Shown here: positions 1 to 64,000 of the stretch, one piece after another
Layout: each line of letters starts with the position of its first letter
How positions within the stretch are numbered: position 1 is the first letter of the stretch
DNA from: Thermoflexus hugenholtzii
Lineage (GTDB): Bacteria > Chloroflexota > Anaerolineae > Thermoflexales > Thermoflexaceae
Reading direction: 5' to 3'
NCBI RefSeq assembly: GCF_018771565.1
Contig: NZ_CP076326.1
Coordinates: forward strand, 806,001-870,000
DNA length: 64,000 nt
Notes under the pieces: generated by a model
The model's input: only the letters and a program-made list of their open reading frames with translations
What the model was told of the DNA's origin: nothing
Database searches by the model: none
Made by a program: the position numbers and the translations under genes

Positions 1-803
1 AATCCCCCCAGCATGCCTTGCAGGGGCCGCTGGGCGATCAGCACCCGGCCGTCCGCCTCGATCACCCCTGCCGTCACGTCGTAATGGGGGAGCATCCGTC
101 GGGGAGCCCGAACCGGGAAGGCTTTCGGATTCCCCTGGGCGTAGGCGGCGCAGAAGGCGCGGAGGGGGCACTCCGGGCAGCGCGGGGATTTGGGGGTGCA
201 GAGGGTGGCGCCCAGATCCATCAGGGCCTGGTTGAAGACGCCGGCCTGCCCGGACGGGAGCAGGCGTTCCGCCCGTTGCTGGAGCTGCCGCCGGCCCGCC
301 GGGCGTCGGGGATCCTGCTCGAAGGCGAACAGGCGGGCGAGCACGCGGATGGCGTTGCCATCCAGAGCGATGAGGTCCTGGCCGAAGGCGATGCTGAGGA
401 TGGCCGCCGCCATATAAGGGCCGACCCCCGGCAGGCGCCGCCACTCCGCCAGGGTGCGGGGGAACTCTCCGCCGCGTTCTTCCATCAGGCGGCGGGCCGC
501 TTCGTGCAGGTGGCGGGCCCGGGCGTAGTAGCCCAATCCCTCCCAGGCCTTGAGCACCTCCTCCAGGGGCGCGGCGGCCAGATCCTGCAACGTGGGGAAG
601 CGGGCCAGGAACCGCTCGTAATACGGGATGACCGTCTCCACCCGGGTCTGCTGCAGCATCGCCTCCGCGACCCAGACGGCATAGGGGTCCTGCCGTCGCC
701 GCCAGGGCAGGTCGCGCCGATGGGTTTCATACCAGCGGAGCAGCGCCTCCCCGATGGCGCGTTCTACGTCGGAGATCCCGGAGGACTTTCCTTCGCGCTC
801 CAT
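1..803 (-). CDS. mutY: A/G-specific adenine DNA glycosylase MutY (3' end outside window)
   Basis: Base-excision repair enzyme that removes adenine mispaired with 8-oxoguanine. Read from an ATG at 803 on the minus strand and open to the window edge, so only the first 267 residues or so are seen. Visible in order: catalytic Glu47 in VAEAMLQQTRV, helix-hairpin-helix LPGVGPYMA (about 124-132), catalytic Asp148 in LDGNAIRVLAR, a 4Fe-4S cysteine set C202-x6-C209-x2-C212-x5-C218, then the start of the Nudix-like 8-oxoG recognition domain (YDVTAGVIEADGRVLIAQR). All hallmark residues of the MutY branch of the HhH-GPD family are present. The plus-strand ORF covering this stretch is its shadow. Confidence 0.95.
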   Translation of the reverse strand, partial: MEREGKSSGISDVERAIGEALLRWYETHRRDLPWRRRQDPYAVWVAEAMLQQTRVETVIPYYERFLARFPTLQDLAAAPLEEVLKAWEGLGYYARARHLHEAARRLMEERGGEFPRTLAEWRRLPGVGPYMAAAILSIAFGQDLIALDGNAIRVLARLFAFEQDPRRPAGRRQLQQRAERLLPSGQAGVFNQALMDLGATLCTPKSPRCPECPLRAFCAAYAQGNPKAFPVRAPRRMLPHYDVTAGVIEADGRVLIAQRPLQGMLGG

Positions 804-953
804 CGCCCTCGTCCGGCCCTGTCTCGGGTTCCTGAGAGAGAATTGTCCTCCGGAGCGTGGGAAGGCTCAACTTCGTCGGATCGGTGAGGAAGGCGCGGTG
901 GGGGCATAAGGGGAAGGCCTCGCCCCCACCGCTTTCCGGGAGGCCTGGATCCG

Positions 954-1553
954 TTACGAGGCGCGGGCGTGGCGGACGAGGAGCCAGGCGGAAGGGAAGG
1001 CGAGGGTCGCCAGGAGGAGCTTCAGAAGATCGCCGGGCACGAAGGGCAGAAGACCCAGGGCCAGCGCGCCCTTCGGGCCCAGGAAGCCCCCGACGAACCA
1101 GGCCAGCCACGGCAGACCGAAGAGATAGATGACGGCGTTGCCCGTTAGCATCGCCAGGGCGGTCGTCGCCGGCCGTCGATCCCATCCTCGCTCTGCCAGC
1201 CAGCCGGTGACGAACGCGGCGGCGATGAACCCGATGAGGTAGCCCCCCGTCGGCCCCCGCAGCCGGGCCAGCCCGGCCGCTCCTCCGGCGAACACCGGCA
1301 GGCCAAGGGCTCCCTCGAGGAGATAGACCGCCATGCTGAGGGCTCCCCGCCGGCTCCCCAGGGCGGCCCCCACCAGCAGCACCGCGAAGGTCTGGCCGGT
1401 GATGGGCACCGGAGTGAAGGGCAGGGGGATCTCCACACGGGCCATCAGCGCGGTGAGCAGGCTGCCGCCCAGGATCAGAACCGCATCCGCCAATCGCTGC
1501 TGCGCCCGGGTCCGGCGCAGCGCCGCCGGGATCAGAAGATCGCTGAGCACCAT
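954..1553 (-). CDS. bioY: BioY-family biotin transporter S component
   Basis: Integral membrane substrate-binding (S) component of an ECF-type biotin importer, about 199 residues with some six hydrophobic segments. BioY signatures are visible: a Pro-rich 'PLPFTPVPITGQTFAVLL' loop followed by a small-residue helix (GAALGSRRGALSMAVYLLEG) and the 'GPTGGYLIGF' motif. The ATG at 1553 is preferred because GGAGGGAAG sits at normal distance upstream; a TTG at 1571 would add six residues. No ECF ATPase or T component lies beside it, so it probably uses a shared module or works alone, as some BioY proteins do. Confidence 0.93.
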   Translation of the reverse strand: MVLSDLLIPAALRRTRAQQRLADAVLILGGSLLTALMARVEIPLPFTPVPITGQTFAVLLVGAALGSRRGALSMAVYLLEGALGLPVFAGGAAGLARLRGPTGGYLIGFIAAAFVTGWLAERGWDRRPATTALAMLTGNAVIYLFGLPWLAWFVGGFLGPKGALALGLLPFVPGDLLKLLLATLAFPSAWLLVRHARAS

Positions 1554-1648
1554 GAAGACTTCCCTCCACAACGTGCTCTGAGACCCCCATCCTAATGTCC
1601 CGCCGGGAGCGCGTCAAATCCGCAGGAACGCCGCACCGGGCGCGTCCG

Positions 1649-1675
1649 TTTTTGCTGATCAATTGCAGCGAAAAA
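1649..1675. promoter_or_regulatory. A/T-flanked imperfect palindrome in the bioY / acyl-CoA synthetase divergent promoter region
   Basis: TTTTTGCTG and CAGCGAAAAA face each other around ATCAATTG, giving a 27-bp imperfect inverted repeat in an otherwise GC-rich divergent gap (1554-1750). Position and symmetry suggest an operator. It does not match the BirA operator (TTGTAAACC-type arms), so the cognate factor is unknown. Confidence 0.4.
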
Positions 1676-1750
1676 GGGGCCCTCGAATTACGCATCCTTC
1701 CAAACATTCGTTAAGATTTGCGGCGGAGATCTCCTCGCAACGAGGCGCTT

Positions 1751-3871
1751 ATGGACGATCCTCTTGCGCCCTTCTGGAACGCTCGCGGGATCGCCCTGGT
1801 GGGGGCGAGCGCGCAGCCGGTTAAGCTCAGCTATGGCGTCCTGCAGAATCTGGTGCGCTCGGGATATCCCGGGCGGATCTATCCGGTGAACCCGCGGGGG
1901 GGTGAGATCCTGGGCCTGCCCGTTTACCGCTCCCTGGCGGAGGTCCCGGACCCGGTGGACCTGGCGATCTTGATGGTCCCTGCGGAACAGAGCGTGGCGG
2001 CCCTGGAGGCCTGTGGGCGGCGGGGGATCCGGGCGGCCATCCTGGTGGCTTCCGGCTTCGCCGAGCGAGGGGGGGAAGGGCGGGAGCGGGAGGAGGCCCT
2101 GCGGGCCATCGCGCGTCGCTATGGCTTGCGGTTCATCGGGCCGAACGCCGTCGGCCTCATCGACACGCGGATCCCTCTGAACACTACGTTCATCCATCGG
2201 ATGCCGGAGCCGGGGCCGGTGGGCCTGGTGTCACATTCCGGCGCCGTGTGCGGCGGGCTCCTGGACTGGGGGGCCGCGGTGGGGATCGGCTTCTCCCGGG
2301 TGATCAGCCTGGGCAACCAGGCGGATATCGACCTGGCCGACGCCCTGCTCTCCCTGATGGCGGATCCGTTTACGCAGGTGGTGGCGGCGTATGTGGAGGG
2401 GATCCGCGATGGCCGTCGTTTCCTGGAAGCGGCCCGTCGGGTGAGCGAGCGCAAACCCCTGGTGATCCTGCGGGCGGGACGCACGCCGGAAGGAGCCCGC
2501 GCGGTGGCCTCTCACACCGGGGCGCTGGCCCTGCCGGAGCGCATCTTCCGGGCGGTCGCCCGCGCGGTGGGGGCCATCGTCGTGGATTCTCTGGAAGCCC
2601 TGATGGACGCCGCCCTCGCCCTGGCGATGCAGCCCCCGCCTCCGGGACCCCGGGCGGTGATCCTGACCAACGCGGGGGGGCCGGCGGCGATCGGGGCGGA
2701 TCACCTGGCCCGCTCCGGGTTTCAGCTCGCTTCGCTCTCAGAAGACACTCAGGAAGCCCTCCGGAAGGTCACGCCGCCTCAGGCTTTCACCGGGAACCCG
2801 GTGGATCTGATGGGGGGTCCGCAGCCCTCCCATTACGCGCAAGCCCTGGAGGTGCTGTTGCGGGCGCCGGAGGTGGACGCGGTGATGGCCCTCTTCGTCC
2901 CGCAGGCGGTCACCTCCACCCGGGAGGTCGCCGAGGCCATCGGGCGCGCGGCCTCCGGGAGCCCTCGGCCGGTGGTGGGGGTGATCTTCGGCGGCACGGA
3001 GGCCCTCGCAGCGGCCCGGGTTCTCCACCGGGCCGGGGTTCCCCATTTCTTGACCCCGTGCCGGGCAGCGTTCGCCCTGGGCGTCCTGCGGGAATGGGCC
3101 GGGATCCGGCGCCGTCTACAGGCGCCTATCGCGCCTGCTCAACCCCTGGATCGGGGACGCGCAACGGCCGTGCTTCAAGAGGCGATCGCCTGGGGGAAGG
3201 ATCGGCTGGATCCTCAGGCCGGAGCGGAGCTGGCAGCGGCGTGGGGCTTGCCCGTGCCCCCTTCCGGGCTGGCCGCGACCCCCGAGGAGGCCATCGCGCT
3301 GGCTGAGCGCATCGGCTATCCGGTGGCCCTGAAGCGGGTGGCCCCGGGGTTGATCCATAAGAGCGCGGAGGGCGGGGTGATCCTGAACCTCTGGAAGCCC
3401 GACGAGGTGCGCGACGCGTTCTCCCGGCTGATCCGTCCCGGGGAATATGCGCTGATCCAGCGCATGGCCCCGTCGGGCCTGGAGCTCATCATCGGCGCCT
3501 ACCGGGACCCCCTCTTCGGCCCGGTGGTGATGTTCGGGGCCGGTGGAGTGGAAGCGGAGCTCCGGGAGGACGTGGCCTTCCGGCTGGTGCCCTTCAGCGA
3601 GGCGGAGGCAGAGGCCATGCTGGAGGAAACGACCATCGGTCGCCGTCTGCTGCAGGGCAGCCGGGAGGGACGCCTGGAGCGACCGGAGCGCGTGCTCGAG
3701 ATCTTGCGGCAGGTCGGCGGGATGATGCAGGAGCATCCCGAGATCGCGGAGATCGATCTCAACCCGCTGATCGTGGGCCGCCCGGGGGAGGGCGTCCATG
3801 CCGTGGATGTCCGGGTCATCCTCGTCCGGGAAAGCCCGGTCCCGGAGGCTGCGCTCTCCTTCAGGGGTTGA
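1751..3871 (+). CDS. ADP-forming acetate/acyl-CoA synthetase, fused alpha and beta subunits
   Basis: Interconverts an acyl-CoA, ADP and phosphate with the free acid, CoA and ATP in the cytoplasm; acetyl-CoA is the usual substrate, but longer or branched acids are possible. About 706 residues: CoA-binding Rossmann domain (GIALVGAS near residue 15, SHSGAVCGG near 160), succinyl-CoA-ligase-like domains with the probable phosphohistidine in ASHTGALA, and a C-terminal ATP-grasp_5 domain (GYPVALKRVAPGLIHKS; EIDLNPLIV). This alpha-beta fusion is common in archaea and Chloroflexota. The start at 1751 (MDDPLAPF) is preferred over an upstream codon at 1718 because the CoA-binding fold begins right after it. 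Monocistronic, convergent with lexA. Confidence 0.9.
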   Translation: MDDPLAPFWNARGIALVGASAQPVKLSYGVLQNLVRSGYPGRIYPVNPRGGEILGLPVYRSLAEVPDPVDLAILMVPAEQSVAALEACGRRGIRAAILVASGFAERGGEGREREEALRAIARRYGLRFIGPNAVGLIDTRIPLNTTFIHRMPEPGPVGLVSHSGAVCGGLLDWGAAVGIGFSRVISLGNQADIDLADALLSLMADPFTQVVAAYVEGIRDGRRFLEAARRVSERKPLVILRAGRTPEGARAVASHTGALALPERIFRAVARAVGAIVVDSLEALMDAALALAMQPPPPGPRAVILTNAGGPAAIGADHLARSGFQLASLSEDTQEALRKVTPPQAFTGNPVDLMGGPQPSHYAQALEVLLRAPEVDAVMALFVPQAVTSTREVAEAIGRAASGSPRPVVGVIFGGTEALAAARVLHRAGVPHFLTPCRAAFALGVLREWAGIRRRLQAPIAPAQPLDRGRATAVLQEAIAWGKDRLDPQAGAELAAAWGLPVPPSGLAATPEEAIALAERIGYPVALKRVAPGLIHKSAEGGVILNLWKPDEVRDAFSRLIRPGEYALIQRMAPSGLELIIGAYRDPLFGPVVMFGAGGVEAELREDVAFRLVPFSEAEAEAMLEETTIGRRLLQGSREGRLERPERVLEILRQVGGMMQEHPEIAEIDLNPLIVGRPGEGVHAVDVRVILVRESPVPEAALSFRG

Positions 3872-3940
3872 AAAGGGCCTCGCCCGTTTCCGTGATGTCC
3901 CCTCATCGTTGCCTCCGAATGAGGCTCCGGAGGATCCTCC

Positions 3941-3999
3941 CGGCGCCCATTCGAACAAGGCGCAACATGGGAGCGGGGCGCAGCAGCGCTGCGCCCCGC
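3941..3999. repeat. Dispersed intergenic repeat, copy 1, ending in a strong hairpin
   Basis: The stretch around GAACAAGGCGCAACATGGG followed by a GC-rich palindrome recurs in altered form at 60866-60922 (GAAGAAGGCACAACATGGG, then GGCGCTGCGGCGCTGCGC). Both copies sit between convergent genes. The 3' part of this copy is a hairpin with 12-bp arms (GCGGGGCGCAGC / GCTGCGCCCCGC, 3973-3999) around AGC, able to act as a bidirectional terminator for the synthetase and lexA. Confidence 0.6.
3973..3999. terminator. Candidate bidirectional terminator hairpin between convergent genes
   Basis: Arms GCGGGGCGCAGC and GCTGCGCCCCGC with a 3-nt loop, 100 bp after the synthetase stop and 33 bp after the lexA stop on the other strand. 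There is no clear T run, so the termination role is inferred from position and stem strength. Confidence 0.5.
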
Positions 4000-4031
4000 C
4001 TGAACCTCAAAGAGGAAGGGGCGCCAGGGCC

Positions 4032-4721
4032 CTATCCGGCTGGGGGCACAGTGGGGAGGGGGGCGCCGTTCAGGTTGCGGAGCACCTGGATGACTTTCCC
4101 CTGGATCTGAACGTTCTCCTCGGGGAGCACAAGGGGTTTCATGGATGGATGGGCGGGCTGAAGTCGGATGCGCCCCTGCTCCGGCTCATAGTAGACGTGT
4201 TTGAGCGTCGTCGCCTGGCGATCCCGCAGCCAGACCACCGCCATCTCCCCGTTCTCAACCCGGGCCGCAGGCTTCACCACGATCAGATCGCCATCCCGGA
4301 CCAGGGCGTCGATCATCGAATCCCCGCGCACACGCAGGACGAAGAGCCCGTCCGTCTCGAGGAGCCAGAGGCGAGGGATGAGGATCCATCCTTGCGGCTC
4401 CGCATCCGGATTCGGGATGGGATCGCCCGCCGCGATGAACCCCATAAAGGGCAAGGAGATCAAGTCCTCCGATGGGGTCAGCCCGTCGGGCCACTGACGG
4501 AGCCGGATCCCCCGGGATCGCCGGTCGAACCGCTGGACCAGGCCCGCCTCCTCCAGCCGGCGCAGATGATAATGCACCAGAGACGTGGAGGAGATCCGCA
4601 ACCCCTTCTGGATCTCCCGGACGGTCGGATAGGTCCCCTGCTCCCGATGCCAGCGGACGATGAACCGGTAGATCTCCATCCGCAGATCCCGCCGCGCCTG
4701 CACCCGCCGCCTCTGTTTCAT
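4032..4721 (-). CDS. lexA: LexA SOS repressor
   Basis: Self-cleaving repressor of DNA-damage genes, 229 residues. N-terminal winged helix (about 10-75; TVREIQKGLRISSTSLVHYHL) and C-terminal S24 peptidase domain with the Ala98-Gly99 cleavage site in GFIAAGDP, nucleophile Ser135 in RGDSMID and general base Lys174 in ATTLKHV. The start has GGAGG seven bases upstream. A perfect Gram-positive-type SOS box lies 74 bp upstream, implying autoregulation. No recA, umuC or imuB is adjacent. The HTH departs somewhat from E. coli LexA, as expected for this phylum. Confidence 0.95.
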   Translation of the reverse strand: MKQRRRVQARRDLRMEIYRFIVRWHREQGTYPTVREIQKGLRISSTSLVHYHLRRLEEAGLVQRFDRRSRGIRLRQWPDGLTPSEDLISLPFMGFIAAGDPIPNPDAEPQGWILIPRLWLLETDGLFVLRVRGDSMIDALVRDGDLIVVKPAARVENGEMAVVWLRDRQATTLKHVYYEPEQGRIRLQPAHPSMKPLVLPEENVQIQGKVIQVLRNLNGAPLPTVPPAG

Positions 4722-4794
4722 CGGACATCCTCCCCGTCGACAGAACGCGTATGCCGGATCCCAAGGCTTATCCCAAGTTTTCCCAAATCTTATG

Positions 4795-4808
4795 CGAACA
4801 TCTGTTCG
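4795..4808. promoter_or_regulatory. LexA SOS box (lexA autoregulation)
   Basis: CGAACATCTGTTCG matches the Bacillus-type consensus CGAAC(A/G)NN(T/C)GTTCG at every fixed position. It lies upstream of the divergent end of lexA with no gene on the other side, so lexA is the only visible target. Confidence 0.88.
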
Positions 4809-5260
4809 ATGTCAAGCGAAAGTAGGACAACTGCGAGCAGTTGTCCTACAAGGCGGTCAGGCCGCAGGACAACTGCGAATGGTTGACCTGCAGCTCATGC
4901 CCCGGAATGATTGAAGAGGGGCAGAGGCAACCTTTCCCCCTCCCGTTGCGCGATCGGTTCAAGCAGGGCAACTGTCCGCAATCGCCTTACAAGCTAATTT
5001 CCGAGCATTGGAGAAGAAGAGCGGGCGGTTTTTGTAGGAGGGGCTTTCGCCCCGAACCTCCGTTACCCTCCGTCTTCGATGACGCGAGGGTTGCGATGGA
5101 CGCCGCTCCGACAACTCCAAACCCCTGGTTCTCGATGGCGCAAAGGTCGCGGCTGAAGCCGCTCCTACATCCCTAAAACATAGGGATGCCGAAATGAATT
5201 TCGGCTTACAGGTGGAGATGGCCGTCGGTTCAGGCGACCGGGCAGGGATTTTGCACGCGC
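4809..5260. repeat. Gene-free stretch carrying a cluster of REP-like hairpins
   Basis: No convincing gene. At least five short palindromes: 4822-4849 (arms GTAGGACAACTG / CAGTTGTCCTAC, perfect, 4-nt loop CGAG); 4864-4891 (degenerate copy, GCAGGACAACTG / TGGTTGACCTGC); 5034-5061 (GTAGGAGGGGCTTTCGCCCC...); 5145-5168 on the minus strand (GTAGGAGCGGCTTCAGCCGC...); and 5188-5205 (GCCGAAAT GA ATTTCGGC). Three start with GTAGGA ahead of the palindrome, the head-plus-palindrome layout of RAYT-mobilised REP sequences. The last one recurs at 60936-60953. Confidence 0.7.
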
Positions 5261-6373
5261 TCAGGTTGATGCGGTGAACCGCTGGAGGAGGGCGAGGAAG
5301 ACCTGGGTGGCCTGGTGCAGCTCGAGGAGGTGGATATGTTCGTCGGGGGTGTGGGCGACGGCGAGGGTCCCCGGGCCGAAGACGACGGCCTGGGCGCCAT
5401 ACCGGGCGAAGGGCTCCGCGTCGGTCCAGCTGGGCATCCCGCCCAGGCGAACGGGGAGGCCGATCTCCGTGAGGGCGCGGGCCAGGGCCTGAACCAGCGG
5501 GGCCTGGGGATCAGTCTCGAAGGGCGGGGAGAGATCGAGGATCTCCCAGCGGACCGGATGACGCGTGAGGACGGTTTCGACCTGGGCGAGCAGGGCCTCC
5601 CGCGGGATCCCGGGGAGCCACCGGAGGTCCAGGTGCAGGGCGCAGCGGTCGGGGATCGCCAGGGCTCGCTCCCCGCCGTGGATGAACAGGGGGGTCACCG
5701 TGCCGCGGCCGATCCGCGGGTGCTGGGCCTGGATGGCCGGGAGGGCTTCCAGCTCCTCCATGAGCGCCATCGCGATGCGGATGGCGTTGCGGCCGCTCTC
5801 CACCGCGGAGCCGTGGGCCGGCTGGCCCCGGACCTCGAGGGCGAGCTCCAGGGTGCCGGCCTCCGCGATATGGATTTCCATCTGGGTGGGCTCGATGGCG
5901 AGCACCGCCTCCGGCCGACATGCCCGGGCGAGGGCTTCCGCCCCGCGGCCCATGTTCTCCTCGTCCACCGTCAGGGCGATGGTGACCGGGGATCCGGCGA
6001 GGCGCTCGGGGCCGAGGAGCGTAAGGGCGCTGAGCAGCGCGGCCAGCCCCCCCTTGACGTCCGCGCTCCCCCGCCCGTAGATGCGGCCTTCCCGCTCCAC
6101 CGCCTCATATGGCTGAGGATGATCGGAGGGGGGGAACGTGTCCATGTGGACATCGATCAGCAATCGCGGGCGGGGCTGAGGATGGATCAGGAGGTTGGGC
6201 CAGGGATGGTCCGGCACCGGGAAGCGGGCAACCGGGAAGCCGCGCTCCCGGAGCCATCCTTCCAGAAACATGAGGAGCGCTCCCTCCTCACCGCTGGGGG
6301 AGGGGATGGCGATCAGCCGGGCCAGAGTCTCCCGCAGAAAGCCCTCCAGGCCTTCGCGCGCCGGGGCCTTCAT
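5261..6373 (-). CDS. M20-family metallo-deacylase (ArgE/DapE-like)
   Basis: Zinc-dependent amidohydrolase of 370 residues in the M20 peptidase family; the likely reaction is removal of an N-acyl group from an amino acid such as acetylornithine. Metal and catalytic motifs: VHMDTFP (His, Asp), RGSADVKGG (bridging Asp), VDEENMG (catalytic Glu pair region), AIEPTQM, and the dimerisation-domain GQPAHGS. The ATG at 6373 follows the argJ stop by 5 bp, so the two form an operon. A cyclic arginine pathway with ArgJ does not need ArgE, so the acyl substrate may be another amino acid (lysine- or DAP-type). Exact specificity cannot be read from sequence. Confidence 0.8.
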   Translation of the reverse strand: MKAPAREGLEGFLRETLARLIAIPSPSGEEGALLMFLEGWLRERGFPVARFPVPDHPWPNLLIHPQPRPRLLIDVHMDTFPPSDHPQPYEAVEREGRIYGRGSADVKGGLAALLSALTLLGPERLAGSPVTIALTVDEENMGRGAEALARACRPEAVLAIEPTQMEIHIAEAGTLELALEVRGQPAHGSAVESGRNAIRIAMALMEELEALPAIQAQHPRIGRGTVTPLFIHGGERALAIPDRCALHLDLRWLPGIPREALLAQVETVLTRHPVRWEILDLSPPFETDPQAPLVQALARALTEIGLPVRLGGMPSWTDAEPFARYGAQAVVFGPGTLAVAHTPDEHIHLLELHQATQVFLALLQRFTAST

Positions 6374-6378
6374 CGCAC

Positions 6379-7578
6379 TTATGTCCGGTAGCGCCCGTTG
6401 ATGGTCACGTATTCGTGGGAGAGATCGCAGGTCCAGACCCAGTCCTCCCCATCCCCCAGGCCCAGCTCCAGGATCACCCGGAAGGAAGGGGCGGCGAAGA
6501 TCTCCCGCGCGACATCCTCGAAATACAGGGCCGGGGATCCCCGATCGAAGAGCAGCAGGGGCGGTTCCTCTCCCCGCTGGATCCAGAGGGAGATGGCCTC
6601 CGTGTCCAGGGAGACGCCGGCGGATCCGGCTGCGGCGAGGATCCGTCCCCAGTTGGGATCCTCCCCGTAGAAGGCGGTCTTCACCAGCGGCGAGCGGGCG
6701 ATGTGGCGGGCGATGTGGCGGGCCTCCTGGGGCGTGCGCGCCCCCCGCACCCGGATCTCCACGAACTTGGTGGCCCCTTCGCCGTCCCGCACGATGGCCT
6801 GGGCCAGCTCGACGCACAGGTCCGTCAGGGCTTCCCGGAAAAGGGGCGCGTTGCGCGCATCCAGGGCGACGCCGGAGGCCCCGTTGGCCAGGATCATGAC
6901 GGTGTCGTTGGTGCTCTGATCGCCGTCGACGCTGATCCGATGGAAGCTGGCGTCCACCGCGGCCCGCAGGAGGTCGTCCAGGAGTTCGGGTTCCACCGCC
7001 ACGTCCGTGGTGATCAGCGCCAGCATCGTGGCCATATGGGGATGGATCATCCCGGCCCCTTTCGCCATCCCCCCGATGGTCACCGGGGTGCCGTTCAGGG
7101 TCAGCCGGCGGACCGCCATCTTGGGCCGGGTGTCGGTGGTCATGATGGCTCGGGCGGCCGCCTCTCCTCCTTCCTCGGAGAGGGCCGGGATGGCCTGGAA
7201 AAGGCCGGCCCGGATGGCATCGACGGGGAGAGGAACTCCGATCACCCCGGTGGACATCACCAGGATGGTGTCCGGCGGGAACCCGAGGAGGAACCCGGCC
7301 AGGTCCACGATGGCGTAGATGTCCGACAGCCCCCGCGGTCCGGTGCAGGCGTTGGCGTTCCCGGAGTTGATGATCACCGCCCGGAAGCCGGTGCGCCGCC
7401 GGGCGAGGAGGACCTGATCGTATCGGACCGGGGCCGCCTTGATCTGGTTGGTGGTGAAGACGGCGGCGGCGGTGCAAGGATGCGTGCTGGCCACCAGGGC
7501 CAGATCCAGGGCGCCGCTGGCCTTGATCCCGCAGGCCACCCCGGCCGCCCGAAATCCCCGAGGTGCGGTGACGCTCAT
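6379..7578 (-). CDS. argJ: Bifunctional glutamate N-acetyltransferase / ornithine acetyltransferase ArgJ
   Basis: Arginine biosynthesis: transfers acetyl from N-acetylornithine to glutamate and may also make N-acetylglutamate from acetyl-CoA. 399 residues from the ATG at 7578 (MSVTAPRGF); the longer reading from 7671 adds a sequence unlike the family. The autocleavage site and nucleophile Thr184 lie in HPHMATML, preceded by KGAGMIHP. Other ArgJ motifs: NSGNANACTG and FYGEDPNWGRI near the C terminus. First gene of a two-gene operon with the M20 deacylase. Confidence 0.95.
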   Translation of the reverse strand: MSVTAPRGFRAAGVACGIKASGALDLALVASTHPCTAAAVFTTNQIKAAPVRYDQVLLARRRTGFRAVIINSGNANACTGPRGLSDIYAIVDLAGFLLGFPPDTILVMSTGVIGVPLPVDAIRAGLFQAIPALSEEGGEAAARAIMTTDTRPKMAVRRLTLNGTPVTIGGMAKGAGMIHPHMATMLALITTDVAVEPELLDDLLRAAVDASFHRISVDGDQSTNDTVMILANGASGVALDARNAPLFREALTDLCVELAQAIVRDGEGATKFVEIRVRGARTPQEARHIARHIARSPLVKTAFYGEDPNWGRILAAAGSAGVSLDTEAISLWIQRGEEPPLLLFDRGSPALYFEDVAREIFAAPSFRVILELGLGDGEDWVWTCDLSHEYVTINGRYRT

Positions 7579-7687
7579 GGGTGCGCTCCTCCTCCCTGAG
7601 ACGAAAGGAATCTCCCCTTCGCACGGCGTTCCCCCTGCGATGGGAGGAACGCTTTTTCCGTAACCGCACACCCCCCTGCCCCGGTTA

Positions 7688-7707
7688 TTTTAATAGGAGT
7701 TACGCAG
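7688..7707 (+). repeat. Left terminal inverted repeat of the TnpB unit
   Basis: TTTTAATAGGAGTTACGCAG. Its first 17 bases are nearly the reverse complement of GCGTAAGTCCTATTTAAA at 8985-9002. This pair brackets the TnpB gene with no other gene inside, suggesting the ends of a mobile unit or a miniature element around it. Confidence 0.6.
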
Positions 7708-7750
7708 TTGGATCCGTCCTTCTCCCCATGCGACGGACGGGGCGATCATC

Positions 7751-8950
7751 ATGATGGAGGCGGCGGCGATGCCGACGGTCTGCCTGCGGTTCCGATTCGA
7801 GGAGCATCCCAGGATCCGCGCCCTGATGGAGGCCTGCGCCGACATCCAGCGACAGGCCGTCGACTACGCCCTGGAAAACGGCAAAACCGCCACCTTCACC
7901 CTCATCCAGGCCCTCTACCCCTCCCTGCGCGCGCAGCATCCGGATCTCCACTCCAACCTCATCTACGGGGCGATCCGATCCGGCGCCCGGATCGTCCACG
8001 GCTTCCGAAACCAGCAGCGGAAGGGGAAGACCCGGGCAGACCGGCCGGAGATCCGGCGCCCCTCGATCTATCTGGTCCGGCAGACGGTGAAGATCGAGTG
8101 GGACGGGGAGATCCTGACCGTCACGATCCCGGTCTTCCCCCGGGATCCGGAGCCCATCATCCTCACCTTCCGCCCTCATCACAAGTATCGCCGGCTGCTG
8201 GATGAGTGGAAGGCGGGACGGGCGCGGATGGGGGAGCCGACGCTCACGGCCCACTCCCTCTCCATCCCCCTCAAGTTCCCCGACCCCATCCCCTATAAGC
8301 CGGAGGGGGTGATCGGGATCGACAGCAACGAGGGGAATCTGACGGCCTTCGTGACCTCCACCGGTGAGATCCGGGAGATCGACACGGGATATGTGGGGAA
8401 GGTCAACCGGGACCATCTGCGGCGCGAGATCAGAGGGACGAGAGGGAAGCGCAACCCGAAGGCCAGGAAGAAGATCGCCTCCAAGCATCGAAGGATTCGG
8501 AAGCAGAAGACGGAGAACTTCTGGCATCATCTGGCCCTGGCGCTGATCGCCTGGGCGCTGGGGATGCGGGCGGCTCTGGTGCTGGAGGATCTTCGGGGGA
8601 TGAAGGAGCGGATTGGGGAGGGGAAGTCCAGGAGGATGCGGCAGCGTCTACTGAACTTTTGGAGCATTATGACTTTCCATCGGATTCTGGTTCACAAGGC
8701 GAGGTTTTATGGGGTTCCCTTGATCTTCGTGAACCCACAGAACACGTCCCGGGCGTGTCCGGTATGCGGCAAAGTGAATGAAAGGCTAAGGGGACACGTC
8801 CTGGCGTGCCCTTGCGGGGCGAGGATGGGCCGTCACGAGGCGGCGGCGGTGAACATCGCCCGCAGGGGGGTGGAATTCCTCGGGGGCCTAGGCTCCCGGG
8901 GCAGGGGTCGGTGGGCGACCCCGGTGGCCGGTCCTCTGGCCTTGGGCTAA
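7751..8950 (+). CDS. Solo TnpB / OrfB (IS200/IS605-type RNA-guided nuclease family), probably catalytically altered
   Basis: TnpB-family protein of about 399 residues, the transposon-encoded ancestor of Cas12; active members cut DNA guided by an omega RNA from the element's right end. Several in-frame ATGs (7751, 7754, 7769) are possible. RuvC-like motifs: Asp191 in GVIGIDSNEGN, Glu279 in LVLEDLRG, and zinc-knuckle cysteines CPVCG ... CPCG. The last motif, normally D-R-D-x-N-A-A-x-N-I, reads GRHEAAAVNI, so the third carboxylate is Gly360 (or His362), and the second cysteine pair is CxC, not CxxC. No tnpA is present. It may be nuclease-dead (domesticated or decaying), though the alignment at the last motif is by eye. 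Confidence 0.85.
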   Translation: MMEAAAMPTVCLRFRFEEHPRIRALMEACADIQRQAVDYALENGKTATFTLIQALYPSLRAQHPDLHSNLIYGAIRSGARIVHGFRNQQRKGKTRADRPEIRRPSIYLVRQTVKIEWDGEILTVTIPVFPRDPEPIILTFRPHHKYRRLLDEWKAGRARMGEPTLTAHSLSIPLKFPDPIPYKPEGVIGIDSNEGNLTAFVTSTGEIREIDTGYVGKVNRDHLRREIRGTRGKRNPKARKKIASKHRRIRKQKTENFWHHLALALIAWALGMRAALVLEDLRGMKERIGEGKSRRMRQRLLNFWSIMTFHRILVHKARFYGVPLIFVNPQNTSRACPVCGKVNERLRGHVLACPCGARMGRHEAAAVNIARRGVEFLGGLGSRGRGRWATPVAGPLALG

Positions 8951-8961
8951 AACCCAAGGCC
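8938..8961 (+). other. Hairpin at the 3' end of tnpB (possible omega-RNA / right-end structure)
   Basis: GGCCTTGGG and CCCAAGGCC pair around the loop CTAAAA, which contains the tnpB stop codon. A stem at this spot is where IS605-type elements carry the right-end hairpin and the omega-RNA scaffold. Assignment is by position; a plain terminator is the alternative. Confidence 0.45.
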
Positions 8962-8984
8962 ACGACCGGAATACGCAGAAAACG

Positions 8985-9002
8985 GCGTAAGTCCTATTTA
9001 AA
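8985..9002 (-). repeat. Right terminal inverted repeat of the TnpB unit
   Basis: GCGTAAGTCCTATTTAAA, reverse-complementary (with about two mismatches) to the left repeat at 7688-7705. A second shared word, TACGCAG, occurs just inside each end (7701-7707 and 8972-8978). Confidence 0.6.
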
Positions 9003-9034
9003 TAGACCGAACGGGATCCGGGGGACGATCTTGC

Positions 9035-9063
9035 TTGACAGGCTCCCCCTTTGAGGTTAGATT
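9035..9063 (+). promoter_or_regulatory. Sigma-70-type promoter for the receiver-receiver-kinase operon
   Basis: TTGACA (9035-9040), 17-bp spacer, TAGATT (9058-9063). It sits 67 bp upstream of the first receiver gene. Confidence 0.6.
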
Positions 9064-9130
9064 AGCCTTGCCGCCGGGTCCAAACGGGCGGGAGGCGGCA
9101 TCCCGCATCCTGGATCTTCGAGGGAGCCGG

Positions 9131-9520
9131 ATGAGGGCACTTATTTTATACATCGAGGACAATTTCGAAAACCGGCTGCTGGTTCGGCGGATCCTGGAGG
9201 CAGAGGGGTATCGGGTGGTGGAGGCGGAGGACGGGCCCAGAGGGCTGGAGCTGGCCCGCTCGATGCACCCCGATCTGATCCTGGTGGACCTCCATCTCCC
9301 CGACATCGACGGCTATGAACTGGTCCGTCGCTTCAAGCAGATGCCCCATTTGCAGGGGATCCCGATTGTGGCGCTCACGGCGGATGTCATCCGCGGCACC
9401 CGGGAGCGGGCCCTGGCGACCGGATGCGACGGCTACATCCCCAAGCCCATCGATGTGGATGCGTTGCCGGAGCAGATCGCCGCGTTCCTGAAGAACCGGG
9501 AGGCCCCTCATGGGCGGTGA
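9131..9520 (+). CDS. Single-domain response regulator (CheY/DivK-like)
   Basis: 129-residue stand-alone receiver with no output domain. Acidic pocket Glu9-Asp10 (YIEDN), phosphoacceptor Asp53 in LILVDLHLPD, switch Thr in ALTAD, and Lys in PKPID. The ATG at 9131 has GGGAG just upstream; an upstream start at 9035 would fall inside the promoter. Translation overlaps the next receiver by 11 bp and the giant hybrid kinase follows, so all three are probably co-transcribed in one phosphorelay. Output must be by protein contact. Confidence 0.92.
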   Translation: MRALILYIEDNFENRLLVRRILEAEGYRVVEAEDGPRGLELARSMHPDLILVDLHLPDIDGYELVRRFKQMPHLQGIPIVALTADVIRGTRERALATGCDGYIPKPIDVDALPEQIAAFLKNREAPHGR

Positions 9521-9941
9521 GCAGATGAAGCCTCCGGTGGACCCGAAGGAGGCCACCATCCTGGTGGTCGAGGACAACCTCCAGAACTTTGTGCTGATCG
9601 CCCGCCTCCTGGGCTACCTGGGGGTGCGGGACATCCAGTGGAAGGCTTCGGGCTGGCAGGTGCTGGAGTTCGCCGGGCAGCTGCCCCGCATCGATCTCAT
9701 CCTCCTGGACATCCATCTGCCCTATGAGGACGGCTATGAGGTCCTCCGACAGATCCGGGCCGACCCCCGTTTCCGAGGGACCCGGGTGGTGGCGGTCTCG
9801 GCGGAGGCCACAGAGGACAACATGCGGCGGGCGCGGGAGGCGGGCTTCGATGGCTTCATCGGCAAGCCCATCGACCCGGACGCCTTCCCCGATCAGATCC
9901 GTCGCATCCTCGCCGGCGAGGGCGTGTGGACACTCGGTTGA
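9510..9941 (+). CDS. Single-domain response regulator
   Basis: 143-residue receiver. Acidic pocket Glu21-Asp22 (VVEDN), phosphoacceptor Asp67 in LILLDIHLPYEDG, switch Ser in VAVSAEA, conserved Lys in IGKPID. It overlaps the previous receiver by 11 bp and ends 12 bp before the hybrid kinase. The two neighbouring receivers resemble each other (DxHLP, PID), suggesting duplication. A start at Met6 (9525) is also possible. No DNA-binding domain. Confidence 0.92.
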   Translation: MGGEQMKPPVDPKEATILVVEDNLQNFVLIARLLGYLGVRDIQWKASGWQVLEFAGQLPRIDLILLDIHLPYEDGYEVLRQIRADPRFRGTRVVAVSAEATEDNMRRAREAGFDGFIGKPIDPDAFPDQIRRILAGEGVWTLG

Positions 9942-9953
9942 GGAGGGCGCGCG

Positions 9954-12900
9954 ATGGTGTCCCTCGATTGGGGCTCGTGGCCGTTGCGCTGGAAGTTCCT
10001 GGCCGGGTTCGTGCTGGTCGTGCTGGTCAGCGTAGTGGGGACGGTGGAGATCGCGGGGCGCCTGCTGGCAAACGCCCTCCAGCGCCGGATTGTGGAGGAA
10101 TTCCAGGGGGTGGCCCAGACCCAGCGGGCGGCCCTGGAGAAGGAGCTCTGGCATCAGGTGGAGAGCCTGAGCGCGGGCGCGGAGGAGGAGACGCTGATCT
10201 CCGAGGCCGTCGCCCACTCGGCCCGTTATGCCGATCCTCTCCTCCGCGCGTATGCCGTTCAGCAGGAGGAGCTCCTCTGGCGACTCCAGCCCGATTCCAG
10301 CCTGCGCCGACAGATCCTCCAGGGTCCGGCCGCCGCCCGGCTCCGCGCCCTCCGGGATCGTCTCACCGGCCACCTGCACCTGCTCCTCACCGATGCCCAC
10401 GGGATCCTGGTCGCGGCCACGGAGCCTCCTCGCGCCTATCGCTTTGATCGGGAGCCATGGTGGCAGGCGGCCTGGAGTCAGGGACGGGGCGCGCCGTATA
10501 TCAGCACCCTCCAGTTCGACGAGGACCTCCAGACCACAGTGGTCTACCTGGCGGTTCCCATCTACCGCCGGGATACTCATCAGGCGGTCGGGGTGTTGCG
10601 CAGCGCCTATGGCGCCTCGCAGATCTTCGGGATCCTCAGCCAGTTCCGGATCGGACGCACCGGACGGGCGCTGTTGCTGGATCGGGATGGGGCGATCCTG
10701 ATGGACCCCATCGGGTTGTTGCATCGGGAGCAGCGGGTCACGGATCTCGGGCTCAAGCCGGAGGATCTCGCCCGGCCGGAAGGCACCGTGTTCACCCGGG
10801 ACTGGCTCATCGCCTACAGCCGGGTGGGACCGGGGATCGCCCACCGGCTTCCTGCCCTGGAGGAGCGGGGCTGGATGCTGGCCGTGGTGCAAAGCGAGGA
10901 TGAGGCCCTGGCGCCGGTGGAGCGGCTGGGACGCCAGGTCTTGCTCTGGACGGTGGTCCTGGGTCTTCTTGCGGTGGGCCTGGCTTATGTCGCCTCTGCC
11001 TCTCTCACCCGCCCCCTCCGGGAGCTGACGGAGGCCGCCCAGCAGATGGGAGCCGGCCGGCTGAACGTCCGGGTCCCGGTGACCTCCCGGGACGAGCTGG
11101 GGGTGCTGGCGGAGACCTTCAACGCGATGGCCGTTCGGCTCCAGGATCTCTATCAAAACCTGGAGCGCCGGGTGCAGGAGCGGACCCATCAGCTGCAGAC
11201 GGCGGCGGAGATGGGCCGCCTCATCGCCTCCACCCTGGACCTGAACGAGCTGCTCCGGACGGCGGTGAACCTGATCCGGGATCGCCTGGGCTACTACCAT
11301 GCCTCGGTGTTCCTGATCGAGGAGAGCGGCCGGTGGGCGGTCCTGCAGGAGTCCACCGGCGAGGTCGGGCGAAAGCTGAAAGAGCGAGGCCACCGGCTGG
11401 AGGTGGGGGGGCGGAGCCTGATCGGCTGGGTGACGGCGAACGGGCGGCCCCGGGTGGCCCAGCGGACCGCGGAGGATCCGATTCATTTGAAGAACGAGCT
11501 GCTCCCGGAGACCCGATCCGAGGCCGCTTTCCCGCTGAAGATCGGGGATCGCATCATCGGGGCCCTGGATGTTCAGAGCACGCTGGAGGAGGCGTTCGAC
11601 CCCGGGGCCCTCTCGGTGCTGCAGATCCTGGCGGACCAGCTGGCGGTGGCCATTGAGAACGCCCGGCTCTATCAGCAGGCCCAGGCGGCCCTGGAGGAGA
11701 CCCAGGCGCTGTATCAGGCCGCTCGGGATCTGACGGCCGCGACGACCATCGAGGGGGCGGCCCGGGCCTTGCTGGCCCACCTTCCGGTCCAGGGGGTGGA
11801 TCGGTATGTGCTGGCCATGGCGGAGGATCCGGAAGCTCAAGGGGAGGAACGAGTCCTCCAGGCCCGGCTGATCTGGGATCGAGAGCGGGGGCTTTTCACA
11901 GAGCCCCGACGCTATACGGCCGCCGAGCTGCCGATCATCGCCCGGGAGCTCACCCGGGAGCCCATCTTCGTCCCCGATGTGGCCACCGATCCGTGGCTGG
12001 ACGAGACCAGCCGTGCGTTCTACCTCCGGCATCGCGTGCGTTCCATCGCCTTCTTCCCCCTCTGGGCCGGCGATGTCTTCTGGGGCTGGCTGATCGCCCA
12101 GGGGGTCCAGCGGCCCCTGGAGCTCGACGGGCGGACGGTTCGCCGGTTGCAGGCCCTCGCCGACACGGCGGCGGTGGTGTTCCAGAACCGTCGTCTCTTC
12201 GAGCTGCTGGAGCAACGGCTGCGGGAGCAGGCCTTGCTCTACGAAGTCGCCGCCTCCCTCGCGGAGGCCTCCGGGCCGGTGGAGCTGCTGACCCGGATCT
12301 GTCGGGCCTTCACCCTCGGTCTGGGCGCAACCAGCGCGTATGTGAACCGGGAGTCCTCCGATGGACAGGGCTTCTTCGTCATGAGCGAGTTCTATGCCCC
12401 GGAAGCCATGCCGGAGGAGCGCATCTCCGATGTGGGCGCCTATTATCGTTACGAGGACTATCCGCTCTACGCTCAGATGCGATGGACGCGGCAGCCGGTG
12501 GTGCTCCGGCGGAGCGAGCTGGAGGCGCGAGGCGCCCCGGAGGCGCAGCTCCTGGCGCGATATGGCGGCCGGACCGTGTTGTTGCTCCCTCTGCTGGTCG
12601 GCGAACAGTATTACGGGCACGTGGAGATCTGGGACAGCCGGCGGGAGCGCTGGTTCTCCGGGGAGGAGATCCGGCTGGCCACCACCCTGGCTCACAGCGC
12701 GGCCCTGGCCCTCCAGCGCCAGGGGCTCTTCGAGGAAGCCGCTCGCCGGGCCCGCCTGCTGCAGGCGGCGGCGGAGGTCAGCCGCATCACGGCCACCATC
12801 CTGGATCCGGACCGTCTGATGGCGGAGGCCGTCGAGCGGATCCGGGAGCGCTTCGATTATTACTATGTCGGCTGGTTCGTCCCCGATGCGGAGGGCCGGT

Positions 12901-15767
12901 GGATGGTGCTGGCTGCCGGCACCGGGGAGCCCGGCCGGATCATGAAAGAACGGGGCCACCGGCTGGAGATCGGCGGGCAATCGATGGTCGGCTGGGCGGC
13001 GGCCCACCGGCGGGCCCGCATCGCGCTGGATGTGGGCGCGGAGCCGGTGCGCTTCGCCAACCCCCTCCTTCCCCTCACCCGCTCGGAGATCGCCCTGCCG
13101 ATGCTCGTGCGCGGGGAGCTGGTCGGGGTCCTGGACATCCAGTCTGAACAGCCGGCTGCCTTCACCGAAGAGGACATCCAGGCCCTCCAGGTGATGGCGG
13201 ATCAGCTGGCCACCGCCTGGCAGAACGCCCGGCTCTACGCCCAGGCCCAGGCGCAAGCGGAGGAGCTGGCCACCCTCCACCGCCTGGCCCTGGAGTTCTC
13301 CCGTTCCCTGAACCTGACCGAGATCCTGGAGGCCGTGTGCCGGGCCTATGTGGAGGTGCTGGGGGCGGACCATAGCGGCGCGGCGCTGTGGGAGAAAGGC
13401 CGGGATGTCGGGACGGTGGTGGCGGAGTATCCGGCCCAGGGCTTCATTGGGGTCCAAATCCAGATCGACAACGCTTTTACCCGGCAGGCGATGGAGACCG
13501 GACAACCCCAGTGGGCGCTGGATGTTCTCCGGGACGAGCGGCTGGAGGCCACCGGGCCTCTGCTGGCCGGTCTGGGGATCCGTTCCATCGCCATCGTCCC
13601 GCTGGTGGCCCGGGGCCAGGTGATCGCCACGGTGGGCCTGGATTATGTGCGGGCCCACCATGCCTTCACGCCCGAGGAGCTGCGTCTGGCTCAGACCATC
13701 GCCCAGCAGGCCGCCGTCGCCCTGGAGAACGCCCTGTTGTATGAGGAGGCCCAGCGCCAGGCCCGCCGCATCCAGACTGCTGCGGAGATCGCCCGGATCG
13801 TCGTCAGCGTGCTGGATGTGGAGGAGCTGTTACAACAGGCGGTGGACCTCATCCGCCAGCGGTTCGATTACTACTACGTGGGAGCCTTCCTGGTGGATCC
13901 CAGCGGGGAGTGGGCCGTCCTGCGGGCGGGCACCGGGGAGGCCGGCCGGCGGATGGTCGCCCAGGGACACCGCCTGCGCGTCGGCGGGGAATCCATGATC
14001 GGCCAGGCCTGCGCCCGCCGGCAGCCGGTGATCGCCCAGGATGTGAGCGAGGCCGAGGCCCGTTATGTGAACCCCCTGCTCCCGGATACCCGGGCCGAGA
14101 TGGCCCTGCCCCTGATCGTGGGCGATCGGGTGCTGGGCGCTCTGACGATCCAGGCCGACCGTCCCCATGCGTTCTCCCCGCAGGATCTCGCCGTGCTGGG
14201 CATTGTCGCCGACAGCCTGGCCGTGGCCCTTCAGAACGCCATGCTCTACGAGGAGCAAAAGCGCACGGCCGAGCGCCTGCGGGAGCTGGACCGCCTGAAG
14301 ACCCAATTCATCGCCAACATGTCTCACGAGCTGCGCACCCCGCTGAACTCCATCATCGGCTTCAGCCGGGTGATCCTTAAGGGGATCGACGGGCCGCTGA
14401 CGGAGGCCCAGCGCCAGGACCTCACCGCCATCTACAACGCCGGCCAGCATCTGCTGGGCCTGATCAACGACATCCTCGATCTCTCCAAGATCGAGGCCGG
14501 CCGGATGGAGCTCCAGTTCTCCGAAGTGGACATGCGGGAGATCATCCGCGGCGTGATGTCCACCGCCGTCGGCCTGACCCGCGACAAACCCATCGAGCTC
14601 CGCCAGGAGGTCCCCGAGGACCTCTCGCCGGTCTGGGCGGACGCGCAGCGAGCCCGACAGGTCCTGCTCAACCTGGTCTCCAATGCGGCCAAGTTCACCG
14701 ACCAGGGCTTCATCGCGGTGCGCGCCTGGGCGGACGAATCCTTTGTGACGATCGCCGTGCAGGACACCGGGATCGGGATCCCCAGGGAGAAACAGGAGGA
14801 GATCTTCCAGGAGTTCACCCAGGTGGAGAGCGGGACCACCCGGCGTTACGGCGGGACCGGGCTGGGGCTGGCCATCGCCCGGCGTCTGGTGGAGCTGATG
14901 GGCGGGCGCATCTGGGTGGAGAGCGAGGTCGGGAAGGGCTCGACGTTCTTCTTCACGCTCCCCCGGGCCCGGCCACGGCTTGCGGGCGAACCCCGACCGG
15001 GCCGGCCGGTGATCCTCTGCATCGACGACGACCCCGGCGTGATCACCTTATATCGGCGGTATCTGGAGAAGCACGGCTTCGAAGTGGTCGGCCTGACGGA
15101 TCCCCGAGAGGCCCTGGAGACGGCTCGCCGCCTCCGGCCGGATGCCATCACCCTCGACATCATGATGCCCCAGAAGGACGGATGGACGGTCCTTCAGGAA
15201 CTCAAGGCCGATCCCCAAACCCGGGCGATCCCGGTGATCATCTGCTCCATCCTCGACGAGCGGGGCCAGGGGTTCAGCCTGGGGGCTGCGGAATATCTGG
15301 TCAAGCCCTTCACCGAAGAGGAGCTGCTGGAAGCCATCCAGCGGGTGGACGGTCGACCCCGCCCCCTGAAGGTCCTGGTGATCGATGACTCGGAGGGCGA
15401 TCGCCAGCTGATCCGCCGGGTCCTGGAGAACGCAGGGGGCTATCACGTTCTGGAAGCGGCGAACGGCCCGGAAGGGGTGGCCCTGGCCCGACGGGAGCGG
15501 CCTGACCTGGTGATCCTGGACCTGATGATGCCGGAGATGGACGGGTTCGCCGTGGTGGAGGCGCTGCGGGAGGATCCGTCCACCCGTTCCCTCCCCATCC
15601 TGGTGCTCACGGCCAAAGCGCTGACCGAGGAGGACCGCCGACGGCTCAACGGGCGGATCGAGCGGCTGCTCCAGAAAGCGGGTGCGGACCCCGAGGCGCT
15701 CCTCGCGGAGATCCTGGAGGTCGTGCGCCGGGCCCGTCATCCATCGGGTGCCCCGGCGGAAAGCTAA
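9954..15767 (+). CDS. Giant hybrid sensor histidine kinase: Cache-HAMP-GAFx6-HisKA-HATPase-REC-REC
   Basis: 1937-residue membrane kinase. A first transmembrane helix (about 14-36) leads to an extracytoplasmic double-Cache-type domain (about 40-320), a second helix (about 328-348) and HAMP (350-402). Six GAF domains then fill about 410-1430. GAF 1, 4 and 6 are clearly related (each opens like 'AAEiaRi...LD', with 'GTGE.GR...GHRL..GG.S.IG' and 'NPLLP.TR.E.A.P'); GAF 2, 3 and 5 are divergent. HisKA carries His1458 in MSHELRTPLNS; HATPase has NLVSNAAKF, DTGIGIP and GGTGLGLA; two receivers follow (from about 1683 and 1804; LDIMMPQKDG, LDLMMPEMDG). It probably integrates one external and several internal signals and passes phosphate to the two upstream receivers. 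A terminator hairpin follows. Confidence 0.93.
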   Translation: MVSLDWGSWPLRWKFLAGFVLVVLVSVVGTVEIAGRLLANALQRRIVEEFQGVAQTQRAALEKELWHQVESLSAGAEEETLISEAVAHSARYADPLLRAYAVQQEELLWRLQPDSSLRRQILQGPAAARLRALRDRLTGHLHLLLTDAHGILVAATEPPRAYRFDREPWWQAAWSQGRGAPYISTLQFDEDLQTTVVYLAVPIYRRDTHQAVGVLRSAYGASQIFGILSQFRIGRTGRALLLDRDGAILMDPIGLLHREQRVTDLGLKPEDLARPEGTVFTRDWLIAYSRVGPGIAHRLPALEERGWMLAVVQSEDEALAPVERLGRQVLLWTVVLGLLAVGLAYVASASLTRPLRELTEAAQQMGAGRLNVRVPVTSRDELGVLAETFNAMAVRLQDLYQNLERRVQERTHQLQTAAEMGRLIASTLDLNELLRTAVNLIRDRLGYYHASVFLIEESGRWAVLQESTGEVGRKLKERGHRLEVGGRSLIGWVTANGRPRVAQRTAEDPIHLKNELLPETRSEAAFPLKIGDRIIGALDVQSTLEEAFDPGALSVLQILADQLAVAIENARLYQQAQAALEETQALYQAARDLTAATTIEGAARALLAHLPVQGVDRYVLAMAEDPEAQGEERVLQARLIWDRERGLFTEPRRYTAAELPIIARELTREPIFVPDVATDPWLDETSRAFYLRHRVRSIAFFPLWAGDVFWGWLIAQGVQRPLELDGRTVRRLQALADTAAVVFQNRRLFELLEQRLREQALLYEVAASLAEASGPVELLTRICRAFTLGLGATSAYVNRESSDGQGFFVMSEFYAPEAMPEERISDVGAYYRYEDYPLYAQMRWTRQPVVLRRSELEARGAPEAQLLARYGGRTVLLLPLLVGEQYYGHVEIWDSRRERWFSGEEIRLATTLAHSAALALQRQGLFEEAARRARLLQAAAEVSRITATILDPDRLMAEAVERIRERFDYYYVGWFVPDAEGRWMVLAAGTGEPGRIMKERGHRLEIGGQSMVGWAAAHRRARIALDVGAEPVRFANPLLPLTRSEIALPMLVRGELVGVLDIQSEQPAAFTEEDIQALQVMADQLATAWQNARLYAQAQAQAEELATLHRLALEFSRSLNLTEILEAVCRAYVEVLGADHSGAALWEKGRDVGTVVAEYPAQGFIGVQIQIDNAFTRQAMETGQPQWALDVLRDERLEATGPLLAGLGIRSIAIVPLVARGQVIATVGLDYVRAHHAFTPEELRLAQTIAQQAAVALENALLYEEAQRQARRIQTAAEIARIVVSVLDVEELLQQAVDLIRQRFDYYYVGAFLVDPSGEWAVLRAGTGEAGRRMVAQGHRLRVGGESMIGQACARRQPVIAQDVSEAEARYVNPLLPDTRAEMALPLIVGDRVLGALTIQADRPHAFSPQDLAVLGIVADSLAVALQNAMLYEEQKRTAERLRELDRLKTQFIANMSHELRTPLNSIIGFSRVILKGIDGPLTEAQRQDLTAIYNAGQHLLGLINDILDLSKIEAGRMELQFSEVDMREIIRGVMSTAVGLTRDKPIELRQEVPEDLSPVWADAQRARQVLLNLVSNAAKFTDQGFIAVRAWADESFVTIAVQDTGIGIPREKQEEIFQEFTQVESGTTRRYGGTGLGLAIARRLVELMGGRIWVESEVGKGSTFFFTLPRARPRLAGEPRPGRPVILCIDDDPGVITLYRRYLEKHGFEVVGLTDPREALETARRLRPDAITLDIMMPQKDGWTVLQELKADPQTRAIPVIICSILDERGQGFSLGAAEYLVKPFTEEELLEAIQRVDGRPRPLKVLVIDDSEGDRQLIRRVLENAGGYHVLEAANGPEGVALARRERPDLVILDLMMPEMDGFAVVEALREDPSTRSLPILVLTAKALTEEDRRRLNGRIERLLQKAGADPEALLAEILEVVRRARHPSGAPAES

Positions 15768-15805
15768 GCCGCCGGGAGCGCGCAGGGCCCGGCTGGAGGC
15801 GGTCG

Positions 15806-15842
15806 GGGGCCGGGGAGGCGCGCCGCGCGTATCCCCGGCCCC
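15806..15842 (+). terminator. Rho-independent-type terminator after the hybrid kinase
   Basis: Arms GGGGCCGGGG and CCCCGGCCCC enclose a 17-nt GC-rich loop; GATCCTTTTG follows. It lies 39 bp after the kinase stop and before the aspS promoter. Confidence 0.65.
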
Positions 15843-15892
15843 GATCCTTTTGTCTGAGGGCTCCCCTTGCCGTCTTCCCCAGGCCGATGCCT

Positions 15893-15898
15893 TATAAT
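15893..15898 (+). promoter_or_regulatory. -10 box of the aspS promoter
   Basis: TATAAT, with TTGCCG 20 bp upstream (15867-15872; the spacer is long, so the -35 element is uncertain). Transcription would begin near 15905, which excludes the upstream ORF start at 15867 and supports the AspS start at 15939. Confidence 0.55.
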
Positions 15899-15938
15899 CC
15901 CATGCAACCGATTCGGACGCTGCGCATGGAGGTCCTCG

Positions 15939-17711
15939 ATGTGGAAGACCCATGGGTGTGGGGCGCTGCGCCCGGCCCACGTCGGCCAGATGGTGGAGCT
16001 GGCCGGGTGGGTGCACCGGCGCCGGGATCATGGCGGCCTGATCTTCGTCGACCTGCGGGATCGGAGCGGGCTGGTCCAGGTGGTGGGGGATCCCTCCTGC
16101 TCCGCGGAGGCCCATGCGGCCCTGGATCAGGTCCGCCTGGAATACGTGATCCAGGTCCACGGGCGGGTGCGCCGGCGGCCCGCCGGGACGGAGAACCCGA
16201 ACCTGCCCACCGGGGAGGTGGAGGTGGAAGCCCACGCGGTGCGCATCCTGAACCCCGCGCGCCCGCTGCCTTTCCCCATCGACGACGACGGCCGGCGCAT
16301 CGATGAGACGGTCCGCCTGCGTTACCGCTACCTGGACCTGCGGCGGGCTCGCATGCAGCGGAACCTGATGTTGCGCCATCAGACCACCCGGGCCATCCGG
16401 GACTACCTGGACACCCGGGGGTTTGTGGAGGTGGAGACGCCCATCCTGATCAAGAGCACACCGGAGGGCGCCCGGGATTTCATCGTCCCCAGCCGGCTCC
16501 ACCCCGGCAAGTTCTATGCCCTGCCGCAATCTCCTCAACAACTGAAACAGCTGCTGATGGTGGCGGGCCTGGAGAAATACTACCAGATCGCCCGCTGCTT
16601 CCGCGATGAGGACCTGCGGGGCGACCGCCAGCCCGAGTTCACCCAGCTGGACCTGGAGATGTCCTTCGTGGATCGCGAGGACATCCTGCAGCTGATCGAA
16701 GGGCTGCTGATCGAGGTGGTGCAGCGGGTGGTCCCCCACAAGCGGTTTCGCACGCCGTTCCCTCGCCTCACTTACGCGGAGGCCCTCGCCCGCTACGGCT
16801 CGGACAAGCCGGACCTGCGCTTCGGCATGGAGCTGGTCGACCTGACGGATGTGGCCCGGGAGAGCGCCTTCGAGATCTTCCGGGAGGCGGCTCGGGGCGG
16901 AGGACAGGTGAAGGCCCTGCGCGCGCCGGGCTGCGCCGGCTACAGCCGCCGCGAGCTCGACGAGCTGACGTCTTACGTGAAATCGCAGGGGGCGAAGGGA
17001 TTGATCACCCTCGCCTTCACCGGCGATGGGGTGAAAGGCCAGGCCGTTAAGTTCCTGACCGAAGGCGAGCGCGCCCTCATCGCCGAGCGGACCGGGGCCG
17101 GCGCCGGCGATCTGCTCTGCATCGTGGCCGACGCCCCCGAGGTGGTCGCCAAAGCCCTGGGCGGGCTCCGCCTGCTCTTCCGCGACCGATTGCAGCTGGC
17201 GGATCCGGATGAGTTCGCCTTCGCCTGGATCCTGGAGTTCCCGATGTTCGAGTGGAACGAGGAGGAAGGCCGCTGGGAGGCCGTGCACCATCCCTTCACC
17301 TCCCCGCTGGATGAGGATCTGGACCGCCTGGAGACCGACCCGGCCTCGGTCCGGGCGAAGGCGTATGACATCGTGTGCAACGGCTATGAGATCGGCGGGG
17401 GGAGCATCCGGATCCACCGCCGGGAGATCCAGGAGCGGGTGTTCCGGCTGCTCGGATACACCCCGGAGCAGGCCCGCGCTCGGTTCGGTCATCTGCTGGA
17501 GGCCTTTGAGTTCGGCGCCCCTCCTCACGGAGGCATCGCCCTGGGCCTGGATCGCCTGGTGATGCTGCTGGCGGACGAGCCGAACATCCGCGAGGTCATC
17601 GCCTTCCCCAAGACCGCCAGCGCGATGGATCTCCTGTTCGATGCCCCCTCGGAGGTCGACGAACGCCAGCTCCGGGAGCTCCACATCCGCATCGTGCGGG
17701 AGGAGAGCTGA
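15939..17711 (+). CDS. aspS: Aspartyl-tRNA synthetase
   Basis: Class II aminoacyl-tRNA synthetase charging tRNA-Asp, about 590 residues, the length of the bacterial type. Order: OB-fold anticodon-binding domain ([15 protein letters not shown]), class II motif 1 (RYRYLDLRR), motif 2 ([17 protein letters not shown]), the bacterial GAD insertion (middle third), and motif 3 ([20 protein letters not shown]). The start is set at ATG 15939 by GGAGGTC just upstream and by the promoter at 15893. Whether it is discriminating or also charges tRNA-Asn cannot be settled here. Followed by a terminator. Confidence 0.97.
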
Positions 17712-17719
17712 TCCCTGCA

Positions 17720-17747
17720 GGGGCCGGGGCATAGGGGCCCCGGCCCC
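17720..17747 (+). terminator. aspS terminator
   Basis: Arms GGGGCCGGGG and CCCCGGCCCC with loop CATAGGGG, then GTTTG, 9 bp after the stop. The arms are identical to those of the hairpin at 15806-15842, so the two flank aspS. Confidence 0.7.
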
Positions 17748-17806
17748 GTTTGTCGGAGAGCCGGATTGCGGATAAACTGCATTTAAGCACAGAAGGGGGA
17801 GCGAGG

Positions 17807-18226
17807 ATGACCGAAGGAGAGCCCAGAAAGATCCGGATCGTCTGCATCGAGGACGACCAGGATATGATCGACCTGATCCGCCTGATCGTCACCCGGCGGG
17901 GCTACGAGCTGGTCGGGTGGGCGACGGGCGGCGTGGAGGGGATCGAGGTCATCCGGCGGGAGAAGCCTGATCTCGTCCTGCTGGACCTGATGATGCCGGA
18001 CATCGATGGCTGGGAAGTCTACCAGCAGATGAAGGCGGACCCCGAGCTGCGCCACATCCCGGTGATCGTGGTCACCGCCCGCGCCCAGAACGTCGATCGC
18101 ATCCTCGGCCTTCACATCGCCCGCGTCGACGATTATCTCACCAAGCCCTTCGGCCCCTCGGAGCTGATCGCCAGCATCGAGCGGGTGATGAGCCGCTCGG
18201 TTCAGACCGAGCCCGGCGAGGAGTGA
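17807..18226 (+). CDS. Single-domain response regulator
   Basis: 139-residue receiver. Acidic pocket in IEDDQDM, phosphoacceptor Asp60 in LVLLDLMMPDIDGW, switch Thr in VVTARAQ, conserved Lys in LTKPFGPSEL. The ATG at 17807 is preceded by GGGGGAGCGAGG. Its stop is closely followed by the CinA-like gene, which probably shares its mRNA. No kinase is adjacent, so it may be served by one of the multi-GAF kinases in the window; that link is inference. Confidence 0.9.
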   Translation: MTEGEPRKIRIVCIEDDQDMIDLIRLIVTRRGYELVGWATGGVEGIEVIRREKPDLVLLDLMMPDIDGWEVYQQMKADPELRHIPVIVVTARAQNVDRILGLHIARVDDYLTKPFGPSELIASIERVMSRSVQTEPGEE

Positions 18227-18231
18227 GCGAG

Positions 18232-19062
18232 ATGCCTGCCCATCCCCCGACGGCGGAGATCCTGGCCATCGGGAACGAGCTGCTGCTGGGGGAGGTTGTC
18301 GATACCAACACCGCCTGGCTGTGCCGCTTCTTCACCGGGCTGGGCGGGAAGGTCCAGCGGGCTGTGGTGTTGCCGGACGAGGTGGAGGCCATCGCGGCGG
18401 AGCTGCAGGGGGCCCTGCGTCGAGCTCCGGCCCTCGTGTTCACCACCGGCGGGCTGGGCCCCACCGAGGACGACCGAACCTTGGCCGCGGTGGCGATGGC
18501 CACCGGGCGGCCGCTGGAGGAGCATCCGGAGGCGCTGCGGATGGTGGCGGCGCGCTACCGGGAGCTGGCGGCCGCCGGTTTCGTCGCGGAGCCGGACCTC
18601 ACGCCCCCCCGCCGCAAGATGGCCATGCTCCCCCGCGGAGCGATCCCCCTGGACAACCCGGTGGGGGCCGCCCCAGGGGTCCTCCTGCCTCTGGAACGGA
18701 CACTCCTCGTCTGCCTCCCCGGCGTCCCCGAAGAGATGAAGGCCATCGTCCAGAGCTCCCTCGCCCCGCATCTGCAGGCCCGCCTGGGGAGGGCCGGGTT
18801 TGCGGAGTTGCGCCTGCTTACGGATTGTGGGGATGAATCCCGGCTGGCGCCGTTGCTGGGGGAGGTGGGCCGGGCTTTCCCCCACGTCTATATCAAATCC
18901 CGGGCCCGGGCCTTCGGACCTCAGGTGCGCATACAGATTTACCTTTCCGCGGCCGCCCCGACGCCGGAGGAGGCGCAGGCCCTGGTGGAGGAAGCCGGAC
19001 GACATCTGGAGGGACGGCTCGCGGAAGCCGGGGTCTCTGCGGAGCGTCTTCCTGCGCTGTGA
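18232..19062 (+). CDS. CinA-like molybdopterin-binding-fold protein without C-terminal deamidase domain
   Basis: About 276 residues of the COG1058 type (MoCF_biosynth domain as in CinA/MoeA). Motifs: EILAIGNELLLGEVVDTNT at the N terminus, FTTGGLGPTEDDRT, and LVCLPGVPEEM. The family's likely activity is pyrophosphohydrolysis of nucleotides such as ADP-ribose. It stops before the PncC-like NMN deamidase domain of full CinA. ATG 18232 has GAGGAG at a suitable distance; a GTG at 18223 would overlap the receiver gene by 4 bp. A second CinA family member lies at 22569-23729, so this is a paralogue pair. Confidence 0.82.
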   Translation: MPAHPPTAEILAIGNELLLGEVVDTNTAWLCRFFTGLGGKVQRAVVLPDEVEAIAAELQGALRRAPALVFTTGGLGPTEDDRTLAAVAMATGRPLEEHPEALRMVAARYRELAAAGFVAEPDLTPPRRKMAMLPRGAIPLDNPVGAAPGVLLPLERTLLVCLPGVPEEMKAIVQSSLAPHLQARLGRAGFAELRLLTDCGDESRLAPLLGEVGRAFPHVYIKSRARAFGPQVRIQIYLSAAAPTPEEAQALVEEAGRHLEGRLAEAGVSAERLPAL

Positions 19063-19149
19063 GTCCCGAACGAGGAAACCCACTGGGTCACGGCGCTTTC
19101 TGGGGGAAAATCCCCTGCCAACCTTATTTTACGGAAAGGAGGTGTAGCG

Positions 19150-20316
19150 ATGGGCAAGTGGGCGCGCGGTCTCACGCTTATGGTCCTCCTGGCGATCCTG
19201 GTGGCGTGCGGGGCACCGGCAGCCCCTCCCAGTCCCACGACCCCACCGACTCCTCCTCCGACGGCTCCTGCCACAGAGGCTCCTCCTGCGACCGGGCCGG
19301 CGGCCGCTGAGGATTCGTGCGGGGATCGCTCCCGGCTCTCCAAGCAGCTGTATCTGTTCAACTGGCCCGATTACATCGCCCAGGAGGTTCTGGAGCGGTT
19401 CGAGCGGGAGTGCGGGGTCAAGGTCATCGTCGACACCTATGACTCCAATGAGACCCTGCTGGCCAAGCTGCAGGCCGGTGCCACCGGTTACGATGTCATC
19501 GTGCCTTCGGACTACATGGTCTCCATCATGATCAAGGAGGGCATGCTGGCCGAGCTGGACAAGAACAACCTTCCCAACCTGAAGCACATCGATCCGGCCC
19601 ATCTGGGCCTTTATTTCGACCCGGAGAACAAATACACGGTGCCCTATATGTGGGGCACCTCCGGGTTCATGTATGACACCGCGGCGGTCCAGCGCGAGCT
19701 CAAGAGCTGGAAGGATCTCTTCGAGCCGGCCCCGGACATCCAGGGGAAGATCTCCATGCTGAAGGACGAGCGAGAGGTGATCGGGGCGGCCCTCAAGTAT
19801 CTGGGGTTCTCCATGAACACCACGAACCCGGAGGAGCTCCAGAAGGCCAAGGAGGTCCTGCTTCGCCAGAAGCCTTATGTGAAGGCCTACACCAGCGACA
19901 CCAACCGGGATCTCCTGGTGGCCGGCGAGGTCGTCGTGGCGCACATCTGGACCGGCGACGCCATCCGGGCCCGCGACGCCAAGCCGACGCTGAAGTATGT
20001 GATCCCTGAGGAGGGCTGCACCATCTGGCAGGACAACCTGGCCATCCCGAAGACCTCCAAAAACAAATACACGGCCGAGGTGTTCATCAACTTCCTGATG
20101 CGGCCGGACATCGCAGCCATCAACGCGAACACCATCAAATACGGCAGCCCGAACCGCACGGCCATCCAGCAGCGGTTGATCGACCCCGCGCTCCTCAACG
20201 ACCCGGGGATCTATCCGCCGGACGAGCTGAAGCGGAAGATGGAGTGGCTGATCGACGTAGGGGACGCGATCGAGCTGTATGACCGGATCTGGACCGAGCT
20301 GGGCGTAGAGCAATGA
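19150..20316 (+). CDS. Spermidine/putrescine-type ABC transporter substrate-binding lipoprotein (PotD-like)
   Basis: 388-residue extracytoplasmic solute-binding protein. Lipobox LVAC near residue 20, then a Pro/Ala/Thr-rich linker (about 22-55) that tethers the domain to the membrane. PotD features: LYLFNWPDYIAQEVLERFE, YDVIVPSDYMV, VPYMWGTSGF and AGEVVVAHIWTGDA. A strong AAAGGAGGTG ribosome site precedes the ATG. No PotABC components are adjacent, so it is an orphan here. The next gene is an aldehyde dehydrogenase, which fits uptake and oxidation of polyamine-derived aldehydes, but this is inferred. Confidence 0.88.
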   Translation: MGKWARGLTLMVLLAILVACGAPAAPPSPTTPPTPPPTAPATEAPPATGPAAAEDSCGDRSRLSKQLYLFNWPDYIAQEVLERFERECGVKVIVDTYDSNETLLAKLQAGATGYDVIVPSDYMVSIMIKEGMLAELDKNNLPNLKHIDPAHLGLYFDPENKYTVPYMWGTSGFMYDTAAVQRELKSWKDLFEPAPDIQGKISMLKDEREVIGAALKYLGFSMNTTNPEELQKAKEVLLRQKPYVKAYTSDTNRDLLVAGEVVVAHIWTGDAIRARDAKPTLKYVIPEEGCTIWQDNLAIPKTSKNKYTAEVFINFLMRPDIAAINANTIKYGSPNRTAIQQRLIDPALLNDPGIYPPDELKRKMEWLIDVGDAIELYDRIWTELGVEQ

Positions 20317-20329
20317 GATGGGGCTGGAA

Positions 20330-20359
20330 GGGCGGGGGATCGGAGACGATCCCCCGCCC
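20330..20359 (+). terminator. Strong hairpin between potD-like gene and aldehyde dehydrogenase
   Basis: 13-bp arms GGGCGGGGGATCG and CGATCCCCCGCCC closed by a GAGA (GNRA) tetraloop. No T tail, so it may stabilise the upstream message or partly terminate it, as is common after binding-protein genes. Confidence 0.6.
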
Positions 20360-20386
20360 CGATCGTCGGGGATGGAGGGGCTGACC

Positions 20387-21868
20387 ATGAAGCCGATGTG
20401 GATCGGAGGGGAGTGGACGGCCGGGACCGCCGCCGGGGAGATCCCCGTGCAGGACCCGGCGACGGAGGAGGTGCTGGAGACGGTGCCCCGGGGGACCGCC
20501 CGGGATGTAGAGGCGGCGGTGGCCGCTGCCCGTCGCGCCTTCGAACCCTGGCGCCGCGTCCCCGCCGCGATCCGGGCGGAGATGCTCCACGAGATCGCCC
20601 GCAAGATCCGGGCGCACCAGGAGGAGCTGATCCGACTGCTCACCCTGGAGGAAGGCAAGCCGTGGCCGGAGAACGAGGAGGAGATCCTCTGGTCGGCGAA
20701 CACTTTTGATTACTACGCGGAGCTCGCCCGTCATGAGCGGGGCCGGGTGATCCCCTCGCCGGAGCCCGGTCAGCTCAGCTTGGTGCTCAAGGAGCCCTAC
20801 GGCGTGGTGGGATGCATCGTCCCATGGAACTACCCCATCCTCCTGATGGCCTGGAAGGTCGCGCCGGCTCTGGCCGCCGGCAACACGGTGGTGATCAAGC
20901 CCTCCGAGCTCACCCCCCTGACCACGCTGCGCCTGGCCGAGGTGGCGATGGATCATCTCCCGCCGGGCGTGGTGAACATCGTGACCGGATATGGGCCGGA
21001 GGTCGGCGAGCCGCTGGTGACGCATCCGGAGGTCCCGGTCATCGCCTTCACCGGATCCCTGGCGACTGGCCAGCGGATCGCAGCCCTGGCCGCCCCGATG
21101 ATGAAAAAGCTCCACCTGGAGCTGGGCGGCAAGGATCCTTTCGTGGTCGGGCCGGACGCGCCGCTGGAGCTCGCGGTGAAGGCCCTGGCGTATGCGGCCC
21201 TGATCAACGCCGGCCAGGTCTGCACCAGCACGGAACGAGTGTATGTGCCGGCCTCGATCTACCATCGGTTCGCCGAGGAGATCGCCTCGTTTGTCAGCAC
21301 CCTGCGCCTGGGCCACGGCCTGGATCCGCAAACAGACATCGGGCCGATGGCGGGGCCCTCCTATCGGGCGAAGGTGGAGGATCACGTGGCCGATGCCCTG
21401 GCGCGGGGGGCTCACGCCCTCACCGGGGCGCGCCGGCCGCCTCACCTCCCTCGCGGCTTCTTCTACGAGCCCACGGTGCTGGTGGACGTGGATCACACGA
21501 TGAAGGTCATGCGCGAGGAGACCTTCGGGCCCGTCATCCCCCTGATGCCCTACCGGACCTTCGACGAGGCCATCGCCCTGTGCAACGATAACCCCTACGG
21601 GCTGGGCGCGTGTCTGATGAGCCATGACCCCCGCCTGATCCGCCGTTTCTATGAGGAGGTGAAGGCGGGCACGGTCTGGATCAACGATCCCCTCACGGAT
21701 AACTACGCCGGGCCGTTCGGGGGCATGAAGCTCAGCGGGATCGGCCGGGAGCTGGGCCTGGAGGGACTGGAGGAGTTCCGGGAGACCAAGCACGTCCACT
21801 GGGACATCGAGGGCGGCGAGAAACCCTGGTGGTTCCCCTACGGGCGCTCCGGGAAGGGCTCAATATAG
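20387..21868 (+). CDS. NAD(P)-dependent aldehyde dehydrogenase
   Basis: Cytoplasmic aldehyde dehydrogenase of 493 residues oxidising an aldehyde to its acid. Full active site: Asn in CIVPWNYPI, Lys in VVIKPSELTP, nucleotide-binding GSLATGQRI, general base Glu245 in LELGGKDP, nucleophile Cys279 in NAGQVCTST, and EETFGPVIP. The pattern is closest by eye to betaine/aminobutyraldehyde-type enzymes. Its place after a PotD-like gene suggests a polyamine aldehyde, not proven. Start at 20387 chosen by GGAGGGG upstream; 20372 is possible. Its 3' end overlaps scpA (opposite strand) by 31 bp. Confidence 0.88.
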   Translation: MKPMWIGGEWTAGTAAGEIPVQDPATEEVLETVPRGTARDVEAAVAAARRAFEPWRRVPAAIRAEMLHEIARKIRAHQEELIRLLTLEEGKPWPENEEEILWSANTFDYYAELARHERGRVIPSPEPGQLSLVLKEPYGVVGCIVPWNYPILLMAWKVAPALAAGNTVVIKPSELTPLTTLRLAEVAMDHLPPGVVNIVTGYGPEVGEPLVTHPEVPVIAFTGSLATGQRIAALAAPMMKKLHLELGGKDPFVVGPDAPLELAVKALAYAALINAGQVCTSTERVYVPASIYHRFAEEIASFVSTLRLGHGLDPQTDIGPMAGPSYRAKVEDHVADALARGAHALTGARRPPHLPRGFFYEPTVLVDVDHTMKVMREETFGPVIPLMPYRTFDEAIALCNDNPYGLGACLMSHDPRLIRRFYEEVKAGTVWINDPLTDNYAGPFGGMKLSGIGRELGLEGLEEFRETKHVHWDIEGGEKPWWFPYGRSGKGSI

Positions 21869-22572
21869 ATCTCATCGAACAGCCGGCTCTGATAGGCCAC
21901 CACCCGGCGCTGCTTCAACAGCTCCAGCAGTCCCAGGAAGAAGGCGATGCCCTCGTAACGGTTCCCCGCCGTCCGGAGCAGCCCGGTGAAGGCCACCCGC
22001 CCTCCTTCCCGCACCGCCTCCAGGATCCGCTCCATGGCCTCCTGGATCGTCAGGCGATACGCGGGAAGGAACGCCCCCACCGGGGCCGCTTCGACCGCCG
22101 GGCGCAGGGCCCGGCGGGCCAGCCGGAGGAGATCCTCCAGGGTGATGCCCTCCAGGCCGGTCCCGGGGGCCTCGGGCCGGGGCGGCGGCGCGGTCCGGCC
22201 GTAGGCGGTGAACCCCTCTCGCTCCCGCAGCCGGCGGGCCAGCTCCCGGAAGAGGCGGTAGGCCTTGAGCTGCTCCACCAGCGCTTCTCCCACATCCTCC
22301 TCGGCCTCATCCGGCTCCGGTGGGCGAGGGAGGAGCAGGGAGGACTTGATGTAAAGGAGCTTGGCGGCGATCACCAGATATTCCGCCAGCTGGTCCAGGG
22401 TCAGCGCCTGCAGGATGGTGACGTATTCCAGATACTGTTCGGTAACCTGGGCCAGGGAGACCTGGGTGATATCCAGGTCGTTCCGCTCGATCAGGTAAAG
22501 GAGGAGATCGAGCGGGCCCTCGAAGACGGGCAGGCGCACCGGGGGCAGCGTTGGACGGAACGGGAGTGTCAT
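21838..22572 (-). CDS. scpA: Segregation and condensation protein A
   Basis: Kleisin subunit of the SMC-ScpA-ScpB condensin complex that compacts and segregates chromosomes. 244 residues with the typical N-terminal helix LPVFEGPLDLLLYLIERNDLDI (motif within about 12-35), LAEYLVIAAKLLYIKS, and a C-terminal winged helix (VAFTGLLRTAGNRYEGIAFFLGLLELLKQ region). The ATG at 22572 overlaps the cinA stop by 4 bp (ATGA), so it is translationally coupled to cinA. scpB and smc are not in the window. It converges on and overlaps the aldehyde dehydrogenase end. Confidence 0.93.
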   Translation of the reverse strand: MTLPFRPTLPPVRLPVFEGPLDLLLYLIERNDLDITQVSLAQVTEQYLEYVTILQALTLDQLAEYLVIAAKLLYIKSSLLLPRPPEPDEAEEDVGEALVEQLKAYRLFRELARRLREREGFTAYGRTAPPPRPEAPGTGLEGITLEDLLRLARRALRPAVEAAPVGAFLPAYRLTIQEAMERILEAVREGGRVAFTGLLRTAGNRYEGIAFFLGLLELLKQRRVVAYQSRLFDEIYIEPFPERP

Positions 22573-23729
22573 GGCCCCTCCTGGAGCCAGCGCCAGAGCA
22601 GGCCCATCGCCGCGTGCGCGGCCCATTCGGCCGCATGGGGGAGCGGGCCGCGATGGCCGCGCCGGACGCTTCGGGAACCCTCAGGGGCCGCCAGGGCCAC
22701 GGTGATCTGAAAGCCCTCCGCCTCGGGGAGGACCTCCGCCGCCAGCCCGAAGGTGGTCCCGGCCTGACGCCGAATGGCCTCGGCGGCGTGCTCCGGGGCG
22801 GCGGCCAGCCGGGCGCGGACCTCACCGATCCGGAAGACCTCGCTTTCAGGATCCGCCGCAGCGAGGCGCCCCCCCAGCATCCCCAGGGTGCCCCGCTCCA
22901 GCGTGGAGACGGTCGCCCCGCGGGCCCGCAGGGCGGCGATCACCGCCTCCTCCGGCGCCTGGTTGCCCTCCCCGAAAACCGCCCAGCCCAGGCGTTCCCG
23001 GACCCGGCGGACGGCCTCCTCGGCCCGGGCGGCGGCTTCCTCCGGGGTGGATCCCCGGGCCCGGATGCGGATGTCCACCATCCCCGGATGGGCGTTCAAT
23101 CCCACTTGCGGGTTCTCGCCCCGAAGCAGATCCTGCAGCCGCTCATCGATCCAGCTTTCCCCCAACCCGATGGTGCGCACCACCCGCCAGGCCAGGGCCT
23201 CCGCGGGAGGGAACCGCTCCCAAAGGTAAGGGACCACCGTGTCCGAGAGCATCCGCTCCAGCTCCCGGGGGACGCCCGGGAGGGCGAAGAGGACGCGGCC
23301 GTTGGTCTCAACCAGGAACCCGGGGGCGGTGCCGATGGGATTGGGAATGACGCGAGAGCCCTCGGGCCGGAAGGCCTGGCGCCGGTTGTTCTCGGGCATG
23401 GACACCCCGAAGGCCTGGAAGCGGGCCCGGATGACCTCCAGCAGCTCCGGATCGAAGATCAGGGGACGCCCCAGGGCCTCCGCCACCGCCTCCCGGGTCA
23501 CATCGTCGACCGTGGGCCCCAGCCCTCCGCTGATCACGAGGATCTCGCTACGGGCCAGCGCCGCCCGGATGGCCGCCACCATGCGGGGGAGATCATCTCC
23601 CACCACCGTGATCTGGACCAGGGGGATGGAGAGGGGCTGCAGGGCGCGGGCGATGCGCGCCGAGTTCGTGTCGACCACATCTCCGCTGAGCAGCTCCGTG
23701 CCGGTTGCCAGCACCTCGGCCTGGGGCAT
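22569..23729 (-). CDS. cinA: CinA-family protein with degenerate C-terminal deamidase domain
   Basis: 386 residues. The N-terminal MoCF-like domain is intact (EVLATGTELLSGDVVDTNS, ISGGLGPTVDDVTRE, FALPGVPRELERML) and is linked in the family to ADP-ribose/nucleotide pyrophosphatase activity. The C-terminal CinA domain (from about 285) keeps its length and start but has lost the catalytic signature: the usual E-S-C-T-G-G nucleophile motif reads ERGTLG, and the following LT.xPG(A/S)S stretch is gone. NMN deamidase activity is therefore unlikely. Start at 23729 (MPQAEVLATG). First gene of the cinA-scpA operon. Confidence 0.85.
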   Translation of the reverse strand: MPQAEVLATGTELLSGDVVDTNSARIARALQPLSIPLVQITVVGDDLPRMVAAIRAALARSEILVISGGLGPTVDDVTREAVAEALGRPLIFDPELLEVIRARFQAFGVSMPENNRRQAFRPEGSRVIPNPIGTAPGFLVETNGRVLFALPGVPRELERMLSDTVVPYLWERFPPAEALAWRVVRTIGLGESWIDERLQDLLRGENPQVGLNAHPGMVDIRIRARGSTPEEAAARAEEAVRRVRERLGWAVFGEGNQAPEEAVIAALRARGATVSTLERGTLGMLGGRLAAADPESEVFRIGEVRARLAAAPEHAAEAIRRQAGTTFGLAAEVLPEAEGFQITVALAAPEGSRSVRRGHRGPLPHAAEWAAHAAMGLLWRWLQEGP

Positions 23730-23801
23730 AACGGACCTCCGATGCGCGGCTTCGGAGAAGATTCTACTATTCGGCGCGGAGGCCGGCATGGAGGCAGAAT
23801 G

Positions 23802-24008
23802 TCAGCGTGAGGAACCTCCTCCTTCCTGCTCCTCGAGCTCCCGGATCAGCGTTTCGATGTCGATCCCATACACCCGGGCGGCGTCGGCCAGCGTCTCCAG
23901 GCCGGCCAGCGCGCACACCGGGCACCACATCCCCCAGCGGATCAGGATCTCGCGGGATCGGGGGTAGCGGGCCAGGAGCTCCTCAATGGACCAGTCCTTC
24001 CGGATCAT
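23802..24008 (-). CDS. DUF1858 small CxxC protein
   Basis: 68 residues. The pattern W-S-I-E-E-L-L-A-R-Y-P...ILIRWGMWCPVCALAGLETLADAAR.YGID matches the DUF1858 / hybrid-cluster-associated family, found near nitrogen-oxide and Fe-S-repair genes and fused to ScdA/Ric-type proteins. The CPVC motif is a likely redox or metal site. It overlaps the Crp/Fnr regulator stop by 4 bp, so the two are made together. Function unknown; a role in nitrosative-stress redox chemistry is inferred from context. Confidence 0.82.
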   Translation of the reverse strand: MIRKDWSIEELLARYPRSREILIRWGMWCPVCALAGLETLADAARVYGIDIETLIRELEEQEGGGSSR

Positions 24009-24817
24009 CCTGTCCTCCCCGGGCGTGTTCCTCCTTGATCATCGGCGGTCTTCCCTTCCCTCACCTTGCGCCCCGTCAAGGCCGGGGAAGGCTCCCGAAG
24101 TTCCAGCTCCTCCGCCAGGGCGACCAGGGCATGGGGTTCCCGCAACACGATCCGTCGCCGGCCCAGTCGAACCCAGCCAGCCCGCTGCCAGCGGTTGAGC
24201 AGCCGGCTCACCGTGTGCAGGCGGGTCCCGCACAGCTCCGCCAGCTCCTCCCGGCTCAACGGCATCGTCACAACGATCCCTTCTTCCGTGCGCTCCCCCA
24301 GCCGGCTGGCCAGCCGCACCAGCACCCGGGCCAGCCGGCGCTCCACCCGGAGGACGCTGACCTCCAGCAGCCGCCGATGCGTCTCGTGCAGCCGCTCCGC
24401 CAGCACCCGCAGGAGCCGCAGGGCGACCTCCGGATGGCGGAGCAGGAACCCGCGCAGGGCCTCCCCGGGAAGCCAGAGAGCCCGGGCAGGGGATATCGCT
24501 TGGGCGGAGGCCGGGTAGGGCGAATCCGCGAACGTCGCGATCAGGCCCAGCGGCTCTCCGGGCCCGGCCACCTGGACCACCACCTCCTGGCCGCTGACAT
24601 CCGTCTGGACGATCTTCACATAGCCCTCGAGGAGCAAATGAACTCCTTCTGCCGGATCCCCCTCCAGGAACAGGAAGCGGCCGGCGGGACATTTCCGTTC
24701 CACCCCCATATGGATCAGCGCCCGCAGGCTCTCGCGCGGCACGCCGCGGAAAAGCGGATATCCGCTCAAGACCTCCAGGAGCTCTCCTTCAGTCGTCCCG
24801 GGCCGCCTCTGTTCCAT
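24005..24817 (-). CDS. Crp/Fnr-family transcription regulator
   Basis: 270 residues: N-terminal cyclic-nucleotide-binding-type beta barrel (about 15-125; FLFLEGDPAEGVHLLLEGYVKI), long dimer helix, C-terminal winged helix (about 165-235) with recognition helix in ELCGTRLHTVSRLLNRW. The Ser-Arg pair of the FNR helix is kept but the usual Glu is His, so a variant DNA target is expected. No N-terminal Fe-S cysteine set, so it is more like DNR/NNR sensors (possibly heme, NO or CO) than FNR. Downstream of nirK and upstream of the DUF1858 gene, so the probable regulator of nirK. ATG 24817 chosen; the upstream extension is not family-like. Confidence 0.88.
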   Translation of the reverse strand: MEQRRPGTTEGELLEVLSGYPLFRGVPRESLRALIHMGVERKCPAGRFLFLEGDPAEGVHLLLEGYVKIVQTDVSGQEVVVQVAGPGEPLGLIATFADSPYPASAQAISPARALWLPGEALRGFLLRHPEVALRLLRVLAERLHETHRRLLEVSVLRVERRLARVLVRLASRLGERTEEGIVVTMPLSREELAELCGTRLHTVSRLLNRWQRAGWVRLGRRRIVLREPHALVALAEELELREPSPALTGRKVREGKTADDQGGTRPGRTG

Positions 24818-24939
24818 CCGCCCCTCCGGATCCGGGATCCGCCTGCCGGTGAACAAGGGAAGGCCTTTCCCACCTTGTCTTCTTATTTTGCTGCATTCGG
24901 AGCATGCTGGCGCAGGGGATCGCCGGGGCTGCGCGCATT

Positions 24940-24978
24940 CGGGGGCTGGGAGACCCAGAAGCGATCTCCCAGCCCCCG
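24940..24978 (-). terminator. nirK terminator hairpin
   Basis: 14-bp arms CGGGGGCTGGGAGA and TCTCCCAGCCCCCG around an 11-nt loop, 17 bp after the nirK stop and ahead of the Crp/Fnr gene. Confidence 0.65.
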
Positions 24979-24994
24979 CATCCTGGCCCATCCC

Positions 24995-26068
24995 TTAGTG
25001 CCCGGAGTTGCCGGACGGAGTGCCCTGGAACAGATCCGGCCGCTCGGGGCCTTCTACGGTCAGGTATCCGGACAGCCCCCGCAGCATCCGCCACAGCGCG
25101 TGATCCACCAGCACGTAGCGGCCGGGGACTTCGGTGGTGAGCTCGAAGACCGCTGCCGAGCCCGGCGGCACATAAACGGTCTCTTCGTTCGCCACAAAGG
25201 TGTCCGGCGAGCCCGCATATACCCGGTCGAAGATCTCCCCGATGATGTGGAAGTTCGAGCCGACGTTCGGGCCACCTACCCCAAAGAAGATGCGGATCCG
25301 TTCACCGGTCTGCGCCCGCAGGGGATAGAGGTCGGTGAGGGTCTTCACGTGGCCGTTGAAAGTGAAATATTCGGGGCGCTCCGCCTGGGCCTTGGCGGAG
25401 TCGAAGGAGGCCAGGCCCGGCTGGCCGAAGGGAAGAGAGGTATACCATTCGCCTTGCACAACGTAGAACTCCCGGTCGACCGGCGGCAGACCTCCCTTCG
25501 GCTCCACCACGATGATGCCATACATGCCCATCCCGATGTGCAGCGGGGCCGGCGGATAGGCGCAGTGATAGATATACGCGCCCGGCTTCAGGGCCTTGAA
25601 GACCAAGGTCTTGGTCTCCCCCGGCGCCACGGTGGTGACCGTCGCTCCGCCGCCCGGGCCGGTGACCGCGTGCAGATCGATGTTGTGGGAGACGTGGTTC
25701 TCCGGAGGGTTCACCAGGCGGAGGACCACCGTGTCCCCCTCCATCACCCGGATCATCGGGCCGGGCACCGTCCCATCGAAGGTCCAGAAGGGGAAGGTCA
25801 CTCCGTCGGTCAGCTCCGCCACCACTTCCTTCACAGTGAGGGTGACCTCCACCGTGGTGGGCTCCGTGCGCCGGATCGGGGGCGGCACGTCCGCCGGATC
25901 CCGGACCACCCGGACTTTCGGCCCGCCCGGGGTGGGCGTAGGGTGCACATGGGCTTCTGAAGAGGCTGCGGGAGACGGGGTGGGCACGGCGGGCGTAGCC
26001 GCCACGGTCGTGCACGCCGTCAGGGCCATCATCAGCGCGCCGATAAGGAGCCATCGGGCCGGAACCAT
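24995..26068 (-). CDS. nirK: Copper-containing nitrite reductase NirK (lipoprotein form)
   Basis: Reduces nitrite to nitric oxide outside the cytoplasmic membrane. 357 residues, two cupredoxin domains. A lipobox LTAC (Cys19) and a Pro/Ser-rich linker to about 50 imply membrane anchoring, fitting a cell without an outer membrane. All copper ligands are visible: type 1 His128, Cys169, His177, Met182; type 2 His133, His168 and the distal His in LVDHALW. The catalytic Asp131 (HNIDLH) and the His of NFHIIGEIF are also present. Two Crp/Fnr-like operators lie upstream and a terminator downstream. A cupredoxin at 35515 is a candidate electron donor. Confidence 0.95.
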   Translation of the reverse strand: MVPARWLLIGALMMALTACTTVAATPAVPTPSPAASSEAHVHPTPTPGGPKVRVVRDPADVPPPIRRTEPTTVEVTLTVKEVVAELTDGVTFPFWTFDGTVPGPMIRVMEGDTVVLRLVNPPENHVSHNIDLHAVTGPGGGATVTTVAPGETKTLVFKALKPGAYIYHCAYPPAPLHIGMGMYGIIVVEPKGGLPPVDREFYVVQGEWYTSLPFGQPGLASFDSAKAQAERPEYFTFNGHVKTLTDLYPLRAQTGERIRIFFGVGGPNVGSNFHIIGEIFDRVYAGSPDTFVANEETVYVPPGSAAVFELTTEVPGRYVLVDHALWRMLRGLSGYLTVEGPERPDLFQGTPSGNSGH

Positions 26069-26148
26069 CGTTCACCTCCGCAAAGGGATTCCGGCCCTAT
26101 CTTCCCCGAGCCCAATGGCCTCCTCGTTGACTCTACCCAACGTTCCGG

Positions 26149-26164
26149 TGTGACAAGCGTCATC
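26149..26164. promoter_or_regulatory. Crp/Fnr-type operator half of a pair upstream of nirK (proximal)
   Basis: TGTGA-CAAGCG-TCATC, a near match to the TGTGA-N6-TCACA class. It is embedded in a direct repeat: ACGTTCCGGTGTGACAAG here and ACGTTCCGGGTGACAAAG at the distal site, 44 bp away centre to centre (about four helical turns). Confidence 0.55.
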
Positions 26165-26192
26165 GATCTGACGGTTTCGATCACACGTTCCG

Positions 26193-26208
26193 GGTGACAA
26201 AGATCACC
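26193..26208. promoter_or_regulatory. Crp/Fnr-type operator upstream of nirK (distal)
   Basis: GGTGA-CAAAGA-TCACC, a perfect 5-bp-arm inverted repeat with 6-bp centre, 125 bp upstream of the nirK start. Confidence 0.6.
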
Positions 26209-26246
26209 CCGAAGCGATGCGTCTCGGTCGTCCCTCTAAGCGGACT

Positions 26247-27329
26247 CTAAGCGGAATTTGGAGAAGGCGCGCGGCGTCCGGCCCGGAGGGCTCGGGCGAT
26301 GAGGAGCAGGAAGATCAGGATGGCCAGGCCGTTCAGCAGCCCGCCGACCCGCCGGGCGTCCGGCCATCCGCCGAGATCCCCGCTGAGGCGGAGCAGGAGC
26401 GAGAGGTGGAGGACTGCGAGGGGGAAGTAGAAGGCGACGGAGAAGGGGAGGCGCACCCGCAACACAGCCGGGAAGATGATCAGGGCGTGGCCGAAGATCA
26501 TCGAGAACACGAAGCCGATAAGGAGGGCGTGCACCCGGGCATCGTAAAGAGGCCCCGCTATCGCCTCACCGGGGAGCCACTCCAGGGCTCCACCGATCCC
26601 CAGCCAGACATAGCCGGCCAGCATGCACACCGCCACGTAGCGGACCAGGCCATGCTGGCGGACGGTGCGCCGGGCGATGTCGTAGCGGGCCAGCCAGGCG
26701 GCCAGGATCAGCCATCCCAGCCCCAGCGCCCGCCGGCCCCACGCCGGCTGGATCTCCCCCAGCGCCAGCCCCAGCAGAACCCATGCCAGGCCGGCACCGA
26801 ACAGACCCACCATCCCGCGTCCGCGGGGGATCAGGCGGGCCAGCTCCAGCCGCTCCCCGAAAATGGTCAGCACCAGGAAAGCGGTCCACCATGGGACAGC
26901 GGCGGCGAGGGTCCCGCGGACGAGCCAGACCGCCTGGCCGATGCCCCACAGCGCCGCCCCGATCCCCAGCACCCGGAAGGAGGGATCGGGATGCCGGCGG
27001 GCCGCATCGCCGAAGAAGAGGGTGAGGACGATGGCGCTGCCCAGGAACAGAAAGGCGCTTCCAGCCATCGGACGGCCCAGGAGCAGGGTGAGGCTGCCCA
27101 GGGCGGCCAGAAGGGGAGCCGCCCAGGACCAGCGGGGGCCGACGACCGCCCGTTCCAGGGCGATCAGGGTGCCCAGGAACCCGGAGATCATCAGCGCCCC
27201 ATGCGCGCCCGGCCAGGCCGGGTTCGGCCGGGGGAAGGCCCACCCGATCCGGATCCACCCGGCCCAAATCCCCACCCCCAGGGAGAGGAGCGCCACGAGC
27301 ATCAGTGGGAACCGCATCCGCAGCGGCAT
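26247..27329 (-). CDS. NnrS-like polytopic membrane protein
   Basis: 360 residues and about ten to twelve hydrophobic helices. Conserved-looking histidine motifs HGALMISGFLGTLIALER and VHALLIGFVFSMIFGHALI resemble NnrS, a heme- and copper-containing membrane protein tied to nitric-oxide stress and denitrification. It sits directly upstream of nirK on the same strand, supporting that role. The family call is from pattern and context; a related but unnamed membrane family is the alternative. The start at 27329 is followed at once by a hydrophobic helix. Confidence 0.62.
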   Translation of the reverse strand: MPLRMRFPLMLVALLSLGVGIWAGWIRIGWAFPRPNPAWPGAHGALMISGFLGTLIALERAVVGPRWSWAAPLLAALGSLTLLLGRPMAGSAFLFLGSAIVLTLFFGDAARRHPDPSFRVLGIGAALWGIGQAVWLVRGTLAAAVPWWTAFLVLTIFGERLELARLIPRGRGMVGLFGAGLAWVLLGLALGEIQPAWGRRALGLGWLILAAWLARYDIARRTVRQHGLVRYVAVCMLAGYVWLGIGGALEWLPGEAIAGPLYDARVHALLIGFVFSMIFGHALIIFPAVLRVRLPFSVAFYFPLAVLHLSLLLRLSGDLGGWPDARRVGGLLNGLAILIFLLLIARALRAGRRAPSPNSA

Positions 27330-27420
27330 CCTGACTCTTCACCCGGGATCAAATCTGAGAAGCTTGCCGTCTCCGGAAGCACGGTCGCGCTGATGTTTTA
27401 CCTCCGATCGGCGGAGCCCG

Positions 27421-27438
27421 CTTTGCGCGCGCGCAAAG
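27421..27438. promoter_or_regulatory. Perfect 18-bp palindrome in the nnrS-like / ndh divergent region
   Basis: CTTTGCGCGCGCGCAAAG, between the divergently transcribed NnrS-like gene (start 27329) and ndh (start 27484), 45 bp before the ndh ATG. A good operator candidate; no known consensus is assigned. Confidence 0.5.
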
Positions 27439-27483
27439 AGGCTCAGGATCCGACCGATCAGAATTCCGGAAGGGAGGTCATCC

Positions 27484-28746
27484 ATGGGAAAGCGCAGGCG
27501 GCCACGGATCGTGGTGGTGGGGGCAGGGTTCGGCGGGTTGTGGGCCGTGCGGACCCTGGCCTTTGAACCGGTGGAGGTGCTGCTGGTGGACCGTCGGAAC
27601 CACCACACGTTTTTCCCCTTGCTCTATCAGGTGGCGGCCGCCGAGATCGAGCCCGAGGCCATCGCTTTTCCCATCCGGGGGCTCCTGCGGCGTTTCCCCA
27701 ATGTGGGCTTCGAGATGGCGGAGGTGCAGGGGATCGACCTGACGGCCCGCCGGCTGGAGACCGATGGCCCACCCATCGATTACGACTTCCTGATCCTGGC
27801 TCCGGGGAGCCTGGCGCACACCTTCGGCGTTCCGGGAGTCGCCGAGCACGCCTTCTTCCTCAAAGACCTGGATCAGGCCGTCGCTCTGCGCAACCATATC
27901 CTGTCGGCTTTCGAGCGGGCGGCCCGGGAGCCGGATCCGCTCCGCCAGCGGCGTCTGCTGACCTTCGTGATCGTGGGCGGCGGCCCCACCGGCGTGGAGT
28001 TCGCGGGGGCCCTCGCTGAGCTCATCGCGCGCCCGCTGCGCCGGGATTTCCCCACCCTGGACTTCCGGGAGGTCCGCGTGCTCCTCCTCGAGGCGATGGA
28101 GGAGGTGCTCCCCGGGTTGCCGGCGGTCCTTTCCACCTATGCGCGGGAGCGGCTTCGTCATTTGGGCGTAGAAGTGCGGCGGCGCGCTCCCGTGGCCGCG
28201 GTGGGACCCGATTGGGTGCGCCTGCAGGATGGGGAAGAAATCGAGACGGCAACTGTGGTATGGACGGCCGGCGTGCGCGGGCATCCCCTGGGGGCAGCCC
28301 TGGGGCTTCCCCTTGGGCCAGGGGGGCGGGCACTGGTGACCCCCACCCTCCAGGTGCCCGGTCATCCAGAGATCTACGTGGTGGGAGATCTGGCGCTCCC
28401 GGAAGGGCCGGGGAAGCTGCCTATGGTCGCGCCGGTGGCCATCCAGCAAGGAACCCTCGCAGCGCGGAACATCCTGCGCGCCCTGAAGGGCCGCCCGCCA
28501 TTGCCCTTCCGTTATCGGGATCCGGGGACCCTGGTGACCATCGGGCGGAACGCCGCCGTCGCCCATGTGTTCGGGCGCGCCTTCACCGGCTTCGCGGCCT
28601 GGTTGCTCTGGCTGGGGGTTCACCTCATCCGCCTGATCGGGATGCGGAACCGTCTGGTGGTGCTCTCCGGCTGGGCATGGGATTATCTGTTCTACGAACG
28701 GGCGGTGCGCCTGATCCTCCCCTCGCCGCCCGTAAGGGGCAAATAG
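27484..28746 (+). CDS. ndh: Type II NADH:quinone oxidoreductase (NDH-2)
   Basis: 420-residue peripheral membrane flavoprotein that passes electrons from NADH to quinone without pumping protons. FAD-binding [13 protein letters not shown] at the N terminus, NADH-binding [19 protein letters not shown] near 160, FAD motif [12 protein letters not shown] near 300, and a C-terminal amphipathic region ([20 protein letters not shown]) that anchors to the membrane. GGAAGGGAGGTC precedes the ATG. Diverges from the NnrS-like/nirK genes, so it may feed electrons to the quinone pool during nitrite respiration; that link is inference. Confidence 0.93.
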
Positions 28747-28778
28747 CGCTCGAGGGTCAGCTCAAGCGAGCGAGGGCG

Positions 28779-29165
28779 TTATAGGCCTGAGGCCTGGAGC
28801 GAAGGATCTTTGGGTTCTTTCAGCTTCTCCTCGAGGAACTCCCGGAGGGCCACCGCGTTGTTGTGGGAGGTGTCCCGGGCGCTGAAGAGCAGGGTGATGT
28901 TGCCGACGCGGGCGGCCTCCAGCAACGGCCGCCAGGCTTCGGGATGGGCCTCCAGCTCCGCGAAGTAGCGCCTCCGGAACTCCTCCCACTTCCGGGGATC
29001 GTGGCCGAACCACCGCCGCAGCCGGTCGCTGGGCGCCACCTCCCGCAGCCAGCCGTCCATCCGCAGGGCCTCCTTCTTGATCCCTCGCGGCCACAGCCGC
29101 TCCACCAGGAACCGCCTCCCGTCGTCCGGCTCCACTGGATCGTAGACCCGCTTGACTTTGATCAT
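28779..29165 (-). CDS. DUF488 (YeaO-like) protein
   Basis: 128 residues. Family pattern: VKRVYDPVEPDDGRRFLVERLWPRG, then WLREVAPSDRLRRWFGHDP, F..RY..EL, and LLFSARDTSHNNAVALREFL. DUF488 proteins are small cytoplasmic proteins of unknown function, with hints of nucleotide or stress links. Last gene of the minus-strand run from the 31.9-kb membrane gene through alkA, so it may be co-transcribed with DNA repair. Confidence 0.85.
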   Translation of the reverse strand: MIKVKRVYDPVEPDDGRRFLVERLWPRGIKKEALRMDGWLREVAPSDRLRRWFGHDPRKWEEFRRRYFAELEAHPEAWRPLLEAARVGNITLLFSARDTSHNNAVALREFLEEKLKEPKDPSLQASGL

Positions 29166-29205
29166 CGCCCCTCCTCGGTGGGGATGTGCAGTTCCTTGAA
29201 GTTGT

Positions 29206-30135
29206 TTATCGTTTTTCCAGAATCCCTTGTTCGTCCAGATGCTTCAGGAGAAGGTGAAAGTAAACCAGCCCGGCGTAAGGGTGCCAGGGCTTCAAGGCGT
29301 TCCGTACCTGCTGGGCATCCAGCGGTCGGCGGCGTCCCAGCCAGCGCCGGAGGTGGTTTCGGGCCCCGACGTCGTCGGCCGGGAAGATGTGCAGCCGACC
29401 CATCCCCCGCAACAGCACATACTCCGCGCTCCAGCGCCCAACCCCGTGCAGCCCCTGCAATCGGGCTATCGCCTCTGCGTCGGGCAACGATCCCCACGAC
29501 TCGGGATGGATGGCCCCCGCGGCGGTCATCTCCGCGAGGGTGAGGATCGCCCGAGCCTTCTGCCGGCTGAAGCCGAGGGCCCGTAACGCCTCAAGGGAAC
29601 GCCCCGCCAGGTCCTCCGCTCCTGGGAACGCCGGCGGAGCCTCCGGGTCCTCCTCTACGCGACGTCCGAAGGCCTCGGCCAGGCGGTTGATCAGACGGAT
29701 CCCCAGGGCGAGGGTGACCTGCTGACAGGCGATGGCGTTGATCAGGGCTTCGAACACGGTGGGGAACCGCGGGGGCCGCATCCCCCGGAACCGGAGGGCC
29801 CAGGGACCCAAGCGGGCGTCTCCCTTCACGTGGCGGTAGAACCCGGAGAGGTCCACGGAGAGCCCGAGCAGATGGTCGAGAGCCCGGACGGCCTCCTCCA
29901 CCACTCCCTCGGGGAGCGAAGGGGCAGTCAAGCCGACGCGAAGGCGCGGTGAATCCGGCGAGCCCTCCATCTGCACCGCCAAGCTGATCGGAATCCCAGC
30001 AGCCAGCACAGTGCGACGGTAGGTCCGGCCGTCCCAGCGATCGACCTGGTTCTCCGGCCGCCGACGCAGGGCCCAGACTGTAAAATCCAGACGGAACGGC
30101 GGGTGTGGCTTCAGCCATAGCGTCCGCGTCGGCAT
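29206..30135 (-). CDS. DNA-3-methyladenine glycosylase II (AlkA-like, HhH-GPD)
   Basis: 309 residues. Removes alkylated bases from DNA. N-terminal AlkA_N-like beta region (to about 120), then the HhH-GPD fold: ALINAIACQQVTLALGIRLINRL, hairpin LQGLHGVGRWSAEYVLLRG, and the catalytic Asp in IFPADDVGARN. The C terminus (LKPWHPYAGLVYFHLLLKHL) is also typical. No Fe-S cysteines, as in AlkA. ATG 30135; the preceding small gene ends 4 bp away, so they share an operon. Confidence 0.9.
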   Translation of the reverse strand: MPTRTLWLKPHPPFRLDFTVWALRRRPENQVDRWDGRTYRRTVLAAGIPISLAVQMEGSPDSPRLRVGLTAPSLPEGVVEEAVRALDHLLGLSVDLSGFYRHVKGDARLGPWALRFRGMRPPRFPTVFEALINAIACQQVTLALGIRLINRLAEAFGRRVEEDPEAPPAFPGAEDLAGRSLEALRALGFSRQKARAILTLAEMTAAGAIHPESWGSLPDAEAIARLQGLHGVGRWSAEYVLLRGMGRLHIFPADDVGARNHLRRWLGRRRPLDAQQVRNALKPWHPYAGLVYFHLLLKHLDEQGILEKR

Positions 30136-30139
30136 CCTA

Positions 30140-30364
30140 TTACGTCCCTCCCTCCACCGCGAGCCGCCGCAGCGCCCCCGGGGGGATCCCCAGCTGCTCC
30201 GCCGCGCACGGGAGGCAATACGCCGCCTCGCGGCCGTGCGCATCGATCAGAGTGAAGCGGTAACGCCGTCGCACCCGTGGCCGTCGGCCTGGCGGATCGC
30301 ACGCCTCGCAGGCGAAGGTCTGGGGGGGTTCCAGACGCTCCGCGCGAAGCAAGCGCGGCGCCAT
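30140..30364 (-). CDS. Small hypothetical protein with two cysteine pairs
   Basis: 74 residues, Arg-rich, with CEAC near the middle and CLPC toward the end, spaced like a zinc-ribbon. Not assignable to a named family. ATG 30364 is preceded by GGAGGAGAGG. It sits between the 82-residue DUF1858/ScdA-like gene and alkA, within the same short-spaced operon. Zinc binding is inferred only from the cysteines. Confidence 0.6.
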   Translation of the reverse strand: MAPRLLRAERLEPPQTFACEACDPPGRRPRVRRRYRFTLIDAHGREAAYCLPCAAEQLGIPPGALRRLAVEGGT

Positions 30365-30414
30365 CCTCTCCTCCTGGGCGGAAAATCCAGCGGTTCCATC
30401 CACCTGGGGGCTCT

Positions 30415-30663
30415 TCAGGCCGTCACAGGATGCGCCCGCTCTGTCCAGCGGGCGATCAGCCGGGAGAGGACCTCCTCCAGGTCGAACCCGCAGATCGCGG
30501 CCGCGTCCTCCAGGGTTTCCTCCATCTCCTTCGTGCATGTTACCTCGATTTCATAGATCCCCTGTTCCTCCAGGATCGCCGCCGCCTCCGAATCCTGATC
30601 CAGGAGCTCCCGCATCGTCATCCGCAGCAACCGCTCCCGAAGCTCACGTTCTTCTTCTGTCAT
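30415..30663 (-). CDS. Small acidic protein resembling DUF1858/ScdA N-terminal domains
   Basis: 82 residues. The layout LLDQDSEAAAILEEQGI ... CTKEMEETLEDAAAICGFDLEEVLSRL mirrors the short helical DUF1858/ScdA_N fold (target-organism, Cys, 'tLeeAa...g.d.eevl'). Its start overlaps the stop of the upstream polytopic membrane gene by 4 bp (ATGA), so translation is coupled. ScdA-type proteins repair nitrosatively damaged iron centres; a linked role here is inferred from resemblance and neighbours. Confidence 0.65.
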   Translation of the reverse strand: MTEEERELRERLLRMTMRELLDQDSEAAAILEEQGIYEIEVTCTKEMEETLEDAAAICGFDLEEVLSRLIARWTERAHPVTA

Positions 30664-31934
30664 GGTTTCCCTCCCTTAAAGTCTTGAAGTGGCTCAGGGG
30701 AATGTGAAAGGGGTCGGTGGGATGCGCGCTTCGCAGGCCGGAGGAGCTGCCCCAGCATCCCAAGGGCTACGAGGGTCGGGAGCATGGCCCCGATCCACGC
30801 GCCTGCGATCGTCCATGGCCCGCCCCATCGGGATGGCCAGAGGCCGGTGACCGGGATCAGGGTGACCAGCAGGATGAGAACGGCCCCCTCCATCGCCCGA
30901 AGCCATGGGACAGCCTTCGTCCCCCAGGCTTGAGCGGCTGCGGCCATCAGGCCCAGGGAGGCAAACCCCAGGAGCAACAGATGGAGGTAAAGGATGCGAA
31001 GCTCCTGCTTCAAGGCCCATGCGCCGATGGCGGGCACAGCGAACGCCAATCCGGACAGCGCGCGTAGCCCCAGAAACGCCAGCGGGATCCGCCATTCCGG
31101 GCCGGCATGAGGAAGCAGCGCCCATGGGAGGGCCAGGAGGGCGGCGGCGACCATGCCTCCGCTGATCCCGCCCAGGATCCGAAGGGCCAGCGGGGTCACC
31201 GCCGGGGGGATCGTCAGCAGAAAAGTTCCCGGAGCTCCCAACAGGAGGGCCCACCATGCCCATCGAGGGAGGCGTTGCATCCCCTCCGGGTTCACCGCGC
31301 CGGCCAGGCCGATGAGGGCAGGGGTCAACCATCCATCGGCGAAGAGATTCAGGAAAAAGTGGACGGTGGCCTCAGACCAGAACGGATCCCCTCCACGGAT
31401 GAAGGCCAGGGCGGCTCGCCCCCAGGCGCCCAGGGATGAGAGAAGCAGGAAGAACACCGCAAGGTCCCACCACGGGCGGCTGGGATGATGGATCCTGCGG
31501 GTTGCCGCGAAGTAAGCGCCCCCGTAAGCATACCAGACCAGGATGTTTAGGCCTGCGACCATCGTGGCGAGCGGGAGCCGTCGCCCGGCCCATTCCAGCG
31601 GCTGATAGCCGAGGAGCAGGAAAGGAGGGTAGGCCAGCAGGCCCAGCAGCAGCGCGATGCGGGGGATCCACCTCATCGCCCCCGGGGTCTTCCGGCCGGT
31701 GAGATGCTCCGCCATCAGGGCCATCAGCGCAGGGGTTACCCATCCGAAATACATCAAGTGGGAGTGAGCATGCCGGACATTCCCCAGTGTGAGCGGGGCA
31801 GGAAGCCCTGCCAGCACCCCGTAGCGGAACAGCGCTCCGGTGGCCGCGGCCAGGACGAAGCATCCCAGCGCCCCGATCCAGACCCCGGGCGGCCGGCGCT
31901 CCAGCTGACCCTTTCGGAAGGTCCCAGCGCCCAT
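30660..31934 (-). CDS. Polytopic membrane protein, heme-copper-oxidase-like / NnrS-related
   Basis: 424 residues, about twelve hydrophobic helices. An early histidine cluster RHAHSHLMYFGWVTPALMALM, then VHFFLNLFADGWLTPALIG and LYLHLLLLGFASLG, recalls the histidine-bearing helices of heme-copper oxidase or NO-reductase-like subunits. No exact family is recognised. ATG 31934 (GGGGAAAC upstream) is preferred over the long N-terminal extension. Coupled by a 4-bp overlap to the ScdA-like small gene. Placement between hemerythrins and the DUF1858-type gene points to NO or O2 handling. Confidence 0.6.
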   Translation of the reverse strand: MGAGTFRKGQLERRPPGVWIGALGCFVLAAATGALFRYGVLAGLPAPLTLGNVRHAHSHLMYFGWVTPALMALMAEHLTGRKTPGAMRWIPRIALLLGLLAYPPFLLLGYQPLEWAGRRLPLATMVAGLNILVWYAYGGAYFAATRRIHHPSRPWWDLAVFFLLLSSLGAWGRAALAFIRGGDPFWSEATVHFFLNLFADGWLTPALIGLAGAVNPEGMQRLPRWAWWALLLGAPGTFLLTIPPAVTPLALRILGGISGGMVAAALLALPWALLPHAGPEWRIPLAFLGLRALSGLAFAVPAIGAWALKQELRILYLHLLLLGFASLGLMAAAAQAWGTKAVPWLRAMEGAVLILLVTLIPVTGLWPSRWGGPWTIAGAWIGAMLPTLVALGMLGQLLRPAKRASHRPLSHSPEPLQDFKGGKP

Positions 31935-31971
31935 TATTGTTTCCCCTCCTGGTGATCGTTGGATGGTCGTT

Positions 31972-32712
31972 TCAGCGCCCGCTGGCGCCCGCCTCCCTGC
32001 CCGATGAGGCGATCCGTCCGATGCGCACCCGCCAGACCTCTGGCCCCTGCTCCAGGTAGGCCCACTCGAACTGACCCGGGCGCTCATACTGGAACTGGTA
32101 ATACAGCGGCTTCGGGTCGTGATCGTTGATCAGGATGAAGGCCTCCCCGGGCCGCAACGCCTCGAAGGTCTGAAAGATCAGGGGATGGCGCTGAGGGGGC
32201 GGCACAGACCGAACGTCCAGCTCCTGCACGACCGTGAGGGGCACCTCTTGGCTCTCCCGGTGCATCTCCTCGAACACTCGTTGCTGCTCCTCCTCCGGCA
32301 GCTCGCGTTCGAACAGGGGGAGGTAGACGCGCTCCTCCTTCGTCATGTGCAGACGGAGGATGGCGTAGAGCTCCAGGAGCAGGCGCCGGAGCGAGCGTTC
32401 GGCGCCCGCCCGGCTCTCCGGGTCCATCCCCTCTATCTGCCGGAGGAGGTCCTCGATCTGACGGACGTAGCCTTCAATGAACGCGTGGTCCACCCGCATG
32501 GTCGCCGTCGCCTGACCGTGCCGGTGGAGCAGCGGCTCCACCGCGGGATAAAGGGCCCGTTCCTCTCCTCGCGCGTGGGGGAGCAGCTCCTGCCGGAGAA
32601 AGTCCCGCAGGCTCCTCAGCTCCTCCCATGAGAACGCTGGACCCTCCACATACGCCGCCAGATATTCCAGCAGCATGCGGTGATGCTCCCGAAAGGCCTC
32701 TCCCACGCCCAT
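31972..32712 (-). CDS. Hemerythrin-DUF2249 fusion protein
   Basis: 246 residues. N-terminal hemerythrin HHE domain (about 5-145): iron-ligand histidines in FREHHRML, LPHARGEER, RVDHAFIEG and LRLHMTKEER, each followed by acidic residues. C-terminal DUF2249 domain (about 165-235): ELDVRSVPPPQRHPLIFQTFEAL, GEAFILINDHDPKPLYYQF. Both domains are widespread in nitric-oxide detoxification and denitrification loci. ATG 32712 has GGAGG six bases upstream; an in-frame ATG at 32760 is weaker. Diverges from the second hemerythrin across two FNR-like boxes. Confidence 0.88.
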   Translation of the reverse strand: MGVGEAFREHHRMLLEYLAAYVEGPAFSWEELRSLRDFLRQELLPHARGEERALYPAVEPLLHRHGQATATMRVDHAFIEGYVRQIEDLLRQIEGMDPESRAGAERSLRRLLLELYAILRLHMTKEERVYLPLFERELPEEEQQRVFEEMHRESQEVPLTVVQELDVRSVPPPQRHPLIFQTFEALRPGEAFILINDHDPKPLYYQFQYERPGQFEWAYLEQGPEVWRVRIGRIASSGREAGASGR

Positions 32713-32772
32713 CGTCGGCCTCCTGCCCTTGGATTCCGGATCCCACTTTAGGTCGGCCATGTCAGCTCGACC

Positions 32773-32786
32773 TTGTTCCAGGTCAA
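32773..32786. promoter_or_regulatory. FNR/DNR-like box 1 between divergent hemerythrin genes
   Basis: TTGTTCCAGGTCAA matches 8 of 10 fixed positions of TTGAT-N4-ATCAA. Only 61 bp upstream of the hemerythrin-DUF2249 start. Confidence 0.5.
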
Positions 32787-32796
32787 GCTGCGGCCT

Positions 32797-32810
32797 TTGA
32801 TCCGGCACAA
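32797..32810. promoter_or_regulatory. FNR/DNR-like box 2 between divergent hemerythrin genes
   Basis: TTGATCCGGCACAA also matches 8 of 10 fixed positions of the same consensus and lies 24 bp (centre to centre) from box 1. Two such sites in a 192-bp gap between related genes favours real operators. Confidence 0.5.
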
Positions 32811-32904
32811 CCCTCGGAACGCATTCAGGCTGGAAGATGAGCGCGGACGACGACGGTTCCGGATGCGAAGCCTGAGGTGCTGAAACCCTTCTCGGAGGTG
32901 AGCG

Positions 32905-33318
32905 ATGGAAGAGGAAGCCCGGATCGCTCGTGCGCTGCGGGCGGAGCATCGGCTGCTGCGGCGGCTGATGGTCCGTATGGCGGACTGGATCGCCAGCGGG
33001 GTCCCTTCCTCGGCGTTGCGGGAGCGGGCCCGCATGCTCTTCGAGGCGCTGGACGATCACGCCCGGTTCGAGGAGGAGGCCCTGTTTGTCCCGATGCGCC
33101 GCCGCTGGCCGGCCGCGCGCCACATCCTGGAGATGATGGAGATCGTCCACGAGGAGGTGCGCGACGTGTTTCGGTGGGCTCTGGAGGCGCCGGATCCACG
33201 AGAGGACCTCTGGACTCTCCTCCAGCTCTCCGAGGAGCATTTCCGCGTGGAGGAGGAGACGGTGTTCCCTCTGGCGGAGAACGAGTCAGCCGATGAGAGC
33301 CCCAGCCCCGGGATTTGA
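32905..33318 (+). CDS. Hemerythrin-like (HHE) protein
   Basis: 137 residues, a single four-helix HHE domain. Candidate di-iron ligands: His in RAEHRLLR, DDHARFEEE, IVHEEV and SEEHFRVEEE with adjacent glutamates. Probably binds O2 or NO. GGAGGTGAGCG precedes the ATG. Diverges from the hemerythrin-DUF2249 gene. A perfectly spaced sigma-70 promoter for the next small gene overlaps its 3' end. Confidence 0.85.
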   Translation: MEEEARIARALRAEHRLLRRLMVRMADWIASGVPSSALRERARMLFEALDDHARFEEEALFVPMRRRWPAARHILEMMEIVHEEVRDVFRWALEAPDPREDLWTLLQLSEEHFRVEEETVFPLAENESADESPSPGI

Positions 33319-33343
33319 CGCCACCGCCCTCGCGGGCTATAAT
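33315..33343 (+). promoter_or_regulatory. Sigma-70 promoter of the small CGC protein gene
   Basis: TTGACG (33315-33320), 17-bp spacer, TATAAT (33338-33343). It begins inside the hemerythrin stop codon, so the following small gene has its own strong promoter. Confidence 0.75.
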
Positions 33344-33380
33344 AGTAGTTGCTTGCATAACTCCTAAAAGGAGGTCCGCC

Positions 33381-33584
33381 ATGTGCCTCTCCTGCGGTTG
33401 CATGGACCCGGATGCCGGGCACGGGGATCCGCGGCATATCACGATGCAGCATCTGGTGGAGGCGGCCCGGGCGGAGGATCTCTCGGTCGAGCAGGTCTGG
33501 CGGAATATGACCGAGACGATGGAACGGGTGCTGCGGGGGGAGATCCGCAGCCGCCACTGGGCCCCCGGCGCGCAGGGTCGTTGA
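33381..33584 (+). CDS. Small MCLSCGC protein (uncharacterised, conserved-looking)
   Basis: 67 residues beginning MCLSCGCMDPDAGHGDPRHIT, then a short helical part. This Cys-rich opening followed by GDPRHIT recalls a small protein family seen in Chloroflexota and Thermus-type bacteria; no function is known to me. Strong AAAAGGAGG ribosome site and a near-consensus promoter imply high expression. The cysteines could bind a metal. Next gene starts 3 bp after its stop. Confidence 0.75.
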   Translation: MCLSCGCMDPDAGHGDPRHITMQHLVEAARAEDLSVEQVWRNMTETMERVLRGEIRSRHWAPGAQGR

Positions 33585-33586
33585 CG

Positions 33587-34093
33587 ATGAAGGGGTTCCG
33601 CGCGGGTTGGAGCGGTGGGCGGATCGGGGGCGGCTGGACGATCCGGGAGGTCCTCCAGGGCAAGCCCCTTGGCCATCCCAGCCATGCCCTCTTCATTCAC
33701 TTCCCGGCAGGGCTATGGCCTGCCGCCCTGGTCTTCGATCTCCTCTCCTGGATCCATCCGGATCCCGCGCTGGTCCGCGCGGCCCTCTACAACATCCTGC
33801 TTGGGCTGGGGCTGGCTCTGCCGGCCATCTTCACCGGCCTGCTGGATTTCCTGCCTACGGTCCCCGGCTCCCGCAAGCGCCGGCTGGGGTGGTGGCATCT
33901 GCTCGTGCAGGGCAGCGCGACCGGTCTGTTCGCCCTGAGCCTGGGGCTTCGGATCCCAGATCCGGGGACGGGGCGCACGCCGGTGCTTCCTCTCGTCCTG
34001 GCCGGGCTGGGGACGGGGCTTCTGCTCCTCGGCAACTATCTCGGCGGGGAGCTGGTCTACCGGCACGGGATGCGGGTGGGGGCTTCCCGATGA
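33587..34093 (+). CDS. DUF2231 membrane protein
   Basis: 168 residues, four hydrophobic helices. The DUF2231 hallmark is GKPLGHPSHALFIHFPAGLW near residue 26, with GLLDFLP and WWHLLVQG later. These histidine-bearing membrane proteins of unknown function often accompany respiratory or cytochrome genes. Only 2 bp separate it from the MCLSCGC gene, so it is in that operon; the TrmB-type regulator follows after 21 bp. Confidence 0.82.
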   Translation: MKGFRAGWSGGRIGGGWTIREVLQGKPLGHPSHALFIHFPAGLWPAALVFDLLSWIHPDPALVRAALYNILLGLGLALPAIFTGLLDFLPTVPGSRKRRLGWWHLLVQGSATGLFALSLGLRIPDPGTGRTPVLPLVLAGLGTGLLLLGNYLGGELVYRHGMRVGASR

Positions 34094-34114
34094 TTTCGAA
34101 GGTGGGGGCTTCGG

Positions 34115-34930
34115 ATGGCTGAAGCGGTGGCGTTGCTGGAGCAGCTGGGGTTCAGCGAATATGAGGCGCGGGCCTATGTGACCCTCCTTCAGGCCAGCCC
34201 GCTCACCGGCTACGAGCTGGCTCGTCGCTCGGGCATCCCTCGGCCCAACATCTACCCGGTCCTCCAGCGCCTGGAGGAACGCGGCGCGGTGATGCGGATG
34301 GAGATGCCGGAGGGCGTCCGCTATGCGCCGGTGCCTCCCGCGGAGCTCCTCAAACGGCTAAGCCACCGCTTCGATGAGGTCCTCGCCGCTGCCCGGCAGG
34401 CGCTGGAGTCCCTGGCCCCGGCTCCGGAGCCGGAACCCGTATGGAACCTCTCCGGATACGCCGCGCTCCTGGATCACGCCCGCGCCCTCCTGGAGGGAGC
34501 CTCCCGCGCGCTCTGGATCGCCCTCTGGCCTCCGGAGGCGGAGGCGCTGGCGATGCCGATGGCCCGGGCCGAGGAACGGGGCGTTCGGATCACCACGCTG
34601 TGTCTGGCGGCCTGCGCCACCGCCTGCGAGGGATGTCGAGGGCAGCTCTATCGTTACCGCATCGCCCCGGCCGCTGCGGCTCGCTGGCTGCTTCTGATCT
34701 CCGACGAGTCGGAGGTGGTGGCCGGGGAGATCCATGGGGATGGGGAAGCCCATGGCATCCGGACCCGTCAGCGGATGCTGGTGGATCTGATCCACGACTA
34801 CATCCGACACAGCATCGCCCTGGCCGCCACGGTTCAGGGGCTGGGGGATCAGGTCCGGCAGTTGAACCCGCAGGCCCGGAGGTGGCTCGCCGTGGTGCGG
34901 CGACGGCTCACCCGCAAGGGTCTTCCCTGA
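34115..34930 (+). CDS. TrmB-family transcriptional regulator
   Basis: 271 residues. N-terminal winged helix of TrmB type (LGFSEYEARAYVTLLQ, YELARRSGIPRPNIYPVLQRLEERG) and a C-terminal effector-binding domain (from about 110). Unusually it carries CLAACATACEGC (about 168-180), four cysteines that could make it redox- or metal-responsive. In archaea TrmB proteins sense sugars; in this setting a redox signal is equally possible. Same strand as the DUF2231 gene and probably co-transcribed. Confidence 0.85.
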   Translation: MAEAVALLEQLGFSEYEARAYVTLLQASPLTGYELARRSGIPRPNIYPVLQRLEERGAVMRMEMPEGVRYAPVPPAELLKRLSHRFDEVLAAARQALESLAPAPEPEPVWNLSGYAALLDHARALLEGASRALWIALWPPEAEALAMPMARAEERGVRITTLCLAACATACEGCRGQLYRYRIAPAAAARWLLLISDESEVVAGEIHGDGEAHGIRTRQRMLVDLIHDYIRHSIALAATVQGLGDQVRQLNPQARRWLAVVRRRLTRKGLP

Positions 34931-35061
34931 GCTTCGCCCGGTGAAGCGGCCTTCTCTTTAGACCGGCTTCTCCGGAAGGGAAAGGAGGTGACCTTCCCCG
35001 GAGAAAACGGAAGAGATCTTGCGGAGAGCGGCGCATGCCGCCTGACCCACAGGGCGCAGGA

Positions 35062-35096
35062 GGGCCAGCCCCCGGAATGGGCAGGTGGGCTGGCCC
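35062..35096 (+). other. Leader hairpin upstream of the 99-residue membrane protein
   Basis: GGGCCAGCCC and GGGCTGGCCC pair across a 15-nt loop, 31 bp before the next start codon. The preceding gap (34931-35061) shows no gene. Could be a terminator for the TrmB gene or an mRNA leader structure. Confidence 0.4.
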
Positions 35097-35127
35097 GTCC
35101 AGCTCACTCAAAGGAGAGGAGGGTGCC

Positions 35128-35427
35128 ATGCCGTTCGGAGGGTTTGTCAACGCGTTGCCGCCGGAGCTCTTCATCCTGGTCCATCTGGTGGCCTTGCTGA
35201 TAGGGGCCTATTTCGCCGCTCAGAGCTTCCGCGCGGGGGCCGCCACGTTCGGGTGGGGGTTCGCCCTCTATGCGCTGGCGGAGATCTTCTACATCACCTA
35301 TCACCTGGACCTCACGGTCGTCCTCTTCGCCCACACCCTGGCGGAAGTGCTGGATCTGCTGGCTTTCATCCTGCTGTTCGCCGGGATCTCCCAGACCGTC
35401 CTGGCCGCGCGCCGGGCGCGCGCCTAA
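35128..35427 (+). CDS. Small three-helix membrane protein, uncharacterised
   Basis: 99 residues. Hydrophobic spans at about 14-31 (LFILVHLVALLIGAYF), 40-58 and 63-92, ending in basic RRARA at the cytoplasmic face. Not recognised as a named family. AAAGGAGAGGAGGG precedes the ATG. A strong hairpin follows its stop. Lies between the TrmB regulator and the cupredoxin. Confidence 0.7.
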   Translation: MPFGGFVNALPPELFILVHLVALLIGAYFAAQSFRAGAATFGWGFALYALAEIFYITYHLDLTVVLFAHTLAEVLDLLAFILLFAGISQTVLAARRARA

Positions 35428-35442
35428 GCGGCGGGGCCGCAG

Positions 35443-35469
35443 GCTCCGGGGCGGGGCCCGCCCCGGAGC
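35443..35469 (+). terminator. Hairpin after the 99-residue membrane protein
   Basis: Near-perfect palindrome, GCTCCGGGGCGGG facing CCCGCCCCGGAGC with one base between, 16 bp after the stop. No T tail. Confidence 0.55.
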
Positions 35470-35514
35470 GGTTGGCGCAACCGGCTCCCTCCACATCTTT
35501 CGGAGCCATCGGCC

Positions 35515-35865
35515 ATGAAACGGTGGATCATCCTGCTGACGCTGGGAGGGCTACTGAGGTTCGGATGCGGTGCTCCACCACCACCCTCCGGAACCCCTTC
35601 AACGGCAGGTCCGGTGGTTCGAATGCCGAAATCCTACCGCTTTGATCCCCCCACGCTTCGAGTGAAAGTGGGGACCACGGTCACGTGGATCAACGAGGAC
35701 CATTTCACCCATAATGTGCACTTCCTGAGCGGGGCGGACTGGCGAAGCCCACCTCTGCGGCCGGGCGAGCAGGCTTCTTATACGTTCGCTCAGCCCGGCG
35801 AATATCGCTATCAGTGCGATTTCCACGCGCAGATGATGAAGGGGGTGGTGATCGTCAGTCCCTGA
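35515..35865 (+). CDS. Plastocyanin-like cupredoxin
   Basis: 116 residues. N-terminal hydrophobic signal with Cys18 (LRFGC, an imperfect lipobox), a short Pro/Ser linker, then a cupredoxin fold of about 80 residues. Type 1 copper ligands: His66 (FTHNVHF), Cys101, His104 and Met107/108 in YQCDFHAQMM. Likely an extracytoplasmic electron carrier; the NirK at 25 kb is a plausible acceptor, though the genes are 9.4 kb apart. Convergent with the GarR-like gene. Confidence 0.87.
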   Translation: MKRWIILLTLGGLLRFGCGAPPPPSGTPSTAGPVVRMPKSYRFDPPTLRVKVGTTVTWINEDHFTHNVHFLSGADWRSPPLRPGEQASYTFAQPGEYRYQCDFHAQMMKGVVIVSP

Positions 35866-35908
35866 GGGCCGCAAGGCCCAGCACGGGTGGGGAGGGCCTT
35901 ACGGCCCT
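35866..35908. terminator. Pair of short hairpins between convergent genes
   Basis: GGGCC-GCAA-GGCCC (35866-35879, GNRA loop) right after the cupredoxin stop, and AGGGCC-TTAC-GGCCCT (35893-35908) overlapping the last codons of the minus-strand reductase. Likely two-way transcription end region. Confidence 0.45.
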
Positions 35909-36825
35909 GCAGATCCCTCAGGAGGAGGCGCTTCGGGGTGGGGGCGCACCTGGGTCTGGGCCCACTCCTCCACCAGCGTGACCAGCGCGGCGTGATCCAG
36001 ATCGCCATGTCCGCGGGCCACCAGCGCCCCCAGCCATTCGTGGACCAGGGCGGTGAGGGGCAAGCTGGCCCCCACCGCCCGACCCAGGCTCAGGGCGATC
36101 CGCAGATCCTTGTGGTGCAGGCGGATCCGGAACCCCGGGCGGAAGTTCCGCTCCAGGATCCGCTGGCCGTGGACTTCCAGGACGCGGCTGCCGGCGAACC
36201 CTCCCAGGAGCGCCTGGCGCACCTTCGCCGGATCCACCCCCGCTTTGGCCGCCAGCACCAGGGCCTCGCTGATGGCGGCGATGGTCAGCGCCACCACCAC
36301 CTGGTTGGCCGCTTTCGTGACCTGGCCCGCTCCGGACTCCCCCATGTAGACGATGTTCCGGCCCATCGCCTGCAGGATGGGCAGGCAGCGCCGGAAGGCG
36401 GCCGCATCCCCTCCCACCATAATGGAGAGCGTCCCCTGGATCGCTCCGATCTCCCCCCCGGAGACCGGCGCGTCCAGCATCACGATGCCCCGCTCCGTGG
36501 CCTGCGCCGCCAGGCGCCGCGCGGCCATCGGATCGATGGTGCTCATGTCGATCACGATCAGCCCCGGCCGTCCGCCCTCGAAGACCCCGTCAGGCCCGGC
36601 CAGCACCTGCTCCACCTCCGGGGTGTCCGGCAGCATGGTGATGACCACATCGCTGCGCTGGGCGACCTCCCGGGGGGAGCCGGCCGGCTCCGCCCCCTCC
36701 GCCGCCAGCTCCTCCACGGGGGGACGGCTGCGGTTGTAGACCACCAGCGGATAGCCCGCCTTCAGCAGATTGCGGGCCATGGGCTTGCCCATCACTCCCA
36801 GGCCGATGAATCCGATGCGCTCCAC
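35899..36825 (-). CDS. GarR/MmsB-type beta-hydroxyacid dehydrogenase
   Basis: 308 residues, NAD(P)-dependent, in the 3-hydroxyisobutyrate / tartronate-semialdehyde reductase family. N-terminal Rossmann fold GFIGLGVMGKPMARN, substrate-binding DAPVSGGEIGAIQGTLSIMVGG (about 120-140), catalytic Lys in GQVTKAANQ, and KDLRIAL at the C-terminal dimer part. The DAPVSGG.(I)GA.(Q)GTLSI pattern fits 2-hydroxy-3-oxopropionate reductase. Monocistronic; a TATAAT (36912-36917, minus strand) 87 bp upstream is a probable -10 box. Confidence 0.87.
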   Translation of the reverse strand: MERIGFIGLGVMGKPMARNLLKAGYPLVVYNRSRPPVEELAAEGAEPAGSPREVAQRSDVVITMLPDTPEVEQVLAGPDGVFEGGRPGLIVIDMSTIDPMAARRLAAQATERGIVMLDAPVSGGEIGAIQGTLSIMVGGDAAAFRRCLPILQAMGRNIVYMGESGAGQVTKAANQVVVALTIAAISEALVLAAKAGVDPAKVRQALLGGFAGSRVLEVHGQRILERNFRPGFRIRLHHKDLRIALSLGRAVGASLPLTALVHEWLGALVARGHGDLDHAALVTLVEEWAQTQVRPHPEAPPPEGSAGP

Positions 36826-36976
36826 GGCGGCCTCCGATCGGTTGAGATGGGGTCCCCGTTGCCATTCGCCATGAAGGCTCCGAAGCGCGGACGCGGCGAT
36901 TTTCGGCCAGAATTATAGCCGAACAGGGCGTCGTTCCCTGGGTTTTCTCCCCCAGCATACCAGAGGGAGGCTGGCG

Positions 36977-37972
36977 ATGGGACGCAGGGGATGGTGGCTT
37001 GCGGGGATGGGCGTTGCCGCCCTGGGGTATGTGGGCGTGCGAGGCCTTCGGGCGCTCCTCGGCTGGAGGCCGGACGCGGCGGAGGAGTTCCTCCGCTGGA
37101 CCGGACCCACTGCCACCGGGATCGATGTGGGCTCCGGCCGGGTTGACCTTCCGATCTTCTACTATCGAGATGATAGCTTCCTGGGGATCTTCACCGCCGA
37201 TCGGGAGGCGGTGCGGGCCTTGCTCCCTTCCGACCGCCTTCACCCGGTGGTGACCCCCGGCGGCCGGGCGCTGGTGGGGATCGCCGCTTTCCATTACATC
37301 CACACCACCATCGGCCCGTATGGGGAGGTGGCCATCGCCCTCCTGTGCACCTATGGACGACCTGCCCCGCCCGGGCTCCCGCTGCTCCTGGAAAGCCGCT
37401 TCCCGGGGTGGGGGGCCTTCATCCTCCATTTGCCGGTGACCACCCGCATCGCCCGGGACGCCGGACGGGTGATCTATGGCTACGCCAAGTTCCTCGCCGA
37501 TATGGACTTCGAGAAAACCCCAGCCTTCCAGCGGGTGCGCCTCAGCGAGGGCGGCCGTCATATCCTCACCCTGACGGTCCGTTCCAGCGGGCCGGTGATC
37601 CGGGACCTGCGCCCGCTGGTGACCTTCAGCGTCCGCGACGGCGCGCTGATCCGCACCACCATCCCCGTCTACGCGGTCTACCAGCTGGGCCTGCGCCCGG
37701 GATCCGGCGCGCTGATCCTGGGCGATCACCCGGTGGCGGATCAGCTCCGGAGCCTGGATCTTTCCCTCATGGCCGTTGCGACGAAGAATTACCTGGTCCG
37801 TTACGCCATCCTCCCCGCCGGGGAGGCCATCGACTCGGCGGCGCGGCCGCACGCGCCGTATCCAGGAGAGGATCGCCCCGTGGCCCGTCTCACGGTTCGC
37901 TATGGGGAAGCCGCCACGCCGGTGATCATCCATTCCCCTTCGGAGGATCCGGGAGGGCTCCGTGAGCGTTGA
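36977..37972 (+). CDS. Acetoacetate-decarboxylase-superfamily protein with N-terminal membrane helix
   Basis: 331 residues. An N-terminal hydrophobic stretch (WWLAGMGVAALGYVGV) precedes an ADC-like beta-barrel domain. The segment GRVIYGYAKFLADMDFE resembles the E-x-x-G-(Y/F)-x-K-x-x-A motif that carries the Schiff-base lysine of acetoacetate decarboxylase; FTADREAVRALLP is the typical N-terminal feature. True decarboxylase activity is uncertain, since many members are lyases or aldolase-like. It overlaps the next gene by 11 bp, forming an operon with two acyl-CoA dehydrogenases. Confidence 0.75.
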   Translation: MGRRGWWLAGMGVAALGYVGVRGLRALLGWRPDAAEEFLRWTGPTATGIDVGSGRVDLPIFYYRDDSFLGIFTADREAVRALLPSDRLHPVVTPGGRALVGIAAFHYIHTTIGPYGEVAIALLCTYGRPAPPGLPLLLESRFPGWGAFILHLPVTTRIARDAGRVIYGYAKFLADMDFEKTPAFQRVRLSEGGRHILTLTVRSSGPVIRDLRPLVTFSVRDGALIRTTIPVYAVYQLGLRPGSGALILGDHPVADQLRSLDLSLMAVATKNYLVRYAILPAGEAIDSAARPHAPYPGEDRPVARLTVRYGEAATPVIIHSPSEDPGGLRER

Positions 37973-39089
37973 AGAAGAGGCGCGGCTCCTGGAGGTCGCG
38001 CTCCGCCGCTTCCTCCAGCGGCTGGAGGCCGAGGATCCGGAGGCGGATCCGGCGCGCCGAGAGGCCCTGCTGAAAGAGGCGGAGGCGATCGGGCTGCTCG
38101 CCGATCCGGATCCTGAGGCGCCCGGCTTCGCGACGGGCATCTGGGGACGCTGGGCGTGGACGGAACGCCTCGGCCTCTCCCTGCATGCGCTGGCTCGGCT
38201 GGGCGAGGCCTGCGCGGGGTTCGCCCTCGCCCTCCACGCCCAGGGGATCGCCTGCGCCGCCCTGGAGGGCGCTCGGGTCTTCCCCCGGGGCACCCGGCTG
38301 GCCCTGGGCGGACTGCTGGCCGATGGGATCTCCCCGAGCCCCTTCGCAGGAGAGGAGGAGAATGGGCTGCGCGTCACCGGGCCGCATGACCTTCCCCTTC
38401 TGGAAGGTCGCTCCTGGTTTCTGATCTCGGCCGGCCCTCCCCAGGGCCTCCTGCTCTTCGCCCGCGCTGCAGAGGATTCTTCCTGGGCGCTGATCGCCCT
38501 CCCTGCAGACCTCCCGGGGGTCCGGCTCAAACCCCTTCCGGAGCGCCTGGGGCTTCGAGGGGCATGGATGGGCCATCTGCACGCGGGCGGGGTTCTCATC
38601 GCTCAGGAGGGTGTCGCCCGGATCCTCGCTCGGGGGGAGGAAGCCCATCGGCGTCTGCGGCGGCTCCTTGCCCTGGACTGGCTGGGCCATGCGGCCATCG
38701 CCCTGGGCGTCGCCCGACGGTCCCTGGATCAAGCGCGGGCATATGCCCGGACCCGTTATCAGGGGGGACGCCGGATCATCGCCCATGGGCCGGTGCGCAG
38801 CCTGCTGGGGACGGCGGCCGCGGATGTGATGACCCTGGAGCTCCTGTTGAAGGCCCACGCGGAGCAGCCTCTGGCGGCGCTGCCCGAGGACGTCCTGGAA
38901 CGCTGGGCCGCCATCGCCAAGCTGGCCATCGCCGAGCACGCCTGGCGGGCGGTCTCGAACAGCCTGCAGGTGATGGGGGGATACGGCTATATGGAGGACC
39001 AAGGCCTGGCCGGGCGCCTGCGGGATGTCTCCACCCTGCGCGTTCTCCACGGGTCGCCCGACCGGATCCGGTTGCGTTACGCCGAGTGA
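37962..39089 (+). CDS. Acyl-CoA-dehydrogenase-like protein lacking the catalytic glutamate
   Basis: 375 residues from a GTG start (GGGAGGG upstream), overlapping the previous gene by 11 bp. The C-terminal half is clearly ACAD-like: LDWLGHAAIALGVARRSLDQARAY, SLQVMGGYGYMEDQGLAGRLRD. Where active enzymes have I-Y-E-G-T-x-x-I, this reads VLHGSPDRI, so the catalytic Glu is replaced by His. The N-terminal domain is also shortened. It may be the non-catalytic partner of the following acyl-CoA dehydrogenase, as in known mixed-subunit ACADs. Function inferred. Confidence 0.8.
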   Translation: MSVEEEARLLEVALRRFLQRLEAEDPEADPARREALLKEAEAIGLLADPDPEAPGFATGIWGRWAWTERLGLSLHALARLGEACAGFALALHAQGIACAALEGARVFPRGTRLALGGLLADGISPSPFAGEEENGLRVTGPHDLPLLEGRSWFLISAGPPQGLLLFARAAEDSSWALIALPADLPGVRLKPLPERLGLRGAWMGHLHAGGVLIAQEGVARILARGEEAHRRLRRLLALDWLGHAAIALGVARRSLDQARAYARTRYQGGRRIIAHGPVRSLLGTAAADVMTLELLLKAHAEQPLAALPEDVLERWAAIAKLAIAEHAWRAVSNSLQVMGGYGYMEDQGLAGRLRDVSTLRVLHGSPDRIRLRYAE

Positions 39090-39116
39090 TCTTTTTTCTG
39101 AGGAACAGGAGGCGCG

Positions 39117-40478
39117 ATGCATCCGGAGCTGCTCGATTCCATCCAGCGCCTGAAGCCCTTGGGGCGCTGGCTGTATGACCATTCCACGGAGACCCTGTGG
39201 GAGCGGGACACGCGCACGCTGCCCCGGGATCTGCAGTGGCGTCGCCGGGCCTACCGGCGCTTCGCGGAGCAGTTCATTGCGCCCCTCGCCCGGGAGGCGG
39301 ATCGAGATCCGGAAGGGGTAGATCTCGGGCCGCTGTATCGGGAGGCCGGCCGTCGGGGTTTCCTCTCCGAGGCCGCGCCGTGGCCCATCGGCACCATGCC
39401 CTGGCGGGCGATCTCCGGGCGGCATATCTTCCATTTCGCCTTGAAAGCGGAGGAGTTCTGCGCCGCCTGCGGGGGCATTGGGCTGGCGTTACTGTTCCAC
39501 GACCTGGGGATGGCCCCGCTGTTGCTCTGCGGCGACCTGGGGGTCTGGCGCCGGTGGCTGTGGCCGATCTGTCGCGCCAACCGGCGCGGGGAGATCCGCC
39601 TGGTCGCTTATGCCATCACGGAGCCGGAGGCGGGCTCCGATGTGGAGGAGAGCGAGGGCGCCACCTCCGCCCGCTTCTGCACCGTTGCCCGCAAGGTTCG
39701 CGGGGGCTATGTGATCCAGGGCCAGAAGGTCTTCATCTCCGGCGGAAGCCGCGCGGACTACGTGGTGGTGTTCGCGGTGCTGGAGCGGGAGGACGGCCAG
39801 CCGCCGCGGGTGGATCGGGATTTCACCGCCTTCATCGTCGAGCGGGGACGGGAAGGGTTCCGGACCGGGCGACGGGAGCGCAAGCTGGGCCAGCGGGCCT
39901 GCGATGCCACCCAGTTGTTCTTCGACCAGGTGTTCGTCCCGGAGACCCATCGCATCGGCCCGGAGCGCTCGGGCTGGGCCCTGAACCGGAACGTCCTCAA
40001 TTACTCGCGGGCGGTGGTGGGGGCCATCGCCCTGGGGATCGCCCGCGGGGCGGTGGAGGCCGCCACCCGCTTCGCCCGGGAAACCCGCCTGGGGAACCGC
40101 GCCCTGCTGGCGTATCCGGAGGTGCAGGTCGCCCTGGCCGAGCTGTGGGCCCTGACGATGGCGATGCGGGCGATGGTCTGGCAGAGCGCCCGGTATCGAC
40201 GCCCCGTTCAGGGGATCGCCGCCGCCACCAAAGCCCTGTGCGCCGATCTCGGGGTTTACATCACCACCCGCGCGCTGGACCTGATGGGGGACTGGGGCTA
40301 CGTGCCGGCCTGGGGGGTGGAGAAGGCCCTGCGGGACGTTCGGCTGAACCCGATCTACGAAGGCACCAACCAGATCAACATGCTGGCCCTGGTGGAATCC
40401 TTCTGGGCCTCGGATCTGGCCGGCGTCCCTTATCCTCAGATCCCCTCCACTCAGGTCCGGGTCCCTGGATCAGACTGA
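39117..40478 (+). CDS. Acyl-CoA dehydrogenase
   Basis: 453-residue FAD enzyme that introduces a double bond into an acyl-CoA. Motifs: YAITEPEAGSDVEE (FAD/substrate loop), GQKVFISGGSRADYVVVFAV, ERKLGQRACDATQLFFDQVFVP, LDLMGDWGYVPAWGVEKALRD, and the catalytic Glu in PIYEGTNQINM. Longer than typical (about 380-400) because of N- and C-terminal extensions. 27 bp after the degenerate paralogue. Substrate is unknown. Confidence 0.88.
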   Translation: MHPELLDSIQRLKPLGRWLYDHSTETLWERDTRTLPRDLQWRRRAYRRFAEQFIAPLAREADRDPEGVDLGPLYREAGRRGFLSEAAPWPIGTMPWRAISGRHIFHFALKAEEFCAACGGIGLALLFHDLGMAPLLLCGDLGVWRRWLWPICRANRRGEIRLVAYAITEPEAGSDVEESEGATSARFCTVARKVRGGYVIQGQKVFISGGSRADYVVVFAVLEREDGQPPRVDRDFTAFIVERGREGFRTGRRERKLGQRACDATQLFFDQVFVPETHRIGPERSGWALNRNVLNYSRAVVGAIALGIARGAVEAATRFARETRLGNRALLAYPEVQVALAELWALTMAMRAMVWQSARYRRPVQGIAAATKALCADLGVYITTRALDLMGDWGYVPAWGVEKALRDVRLNPIYEGTNQINMLALVESFWASDLAGVPYPQIPSTQVRVPGSD

Positions 40479-40540
40479 ACCCGCATTAGACGATTAGACG
40501 CCCGGCCAGGCCCTTCAGGATGCGGCGGAGGTGATCCGCT

Positions 40541-40981
40541 TTGCGGAGTCCTTCATCCGGCCCTCCCGATGAGGAGCGCTTCCGGCGCACCGTCGAGCGG
40601 CTCCTCCAGGAGCGCGGGGAGGAGATCGAGTTCCTCGTGCTGTTCGGATCCATCGCCCGGGGGGATTGGTCCTGGCGCAGCGATTATGATCTCCTCTTAG
40701 GCCTCCGGGAGGCGGACGGCCTTCGCCTGATCGATCGGATCCTTCGCTTCGCCCCGCTCGTGGAAGGGAACGTGGATCTGTTCCCCTACAGCCGTCCGGA
40801 ATGGGAGCGGATGTTCCAGGCGCGCCATCCGCTGCTCCTGGAGGCCCTGGACCACGGCATCGTCCTCTGGGATCGAGGGTCCTTCGCCCGCATGCGGGAG
40901 ATCTTCCAGCAATGGAAAGCCCGCGGGGAGGTGGAACGCCTGCCCTCCGGATGGCGGATCCGATCGCTGTCTGAGGAATGA
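40541..40981 (+). CDS. Minimal nucleotidyltransferase (MNT-type)
   Basis: 146 residues. Nucleotidyltransferase motif LFGSIARGDWSWRSDYDLLL supplies GS...SDxD, with a further acidic residue in NVDLFPY. The start is a TTG with GGAGG nine bases upstream; no in-frame ATG or GTG lies nearby. Such proteins often pair with HEPN as a toxin-antitoxin module, but no HEPN gene is seen here. Convergent with iolO, 10 bp apart. Confidence 0.75.
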   Translation: MRSPSSGPPDEERFRRTVERLLQERGEEIEFLVLFGSIARGDWSWRSDYDLLLGLREADGLRLIDRILRFAPLVEGNVDLFPYSRPEWERMFQARHPLLLEALDHGIVLWDRGSFARMREIFQQWKARGEVERLPSGWRIRSLSEE

Positions 40982-40991
40982 GGACGGGACC

Positions 40992-41816
40992 TCACGCTGG
41001 AAGAGCCCCCAGGGCTTCGCGGGCCCAGCGGGCGACCTGGATCATGGCCGCCTCCAGGGTAGGGGAGGGGATCACCTCCGCGGAGAGCCACCCGCGGTAG
41101 CCGATCCGCTCCAGGGCCTTCAGGGCCGGCCGGAAGTCCAACCCACCCCATCCCGGCGCCCGCCGGTTGGAGTCGGCGATGTGGACATGGAAAAGCCGAT
41201 CGCCGGCCTCCTCGAGGGCCCTCTCGATGGAGGGCTCCTCCAGGGAGGCGTGGAACGTATCCACCAGCACCCCCACGTTCGGATGGCCGACGGCTTCCAC
41301 CATGGCCCGAACCTCCGCCACGGTGTTCAGCAAGTCCGTCTCCCGCCGGTTCAGCGGCTCCAGGGCGAGGCGGACGCCCCGGGCGGCGGCGCGGGGAGCC
41401 AGACGATCCAGCGCCTCGATGAGCCATCCCCGCGCGCGCTCGGCCTCCACGCCCTCCATGCGCCTTCCACGGATCAGCCCGATGATGACCTGCGCGCCCC
41501 ACTCCGCCGCCAGGTCCAGATGAGCCTCCAGCCGGGCCAGGGCAGCCCGCCGCACCTCTGGATCCGGATGGGTGAGGGAGAGCCCTTCCTCCACCCAGGC
41601 CTGGCCGGTGCCGATGGCCGGGACCCGCAGGCCGGAACGCGCAAGGAGCGCCCGCAGCCGCTCCACCGGGACCGCGGCGGGATCCCGGATGGCCAGCTCC
41701 ACGCCCTGATACCCCAGCCCCCGGAGCTGCTCCAGGGCGTGTTCCAGATCCTCGACGGCCGCGGCGGCCTCGAAGCGCGTCGGTTGCCAGGAAAGGACGA
41801 AGGCCAGCGGGAACAT
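40992..41816 (-). CDS. iolO: 5-keto-L-gluconate epimerase IolO (alternative inositol pathway)
   Basis: 274-residue TIM-barrel epimerase of the AP-endonuclease-2/xylose-isomerase-like fold. In Thermotoga maritima IolO (TM0416) turns 5-keto-L-gluconate into D-tagaturonate. The match by memory is close along the chain: VELAIRDPAAVP, PAIGTGQAWVEEGLSLTHPD, VIIGLIRGRR, EPLNRRETD, VDTFHASLEE, VHIADSNRRAPG. Metal ligands would be the Glu in LEPLNR, Asp in VDTFH, His in HVHIAD and Glu in LSAEVI. Last gene of the roughly 15-kb lacI operon, 5 bp after uxuB. Confidence 0.85.
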   Translation of the reverse strand: MFPLAFVLSWQPTRFEAAAAVEDLEHALEQLRGLGYQGVELAIRDPAAVPVERLRALLARSGLRVPAIGTGQAWVEEGLSLTHPDPEVRRAALARLEAHLDLAAEWGAQVIIGLIRGRRMEGVEAERARGWLIEALDRLAPRAAARGVRLALEPLNRRETDLLNTVAEVRAMVEAVGHPNVGVLVDTFHASLEEPSIERALEEAGDRLFHVHIADSNRRAPGWGGLDFRPALKALERIGYRGWLSAEVIPSPTLEAAMIQVARWAREALGALPA

Positions 41817-41821
41817 CCGCG

Positions 41822-42655
41822 CTACACTCCCGAATCCGCGTCGAACCCGCCGTCCACCGGGACCACGATGCCGGTGACGAAGGCGCTGGCGGGGGAGGCC
41901 AGCCAGATCACCGTGCCCACCAGATCCTCCGGGTCTCCGAACCGCCCCATGGGCGTGCGGGCGAGGATCGCTCGCCCGCGAGGGGTCAGGTTCCCCTGCT
42001 CATCGAGCAACAGGAAACGGTTCTGCTCGGTCAGGAAGAACCCCGGCGCGATGGCGTTGACCCGGATCCGGGGGGAATACTCCCGGGCCAGATGCACGGC
42101 CAGCCATCGGGTGAAGTTGTTCACCGCCGCCTTGGCTGCCGCGTAGCCCACCACCCGGCTCAGGGGACGGAAGGCGGCCATGGAGGAGACGTTGAGGATC
42201 ACCCCCTCGCCGGCCTCGACCATCTGCCGGGCGAAGATCTGGCTGGGGAGGATGGCGCCGCCGAAGAGATTCAGGGCCACCACTTTCTCCAGGGCCTCCA
42301 GGGGCAGATCGAAGAACGGGCGCTCCGGCCCCACCGTGGCTTCCGGGAGATTGCCCCCGGCCAGGTTGACCAGGATGGTCACCGGCCCGATCGCCCGCCG
42401 CACCCGCTCCGCCGCCGCCTCGATCTCCTCCCGCTTCAGGACGTCCATCTGCTCGCCGTAGACCTCCAGCCCTTCCGCCCGCAGGGCCTGCAGCCGGGCC
42501 TCCAGGCGTTCCCCCGGCGGACGGTGATCGGTGAACACCACCCGGGCGCCCGCCCGGGCCAGGCCCCGGCCGATGGCCCCGGCCAGCACCCCTGCTCCCC
42601 CGGTGAGCAGGGCCACCTTCCCCTTCAGCGAGAACAGGTCCTCCAGGAAGCTCAT
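41822..42655 (-). CDS. uxuB: D-fructuronate reductase / D-mannonate oxidoreductase, SDR type (UxuB-like)
   Basis: 277 residues, classical SDR: cofactor motif TGGAGVLAGAIG, NLAGGN, catalytic Ser in ILNVSSM and Tyr-x-x-x-Lys in GYAAAKAAV. The stretch RVNAIAPGFFLTEQNRFLL ... LTPRGRAILARTPMGRFGDPEDL ... GIVVPVDGGF closely recalls the Bacillus YjmF-type D-mannonate oxidoreductase. It would reduce the D-fructuronate made by UxaE. ATG 42655 shares an ATGA overlap with gnd. Mannonate dehydratase and KDG kinase are not in the window. Confidence 0.82.
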   Translation of the reverse strand: MSFLEDLFSLKGKVALLTGGAGVLAGAIGRGLARAGARVVFTDHRPPGERLEARLQALRAEGLEVYGEQMDVLKREEIEAAAERVRRAIGPVTILVNLAGGNLPEATVGPERPFFDLPLEALEKVVALNLFGGAILPSQIFARQMVEAGEGVILNVSSMAAFRPLSRVVGYAAAKAAVNNFTRWLAVHLAREYSPRIRVNAIAPGFFLTEQNRFLLLDEQGNLTPRGRAILARTPMGRFGDPEDLVGTVIWLASPASAFVTGIVVPVDGGFDADSGV

Positions 42656-44064
42656 CCCTCCTCCCACTCCGTGTGGAACGTCCCCGGGCGATCGATCCGC
42701 TGGTAGGTGTGGGCGCCGAAGGCGTCCCGCTGGGCCTGGATGAGGTTGGCCGGCAGCCGCGCTCGCCGCATGGACAGCACATAATCCACCGCCGTGCGCA
42801 GGGCCGGCATGGGGATCCCGGCCTCGAAGGCCCGGGCCAGGACCCGGCCGGCGGCCGGAAGGCGATCCTGGAGCTCCCGGCGGAACCGCGGGTGGAACAG
42901 GAGGTGAGGATCCTCGGGGTCCTCACGGAGGATCTCCCGCAGGAAGATCAGCCAGCGGGCGCGGATGATGCAGCCGGCCCGCCACACCCGCAGCACCTCG
43001 GTCCGATCCGTCCCGTAGCGGTAGGCCCGGGAGGCTTCATGCAGCAGCCACAGGCCCTGAGAGAAAGCGCTCAGCACCACCAGGTTCAGTGCCGCCTCCA
43101 GATCCGCCAGGGCGGCGGGCTCCGTCATCTCCGGCCGGCGATCGGGCCAGGGGAAGCCGGCTGCGATCCGCTCCCGGTCCGCCTTGAAGTGGGAGAGGGT
43201 GCGGGCGATGACCGCCGCCGTCAACGTGGGAGTCGGGATGCCCAGCTCCAGGGCGGCCTGGGCGGCCCAGCGGCCGGTTCCCTTCTGCTCCGCCTGATCC
43301 AGGATCCGCTCCACCAGGGGCTCCCCGGTCTCGGGATCCCGGTATCGGAGCACCCGCGCGGCCAGCTCCACCAGATACGCGTTCAGCGTCCCCTCGTTCC
43401 AGCGCGCGAAGGTCCCGGCGATGGCGTCGGCCGGCATCTCCAGCGCGTTTTTCATGAAATCGTAGGCCTCGGCGATGCCCTGCATGAAGGCGTATTCAAT
43501 GGCGTTATGCACCATCTTCACGAAATGGCCGGCGCCGCCCCGGCCCATATAGGCGCAGCACGGACCCTCTTCGCTCTGCGCGGCGATGCGCAGGAGGAAT
43601 TCTTCCACCAGGGCATACGCCTCCGGCGTCCCCCCGGGCATGATCGAGGGGCCGAGGAGCGCCCCTTTCTCCCCTCCGCTGATCCCCACCCCCAGGAACC
43701 GGATCCCACGGGCGGCCAGGGCCTCCATCCGCCGCTCGGTGTCCGCGTAATGGGAGTTCCCGCCGTCCATCACCAGGTCCCCGGGCTCCAGGAAGGGAAG
43801 CAGGGCCTCGATCACCTGATCCACCGCCGGCCCGGCCTGGACCATCAGGAGGATGCGGCGAGGACGGGTCAGGCGCCGGGCCAGCTCCTCCAGCGAATCC
43901 GCCGGGGTGATGGGCTCGCCCCGCACCCGCTCCCGCATGAAGGCCTCGGTGCGCTCCCGGGTCCGGTTGTAGACGCACACCGGGATGCCGTGGCGGGCGA
44001 AGTTGAGGGCCAGGTTCTGCCCCATCACCGCCAGGCCGATGATTCCGATCTCACAACGGTTCAT
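42652..44064 (-). CDS. gnd: 6-phosphogluconate dehydrogenase (decarboxylating)
   Basis: 470 residues, the full length of the classical enzyme. Oxidises 6-phosphogluconate to ribulose 5-phosphate and CO2. NADP site IGLAVMGQNLALNFA, substrate loop VGISGGEKGALLGPSIMPGG (within 20), catalytic Lys in HFVKMVHNAIEYAFMQ, and the C-terminal helical domain (EQKGTGRWAAQAALELGIP). The ATG at 44064 lies within the end of the FGGY kinase gene (14-bp overlap), and its stop overlaps uxuB. A kinase-Gnd pair inside an inositol/uronate operon suggests a gluconate branch. Confidence 0.93.
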   Translation of the reverse strand: MNRCEIGIIGLAVMGQNLALNFARHGIPVCVYNRTRERTEAFMRERVRGEPITPADSLEELARRLTRPRRILLMVQAGPAVDQVIEALLPFLEPGDLVMDGGNSHYADTERRMEALAARGIRFLGVGISGGEKGALLGPSIMPGGTPEAYALVEEFLLRIAAQSEEGPCCAYMGRGGAGHFVKMVHNAIEYAFMQGIAEAYDFMKNALEMPADAIAGTFARWNEGTLNAYLVELAARVLRYRDPETGEPLVERILDQAEQKGTGRWAAQAALELGIPTPTLTAAVIARTLSHFKADRERIAAGFPWPDRRPEMTEPAALADLEAALNLVVLSAFSQGLWLLHEASRAYRYGTDRTEVLRVWRAGCIIRARWLIFLREILREDPEDPHLLFHPRFRRELQDRLPAAGRVLARAFEAGIPMPALRTAVDYVLSMRRARLPANLIQAQRDAFGAHTYQRIDRPGTFHTEWEEG

Positions 44065-45565
44065 GCGCGCCTCCCATCGTGAGGTGGTGGGCTTCGGAAC
44101 TCCCTCCATGCTGGAACGCTGCCTCCAGATCCGCCAGCACGGCCTGGAAGCGGGCGAACTGTTCCGCATAGGCGGGAACCCATTCCTCCACCGGAGGATA
44201 CACCGCGACCGGCGTCTCCGGGGGATGTTCGGGGAGGTCCGGGAGGACCCCCAGGGCTTTCCAGGCCAGCATGGCGCTGCCGAGGAGGCCGGGCTCCGGG
44301 ATCTCAGGGACCTCGATGGGGGTCGCGAGGACGGAGGCCAGGATCCGCATCCAGAGGGGGGAACGGGTGCCGCCGCCTCCGGCGCGCAGCCGGTTGGGTC
44401 GCAGCCCGTTCTCCCACAGCGCCTCCAGGAGGCGGCGCAGGGCGAAGGCCACCCCCTCCATCGCCGCCCGGATCAGGTGGCCCCGCCCGTGGTGGACGCG
44501 CAGGCCGAAGATCACCCCGGAGGCCATAGGGCCGATCCCGGGCTCCCGTTCCCCGGTGAGGAAGGGGAAGAACAGAATCCCCGTGGGCCCCGCGGTCGCC
44601 TCGGCCAGGGTTTCCGCCTCCGCGTCGACCACCCGCAGCACTGCCTCCTGAAGCCACTGACGGACGATCCCGGCGTTGTTGAGGGCCCCGCCGGGAAACC
44701 ACCGTCCCGGGAGCAACGCGTAGGTCTGGAGCCGCATGCGGGGGCTGTGGTCCAGAACCGGTTGCGCCGCGATCATGCGGATCATCGCCGTGGTGCCCAG
44801 GTTCATCACGCCCACGCCCGGCGCCAGGGCGCCCAGCCCGAGGCCCATCGCCCCCCCGTCGTAGACCCCGGCGATCACTTCCACCTCCGGCGGGAGGCCC
44901 AGGGCGGCCGCCGCCTCCGGCCGCAGCGGGCCCAGGCGGGCCTCCGGGGCCACCACCTCCGGCAGGCGATCCGCGGACAGCTCCACCGCCGCCAGCAGCT
45001 CCGGGTCCCAGCGCAGGGTGCGCAGGTCCATCAGCTGGGTGGCCGTGGCCAGGGAGGGCTCGGTGAAGGGCTCCCCGAGCAGCCGCAGCAGCAGATATTC
45101 CTTCGCTCCCAGGAACCAGCGGGCCGCCCGGAAGATCTCCGGGCGACGAGCTCGGAGCCACTCCAGCTTGGCCAGGGGGTAATGGAAGAGGGGCGGGCAG
45201 CCGGTGCGGGCATAGAGGATGGCCCCATCGATGCGGGCGAGCAAGCCCGGGAAAGTCTCCCGGGGCCGGGTGTCGAGCAGCGTCATCAGGCCCATCAGCG
45301 GCCGCCCCTGCGCGTCCACCGGCAGCAGGCCCAGCTGATAGGCTGAGAGGATCAGCCCGCGCACCGCCGGGGCCTCTTCCCCCAGCGCCTCCCGGGCTGC
45401 GGCCACGAACGCATCCCACAGGGCCTCCGGGTCGTGCTCCGCCCGGCCGGTCTCATCCCGCAGCAGCGGAAGCGCCCGCACCGCCCGGCGCCGGAGCCGG
45501 CCCTCGGGGTCCAGGCAGCCCGCTTTCACGTGCGTGGTGCCGAGGTCCACGGCGAGGATCCGCAT
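44051..45565 (-). CDS. FGGY carbohydrate kinase, probably gluconokinase
   Basis: 504 residues. FGGY-family two-domain kinase: phosphate-binding LAVDLGTTHVKAG at the N terminus, second-domain adenosine/phosphate loops VIAGVYDGGAMGLG and MNLGTTAMIR, and RAGGGGTRSPLWMRILASVL near the C terminus. Substrate specificity within the family is not readable, but direct coupling to 6-phosphogluconate dehydrogenase makes D-gluconate the best guess; a keto-acid sugar is the alternative. 12 bp downstream of the hydroxyacid dehydrogenase. Confidence 0.85.
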   Translation of the reverse strand: MRILAVDLGTTHVKAGCLDPEGRLRRRAVRALPLLRDETGRAEHDPEALWDAFVAAAREALGEEAPAVRGLILSAYQLGLLPVDAQGRPLMGLMTLLDTRPRETFPGLLARIDGAILYARTGCPPLFHYPLAKLEWLRARRPEIFRAARWFLGAKEYLLLRLLGEPFTEPSLATATQLMDLRTLRWDPELLAAVELSADRLPEVVAPEARLGPLRPEAAAALGLPPEVEVIAGVYDGGAMGLGLGALAPGVGVMNLGTTAMIRMIAAQPVLDHSPRMRLQTYALLPGRWFPGGALNNAGIVRQWLQEAVLRVVDAEAETLAEATAGPTGILFFPFLTGEREPGIGPMASGVIFGLRVHHGRGHLIRAAMEGVAFALRRLLEALWENGLRPNRLRAGGGGTRSPLWMRILASVLATPIEVPEIPEPGLLGSAMLAWKALGVLPDLPEHPPETPVAVYPPVEEWVPAYAEQFARFQAVLADLEAAFQHGGSSEAHHLTMGGAHEPL

Positions 45566-45577
45566 CGTCCGCTCCGA

Positions 45578-46588
45578 TCATCGTCGCCAGGCCCGGGCAT
45601 GGGGAAGGACCTCCGGGTTCACCACTTCCTCCGGGATCTCCCCGCGCAGCACCCGCTCCACATCGGAGATCACTTTCTCTCCCATCCGCCGCAGGGTCTC
45701 ACGGGTATACGCGGCGATGTGGGGGACGATGAGCACGTTGGGGAAGCGCAGCAAGGGATGATCGGCGGGGATGGGCTCCTCCGTCATCACGTCCAGCGCC
45801 GCGCCGGCCACCCGTCCTTCCTCCAGGGCGGTGATCAGGGCGGCCTCGTCGATCAGCTCCCCTCGGGCGGTGTTCACCAGGATCACGCCCGGCTTCATCT
45901 TCGCGAAGGCCTCGCGGGAGAGCATATGGATGTTCTCCTCAGTGAGGGCGGCGTGCAGGGAGAGGATATCAGCCTCCCGAAGGAGGGTCTCCAGGTCCGC
46001 CGGCTCGGCCCCCGCCGCCCGGATGACCTCCGGGGGCACGTTCGGATCATAGGCCAGCACCCGGGCGCGGAAGCCCTGGGCCAGGATCTCCCCCACCCGG
46101 CTTCCGATGTTCCCGAAGCCGATGAGCCCTACGGTTTTGCCCCGGAGCTCCCATCCGACGAAGGCCGCCCGCTCCGCCCAGCGGCCCGCCCGGACCGCGG
46201 CGGCGGCCTCGGGGATGCGGCGGAGCAGGGCGAGCAGCAGCCCGACGGTGAGCTCCGCCACCGCCTCCCGTTCCATCCAGGGCGTCACCCGGGTGACCAG
46301 GACCCCGTGGGCGGTGGCGGAGGGAAGGTGGATGTTGTCGACTCCGATGCCGTGGCGGGCGATCAGCCAGGTTTCGTCCTTATGGGCGAAGAACTCCGGG
46401 CCGAACCGCGGGGTGACGCTCACGATGAGGATCGGGAAGCCGCGGAGCGCCTCGGCCAGGGCCCGGCCATCGATGTGCGGGGGGAAGTCCAGCCGCCGGA
46501 CCTCCCCCAGGGTGGATAGGCGTTCCAGGTGCTCCGGGAAGTAGCGGCCAAAGCTGCTGGAGTTCACGATGGCGATGCGCGGACGCAT
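45578..46588 (-). CDS. D-isomer-specific 2-hydroxyacid dehydrogenase
   Basis: 336 residues, NAD(P)-dependent. Rossmann motif GLIGFGNIGSRVGEIL, catalytic Arg in VNTARGELIDE, Glu in TEEPIP and His in PHIAAYT. Family members include phosphoglycerate dehydrogenase, glyoxylate/hydroxypyruvate reductase and 2-ketogluconate reductase; this one lacks the C-terminal ACT domain of SerA. In this operon a keto-gluconate reductase that makes gluconate for the adjacent kinase is an attractive idea, but inference. Confidence 0.87.
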   Translation of the reverse strand: MRPRIAIVNSSSFGRYFPEHLERLSTLGEVRRLDFPPHIDGRALAEALRGFPILIVSVTPRFGPEFFAHKDETWLIARHGIGVDNIHLPSATAHGVLVTRVTPWMEREAVAELTVGLLLALLRRIPEAAAAVRAGRWAERAAFVGWELRGKTVGLIGFGNIGSRVGEILAQGFRARVLAYDPNVPPEVIRAAGAEPADLETLLREADILSLHAALTEENIHMLSREAFAKMKPGVILVNTARGELIDEAALITALEEGRVAGAALDVMTEEPIPADHPLLRFPNVLIVPHIAAYTRETLRRMGEKVISDVERVLRGEIPEEVVNPEVLPHARAWRR

Positions 46589-46702
46589 AGCGGCTATCCT
46601 TCTCCACTAAGGATCGAGGCGGATCGATCTTCCAGGGGAGGCTCATTCGAGAGGAGGCAGGCGATAGAGCGGCTGATGTTGCACGGCGCGTTCCCACAGC
46701 TC

Positions 46703-47005
46703 TCAGGCATGCTGCTGAACCAGTTCGCGCAACCTTGGGAACAGATCTTCCGGCCGCTTCCCGGTGATCCACAGATACAACGCGTCCGGGCACATCTCGA
46801 TCTCCTTGCCCCAGGAGATCTCCCTGCCGGATCCGATATGGACCTTCTCAAACTCCTGTTCGTCCTCCCATGCCGCGAAGACGCCTTTCCCAACCAGGTC
46901 CGAGAGATCCAGCGTGCCTTCTACGCCATCCGAATATCGGATCCAGAGTCGACATCCCGGAAGCGCTTTCACGGCGATCGGCCTGGGCCTGCGAAGCTCA
47001 TTCAT
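46703..47005 (-). CDS. DUF2442 small protein
   Basis: 100 residues. Family pattern: LWIRYSDGVEGTLDLSDLVGKGVF ... F.KV.I....ISWG.EIEMCPDALYLWITGK. DUF2442 proteins are small, of unknown function, and often next to DUF4160 in possible toxin-antitoxin-like pairs; no DUF4160 is visible. It interrupts the catabolic operon with longer flanking gaps (62 and 114 bp) than its neighbours, so it may be an inserted passenger. Confidence 0.83.
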   Translation of the reverse strand: MNELRRPRPIAVKALPGCRLWIRYSDGVEGTLDLSDLVGKGVFAAWEDEQEFEKVHIGSGREISWGKEIEMCPDALYLWITGKRPEDLFPRLRELVQQHA

Positions 47006-47067
47006 TCATCCCTCCGTTGGGCTGGCGGATCGCTGAGGTGAAGCGATTGGATTCTCTTATCCCGGAT

Positions 47068-48492
47068 CTATTTTAGCAATGCCTCTAGGTGGCGTTCCAG
47101 GTTCTCCCGGACGGCGGCGAAGTGCTCCGCCTCGTGGGCCTCCAGGAGCGCCCGGATAGCGGGCCCTCGCTCGCGCAACAGCACGCCGTAAGAGATGTGG
47201 AAGAGCTGTCGCACGGCGCGGTCGACCAGCGCGGCTTCGGGATCGTCGGGGAGAGCAGGGGGCAGCGCCTCCGGCCGCAACGCGATGGGGTAATCCCGGC
47301 GGCTCTCCTCCAGATGCGCCCGGGCGATGGCGTAGAGCTCGGCGAAGAGGGCGGGGGCTACCCGCGCCACCACCCGCACCGCCTGCAGCCAGGTGGTCCC
47401 GGAGGTCTTCACGTGGAAGTGTCCTCCGGTTGCCTCTCGGAAGACCCGGAGGATGCGGAACTTCTCGCTGCCGGAGTGCAGGCTGAGCCGGTGGCCCCCG
47501 AAGGTCCGGGCCACGGCGGCGTGGAGGGCGACTGCCTGCGCGAAGCGCTCCACCTCCCCTTCGTAATCGACGGCCTTCTCGAAGACCCCCGGGAAGCGGG
47601 GGGCCAGGCTCCACAGGGCCACCCCGCGCCGTTGCAGATACACGGCGATGAACGCGTGGGCCTCCGGAGTCGTTTCCTCCTCCGTCTCGTCTACCGACAC
47701 CTCCAGGTCGGCCGCGATCCCCTGGTCGCGGAGGATCTCGGCCCCGCGGACCACCTCCTCCAGGGCCGGCTCATAGCGGCAGGCCGCGGCCTGCAGGGCG
47801 GGCTCCTCCAGGGTTCGCAGGCCCTCCGGCGTCTCGACCCGCCGGTCCGCCAGCTCGGCGACCACCAAGCGGGCGAGGGGCGAAAGCGCCTCCCACGGGC
47901 GAGGGCCCCGGGCCAGGGCCCGGCGCAGATCAAACGTGTAAAGGGAGTAGCCGGCCTCGGCCGCCGCCCGCAGCTGCGCCTCATCCTGGAGGTGATCGGC
48001 GTCGGCGCCGAAGGGGCCCGCGAATCCGGAGGCGAAGACCCCCCACGCGGCATCGAGCAGGACCGTTTGGAAATCCCGGCCGGTGCGGGCGAGCTCCCGG
48101 GGGGACTGCTGGGCCAGCACCGGGAAGACCGGGTAGCGCTCCAGGGCGGCGATCTGAGCCGCCGTGACCATCCCCAGGCGATCCCCCGCCCCGAAGGAGG
48201 CAGGCCGATCGCACCGCGCGGGGGACAGGGCCGGGAGGCGTTCCCGCAGGAGGCAATAATGCGCCCACGTCCAGGGGTGGATCCACACGGGTTGCCCCTG
48301 GATACGGATCGGCATGCGAGGATCCGGGGCGGGGAAGGGGGATGCCTCCCCGATCCATCCGATCCGCCGTTCGTTTCCCTGGTGGGCGGCGAAGATCGCT
48401 CCGCCGTCGGGGAGCTCCCGGATGGATTCCGCGATCAGATGGAGCCCATACGGACGCAGTCCTTCCGCAAGGACCTCCGGGGAGAGCATCAT
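47068..48492 (-). CDS. uxaE: Tagaturonate epimerase UxaE
   Basis: 474 residues. UxaE interconverts D-tagaturonate and D-fructuronate; it was described in Thermotoga maritima. Recognised by the C-terminal motifs RLSLHSGSEKFRILRVF and GGHFHVKTSGTTWLQAVRVVA, and by DADHLQDEAQL in the middle. The probable metal/active site lies around these His, Asp and Glu residues. In the operon it links IolO's product tagaturonate to UxuB's substrate fructuronate. 33 bp after iolN. Confidence 0.78.
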   Translation of the reverse strand: MMLSPEVLAEGLRPYGLHLIAESIRELPDGGAIFAAHQGNERRIGWIGEASPFPAPDPRMPIRIQGQPVWIHPWTWAHYCLLRERLPALSPARCDRPASFGAGDRLGMVTAAQIAALERYPVFPVLAQQSPRELARTGRDFQTVLLDAAWGVFASGFAGPFGADADHLQDEAQLRAAAEAGYSLYTFDLRRALARGPRPWEALSPLARLVVAELADRRVETPEGLRTLEEPALQAAACRYEPALEEVVRGAEILRDQGIAADLEVSVDETEEETTPEAHAFIAVYLQRRGVALWSLAPRFPGVFEKAVDYEGEVERFAQAVALHAAVARTFGGHRLSLHSGSEKFRILRVFREATGGHFHVKTSGTTWLQAVRVVARVAPALFAELYAIARAHLEESRRDYPIALRPEALPPALPDDPEAALVDRAVRQLFHISYGVLLRERGPAIRALLEAHEAEHFAAVRENLERHLEALLK

Positions 48493-48525
48493 AGAGGAGC
48501 GCTTCCTCCTCCCGGACGCTGCCGC

Positions 48526-49500
48526 TCACATCGGGTAATGGAGCTCATACAGGCTGCGCCAGCCGGGCTCGAAGGGCATCTTGAGGTAGGGCTCCAGCAT
48601 CTCCCGCTCCCGCTCGGTCACCCCCTCCAGCGGGGGCAGCTTCCCCGGCGGGAACGCCTCCAGGATGTCCCGCACCAGCTTCTCCAGGTAGTCCAGGAGC
48701 TGCTCCACCCCGGGTTTGGCCTTCTCGGCGCTGGCCAGGGTGGCCTTGCCCACCACGCCCGGCTGGTAGGCCTTCACCTCGATGGGGCGCAGGCCCACCT
48801 GGGCATACCAGGCGATCGGCTTGCGCAACAGGTTCCCCGCCTTGTCGATGTGCTCGCTGTCGGTGGGCAGGAAGCTGTAAGGCTCCGTGTCCACCGCGTC
48901 CTCCATGTGGATGAACTCGGGGAACAGGGCCAGGCTCCAGCTGGTCTCCACCTCATCTCCGTGGATGAAGTGGGTCTCGTAGGGCCCGCCTTCGGACTTC
49001 AGCTTGAAATGATCGGGGATGGCGTGATACCAGTTGACGTTGACGATGACCGCAGGCACCTTGTAGGTCTTGGCGAAGCGGTGGATGGCGATGGGGATGA
49101 CGTATTCCTGGCCGTGGCCGTTGAGGATGATCTGCTTGCGGAAGCCGGCGTTCCAGAACCCGGCGATGATGGCCGTGAGCATCCCGACGAACACATCCTC
49201 CGGCACCACGATGGTCCCCGGCATCCCCATGTGGTGATACGGATGGGAGCCGAACCACAACGGCTGGCTCACCGTGCACCCGGTGCGCAGGGCCACCTGT
49301 TCGGCCATCCGGGTGACCAGGAAGACGTCCTCCCCGTAGGGCGCGTGGGGGCCGTGGGCCTCCGTCGCGCCCACCGGGATGATGATCAGGTCGTTCTGCT
49401 TCAGGCGCTCCATGACCTGCTTGCCGGTCATGTTCTGGAAGTAAATCCCCGTCGGCCGATCCATGTGGCCGCCTTCCGGTGGGATCTGCCACTTGCCCAT
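48526..49500 (-). CDS. iolN: 3-dehydro-scyllo-inosose hydrolase IolN (creatininase family)
   Basis: 324 residues, creatininase-fold metallohydrolase. Metal-ligand motifs: PVGATEAHGPHAPYGEDVFL (Glu, His, Asp), HPYHHMGMPGT, and ILNGHGQEYV (His, Glu). In T. maritima IolN (TM0413) opens the diketo-inositol ring to 5-keto-L-gluconate. Assignment rests on family plus the adjoining iolM homologue. GGAGG six bases before the ATG fixes the start at 49500. Confidence 0.82.
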   Translation of the reverse strand: MGKWQIPPEGGHMDRPTGIYFQNMTGKQVMERLKQNDLIIIPVGATEAHGPHAPYGEDVFLVTRMAEQVALRTGCTVSQPLWFGSHPYHHMGMPGTIVVPEDVFVGMLTAIIAGFWNAGFRKQIILNGHGQEYVIPIAIHRFAKTYKVPAVIVNVNWYHAIPDHFKLKSEGGPYETHFIHGDEVETSWSLALFPEFIHMEDAVDTEPYSFLPTDSEHIDKAGNLLRKPIAWYAQVGLRPIEVKAYQPGVVGKATLASAEKAKPGVEQLLDYLEKLVRDILEAFPPGKLPPLEGVTEREREMLEPYLKMPFEPGWRSLYELHYPM

Positions 49501-49556
49501 CGCGAACCTCCTGCCGTGGATGTGTTGGTGTCCCTCATTCGTGGACGGCCTGCCGC

Positions 49557-50585
49557 TTATGTCGGCACGATCATCACCTTCACCGCCTCCCCCCGGCGCA
49601 GCTGCTCCAGCCCCTCCCCGAAGCGGGAGAGCGGCAGGCGGTGGGTGACCAGCGCCTCGGGGCGGATCACCCCGCGCTCCAGCATCTGGATGGCCAGGGG
49701 GAAGGTGTGACGGCCGACGTAGCTGCCCACCACCCGCAGCTCCCGCCGGGTGATCTCATACTGGGCGACCTCCGCCCGGGCCCGGGCGTTCATGCCGAAG
49801 AGGACCACGGTCCCGCCCGGCCGGGCGAGCCGCAGCGCCGTCGTCATCAGCGAGCCCACCGCGTCCACCACCACATCCGCCCCGATCCCGGTGACCTCCC
49901 GCACCCGGCTTTCCAGATCCTCTGTCTGCGGGTCGATCACCATGTCGGCCCCCACCTGTCGGGCGAACTCCCGGCGGAAGGGGGCGATGTCCGCCGCGAT
50001 CAGGGCGCCGGCCCCGCTGGCCCGGAGGACCTGGATGAACAGCAGCCCCACCGGCCCGCACCCCAGCACCACTGCCGATTCCCCCGGGTGCAGGCGGATC
50101 TGCGAGGTGCCGCCCACCACCGTGGAGAGCACCTCCGTGAAGATCGCCCGCTCCAGGGGGATCTCCGGGGAGATGGGGAACAGGGCCCGCGCGGGGGCCA
50201 CTTCGTAGGGCGCCAGGCCTCCGTCCAGGAAGACCCCTAAGGTGGTGAACTGTTCGCAATGGTTGTAAAGCCCGCGCTGGCAGAACCGGCAGACGCCGCA
50301 ATACAGGTTCGGGGCCACCGCCACCCGATCTCCCGGCCGCAGGTGGGTCACCGCCGGCCCCACCTCCACGACGCGGCCGATCACCTCGTGGCCCAGGATC
50401 ACCCCGGGGGTGGCCGGATGCCCCGGAGGCACCTCCAGGATGTGCAGATCCGTTCCGCAGATGCCGCAGGCCTCCACCTGGAGGAGCACCTCGTCCGGTT
50501 GCCGGATGGAAGGCTGAGGCCGCTCCTCCAGCGCCCAGCGTCCTTCCCCCTGGAAGACGATGGCCGGCATACGGGTTCCCGCCAT
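49557..50585 (-). CDS. Zinc-dependent medium-chain alcohol/polyol dehydrogenase
   Basis: 342 residues. Catalytic zinc site ACGICGTDLHI and GHEVIG; structural zinc cysteines in CGVCRFCQRGLYNHC; cofactor motif VVLGCGPVGLLFIQVL. Similar in general to sorbitol/threonine-dehydrogenase-type MDRs. It is 12 bp from iolM, with its own GGAGG. Since no IolG (Gfo/Idh/MocA) is present, this enzyme is the best candidate for oxidising myo-inositol to scyllo-inosose, or for a related polyol. That role is inference. Confidence 0.85.
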   Translation of the reverse strand: MAGTRMPAIVFQGEGRWALEERPQPSIRQPDEVLLQVEACGICGTDLHILEVPPGHPATPGVILGHEVIGRVVEVGPAVTHLRPGDRVAVAPNLYCGVCRFCQRGLYNHCEQFTTLGVFLDGGLAPYEVAPARALFPISPEIPLERAIFTEVLSTVVGGTSQIRLHPGESAVVLGCGPVGLLFIQVLRASGAGALIAADIAPFRREFARQVGADMVIDPQTEDLESRVREVTGIGADVVVDAVGSLMTTALRLARPGGTVVLFGMNARARAEVAQYEITRRELRVVGSYVGRHTFPLAIQMLERGVIRPEALVTHRLPLSRFGEGLEQLRRGEAVKVMIVPT

Positions 50586-50597
50586 GGAACGCCTCCT

Positions 50598-51800
50598 TCA
50601 GGCCACGGCCGCGGCGGCCGGCTCCGCCTGCGGAACCTCCCGCAGGTCCGGCTTGATGGTGATCTTGGCGTCGAGCCGCTGGCTCAACCGCTCCACGGCC
50701 TCCACCGCGCGGTCCAGGGGATAACGGGCGGTGATGATGCGGGTCATGTCGATCAGGCCGGCGGCCATCATCCGGATCACGCTGGGGAAGATGGCGTCGC
50801 CCGAGTGGCCCTGGGAGCCGAAGATCTGCCCCCGCCGCACCTGCAGGGTCTCCAGATACAGCGGCACCCGCTCCGCCGCCCGGCCGATGACCACGATGCG
50901 GCCGTTGATGGCCAGGGCCTTCTCCATCTCCGGCAGCGTCCGCGTGGGGGCCCCCGCCGCCTCGACGAACAGGTCGGCGCCCTCCCCCCGGGTGAGCTCC
51001 CGCACCGCTTCGCTGGGGGCCACCTCCCGGGGATCCAGGGCGATGTCCGCTCCCATCCGCCGGGCCATCTCCCGTCGCGGCGCGCTCACGTCGAAGGCGA
51101 TCACCTTGCCGGCCCCCGCCGCCCGGGAGAGGGCGATGGCCGCCAGGCCGATGGGCCCCGCCCCGAAGACGGCCACGTAGGCCCCCGGCCGGAACCCGCC
51201 CGCGCGGATGAAGATCCCGTTGTAGGCCACGCCGGTGGGCTCCACCAGCGATCCTGCTTCATAAGCTTTGTCGACGTCGCCGTAACGCTCGGCGATGGCG
51301 TCGATCTTCCAGCAGTATTTGGCTTTGACGGCCACATACTCCGCCATGGCCCCAGGCACGGTGAACCCCAGCTCCTCCAGGTTGGTGCAGTGGTTGAAGA
51401 AGCCGCTGCGGCACGGCGTGCAGACCCCGCACCACAGCATCTCCTCCGAAGTCACCATATCCCCGGGCCGCAGATCCCGGACCTCCTTTCCCACCGCCAC
51501 CACTTCCCCGGAGAACTCGTGGCCCGGGATCACCGGGAACTTCACCAGGCCGGGATACAGGATGTAGCCCTCCGCATCGGTCTCGTAGAAATGGAGATCC
51601 GACCCGCACACCCCGCAGGCCTTCACCCGGATCACCACCTCATCCGGGCCCGGGGTGGGGTCGGGGACCTCCTGGATCGCGAACCGGGGATGCCGCCAGA
51701 TGCTGGACCCGGTGATCGCCTTGCCGGTCTCCCGCTCCCAATCCGAGAGCGGGTAATCCGGACGGGGATCCCATTTCGCTTCCACCACCACCGCTTTCAT
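50598..51800 (-). CDS. iolM: Scyllo-inosose 3-dehydrogenase IolM (zinc MDR family)
   Basis: 400 residues. Very close by memory to T. maritima IolM (TM0412): N-terminal EAKWDPRPDY, then CGVCGSDLHFYETDAEGYILYP (catalytic Cys), GHEFSGEV, EEMLWCGVCTPCRSGFFNHC (structural zinc), NLEELGFTVPGAMAEYVAV, GSLVEPTGVAYNG, and QVRRGQIFGSQGHSGDAIFP. Oxidises scyllo-inosose to 3-dehydro-scyllo-inosose. The start at 51800 overlaps the ABC ATPase stop by 4 bp (ATGA), linking uptake with catabolism. Confidence 0.87.
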   Translation of the reverse strand: MKAVVVEAKWDPRPDYPLSDWERETGKAITGSSIWRHPRFAIQEVPDPTPGPDEVVIRVKACGVCGSDLHFYETDAEGYILYPGLVKFPVIPGHEFSGEVVAVGKEVRDLRPGDMVTSEEMLWCGVCTPCRSGFFNHCTNLEELGFTVPGAMAEYVAVKAKYCWKIDAIAERYGDVDKAYEAGSLVEPTGVAYNGIFIRAGGFRPGAYVAVFGAGPIGLAAIALSRAAGAGKVIAFDVSAPRREMARRMGADIALDPREVAPSEAVRELTRGEGADLFVEAAGAPTRTLPEMEKALAINGRIVVIGRAAERVPLYLETLQVRRGQIFGSQGHSGDAIFPSVIRMMAAGLIDMTRIITARYPLDRAVEAVERLSQRLDAKITIKPDLREVPQAEPAAAAVA

Positions 51801-52567
51801 GGCTTCTCCTCCTCCGGGATGGTGATCCCGCCCGCGATGAGCTCCGCCACCTGCTCGGGCGAGATCTGATGCTTGGGGAAATCCCCGATTTTGCGGCCGT
51901 GGCTCAGGATGACCAGCCGGTCGGCCACCGGATAGACGTGATAGATGTTGTGGGTGATGAAGATCACCGAGAGCCCTCGACGGCGGGCCTCCTCCACGTA
52001 GCCCAGCACCTTGCGCGTTTCCTTGATGGAGAGGGCGGAGGTGGGCTCGTCGAGGATCAGCAGGCGGGCGCCGAAATGGAGGGCGCGGCCGATGGCGATG
52101 GACTGGCGTTCGCCGCCGGAGAGGGCGGAGACCGGCTCCCACACGGAGCGCACGCGGATGCCGATCTCCTCCAGGACCTGCCGGGTCACCCGCCCCATCT
52201 CCTTCATGTCCAGGAACGCGAGCGGCCCGATCCGTCGCACCGGCTCCCGGCCCAGGAAGAAGTTGCGGGCGATGCTCATCATCTCCACCAGGGCCAGGTC
52301 CTGATAGACCGTCTCGATGCCCAGGGCCCGGGCCTCCCGGGGCGAGCGGAAGCGGACCGGCCGTCCCTCGAAGTAGATCTCCCCGGCGTCCGGCGGATAG
52401 ACCCCGGTGAGGATCTTGATCAGGGTGGATTTGCCGGCCCCGTTATCCCCCAGCAGGCCCACCACCTCCTGATAGCCCACCGCGAAATCCACCCCGGCCA
52501 GGGCCTCCACGCCGTCGAACCGTTTGACGATCCTTCGCATCTCCACCAGCCAGCGACCGGCTGTCAT
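51797..52567 (-). CDS. Sugar ABC transporter ATP-binding protein (single-domain, FrcA-like)
   Basis: 256 residues. Walker A LLGDNGAGKSTLIK, Q loop VYQDLAL, signature LSGGERQSIAIGRAL, Walker B LLILDEPTSAL, switch His in IFITHNIYHV. Half the size of RbsA-type double ATPases, so it must act as a homodimer. It partners the permease upstream and the binding protein; the cluster points to inositol or a related polyol as substrate, resembling the Ino transporter of Thermotoga. Confidence 0.92.
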   Translation of the reverse strand: MTAGRWLVEMRRIVKRFDGVEALAGVDFAVGYQEVVGLLGDNGAGKSTLIKILTGVYPPDAGEIYFEGRPVRFRSPREARALGIETVYQDLALVEMMSIARNFFLGREPVRRIGPLAFLDMKEMGRVTRQVLEEIGIRVRSVWEPVSALSGGERQSIAIGRALHFGARLLILDEPTSALSIKETRKVLGYVEEARRRGLSVIFITHNIYHVYPVADRLVILSHGRKIGDFPKHQISPEQVAELIAGGITIPEEEKP

Positions 52568-52627
52568 GGCCCTCTCCTGCCCTCCGCGAAGTCCGACGTT
52601 TCAGGGTTCGGGCGCTTGCGGGCTTGC

Positions 52628-53644
52628 TCATGACCCGACGGATCGTCGGATCCGCAGGTTGATGATCACCGCGAGCACCAGGACCAGGCCGATGAAGGCG
52701 CGATACCAGTAGGCGGGCGCCCCGGCCAGCACCAGCCCGTTGCGCACCATCCCCACGATGAGCGCCCCCAGCACCGTCCCGATCACGCTGCCGTAGCCGC
52801 CGGTGAGCAGCGTCCCGCCGGTCACCGCCGCCGCGATGGCCTCCAGCTCCACACCTTCTCCGCGCAGGGGATCGACCGAGCCGAAGCGGCTGAACTGGAT
52901 GATCCCGGCCAGGGCGGCCAGGGTGGCCGTCAGGACGAAGCCCATCCGCTTGACCCGGTCCACCTCCACGCCCAGGGCCCGGGCCGCCTGGGGGTTCCCG
53001 CCGGCCGCGAACACCGCGTTGCCGAAGGGGGTGCGGGTGAGGACCACGGTGGCGATCCCGGCAACGGCCAGGAACCAGAGGGCGGAGGCGTGGAAGCCCC
53101 CGGGCAGCCGTCCCGACAGCGCGAACATCAGGGAGGATTTCCCCTCATACGCGATGGGGAAGCCGCCCGTCACCGCCAGCAGCACCCCGCGCCAGAACAT
53201 CATCGAACCCAGGGTCACGATGAAGGAGGGCAGGCGCCCCCGGGTCACCACCCAGCCGTTCAGCGCCCCGATGGCCGCCGCCAGGGCCAGGGCGGCCCCG
53301 AAGGCCGGAAGGTGCGGCCACCCCGCCCGGACCATCAGGGCGAAGGCCATGGACGAAACCCCCAGCACCGATCCGACGGAGAGGTCGAACTCCCCGGCGA
53401 TCATCAGCATGGTGACGCCGACCGCCACCAGGCCCAGCTCGGCAGCGATGGTCATGATCCCGGCCAGGGAGTCCAGGGTCAGGAAGTAAGGAGCGGCCAC
53501 TGAGAACCCGATGAAGACCGCGAGGAACCCGGCCAGCGCCCCCACTTCGGGATAACGCCGCCACCCGGACAGGCGGATCGCCCGGGCCCAGCGCGGCCCA
53601 TACGTTGGCCGGCGGGATGAGGCCTGGACCGTCTCGGGATCCAT
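52628..53644 (-). CDS. Sugar ABC transporter permease (RbsC family)
   Basis: 338 residues with about eight to ten hydrophobic helices. RbsC-type motifs: VGVTMLMIAGEFDLSVGSVLG near residue 75, NGWVVTRGRLPSFIVTLGSM, GGNPQAARALGV (the EAA-like loop contacting the ATPase), and AAAVTGGTLLTGGYGS. Sits between the ATPase (60 bp away) and the binding-protein gene, with a strong hairpin in the latter gap. Confidence 0.92.
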   Translation of the reverse strand: MDPETVQASSRRPTYGPRWARAIRLSGWRRYPEVGALAGFLAVFIGFSVAAPYFLTLDSLAGIMTIAAELGLVAVGVTMLMIAGEFDLSVGSVLGVSSMAFALMVRAGWPHLPAFGAALALAAAIGALNGWVVTRGRLPSFIVTLGSMMFWRGVLLAVTGGFPIAYEGKSSLMFALSGRLPGGFHASALWFLAVAGIATVVLTRTPFGNAVFAAGGNPQAARALGVEVDRVKRMGFVLTATLAALAGIIQFSRFGSVDPLRGEGVELEAIAAAVTGGTLLTGGYGSVIGTVLGALIVGMVRNGLVLAGAPAYWYRAFIGLVLVLAVIINLRIRRSVGS

Positions 53645-53686
53645 CCGGAACGCTCCCTGGGTCGTCGGGTGGGAGATCCCCTGTTC

Positions 53687-53716
53687 GGCGGGGGGTGGAG
53701 GATCCCACCCCCCGCC
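53687..53716 (-). other. mRNA-stabilising/attenuating hairpin between binding protein and permease genes
   Basis: 12-bp arms GGCGGGGGGTGG and CCACCCCCCGCC around AGGATC, 15 bp after the binding-protein stop on the minus strand. Typical of transporters in which the binding protein is made in excess of the permease. Confidence 0.6.
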
Positions 53717-53731
53717 CCCTTCGTCACCGAA

Positions 53732-54712
53732 TCAGCGGATCCCCTGCTTGATCAGCTCCTCCACCAGGCCGACGTTGTCTTTGTCCACGAACCCGGGCCC
53801 GGTGAGCACATCGTTGGCCGGGCGCAGCCCGTATTTCTTGTAGAGGTAGAGCCAGGTGATGGCCATGTAGCCCTGCAGATACTGCTGCTGATCGATGGCG
53901 AACAGCGTCACCCCCTCCTTGATCGCCGACAGCGTCCCGGGGTGCAGGTCGAAGGTCCCGTGGAGCACCTTGCCGACCAGGTTGTTCTCCTTCAGGAACT
54001 TCACCGCCGGGTCCGTGCCCAGGGGGCCGAGGGTGAGCAGGGCATCGGTGTCGGGGTTGCGGGTGAAGTAGGCCTTCAGGGCCTCCACGGCCTTGGTGGG
54101 GTCCGTGCCGATGTCTAACTTCTCCACTGGCACGTTCTTCTTGCTCATCTCATCGAGGAAGCCCTGGCAGCGGGCCTCCAGGCCCACGTGGCCGACCTCG
54201 TGGATGGCGCACAACGCCCGCTTGGGCGTGCGCACGGCGAGCATCCGCTGGGCCGCCCGCACCCCGCCCAGGTATTCGTCCATGCCGATGTAGAACATAT
54301 ACGGGATGCGCTCGCCCTCCGGGCGGGGGTCGGCGACGTTGATGGCCACCACGGGGATCCCCTGCTGGATGGCCCGGCGCAGCGGCTCATCCAGGGCCTT
54401 GGGGTCGGTGATGGTCACCGCCAGGCCGTCGGGCTTGGCGGCGATGGCGCTGTTGAGGAGGTTGACCAGTTCCTCGATGGAGAACTTCTCGGGGCCGAAG
54501 TATTTGGCCTCCACCGGATAGACCTTCGCGGCGTCGTTCATCCCTTTGATCACCACCCCCCAGAAGGGGTCCGCGGGGCCGCCGTGGGAGACGATGTAGA
54601 AGGTGAACTCCTTCTTCGCCGGGGCGGGGGCGGGCGTGGCCGGGGCGCATGCTCCGGCCAGCAGGGCGAGGGCCAGCAGGATCGGGATCCAGCGGTAGGC
54701 GTGACGGATCAT
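53732..54712 (-). CDS. Sugar ABC transporter substrate-binding lipoprotein (RbsB family)
   Basis: 326 residues. Signal with lipobox LLAGAC near residue 23, a short Ala/Pro linker, then a type I periplasmic-binding fold: FYIVSHGGPADPFWGVVIKGM, KPDGLAVTITDPKALDEPLRRAI, GIPVVAINVADPRP, FYIGMDEYLGGVRAA, FAIDQQQYLQGYMAI. By context the ligand is probably an inositol. AAAGGAGGTT lies before the ATG, and it overlaps the lacI stop by 4 bp. Confidence 0.92.
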   Translation of the reverse strand: MIRHAYRWIPILLALALLAGACAPATPAPAPAKKEFTFYIVSHGGPADPFWGVVIKGMNDAAKVYPVEAKYFGPEKFSIEELVNLLNSAIAAKPDGLAVTITDPKALDEPLRRAIQQGIPVVAINVADPRPEGERIPYMFYIGMDEYLGGVRAAQRMLAVRTPKRALCAIHEVGHVGLEARCQGFLDEMSKKNVPVEKLDIGTDPTKAVEALKAYFTRNPDTDALLTLGPLGTDPAVKFLKENNLVGKVLHGTFDLHPGTLSAIKEGVTLFAIDQQQYLQGYMAITWLYLYKKYGLRPANDVLTGPGFVDKDNVGLVEELIKQGIR

Positions 54713-55779
54713 GGCAACCTCCTTTCGGTGAGGGGTAAGGGGAGAAGGTCCATCCTTTCCTCCGGGGGCGGGCCGCATGAGGCGCGCTCCACCAGCCGGC
54801 AGGGCAGCCGGAGATGCGTCGGCGTTCGTTCCCCCTGCAGCAGGCGCAGCAACATGCTCATCGCGGTCCGCCCCATCTCATACTTGGGCTGGGCGACGGT
54901 GGTCAAGGGGGGCTCCGTGTAGGCGGCGAAGAGGATGTCATCGAAGCCGATGATTGAGAGATCGTCGGGGACCCGCAGGCCGGCCGCCCGGGCGGCCCGC
55001 AGGGCCCCGATGGCGGTCATGTCGTTGTAGCAGAACACCGCCGTGGGCCGGCGCGGGGCCTCCAGCAGGCGGCGCATCCCCCATTCCCCGCCCTCCGGCC
55101 GGCCGTTCCCCTCGGCGATCCAGGCAGGATCCAGGGGGAGCCCGGCCCGGGCCATCGCCTCCCGGTAGCCGGCCAGGCGCTCCCGGTTCGAGCGGGCGGT
55201 GGGCGGGCCGGCGATGTAGGCGATGCGGGTGTGGCCCAGCTCCACCAGGTAAGAAATCGCCTGCACCGCCCCCTGATAGCTGTCCGAAGCCACCGAGTAG
55301 ATGAAGGGCTCCTCCCGCTGGTTGTTGATCAGCACGATGGGGACGCCCAGGGCTTCCAGGTGCGGGAGGTAGAGCTCGCCGACGCGGGAGGAGGCCACGA
55401 TCACCCCTTCCACCCGGCTCTCGGCCAGGGCCCGCACCGCCGCCAGCTCCCGCTCAGGGTCCGCGTTGGAGGTGGCCAGGAACAGGCGATAGCCGGCCTC
55501 CAGGGCGACCTCCTCCACGCCGCGGACAATCTCCGCCAGGAAGGGATCGGCCAGGGTGGTGATCACCAGGCCGACGATGCCGGTGCGAGCGGTGGCCAGG
55601 CTGCGGGCGGCGGCGTTGGGGACATACCCCATCCGCGCCGCCAGCCGGCGGATCCGCTCCGCCGTGCGGGGGTTGACCAGGGGGCTTCCCCGCAACGCCC
55701 GGGAGACCGTGGAGTGGGAGACGCCCGCCTTCCGGGCGATGTCCTTGATCGAGACCCGACGGGAGGCGCGACGGCCCAT
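54709..55779 (-). CDS. LacI-family transcriptional repressor of the inositol operon
   Basis: 356 residues. N-terminal HTH SIKDIARKAGVSHSTVSRAL and hinge, then a periplasmic-binding-like effector domain (TGIVGLVITTLADPFLAEIVRG ... DLSIIGFDDILFAAYTEPPLTTV). First gene of the operon. ATG 55779 is chosen since the longer TTG reading (55809) starts inside the -10 box. The 18-bp operator palindrome occupies the leader instead of a normal ribosome site, so translation initiation and repression may interact. Effector is probably an inositol catabolite. Confidence 0.92.
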   Translation of the reverse strand: MGRRASRRVSIKDIARKAGVSHSTVSRALRGSPLVNPRTAERIRRLAARMGYVPNAAARSLATARTGIVGLVITTLADPFLAEIVRGVEEVALEAGYRLFLATSNADPERELAAVRALAESRVEGVIVASSRVGELYLPHLEALGVPIVLINNQREEPFIYSVASDSYQGAVQAISYLVELGHTRIAYIAGPPTARSNRERLAGYREAMARAGLPLDPAWIAEGNGRPEGGEWGMRRLLEAPRRPTAVFCYNDMTAIGALRAARAAGLRVPDDLSIIGFDDILFAAYTEPPLTTVAQPKYEMGRTAMSMLLRLLQGERTPTHLRLPCRLVERASCGPPPEERMDLLPLPLTERRLP

Positions 55780-55781
55780 GG

Positions 55782-55799
55782 ATTGCACACGTGTGCAAT
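55782..55799. promoter_or_regulatory. LacI operator (18-bp perfect palindrome)
   Basis: ATTGCACACGTGTGCAAT, just downstream of the predicted transcription start and 3 bp before the lacI ATG. The CG centre and even symmetry are those of LacI-family operators. Binding here would block transcription of the repressor and the entire operon. Confidence 0.8.
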
Positions 55800-55808
55800 T
55801 TTTCCCCA

Positions 55809-55837
55809 ATAATATCTGGGGCGGCCGATTCTGTCAA
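55809..55837 (-). promoter_or_regulatory. Sigma-70 promoter of the lacI-led inositol operon
   Basis: On the minus strand: TTGACA (55837-55832), 17-bp spacer, TATTAT (55814-55809). Near-consensus. Predicted start near 55802, so the operator spans about +3 to +20. Confidence 0.78.
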
Positions 55838-55937
55838 GGGGTTGCAGCGTCCAGGCTTTCCGGTTCTCCAAGGGAGCCCGCTGCAAGAGGGTGAGGGAAA
55901 AGCCCGGAGGAGAAGCGATCTTTCGGTGCCGCGCGGA

Positions 55938-57542
55938 CTACCCGTGCGGCGCGGGGGCCACCAGCACGCCCGGGTTCATGATCCCGGCCGGATCCAGGGC
56001 CGCCTTCACGCGCTGCAGGAGATCCAGTGCCAGGGGGCCATGCTCTGCGACCAGGAACGATCGGAAATCCCGTCCTGTTCCATGGTGATGGGTGATCGTC
56101 CCCCCGCACTCCAGAAACGCCTCCAGGGCCGTCCGCTGGAGATCCCGCCACGCCTCGCGCAGCGCTTCCCGGGATGGACGGGCGAAGAAAGTAAAATACA
56201 GGGCGCATCCGTCTGGATAGCCATGCGTCACCCGACACATCACCCCACCGACCGGCGACCAGCGATCGATCCGCTGGATCAAGCGCTCCCGCACGGTCCG
56301 CACGGTTTCCTCCACCCGGGACCACGGCACAGCGGTCTCCACCGTATCCAGGAGCAGGCCGAAATCGATCATGACATCGCGCCAGTAAGGCTGTTCGAAG
56401 TAGGCCCGTTTCCACGTCTCCACGGCCTCGGGCGCTGGAATTCCCCCTGCCCGTTCGATCCATCGGAGGGCCGAGCGCCATTCGGCTTCCACCCGATGCG
56501 CGTCCTCGAGATCTTCGATCTCCAGGCTGATGTGAAGCAGGGCGCCCGGTTCCAGCGGATGACCGGCGAGGGCGGCGCTGATCGCTACCTCATATTCATC
56601 GAGCAGACGGAGGACGGCCGGTGTTAAGCCCGCCTGCAGAATCCGCCGCATGGCCTCCAGACCGGCCGAGAACTCCGGGAAACGAAAACCGCCCGCCCGC
56701 TTGGCGACCGGCGGCCGCACCGCCCGCACCACCGCCTCCGTGATGAATCCGAACGCCCCCTCGCTCCCCACGACCCACGACCGCATATCCGGCCCCGAGG
56801 CCGAGGCGGGCACCTCCCGGGTCTCCAGAACCCCGCGGGGGGTGAGCACCCGCAGGCTTTCCACGCGATGCTCGATCCTTCCCCACGCGGTGGAGAAATG
56901 CCCCGCCGCCCGCGTTGCGATCCAGCCCCCCAGCGTCGACATCTGGAAGGACTGGGGATAATGCCGGAAGGCTAAGCCATGCGCCCGTAGCGCCTCCTCC
57001 AGATCCGGCCCGCGAATCCCCGCCTGCGCCCGAACCCGACGGCCGGAGGGATCAAGGAATCGAATTCGATTCATCCGGGCGAGATCCACCGAGAGGACCC
57101 CCTGGAAGCCAGGGGGAACAGCGGGCTCCACCCCGCCAACGACGGAGGTCCCGCCTCCATAGGGAATGAGCGCGATGGATCGGTGCTCAGCAACCTCCAG
57201 CAGGCGGAGGAGATCCGCTTCATCCTCCGGATAGGTCACCGCGTCGGGGAAACAGAGATCCTGCCCGGTCCGCAACCGCACCAGATCCCCGAAACTCCGC
57301 CCGGCTGCGTGCAGCGCCCGCTCATAATCCGTGGCCAGGAGGGCGCCCTGAAAACCCGGGATCTCCAGGGCGATCCGGGATGGAGGAATCTGAAGGGACT
57401 CCAGGGGAACGGGCGGCTGGTAATCCTTCGGGGAGACCCGCAGCCATGGCTCCACCGCTTTCAACCAGCGGGCGACCCGCTCCGTCGGGATCCCTTCCCC
57501 TTCATATCCCCAGCCGTTCCATTTCCGCAGGCGATCCGGCAT
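55938..57542 (-). CDS. FAD-dependent alkyl-DHAP-synthase-like oxidase
   Basis: 534 residues. Opens RKWNGWGYEGEG, the typical start of alkyldihydroxyacetonephosphate-synthase-like proteins; VAO-type FAD domain (SIALIPYGGGTSVVGG, FQMSTLGGWIATRAAGH, VVGSEGAFGFITEA), and the C-terminal GGTITHHHGTGRDF with the histidine cluster of this family. Could make ether-lipid precursors or oxidise a hydroxyacid; the family does both, and substrate is not readable. Monocistronic, 101 bp from the end of the lacI promoter. Confidence 0.87.
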   Translation of the reverse strand: MPDRLRKWNGWGYEGEGIPTERVARWLKAVEPWLRVSPKDYQPPVPLESLQIPPSRIALEIPGFQGALLATDYERALHAAGRSFGDLVRLRTGQDLCFPDAVTYPEDEADLLRLLEVAEHRSIALIPYGGGTSVVGGVEPAVPPGFQGVLSVDLARMNRIRFLDPSGRRVRAQAGIRGPDLEEALRAHGLAFRHYPQSFQMSTLGGWIATRAAGHFSTAWGRIEHRVESLRVLTPRGVLETREVPASASGPDMRSWVVGSEGAFGFITEAVVRAVRPPVAKRAGGFRFPEFSAGLEAMRRILQAGLTPAVLRLLDEYEVAISAALAGHPLEPGALLHISLEIEDLEDAHRVEAEWRSALRWIERAGGIPAPEAVETWKRAYFEQPYWRDVMIDFGLLLDTVETAVPWSRVEETVRTVRERLIQRIDRWSPVGGVMCRVTHGYPDGCALYFTFFARPSREALREAWRDLQRTALEAFLECGGTITHHHGTGRDFRSFLVAEHGPLALDLLQRVKAALDPAGIMNPGVLVAPAPHG

Positions 57543-57656
57543 GCCAGGCCCTCTGAGCTGGAGCTTCGCCCGTGTAAATGATCAACGAGTGAGGATATAG
57601 ACCGCATCGGTAGGATTCGCTTCAGCGGCGATCTCCAGGTTAAAGCGAAAGCCCTC

Positions 57657-58610
57657 CTACCGGTCTCCAGAGGAGGGGGGTGAAGGGCGGCCCCCGGCGG
57701 CTGATTCGAATCGCCCCTCATGGGCCTTCGATCGGGAGGCCGGCAGAGGCCGATCTCCCGAAAGAAGCCTCCACCTCCAGGGCACTGGAAGGGGTCCAGA
57801 GCGGCTTCCGATCCTTCCCATCACGGATCGAGGATGGAGGACGGGCGGCCAGGCCAGCCATGTCCCTTTCCTTTCTTCTTCCCTTTCCGCGTATCCACCT
57901 GGACGTGAGGATGGGTGGTGATGCCCGAACGCGTAATCGAAGGGAAGGGATCGGATGGGCCGCCCGGCCCATACATGGGCTTCCGCCCAGAGATATTTCA
58001 AGAGCAAGGGGAAAACGCCCTCCTCCTCCACCCGGCGGGTGGAGACCGGGATGCGCACCGAGGTCAGCACCCCGAACCGGCCGTGGCGGGCCGCCCGTCG
58101 CACGTAATCGTGATCCTCGGCCAGCAACAGGGTTTCATCGAACCCCCCGATGGCCTCGTGGAGGGCGCGGCGGACCAGAATGCAGAACCCCGGCGCGCGG
58201 GGGGAGATCCATTGCAGCGCCAGCAGATATCCGTTGGCCACCTCGTGGAACACCCGATCCGTCGGCCGGGGGCTCAGGGGCTCCATCAAGCATGTGGCCA
58301 CATCCAGACGCCGCGCCTCGATCTCCCGCATCGCCTTCTCCAGGAAATCCGGACGGGGGACCACATCCGCGTCCAGGAAGACCAGCCAGGTCCCCCGGGC
58401 GGCCCGCGCCCCCGCGTTCCGGCCGACGGCCGGGCGCCCACCGGGGACCACCCGAGCGCCCCAGGCCCGGGCGATCTCCGGCGTCCCATCCTCCGACCCC
58501 GCGTCGGCGACGATCACCTCCTCCGGCGGCTGTGTCTGACGGGCCAGGGCCTCGAGGAGCTGGGGGAGATACGCCGCTTCGTTCAGGGTTGGGATGATCA
58601 CGCTGACCAT
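57657..58610 (-). CDS. Family 2 glycosyltransferase
   Basis: About 317 residues. GT-A nucleotide-sugar-binding fold: VSVIIPTLNEAAYLPQLLEAL, VIVADAGSEDGTPEIA, GRNAGARAARG, DxD-like WLVFLDADVVP, and EDHDYVRRAARHG. No clear membrane anchor at the N terminus; the C-terminal roughly 70 residues are low-complexity, Pro/Arg-rich and unlike the family, so the true stop context may be altered or the tail unconserved. ATG 58610. Downstream of the winged-helix regulator by 29 bp. Confidence 0.82.
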   Translation of the reverse strand: MVSVIIPTLNEAAYLPQLLEALARQTQPPEEVIVADAGSEDGTPEIARAWGARVVPGGRPAVGRNAGARAARGTWLVFLDADVVPRPDFLEKAMREIEARRLDVATCLMEPLSPRPTDRVFHEVANGYLLALQWISPRAPGFCILVRRALHEAIGGFDETLLLAEDHDYVRRAARHGRFGVLTSVRIPVSTRRVEEEGVFPLLLKYLWAEAHVWAGRPIRSLPFDYAFGHHHPSSRPGGYAEREEERKGTWLAWPPVLHPRSVMGRIGSRSGPLPVPWRWRLLSGDRPLPASRSKAHEGRFESAAGGRPSPPSSGDR

Positions 58611-58639
58611 CGGCCTCACCTCCCCGGCGGGTTCGAGCG

Positions 58640-59314
58640 TCACCCGGACGCCGCTCCTCCCTCCAGGATCCGGATGGCGAACCGGGAAAGCCGACGCCGG
58701 TCCAGGGGATCCAGGCGCTCCCACTGTTCCTGGAACCAGCGGATCTTCTCCAGCAACGCCTGGATCTGTTGCGGGGAAGGGCGGGTCAGGGCCACCAGGG
58801 CGGCGCTCAGCCCGGCCAGGGCGCCCAGATCCAGCCCCCGGCGGGCGGGAAGGGGTCGCCCTTCCGGGCCGGACGGCTCCAGCAGACGGAACACCAGCAT
58901 CAGCCCGGCGGCCATGCGAGCCATCCCTTCAGCGACCGGCGCCCGCTCCGGCGTGGCGAGCAGCCAGCGTAGCAGCGCCCCGGGCTCCAGCCGGGCCTGC
59001 AGGGCGGCGACCTCCGCCTCGACGCGCGCCCGGACCCCCCGCCAGACCCCGGCGTCCCATACCGGGGTCAGGATTTGGGGCGCGCGGGCGGTGGGCCGGA
59101 AGACCACCCGGGGCCGGCCCGGCCCGGCCCGGCTTTCATAGCGCCGCTCCACCAGGCCAACGCGCTCCAGCATTGCCAGCATCTCATACGCTGTGGCCCG
59201 GCCGATTCGCAGGGCGCGGGCCACCACGGCGTAGTGAAGCGGCCGACGCCATCGGCGATACAACCGCAGGAAGGCGGCCAGGAACTCCCGCTGACGGCGG
59301 GTGAGGGCGCCCAT
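58640..59314 (-). CDS. Winged-helix transcriptional regulator, family not assigned
   Basis: 224 residues. N-terminal winged helix: LTRRQREFLAAFLRLYRRWRRPLHYAVVARALRIG, TAYEMLAMLERVGLVERRYES, with a basic wing (GPGRPRVVF). The C-terminal part (from about 85) is helical and Ala/Leu/Arg-rich, without a recognised ligand domain. ATG 59314 has GAGGTTGAGGAG upstream. Diverges from the Nramp transporter, so it may control metal uptake, its own promoter, or the glycosyltransferase. Not a recognisable MntR or Fur. Confidence 0.78.
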   Translation of the reverse strand: MGALTRRQREFLAAFLRLYRRWRRPLHYAVVARALRIGRATAYEMLAMLERVGLVERRYESRAGPGRPRVVFRPTARAPQILTPVWDAGVWRGVRARVEAEVAALQARLEPGALLRWLLATPERAPVAEGMARMAAGLMLVFRLLEPSGPEGRPLPARRGLDLGALAGLSAALVALTRPSPQQIQALLEKIRWFQEQWERLDPLDRRRLSRFAIRILEGGAASG

Positions 59315-59338
59315 CTCCTCAACCTCACGATGTTTCCG

Positions 59339-59357
59339 AAAATTCCAGAAAAATTTT
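59339..59357. promoter_or_regulatory. A/T-rich inverted repeat in the regulator / Nramp divergent region
   Basis: AAAATT-CCAGAAA-AATTTT, a 6-bp-arm repeat 25 bp upstream of the regulator start, overlapping a possible -10 box TAAAAT on the minus strand. An autoregulatory operator is plausible. Confidence 0.45.
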
Positions 59358-59506
59358 ATCCGCACTTCCCCCGCTTCGCCAAATCCCTCCGGGCGGGTGG
59401 ATCGCGCGCACAGCCGGGAGGTCGCCCGGCGGAAGCCCGCGTGGCCATGGGTCGCCGCGTTGTGGTAAATTTAGGCATGTTGAAAATCAACGCGGGGGCG
59501 AAGGGG

Positions 59507-60814
59507 ATGGAGGACTTCCTGGAGGCAACCCGGGGGATCCGGCCAGGGGATCGGGGGACGGTGGAGCAGGCGCTGCGGGTGCTGATGGGAAAGGAGGCGC
59601 CCCGGGGCCTGGCCCGCGTGTGGCCCTTCCTGGGCCCAGCCTTCGTGGCCAGCGTCGCCTATATGGATCCGGGGAACTTCGCCACCAACATCCAGGGGGG
59701 CGCGCGCTTCGGCTACCTGCTCCTCTGGGTGATTTTCCTCAGCAACGGGATGGCGATGTTCCTCCAGGCTCTCTCCGCCAAGCTGGGCATCGCCACCGGG
59801 CGGAACCTGGCGGAGCTCTGCCGGGAGCACTTCCCACCGGCCCTCTCTTTTCTCCTGTGGGTCCTGATGGAGCTGGTCGCCATGGCCACCGACCTGGCGG
59901 AGTTCGTGGGCGCCGCGGTGGGCTTCCATCTGCTCCTGAGGCTCCCTTTGTGGGCCGGCGCGTTGCTCACCGCCCTGGCGGCCTTCGCCATCCTGGACCT
60001 GGAGCGCCATGGCTTCCGCCCCCTGGAGGGGGTGATCACCGCGCTGATCGGCGTGGTCTCCCTCGGGTATGTGGTGGAGATCCTCATCGTCCGCCCGGAT
60101 GGGCGGGAGGTCCTTCACGCGTTCCTGCCGCCGCGGTTCGCCGGGCCGGAGAGCGTCCTGCTGGCGGTGGGGATCCTGGGGGCCACGGTGATGCCCCACG
60201 CGCTTTTCCTTCACTCCGCCCTCACCCAGGATCGCATTGTGGTCCGTGATCCAGCCCTGCGGCGCCGCCTCTTCCAGTTCGAGCAGATCGATGTGGCCCT
60301 CGCCATGGGGATCGCCGGCCTGATCAACGCGGCGATGCTGATGATGGCTGCGGCTACCTTCCACGCCCGGGGCCTTTCGGAGATTGGCACCCTGGAGGAA
60401 GCCTATCGCACCCTCCACCCCTTGTTTGGACCGGTGGCCGGTGGAGCTTTCGCCCTCGCCCTGCTGGCCTCCGGCCTCTCCTCGTCCACCGTGGGGACCA
60501 TGTCCGGGCAGATCATCATGCAGGGCTTCCTGCGCCGTCGCATCCCGGTGGGGGTGCGACGGCTGGTGACGATGCTGCCTTCCCTGGTGGTCATCGGGCT
60601 GGGGTGGGATCCCACCCGCACGCTGGTCATCAGCCAGGTGGTGCTGAGCTTCGGGCTGCCTTTTGCCGTGTTCCCGCTGATCTTCTTCACCGCGCGGCGG
60701 GATCTGATGGGAGATCTGGCCAACCGGCCGCTGACCACCCTCCTCGCCCTGGGGATGGGGACCCTCGTCGTCGGGCTGAACGGTTACCTGCTCTATGCGC
60801 TGATCCGCGGATGA
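59507..60814 (+). CDS. Nramp-family divalent metal transporter (MntH-like)
   Basis: 435 residues, about eleven transmembrane helices. Proton-coupled uptake of Mn2+ or Fe2+. Signature metal-site motifs are present: YMDPGNFATNIQGGARFGY in helix 1 and MPHALFLHSALTQD in helix 6. The ATG at 59507 (MEDFLEATRG, AAGGGG just upstream) gives family length; an in-frame ATG at 59477 is possible. Diverges from the winged-helix regulator and converges on the partial kinase. Confidence 0.92.
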   Translation: MEDFLEATRGIRPGDRGTVEQALRVLMGKEAPRGLARVWPFLGPAFVASVAYMDPGNFATNIQGGARFGYLLLWVIFLSNGMAMFLQALSAKLGIATGRNLAELCREHFPPALSFLLWVLMELVAMATDLAEFVGAAVGFHLLLRLPLWAGALLTALAAFAILDLERHGFRPLEGVITALIGVVSLGYVVEILIVRPDGREVLHAFLPPRFAGPESVLLAVGILGATVMPHALFLHSALTQDRIVVRDPALRRRLFQFEQIDVALAMGIAGLINAAMLMMAAATFHARGLSEIGTLEEAYRTLHPLFGPVAGGAFALALLASGLSSSTVGTMSGQIIMQGFLRRRIPVGVRRLVTMLPSLVVIGLGWDPTRTLVISQVVLSFGLPFAVFPLIFFTARRDLMGDLANRPLTTLLALGMGTLVVGLNGYLLYALIRG

Positions 60815-60865
60815 AGGGCCTGCGGCAGCCCAGGAGGAGGGGCCTTCGGAGATGCGCCCGGATGT

Positions 60866-60953
60866 GCGCCGATCCGAAGAAGGCACAACATGGGGGTAGA
60901 GGCGCTGCGGCGCTGCGCACCTGCTTCGACGAATTGCCGAAATCGATTTCGGC
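60866..60953. repeat. Dispersed intergenic repeat, copy 2, plus GCCGAAAT palindrome
   Basis: GAAGAAGGCACAACATGGG followed by GGCGCTGCGGCGCTGCGC parallels the 3941-3999 repeat. Just after it, GCCGAAATCGATTTCGGC (60936-60953) is a perfect 18-bp palindrome, the same family as GCCGAAATGAATTTCGGC at 5188-5205. The 208-bp gap lies between convergent genes and holds no gene. Confidence 0.62.
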
Positions 60954-61022
60954 TTGCGATTCGGGCCGCGGCCTGTGCCCCGCGAAATCCAGAAGGCCGA
61001 TCATTTCCAGCGCCTAAGGCCC

Positions 61023-64000
61023 TTATCGCCCGAAAGGAGAGGGGGTGGGCGGGTTTCCTGAGCGGTTGGGGTCTCCGTTTTCGGAGGAAGGCGGAACCAG
61101 CGGGAGCGTGAACACGAACAGGGCGCCGCCTCCGGGTCGATCCTCCACCCAAATCCGGCCGCCGTGGGCCTCCACGGCGAGCTTGCAGAAGGCCAGGCCC
61201 AGACCGAACCCGCGCCCCCGGACCATCCCGGTCACGAAGGGCTGGAAGAGACGTTCCCGCAGCTCCGGTGGCACCCCGGGCCCGGAGTCGGCGACCTCCA
61301 CGCGCACCGTCCTCGCATCCTCCGCCGCCGCCCGGATCCAGATCGTCCCGCCTGACGGCGTGAACTTGATGGCGTTGTCCATCAGGTTCTGAAACACCCG
61401 CAAGACCAGCATCTCATCCCCGTGCACCAGCGGGAGATCGGAGGGCATCTCCACCTGCACCTCCAGGTCCTTCTCGCGGATCAGGATGGAGAGCTCCTTC
61501 AGGATCCGGGCCACCAGCTCCCTCAGGGAGAGCGGGCGTGGCTGGAGGATCGCCTGCCCGGATTGCAGCCGGCGCAGGTCGAGGATGGTGTTCACCATGC
61601 GCAGCATGCGCCCCACGTTGTCCCGGGCGATGCTCAGGACATCCCGTTGCTCCGGCAGCAACGGCCCTACGCTCTCGCTCAGCAGGAAGTCCAGGGCGGT
61701 CTGGATGGAGGCCGCGGGGTTGCGCAGGTCGTGGACGATCATGTGGAGGAATTCCTCGCGCAGGCGCTCCAGCTCCCGCAGCGGCGTGATGTCGTAGATC
61801 CAAAGGAGCCAGCCCGTGATGGAGGAACCCTCGGCGATAGGGACCCCGTGGACCCGCAGGGCGTAGGGGCCGGCCTCCAGCTCCACGGCGGGGCGGCTTT
61901 CCGGGCTCCGGCGCCACGCCCGCAGGTAGCGCACCAGCCCCCGGGCCAGCTCGGGCCGCCGCCCTTTCAGATCGCAGAGCAAATCGCTCACCGAACGTCC
62001 CACCCAGGATGACGGCTCTCCGTCCAGGGAGAGCAGGCGGACCGCCGCCCGGTTGATCTCCATCACCTCCCCTCCCGCCCGGATGAGGAGGATGCCGTCC
62101 ACCGCCGCGTCGATGAGCGCGCGCAGCCGGCTGCGCTCCGTCCGGAGGTCCTCCAGCAGCCGGGCGTTCTCCAGGGCCACCGCGGCGTGGTTGGCGATGG
62201 CCTGGCTTAAGGCGATCTGGTTCAGGGAGAAGGATGACTCCCCCACCGGATCCCAGACTTCCGCCAGGCCCAGCACCCGCGCCCCCACCGCCAGCGGCAG
62301 GATCATGAGGCGCCTCACCCCCAGCCGGGCCAGGGTCTCCCGGTCCTCCGCCGACAGCAATCCTTCCGCCTCCGGATCCGCGAGCCGGAGGGCGATCGGC
62401 CTGCGCTCCCGAAGCACGGAGATCCGCACGGCCAGGGGGTCCCCCCGGGTTCCTTCCGGCCAGCCCGGCGGCCCTTTCCGGGCGGCATCCGGGGCCCTGA
62501 ACTCCATCAGGGTCTCCAGGGTTCCGGATTCCGGCCGATACCGGTAAAAGCGCGCATAGGCCCCGCCGGTGATGTCGCAGAGGAAGCGGCCCAGCAGGGT
62601 CAGCACCCGATCGACCTCCTGGGCGGCCAGCAGGTTCGCGCTGGCCTCGTAGAGCAGGGAGATCTCCCGGACCTGGTCGGCCAGCCGTTCGACCAGCGTG
62701 GCCCGCTCCACGGCCAGGGCCAGGTGATCGGCCAGCGTCTCCAGCATCCGGATCTCCGGATCCGTGAACATATGCGGCTGGGGATCGTGCAGGCTGAGGA
62801 CACCCACCGGATGAGCGCCTGCGCGCAATGGGACGCCGATCCAGGCCCGCATCCTATCAAGCGGCAAGGGGAGCTCCCGCTCCGGAGCTTCCAGTCGGAG
62901 ATCGCCATAAGCGAGGAGGCGTGCCTCCGCGAAGACCTGCCCGGCCAGCCCCTCGCCCGGACGACACTCCGCGAGGAGGGCCTGGACCTCGGGGGGCAAT
63001 CCGACCGCCGCGCGCAGGCGCAGGCAGCCCGGCCCGTCCTCCCAGAGGTAGACTTCCCCCATGCGCAGGCCGATAGCCGTGCAGGCGTGCTCCAGGCCGG
63101 CGCGCAGGATCCCCTCCAGGTCTTCGGCTCGCAGGATGGCAGCGGCCATCTGGTGGAGCGCCGCCTCATAGCGGGCGCGCCGCTGGGTCTCCTCGAACAG
63201 GTAGGCGCTGGCCAGGGCCTGGGCGGCGGCGTTGGCGAAGGCCTGGCCGATGAGTAGCTCCTCCGTCGTCAGCGCGCGGATGGTGTCCCAGTAAACCGTG
63301 AGCACTCCGCGGAAGGGGAACTGGTCGGCCGTCATGGCGGGGGCCCAGAGCGGGAAGACGACGTAAGCGCGGAATCCCTCCTGGAGCAGCCGCTCGCGAA
63401 CGGCCTGGGTGCGCGGATCGGTCTGAACGTCTGAGACATGGATCACCGTGGGGATTTCAATGGCCCGGACCCCAGGGACGCGACGGTAGCTCTCCAGGAG
63501 CCATTGAACGTAGTCCGGCGAAAGCCCATCCGCCCCGGCGCAGGCCACCTGCTCCCGGATGGGCTCGTAGAACCAGACGCCCGCGCGGTCGCCGCCGAGC
63601 AGCCGTTTGGCGCCCCGGAGGATCGTCCGCACCCGCTCGGAAAACTCCGGCGGAGTGCTTAGGAGCTCCTGGAGCGCTCCCGCCATCGCTTCCCACAGCC
63701 AGGTCTCCCGCCGCCGGCGCAGGGCGATGCCCACGGCGTCCGCCAGGGTCTCCGCCAGACGGAGGGTGTCCTCATCGGGATGGCGTGGGGCATCGTAATA
63801 CAGCATCAGCTTGCCTAAGGTCTGCCCCTCGCTCCGGATGGGGACGAAGGCCAGGGCCCGGATGCCTTCCCGAAGCACGGCCTCCCGAACCTCCCCCAGC
63901 TCCGGGGATTGGGCGGCGTCCGGGACCCAGAGGATGCGAGGGTTCGGATCCGAGGGGTCCCAGGGCCAGTGCCCCTCGACGGCGCGGCGGTAGTCCTCCG
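61023..64000 (-). CDS. Multi-GAF sensor histidine kinase (N terminus beyond window)
   Basis: At least 990 residues; the frame is open through the window's last base, so the N terminus is missing. Several GAF domains in tandem (e.g. LGEVREAVLREGIRALAFVPI; LIGQAFANAAAQALASAYLFEETQRRA; LADHLALAVERATLVERLADQ; AIANHAAVALENARLLEDL), one PAS-like segment (ALIDAAVDGILLIRAGG), HisKA with phosphoacceptor His in MIVHDLRNPAAS (codon 61731-61733), and HATPase (FQNLMDNAIKF, DSGPGVP, GLGLAFCKLAV). No transmembrane helix is seen in this part. HDLRNP instead of HELRTP marks the HDLR subclass common in GAF-rich kinases. No receiver adjacent. Confidence 0.92.
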   Translation of the reverse strand, partial: EDYRRAVEGHWPWDPSDPNPRILWVPDAAQSPELGEVREAVLREGIRALAFVPIRSEGQTLGKLMLYYDAPRHPDEDTLRLAETLADAVGIALRRRRETWLWEAMAGALQELLSTPPEFSERVRTILRGAKRLLGGDRAGVWFYEPIREQVACAGADGLSPDYVQWLLESYRRVPGVRAIEIPTVIHVSDVQTDPRTQAVRERLLQEGFRAYVVFPLWAPAMTADQFPFRGVLTVYWDTIRALTTEELLIGQAFANAAAQALASAYLFEETQRRARYEAALHQMAAAILRAEDLEGILRAGLEHACTAIGLRMGEVYLWEDGPGCLRLRAAVGLPPEVQALLAECRPGEGLAGQVFAEARLLAYGDLRLEAPERELPLPLDRMRAWIGVPLRAGAHPVGVLSLHDPQPHMFTDPEIRMLETLADHLALAVERATLVERLADQVREISLLYEASANLLAAQEVDRVLTLLGRFLCDITGGAYARFYRYRPESGTLETLMEFRAPDAARKGPPGWPEGTRGDPLAVRISVLRERRPIALRLADPEAEGLLSAEDRETLARLGVRRLMILPLAVGARVLGLAEVWDPVGESSFSLNQIALSQAIANHAAVALENARLLEDLRTERSRLRALIDAAVDGILLIRAGGEVMEINRAAVRLLSLDGEPSSWVGRSVSDLLCDLKGRRPELARGLVRYLRAWRRSPESRPAVELEAGPYALRVHGVPIAEGSSITGWLLWIYDITPLRELERLREEFLHMIVHDLRNPAASIQTALDFLLSESVGPLLPEQRDVLSIARDNVGRMLRMVNTILDLRRLQSGQAILQPRPLSLRELVARILKELSILIREKDLEVQVEMPSDLPLVHGDEMLVLRVFQNLMDNAIKFTPSGGTIWIRAAAEDARTVRVEVADSGPGVPPELRERLFQPFVTGMVRGRGFGLGLAFCKLAVEAHGGRIWVEDRPGGGALFVFTLPLVPPSSENGDPNRSGNPPTPSPFGR

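Follow-up and report, generated by a model that had tools for sequence, protein, structure and literature searches.

Gene content and features of the locus

The window, by which we mean the whole 64,000-nucleotide stretch of Thermoflexus hugenholtzii DNA that was analysed, carries on its minus strand a run of three genes in the order membrane protein, nirK and Crp/Fnr regulator (Table 1). The copper nitrite reductase was identified by TIGR02376 (314.8 bits; cutoff, 296.3), and the product of the regulator gene contains the domains PF00027 (69.2 bits) and PF13545 (64.3 bits). A gap of 178 bp separates the membrane-protein gene from nirK and holds both palindromes that had been reported at this locus, whereas a box of the NnrR type, 1.2 kb further upstream, heads the run.

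The multi-TM protein encoded by the first gene matched no family in Pfam or NCBIfam, and a tentative assignment as nnrS was dropped for want of support in the family searches. Its homologues (37–43% identity) are hypothetical proteins on proteobacterial plasmids, where the neighbouring genes encode DUF2249, a metal-sulfur assembly factor, hemerythrin, NnrS or NO reductase. We consider it a candidate for an uncharacterised nitrogen-oxide protein family. A GC-rich inverted repeat (GGGGGCTGGGAGA...TCTCCCAGCCCCC, positions 24941–24978) lies just behind the nirK stop, ahead of the regulator gene; it lacks a run of T on the nirK strand and is a tentative candidate for a terminator or an RNA-stability element. 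In another Thermoflexus genome, G001, a second membrane-protein/nirK/regulator run was observed (L051:4864-7141, G001:C57), its nirK only a fragment.

Table 1. Features of the nirK locus, in positions of the window
Feature	Position	Strand	Basis or remark
NnrR-type Crp/Fnr regulator	24005–24817	-	PF00027 + PF13545; Leu/His/Arg triad; tree
Recognition helix TRLHTVSR of the nirK-linked regulator	24203–24226	-	coordinates computed from residues 198–205
nirK, copper nitrite reductase	24995–26068	-	TIGR02376
9-nt direct repeat ACGTTCCGG, copy 1	26140–26148	+	not significant alone
nirK-proximal palindrome TGTGA-N6-TCATC, CRP-type, TGTGACAAGCGTCATC	26149–26164		exact match
9-nt direct repeat ACGTTCCGG, copy 2, period 45	26185–26193	+	
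Distal palindrome GGTGA-N6-TCACC, CRP-type, GGTGACAAAGATCACC	26193–26208		exact match
Multi-TM protein, no family assigned, first gene of the run	26247–27329	-	no Pfam/NCBIfam match
TAAAAC, -10-like hexamer assigned to the nirK run (centre of the box at -41.5)	27395–27400	-	offset 22 after the box
TTTGCGCGCGCGCAAA, box of the NnrR type and putative operator for the nirK-linked regulator	27422–27437		agrees with the class motif at every position
CAGAAT, -10-like hexamer assigned to the divergent NDH-2-like gene (centre of the box at -41.5)	27459–27464	+	offset 22, other side
Divergent NDH-2-like oxidoreductase	27484–28746	+	Pyr_redox_2 + NDH2_C

The nirK-linked regulator

The first-pass annotation had noticed that the Glu usual in the recognition helix of FNR is replaced by His in the regulator encoded beside nirK, and the helix indeed carries Leu180, His181 and Arg185 (CRP numbering). 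Five alphaproteobacterial Crp/Fnr proteins from denitrification clusters on annotated plasmids share a TLHT[VI]SR helix (the helix was read in all five, the Leu/His/Arg triad aligned in two). The Phaeobacter protein is encoded beside nos, nor and NnrS genes, that of Sinorhizobium near norD and NnrS, that of Azospirillum beside NnrS, and that of Paracoccus near nor genes and pseudoazurin; the Chelatococcus gene adjoins nirK. Phylogenetically, the clade of the window protein and the class proteins with a [YF]TVSR helix grouped with alphaproteobacterial NnrR, and LETAIR, TPQTIS, CRP and FNR proteins fell outside this grouping, whose support (90/88, below the starred level) is modest. The FNR Fe-S four-cysteine set is absent from the nirK-linked regulator, neither of its two cysteines standing at an FNR position, and the residues of the cAMP pocket (E72, R82, S83) and R180/E181 are replaced by L, Y, P and L/H, respectively. 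The regulator gene adjoins nirK in each of the four Thermoflexus genomes that carry nirK, and the same adjacency recurs in many genomes of the class. On its sequence, the protein is an NnrR-type regulator.

The known NnrR box is ctTTGcgnnnncgCAAag (Rodionov et al. 2005, PMC1274295), and a published correlation links G3 of the TGTGA half-site with R180 and A6 with E181 (PMC1274295). The nirK-linked regulator has neither residue. The Glu-to-His change had been offered as a possible cause of the GGTGA half-site, an explanation that finds no support here: alphaproteobacterial NnrR-type proteins share this helix, and their published box is ctTTGcgnnnncgCAAag.

An NnrR-type box across the class and in the window

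We took nirK loci from across the class and searched 39 nirK upstream regions outside the genus Thermoflexus for inverted repeats without a preset motif. The search returned TTTGCGC-N2-GCGCAAA, the core of which occurred in 14 of the 39 regions against 0.05 expected. A first such scan had yielded TTGA-N8-TCAA, a candidate rejected because these stretches are coding and represent the DIDG-x-[VI]NP codons of an N-terminally extended NirK; the scan was then repeated with corrected gene starts. Crp/Fnr proteins with a [YF]-[TS]-[VI]-S-R helix recur next to nirK across the class, and the box (≤1 mismatch) was present at 14/15 nirK loci with this helix and at none of the five with a TPQTIS helix. 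The exception, locus L093 (helix TNLYSVSR, box absent), counts against the two-input reading that we propose below. At the genome level, the box was detected in 27/53 genomes with nirK versus 53/343 without it. Counted over 66 box sides, hexamers resembling a -10 element stood at an offset of 22 after the box in 21 cases, the mean being 1.3 per offset. With this geometry the box is centred at -41.5, the position of a class-II activator. Since related genera supply many of the loci, the p-values overstate independence. A literature search restricted to open-access papers yielded no account of NnrR boxes from Chloroflexota.

The window box TTTGCGCGCGCGCAAA is the sole exact copy in the genome, and no one-mismatch copy was found genome-wide. 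The same box occurs in Thermoflexus genome G004. Because it is perfect, unique and flanked by hexamers at offset 22, it is likely the operator of the nirK-linked regulator. Two observations count against this part of our reading: in G001, no box stands in the gap preceding the membrane-protein gene that accompanies the truncated nirK, and the window hexamer TAAAAC ends in C, not T. The corresponding gap of G008 is missing from the assembly. Exact or one-mismatch boxes of this type also precede a hemerythrin gene in G001 and G008.

The window has its own hemerythrin-DUF2249 gene near the nirK run (31972–33240, minus strand), without a good box. In the G001/G008 promoters of this gene, the box is exact in L241 and has one mismatch in L240 and L243, and a second site, TTTG-N8-CAA(A/G), lies 22 nt before a TATA-like hexamer.

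The palindrome pair directly upstream of nirK

Both reported palindromes are present letter for letter at 26149–26164 and 26193–26208, and their description as operators of Crp/Fnr shape is supported. The distal site is a full GTGA-N6-TCAC and the proximal one reads GTGA-N6-TCAT, so that both resemble the TGTGA-N6-TCACA sites found throughout the genus. The 44-bp direct repeat described around them holds in part: the palindrome centres are 44 bp apart, but the exact repeat comprises just 9 nt with a period of 45, the difference being accounted for by a 1-nt indel. A 9-mer repeat arose in 10% of shuffles of the 178-bp gap and is not rare. By the same procedure, the combination of two TGA-N6-TCA and one GTGA-N6-TCAC had p = 1.6e-4, and GGTGA-N6-TCACC had p = 2.4e-4. 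Among the intergenic sites of the 64 kb, the pair represents the sole GTGA-N6-TCAC and two of the three TGA-N6-TCA.

A genome scan for GGTGA-N6-TCACC, which the first-pass annotation had suggested, gave 34 copies. The nirK copy is the only clearly intergenic one, the other 33 falling inside ORFs (as placed by a crude ORF caller, with 3/33 within 60 bp of an ORF end). Given this distribution, GGTGA-N6-TCACC by itself is weak evidence, and we rejected it as a regulon-wide motif.

A nirK of this kind occurs in four of the nine Thermoflexus genomes. All four have a TGA-N6-TCA palindrome 83–88 bp upstream of the nirK start codon, and TGA-N-G-N2-TGTCA is invariant in the four-genome alignment of the upstream regions, where mean column identity is 62%. 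The distal partner is GGTGAGCTTTGTCACC in G004, 44 bp further upstream, and CCTGACGAAGCTCACG in G001, 45 bp from the proximal site. Lack of conservation upstream of nirK in relatives, which the first-pass annotation had named as grounds for refutation, is thus not what the comparison shows: the proximal core is kept in 4/4 genomes, the partner being degenerate in G008. A comparison of the Thermoflexus nirK gaps and a simple promoter scan revealed no conserved promoter around the pair, and no -10 element at class-II distance from it is conserved in the Thermoflexus relatives, which counts against the two-input reading given below.

The pair could lack a regulatory function altogether and consist of chance palindromes carried along in close relatives. 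GGTGA-N6-TCACC is indeed common in the coding DNA of this genome, and two near-identical genomes supply half of the conservation. However, shuffles of the gap gave p of about 2e-4, and the proximal core is unchanged in two additional promoters despite their strong divergence, a partner lying at 45 bp. A chance origin of the pair is unlikely, and we give a functionless pair a correspondingly low probability.

A genus-wide set of TGTGA sites and its candidate reader

TGTGA-N6-TCACA occurs at 27 sites distributed over all nine Thermoflexus genomes; the reversed pattern, used as a control, yielded none. These sites precede a hydrogenase-beta-like gene (next to hypE) and the genes for citrate synthase, isocitrate dehydrogenase and atpA, and a tandem pair (TGTGATCTTTTTCACC and CGTGAAATTCTTCACT, 22 bp apart) precedes hdrC/hdrB-like genes. 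Both nirK and a close copy of the nirK-linked regulator are missing from five of the nine genomes, and GTGA-N6-TCAC sites also occur in genomes without them. Across the class, GTGA-N6-TCAC was present in 3/39 nirK regions once loci L108 and L117 were excluded; their GTGATATTTTTCAC was rejected as a CRP site, since it overlaps the -10 element of an NnrR-type promoter and so is not independent. One perfect CRP-type palindrome, TGTGAAATCTATCACA, was observed within a CRISPR-array spacer (L136:1577-1592, G000:C1:1100476).

The genome of T. hugenholtzii encodes only two full Crp/Fnr proteins. The second, at genome position 1368399, has the helix LETAIR with Leu180-Glu181. A third candidate, at 2130542, was set aside because the product of this ORF does not look like a Crp/Fnr protein and appears SufR-like by eye. 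By elimination, the LETAIR protein is the best candidate reader of the GTGA sites, the nirK pair included. Caution is warranted because it carries Leu180, whereas in the published correlation the first G goes with Arg180 (PMC1274295). TGTGA sites were also sought upstream of the LETAIR-type genes themselves and were not enriched there, and no description of a target sequence for the LETAIR-helix group was found.

At the isocitrate dehydrogenase and atpA genes of other Thermoflexus genomes (L204, L205, L194 around 1509), TGTGA-N6-TCACA directly follows a TATAAT-like -10 element, which suggests repression at these promoters. The nirK pair might likewise be a repressor operator, at which a CRP-type protein (LETAIR or another) blocks an internal nirK promoter when nirK is unwanted. 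Such a role would suit the spacing of about four helical turns, the repressor position of the sites at the two genes just named, and a TAGAGT/TAAAGT hexamer that follows the proximal site of G000 and G004 at a distance of 14 nt. Yet neither G008 nor G001 has retained TAGAGT, no promoter passed the simple scan, and we judge this explanation improbable.

Two putative inputs to the nirK run

We consider it fairly probable that the nirK run receives two Crp/Fnr-type inputs, one through the NnrR-type box and one through the CRP-type pair, the latter read by the LETAIR protein. Motifs, conservation, geometry and the link to helix type are read from the sequence; binding, direction of control and signal are what we infer. 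The first input is well supported. The NnrR-type regulator would bind 27422–27437, centred at -41.5 before the first gene of the run, and would activate the run in a class-II fashion; the divergent NDH-2-like gene is perhaps co-activated from the same box. The signal would presumably be NO or nitrite, as for NnrR. The second input is less certain. Here, the GTGA-N6-TCAC pair would provide the operators of another regulator, of the CRP type, with TGTGA-N6-TCACA targets before energy-metabolism genes throughout Thermoflexus. By elimination this would be the LETAIR protein, and the effect of the pair on nirK could be either activation or repression. More tentatively, nirK may be connected to two distinct Crp/Fnr proteins by two kinds of operator in separate gaps of a single run. 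One would be the NnrR-type box, held in common with the divergent NDH-2-like gene; the other, the tandem TGTGA-type pair, would belong to a global energy regulator, the LETAIR protein, reading TGTGA without Arg180 and so outside the R180/E181 correlation.

The original proposal made the GGTGA/TGTGA pair a direct target of the nirK-linked His-helix regulator and attributed a shift of the half-site from TTGAT to GGTGA to His in place of Glu. It can draw on the shared gene run and on the retention of the pair in just those genomes that carry both, but it is very unlikely, because the helix that this regulator shares with NnrR is associated there with TTTGCG-N4-CGCAAA, a perfect NnrR-type box heads the run, GTGA-type sites are genus-wide and occur in genomes without the regulator, and the protein has neither E181 nor R180, the residues correlated with A6 and G3 of TGTGA. 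Most likely, then, the pair was a correct observation to which the wrong regulator had been assigned.

Relation to known systems

The system is most likely a Chloroflexota member of the known NnrR kind with an added CRP-type operator pair at nirK. With the NnrR regulon of Alphaproteobacteria (Rhodobacter sphaeroides, Bradyrhizobium; PMC1274295, PMC6710368) it shares the Leu/His/Arg triad, a TTTGCG-N4-CGCAAA-type box, the linkage to nirK and nitrogen-oxide genes, a single box between divergent genes and the lack of the FNR cysteine set. It differs in belonging to a thermophile of the Chloroflexota, in the position of the box at the head of a membrane-protein/nirK/regulator run, in an apparently single-site regulon and in the extra TGTGA-type pair at nirK. 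Dual control of the Bradyrhizobium nirK by FixK2 and NnrR (PMC6710368) likewise brings two Crp/Fnr-type inputs to denitrification genes. There, however, FixK2 reads TTGA/C-N6-T/GCAA boxes, whereas the second input proposed here is of the TGTGA type and lies in a separate gap directly before nirK. The genus-wide sites resemble the wTGTGAnnnnnnTCACAw operators of HcpR1 and CRP (PMC1274295), which the nirK pair matches only loosely. Those regulators have Arg180-Glu181, in contrast to Leu180-Glu181 in the candidate reader, and, unlike the HcpR1 set, the Thermoflexus set is found at hydrogenase, TCA and ATP synthase genes instead of hcp. No description of a Chloroflexota instance of this kind was found in the open-access literature.

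A plausible but probably wrong pairing of regulator and operator is thereby replaced by one that can be tested. The correspondence between NnrR box and helix would extend to the Chloroflexota, with a strong signal of class-II geometry, and a second, genus-wide CRP-type energy regulon is predicted in Thermoflexus, which would be read by the LETAIR-helix group of Crp/Fnr proteins.
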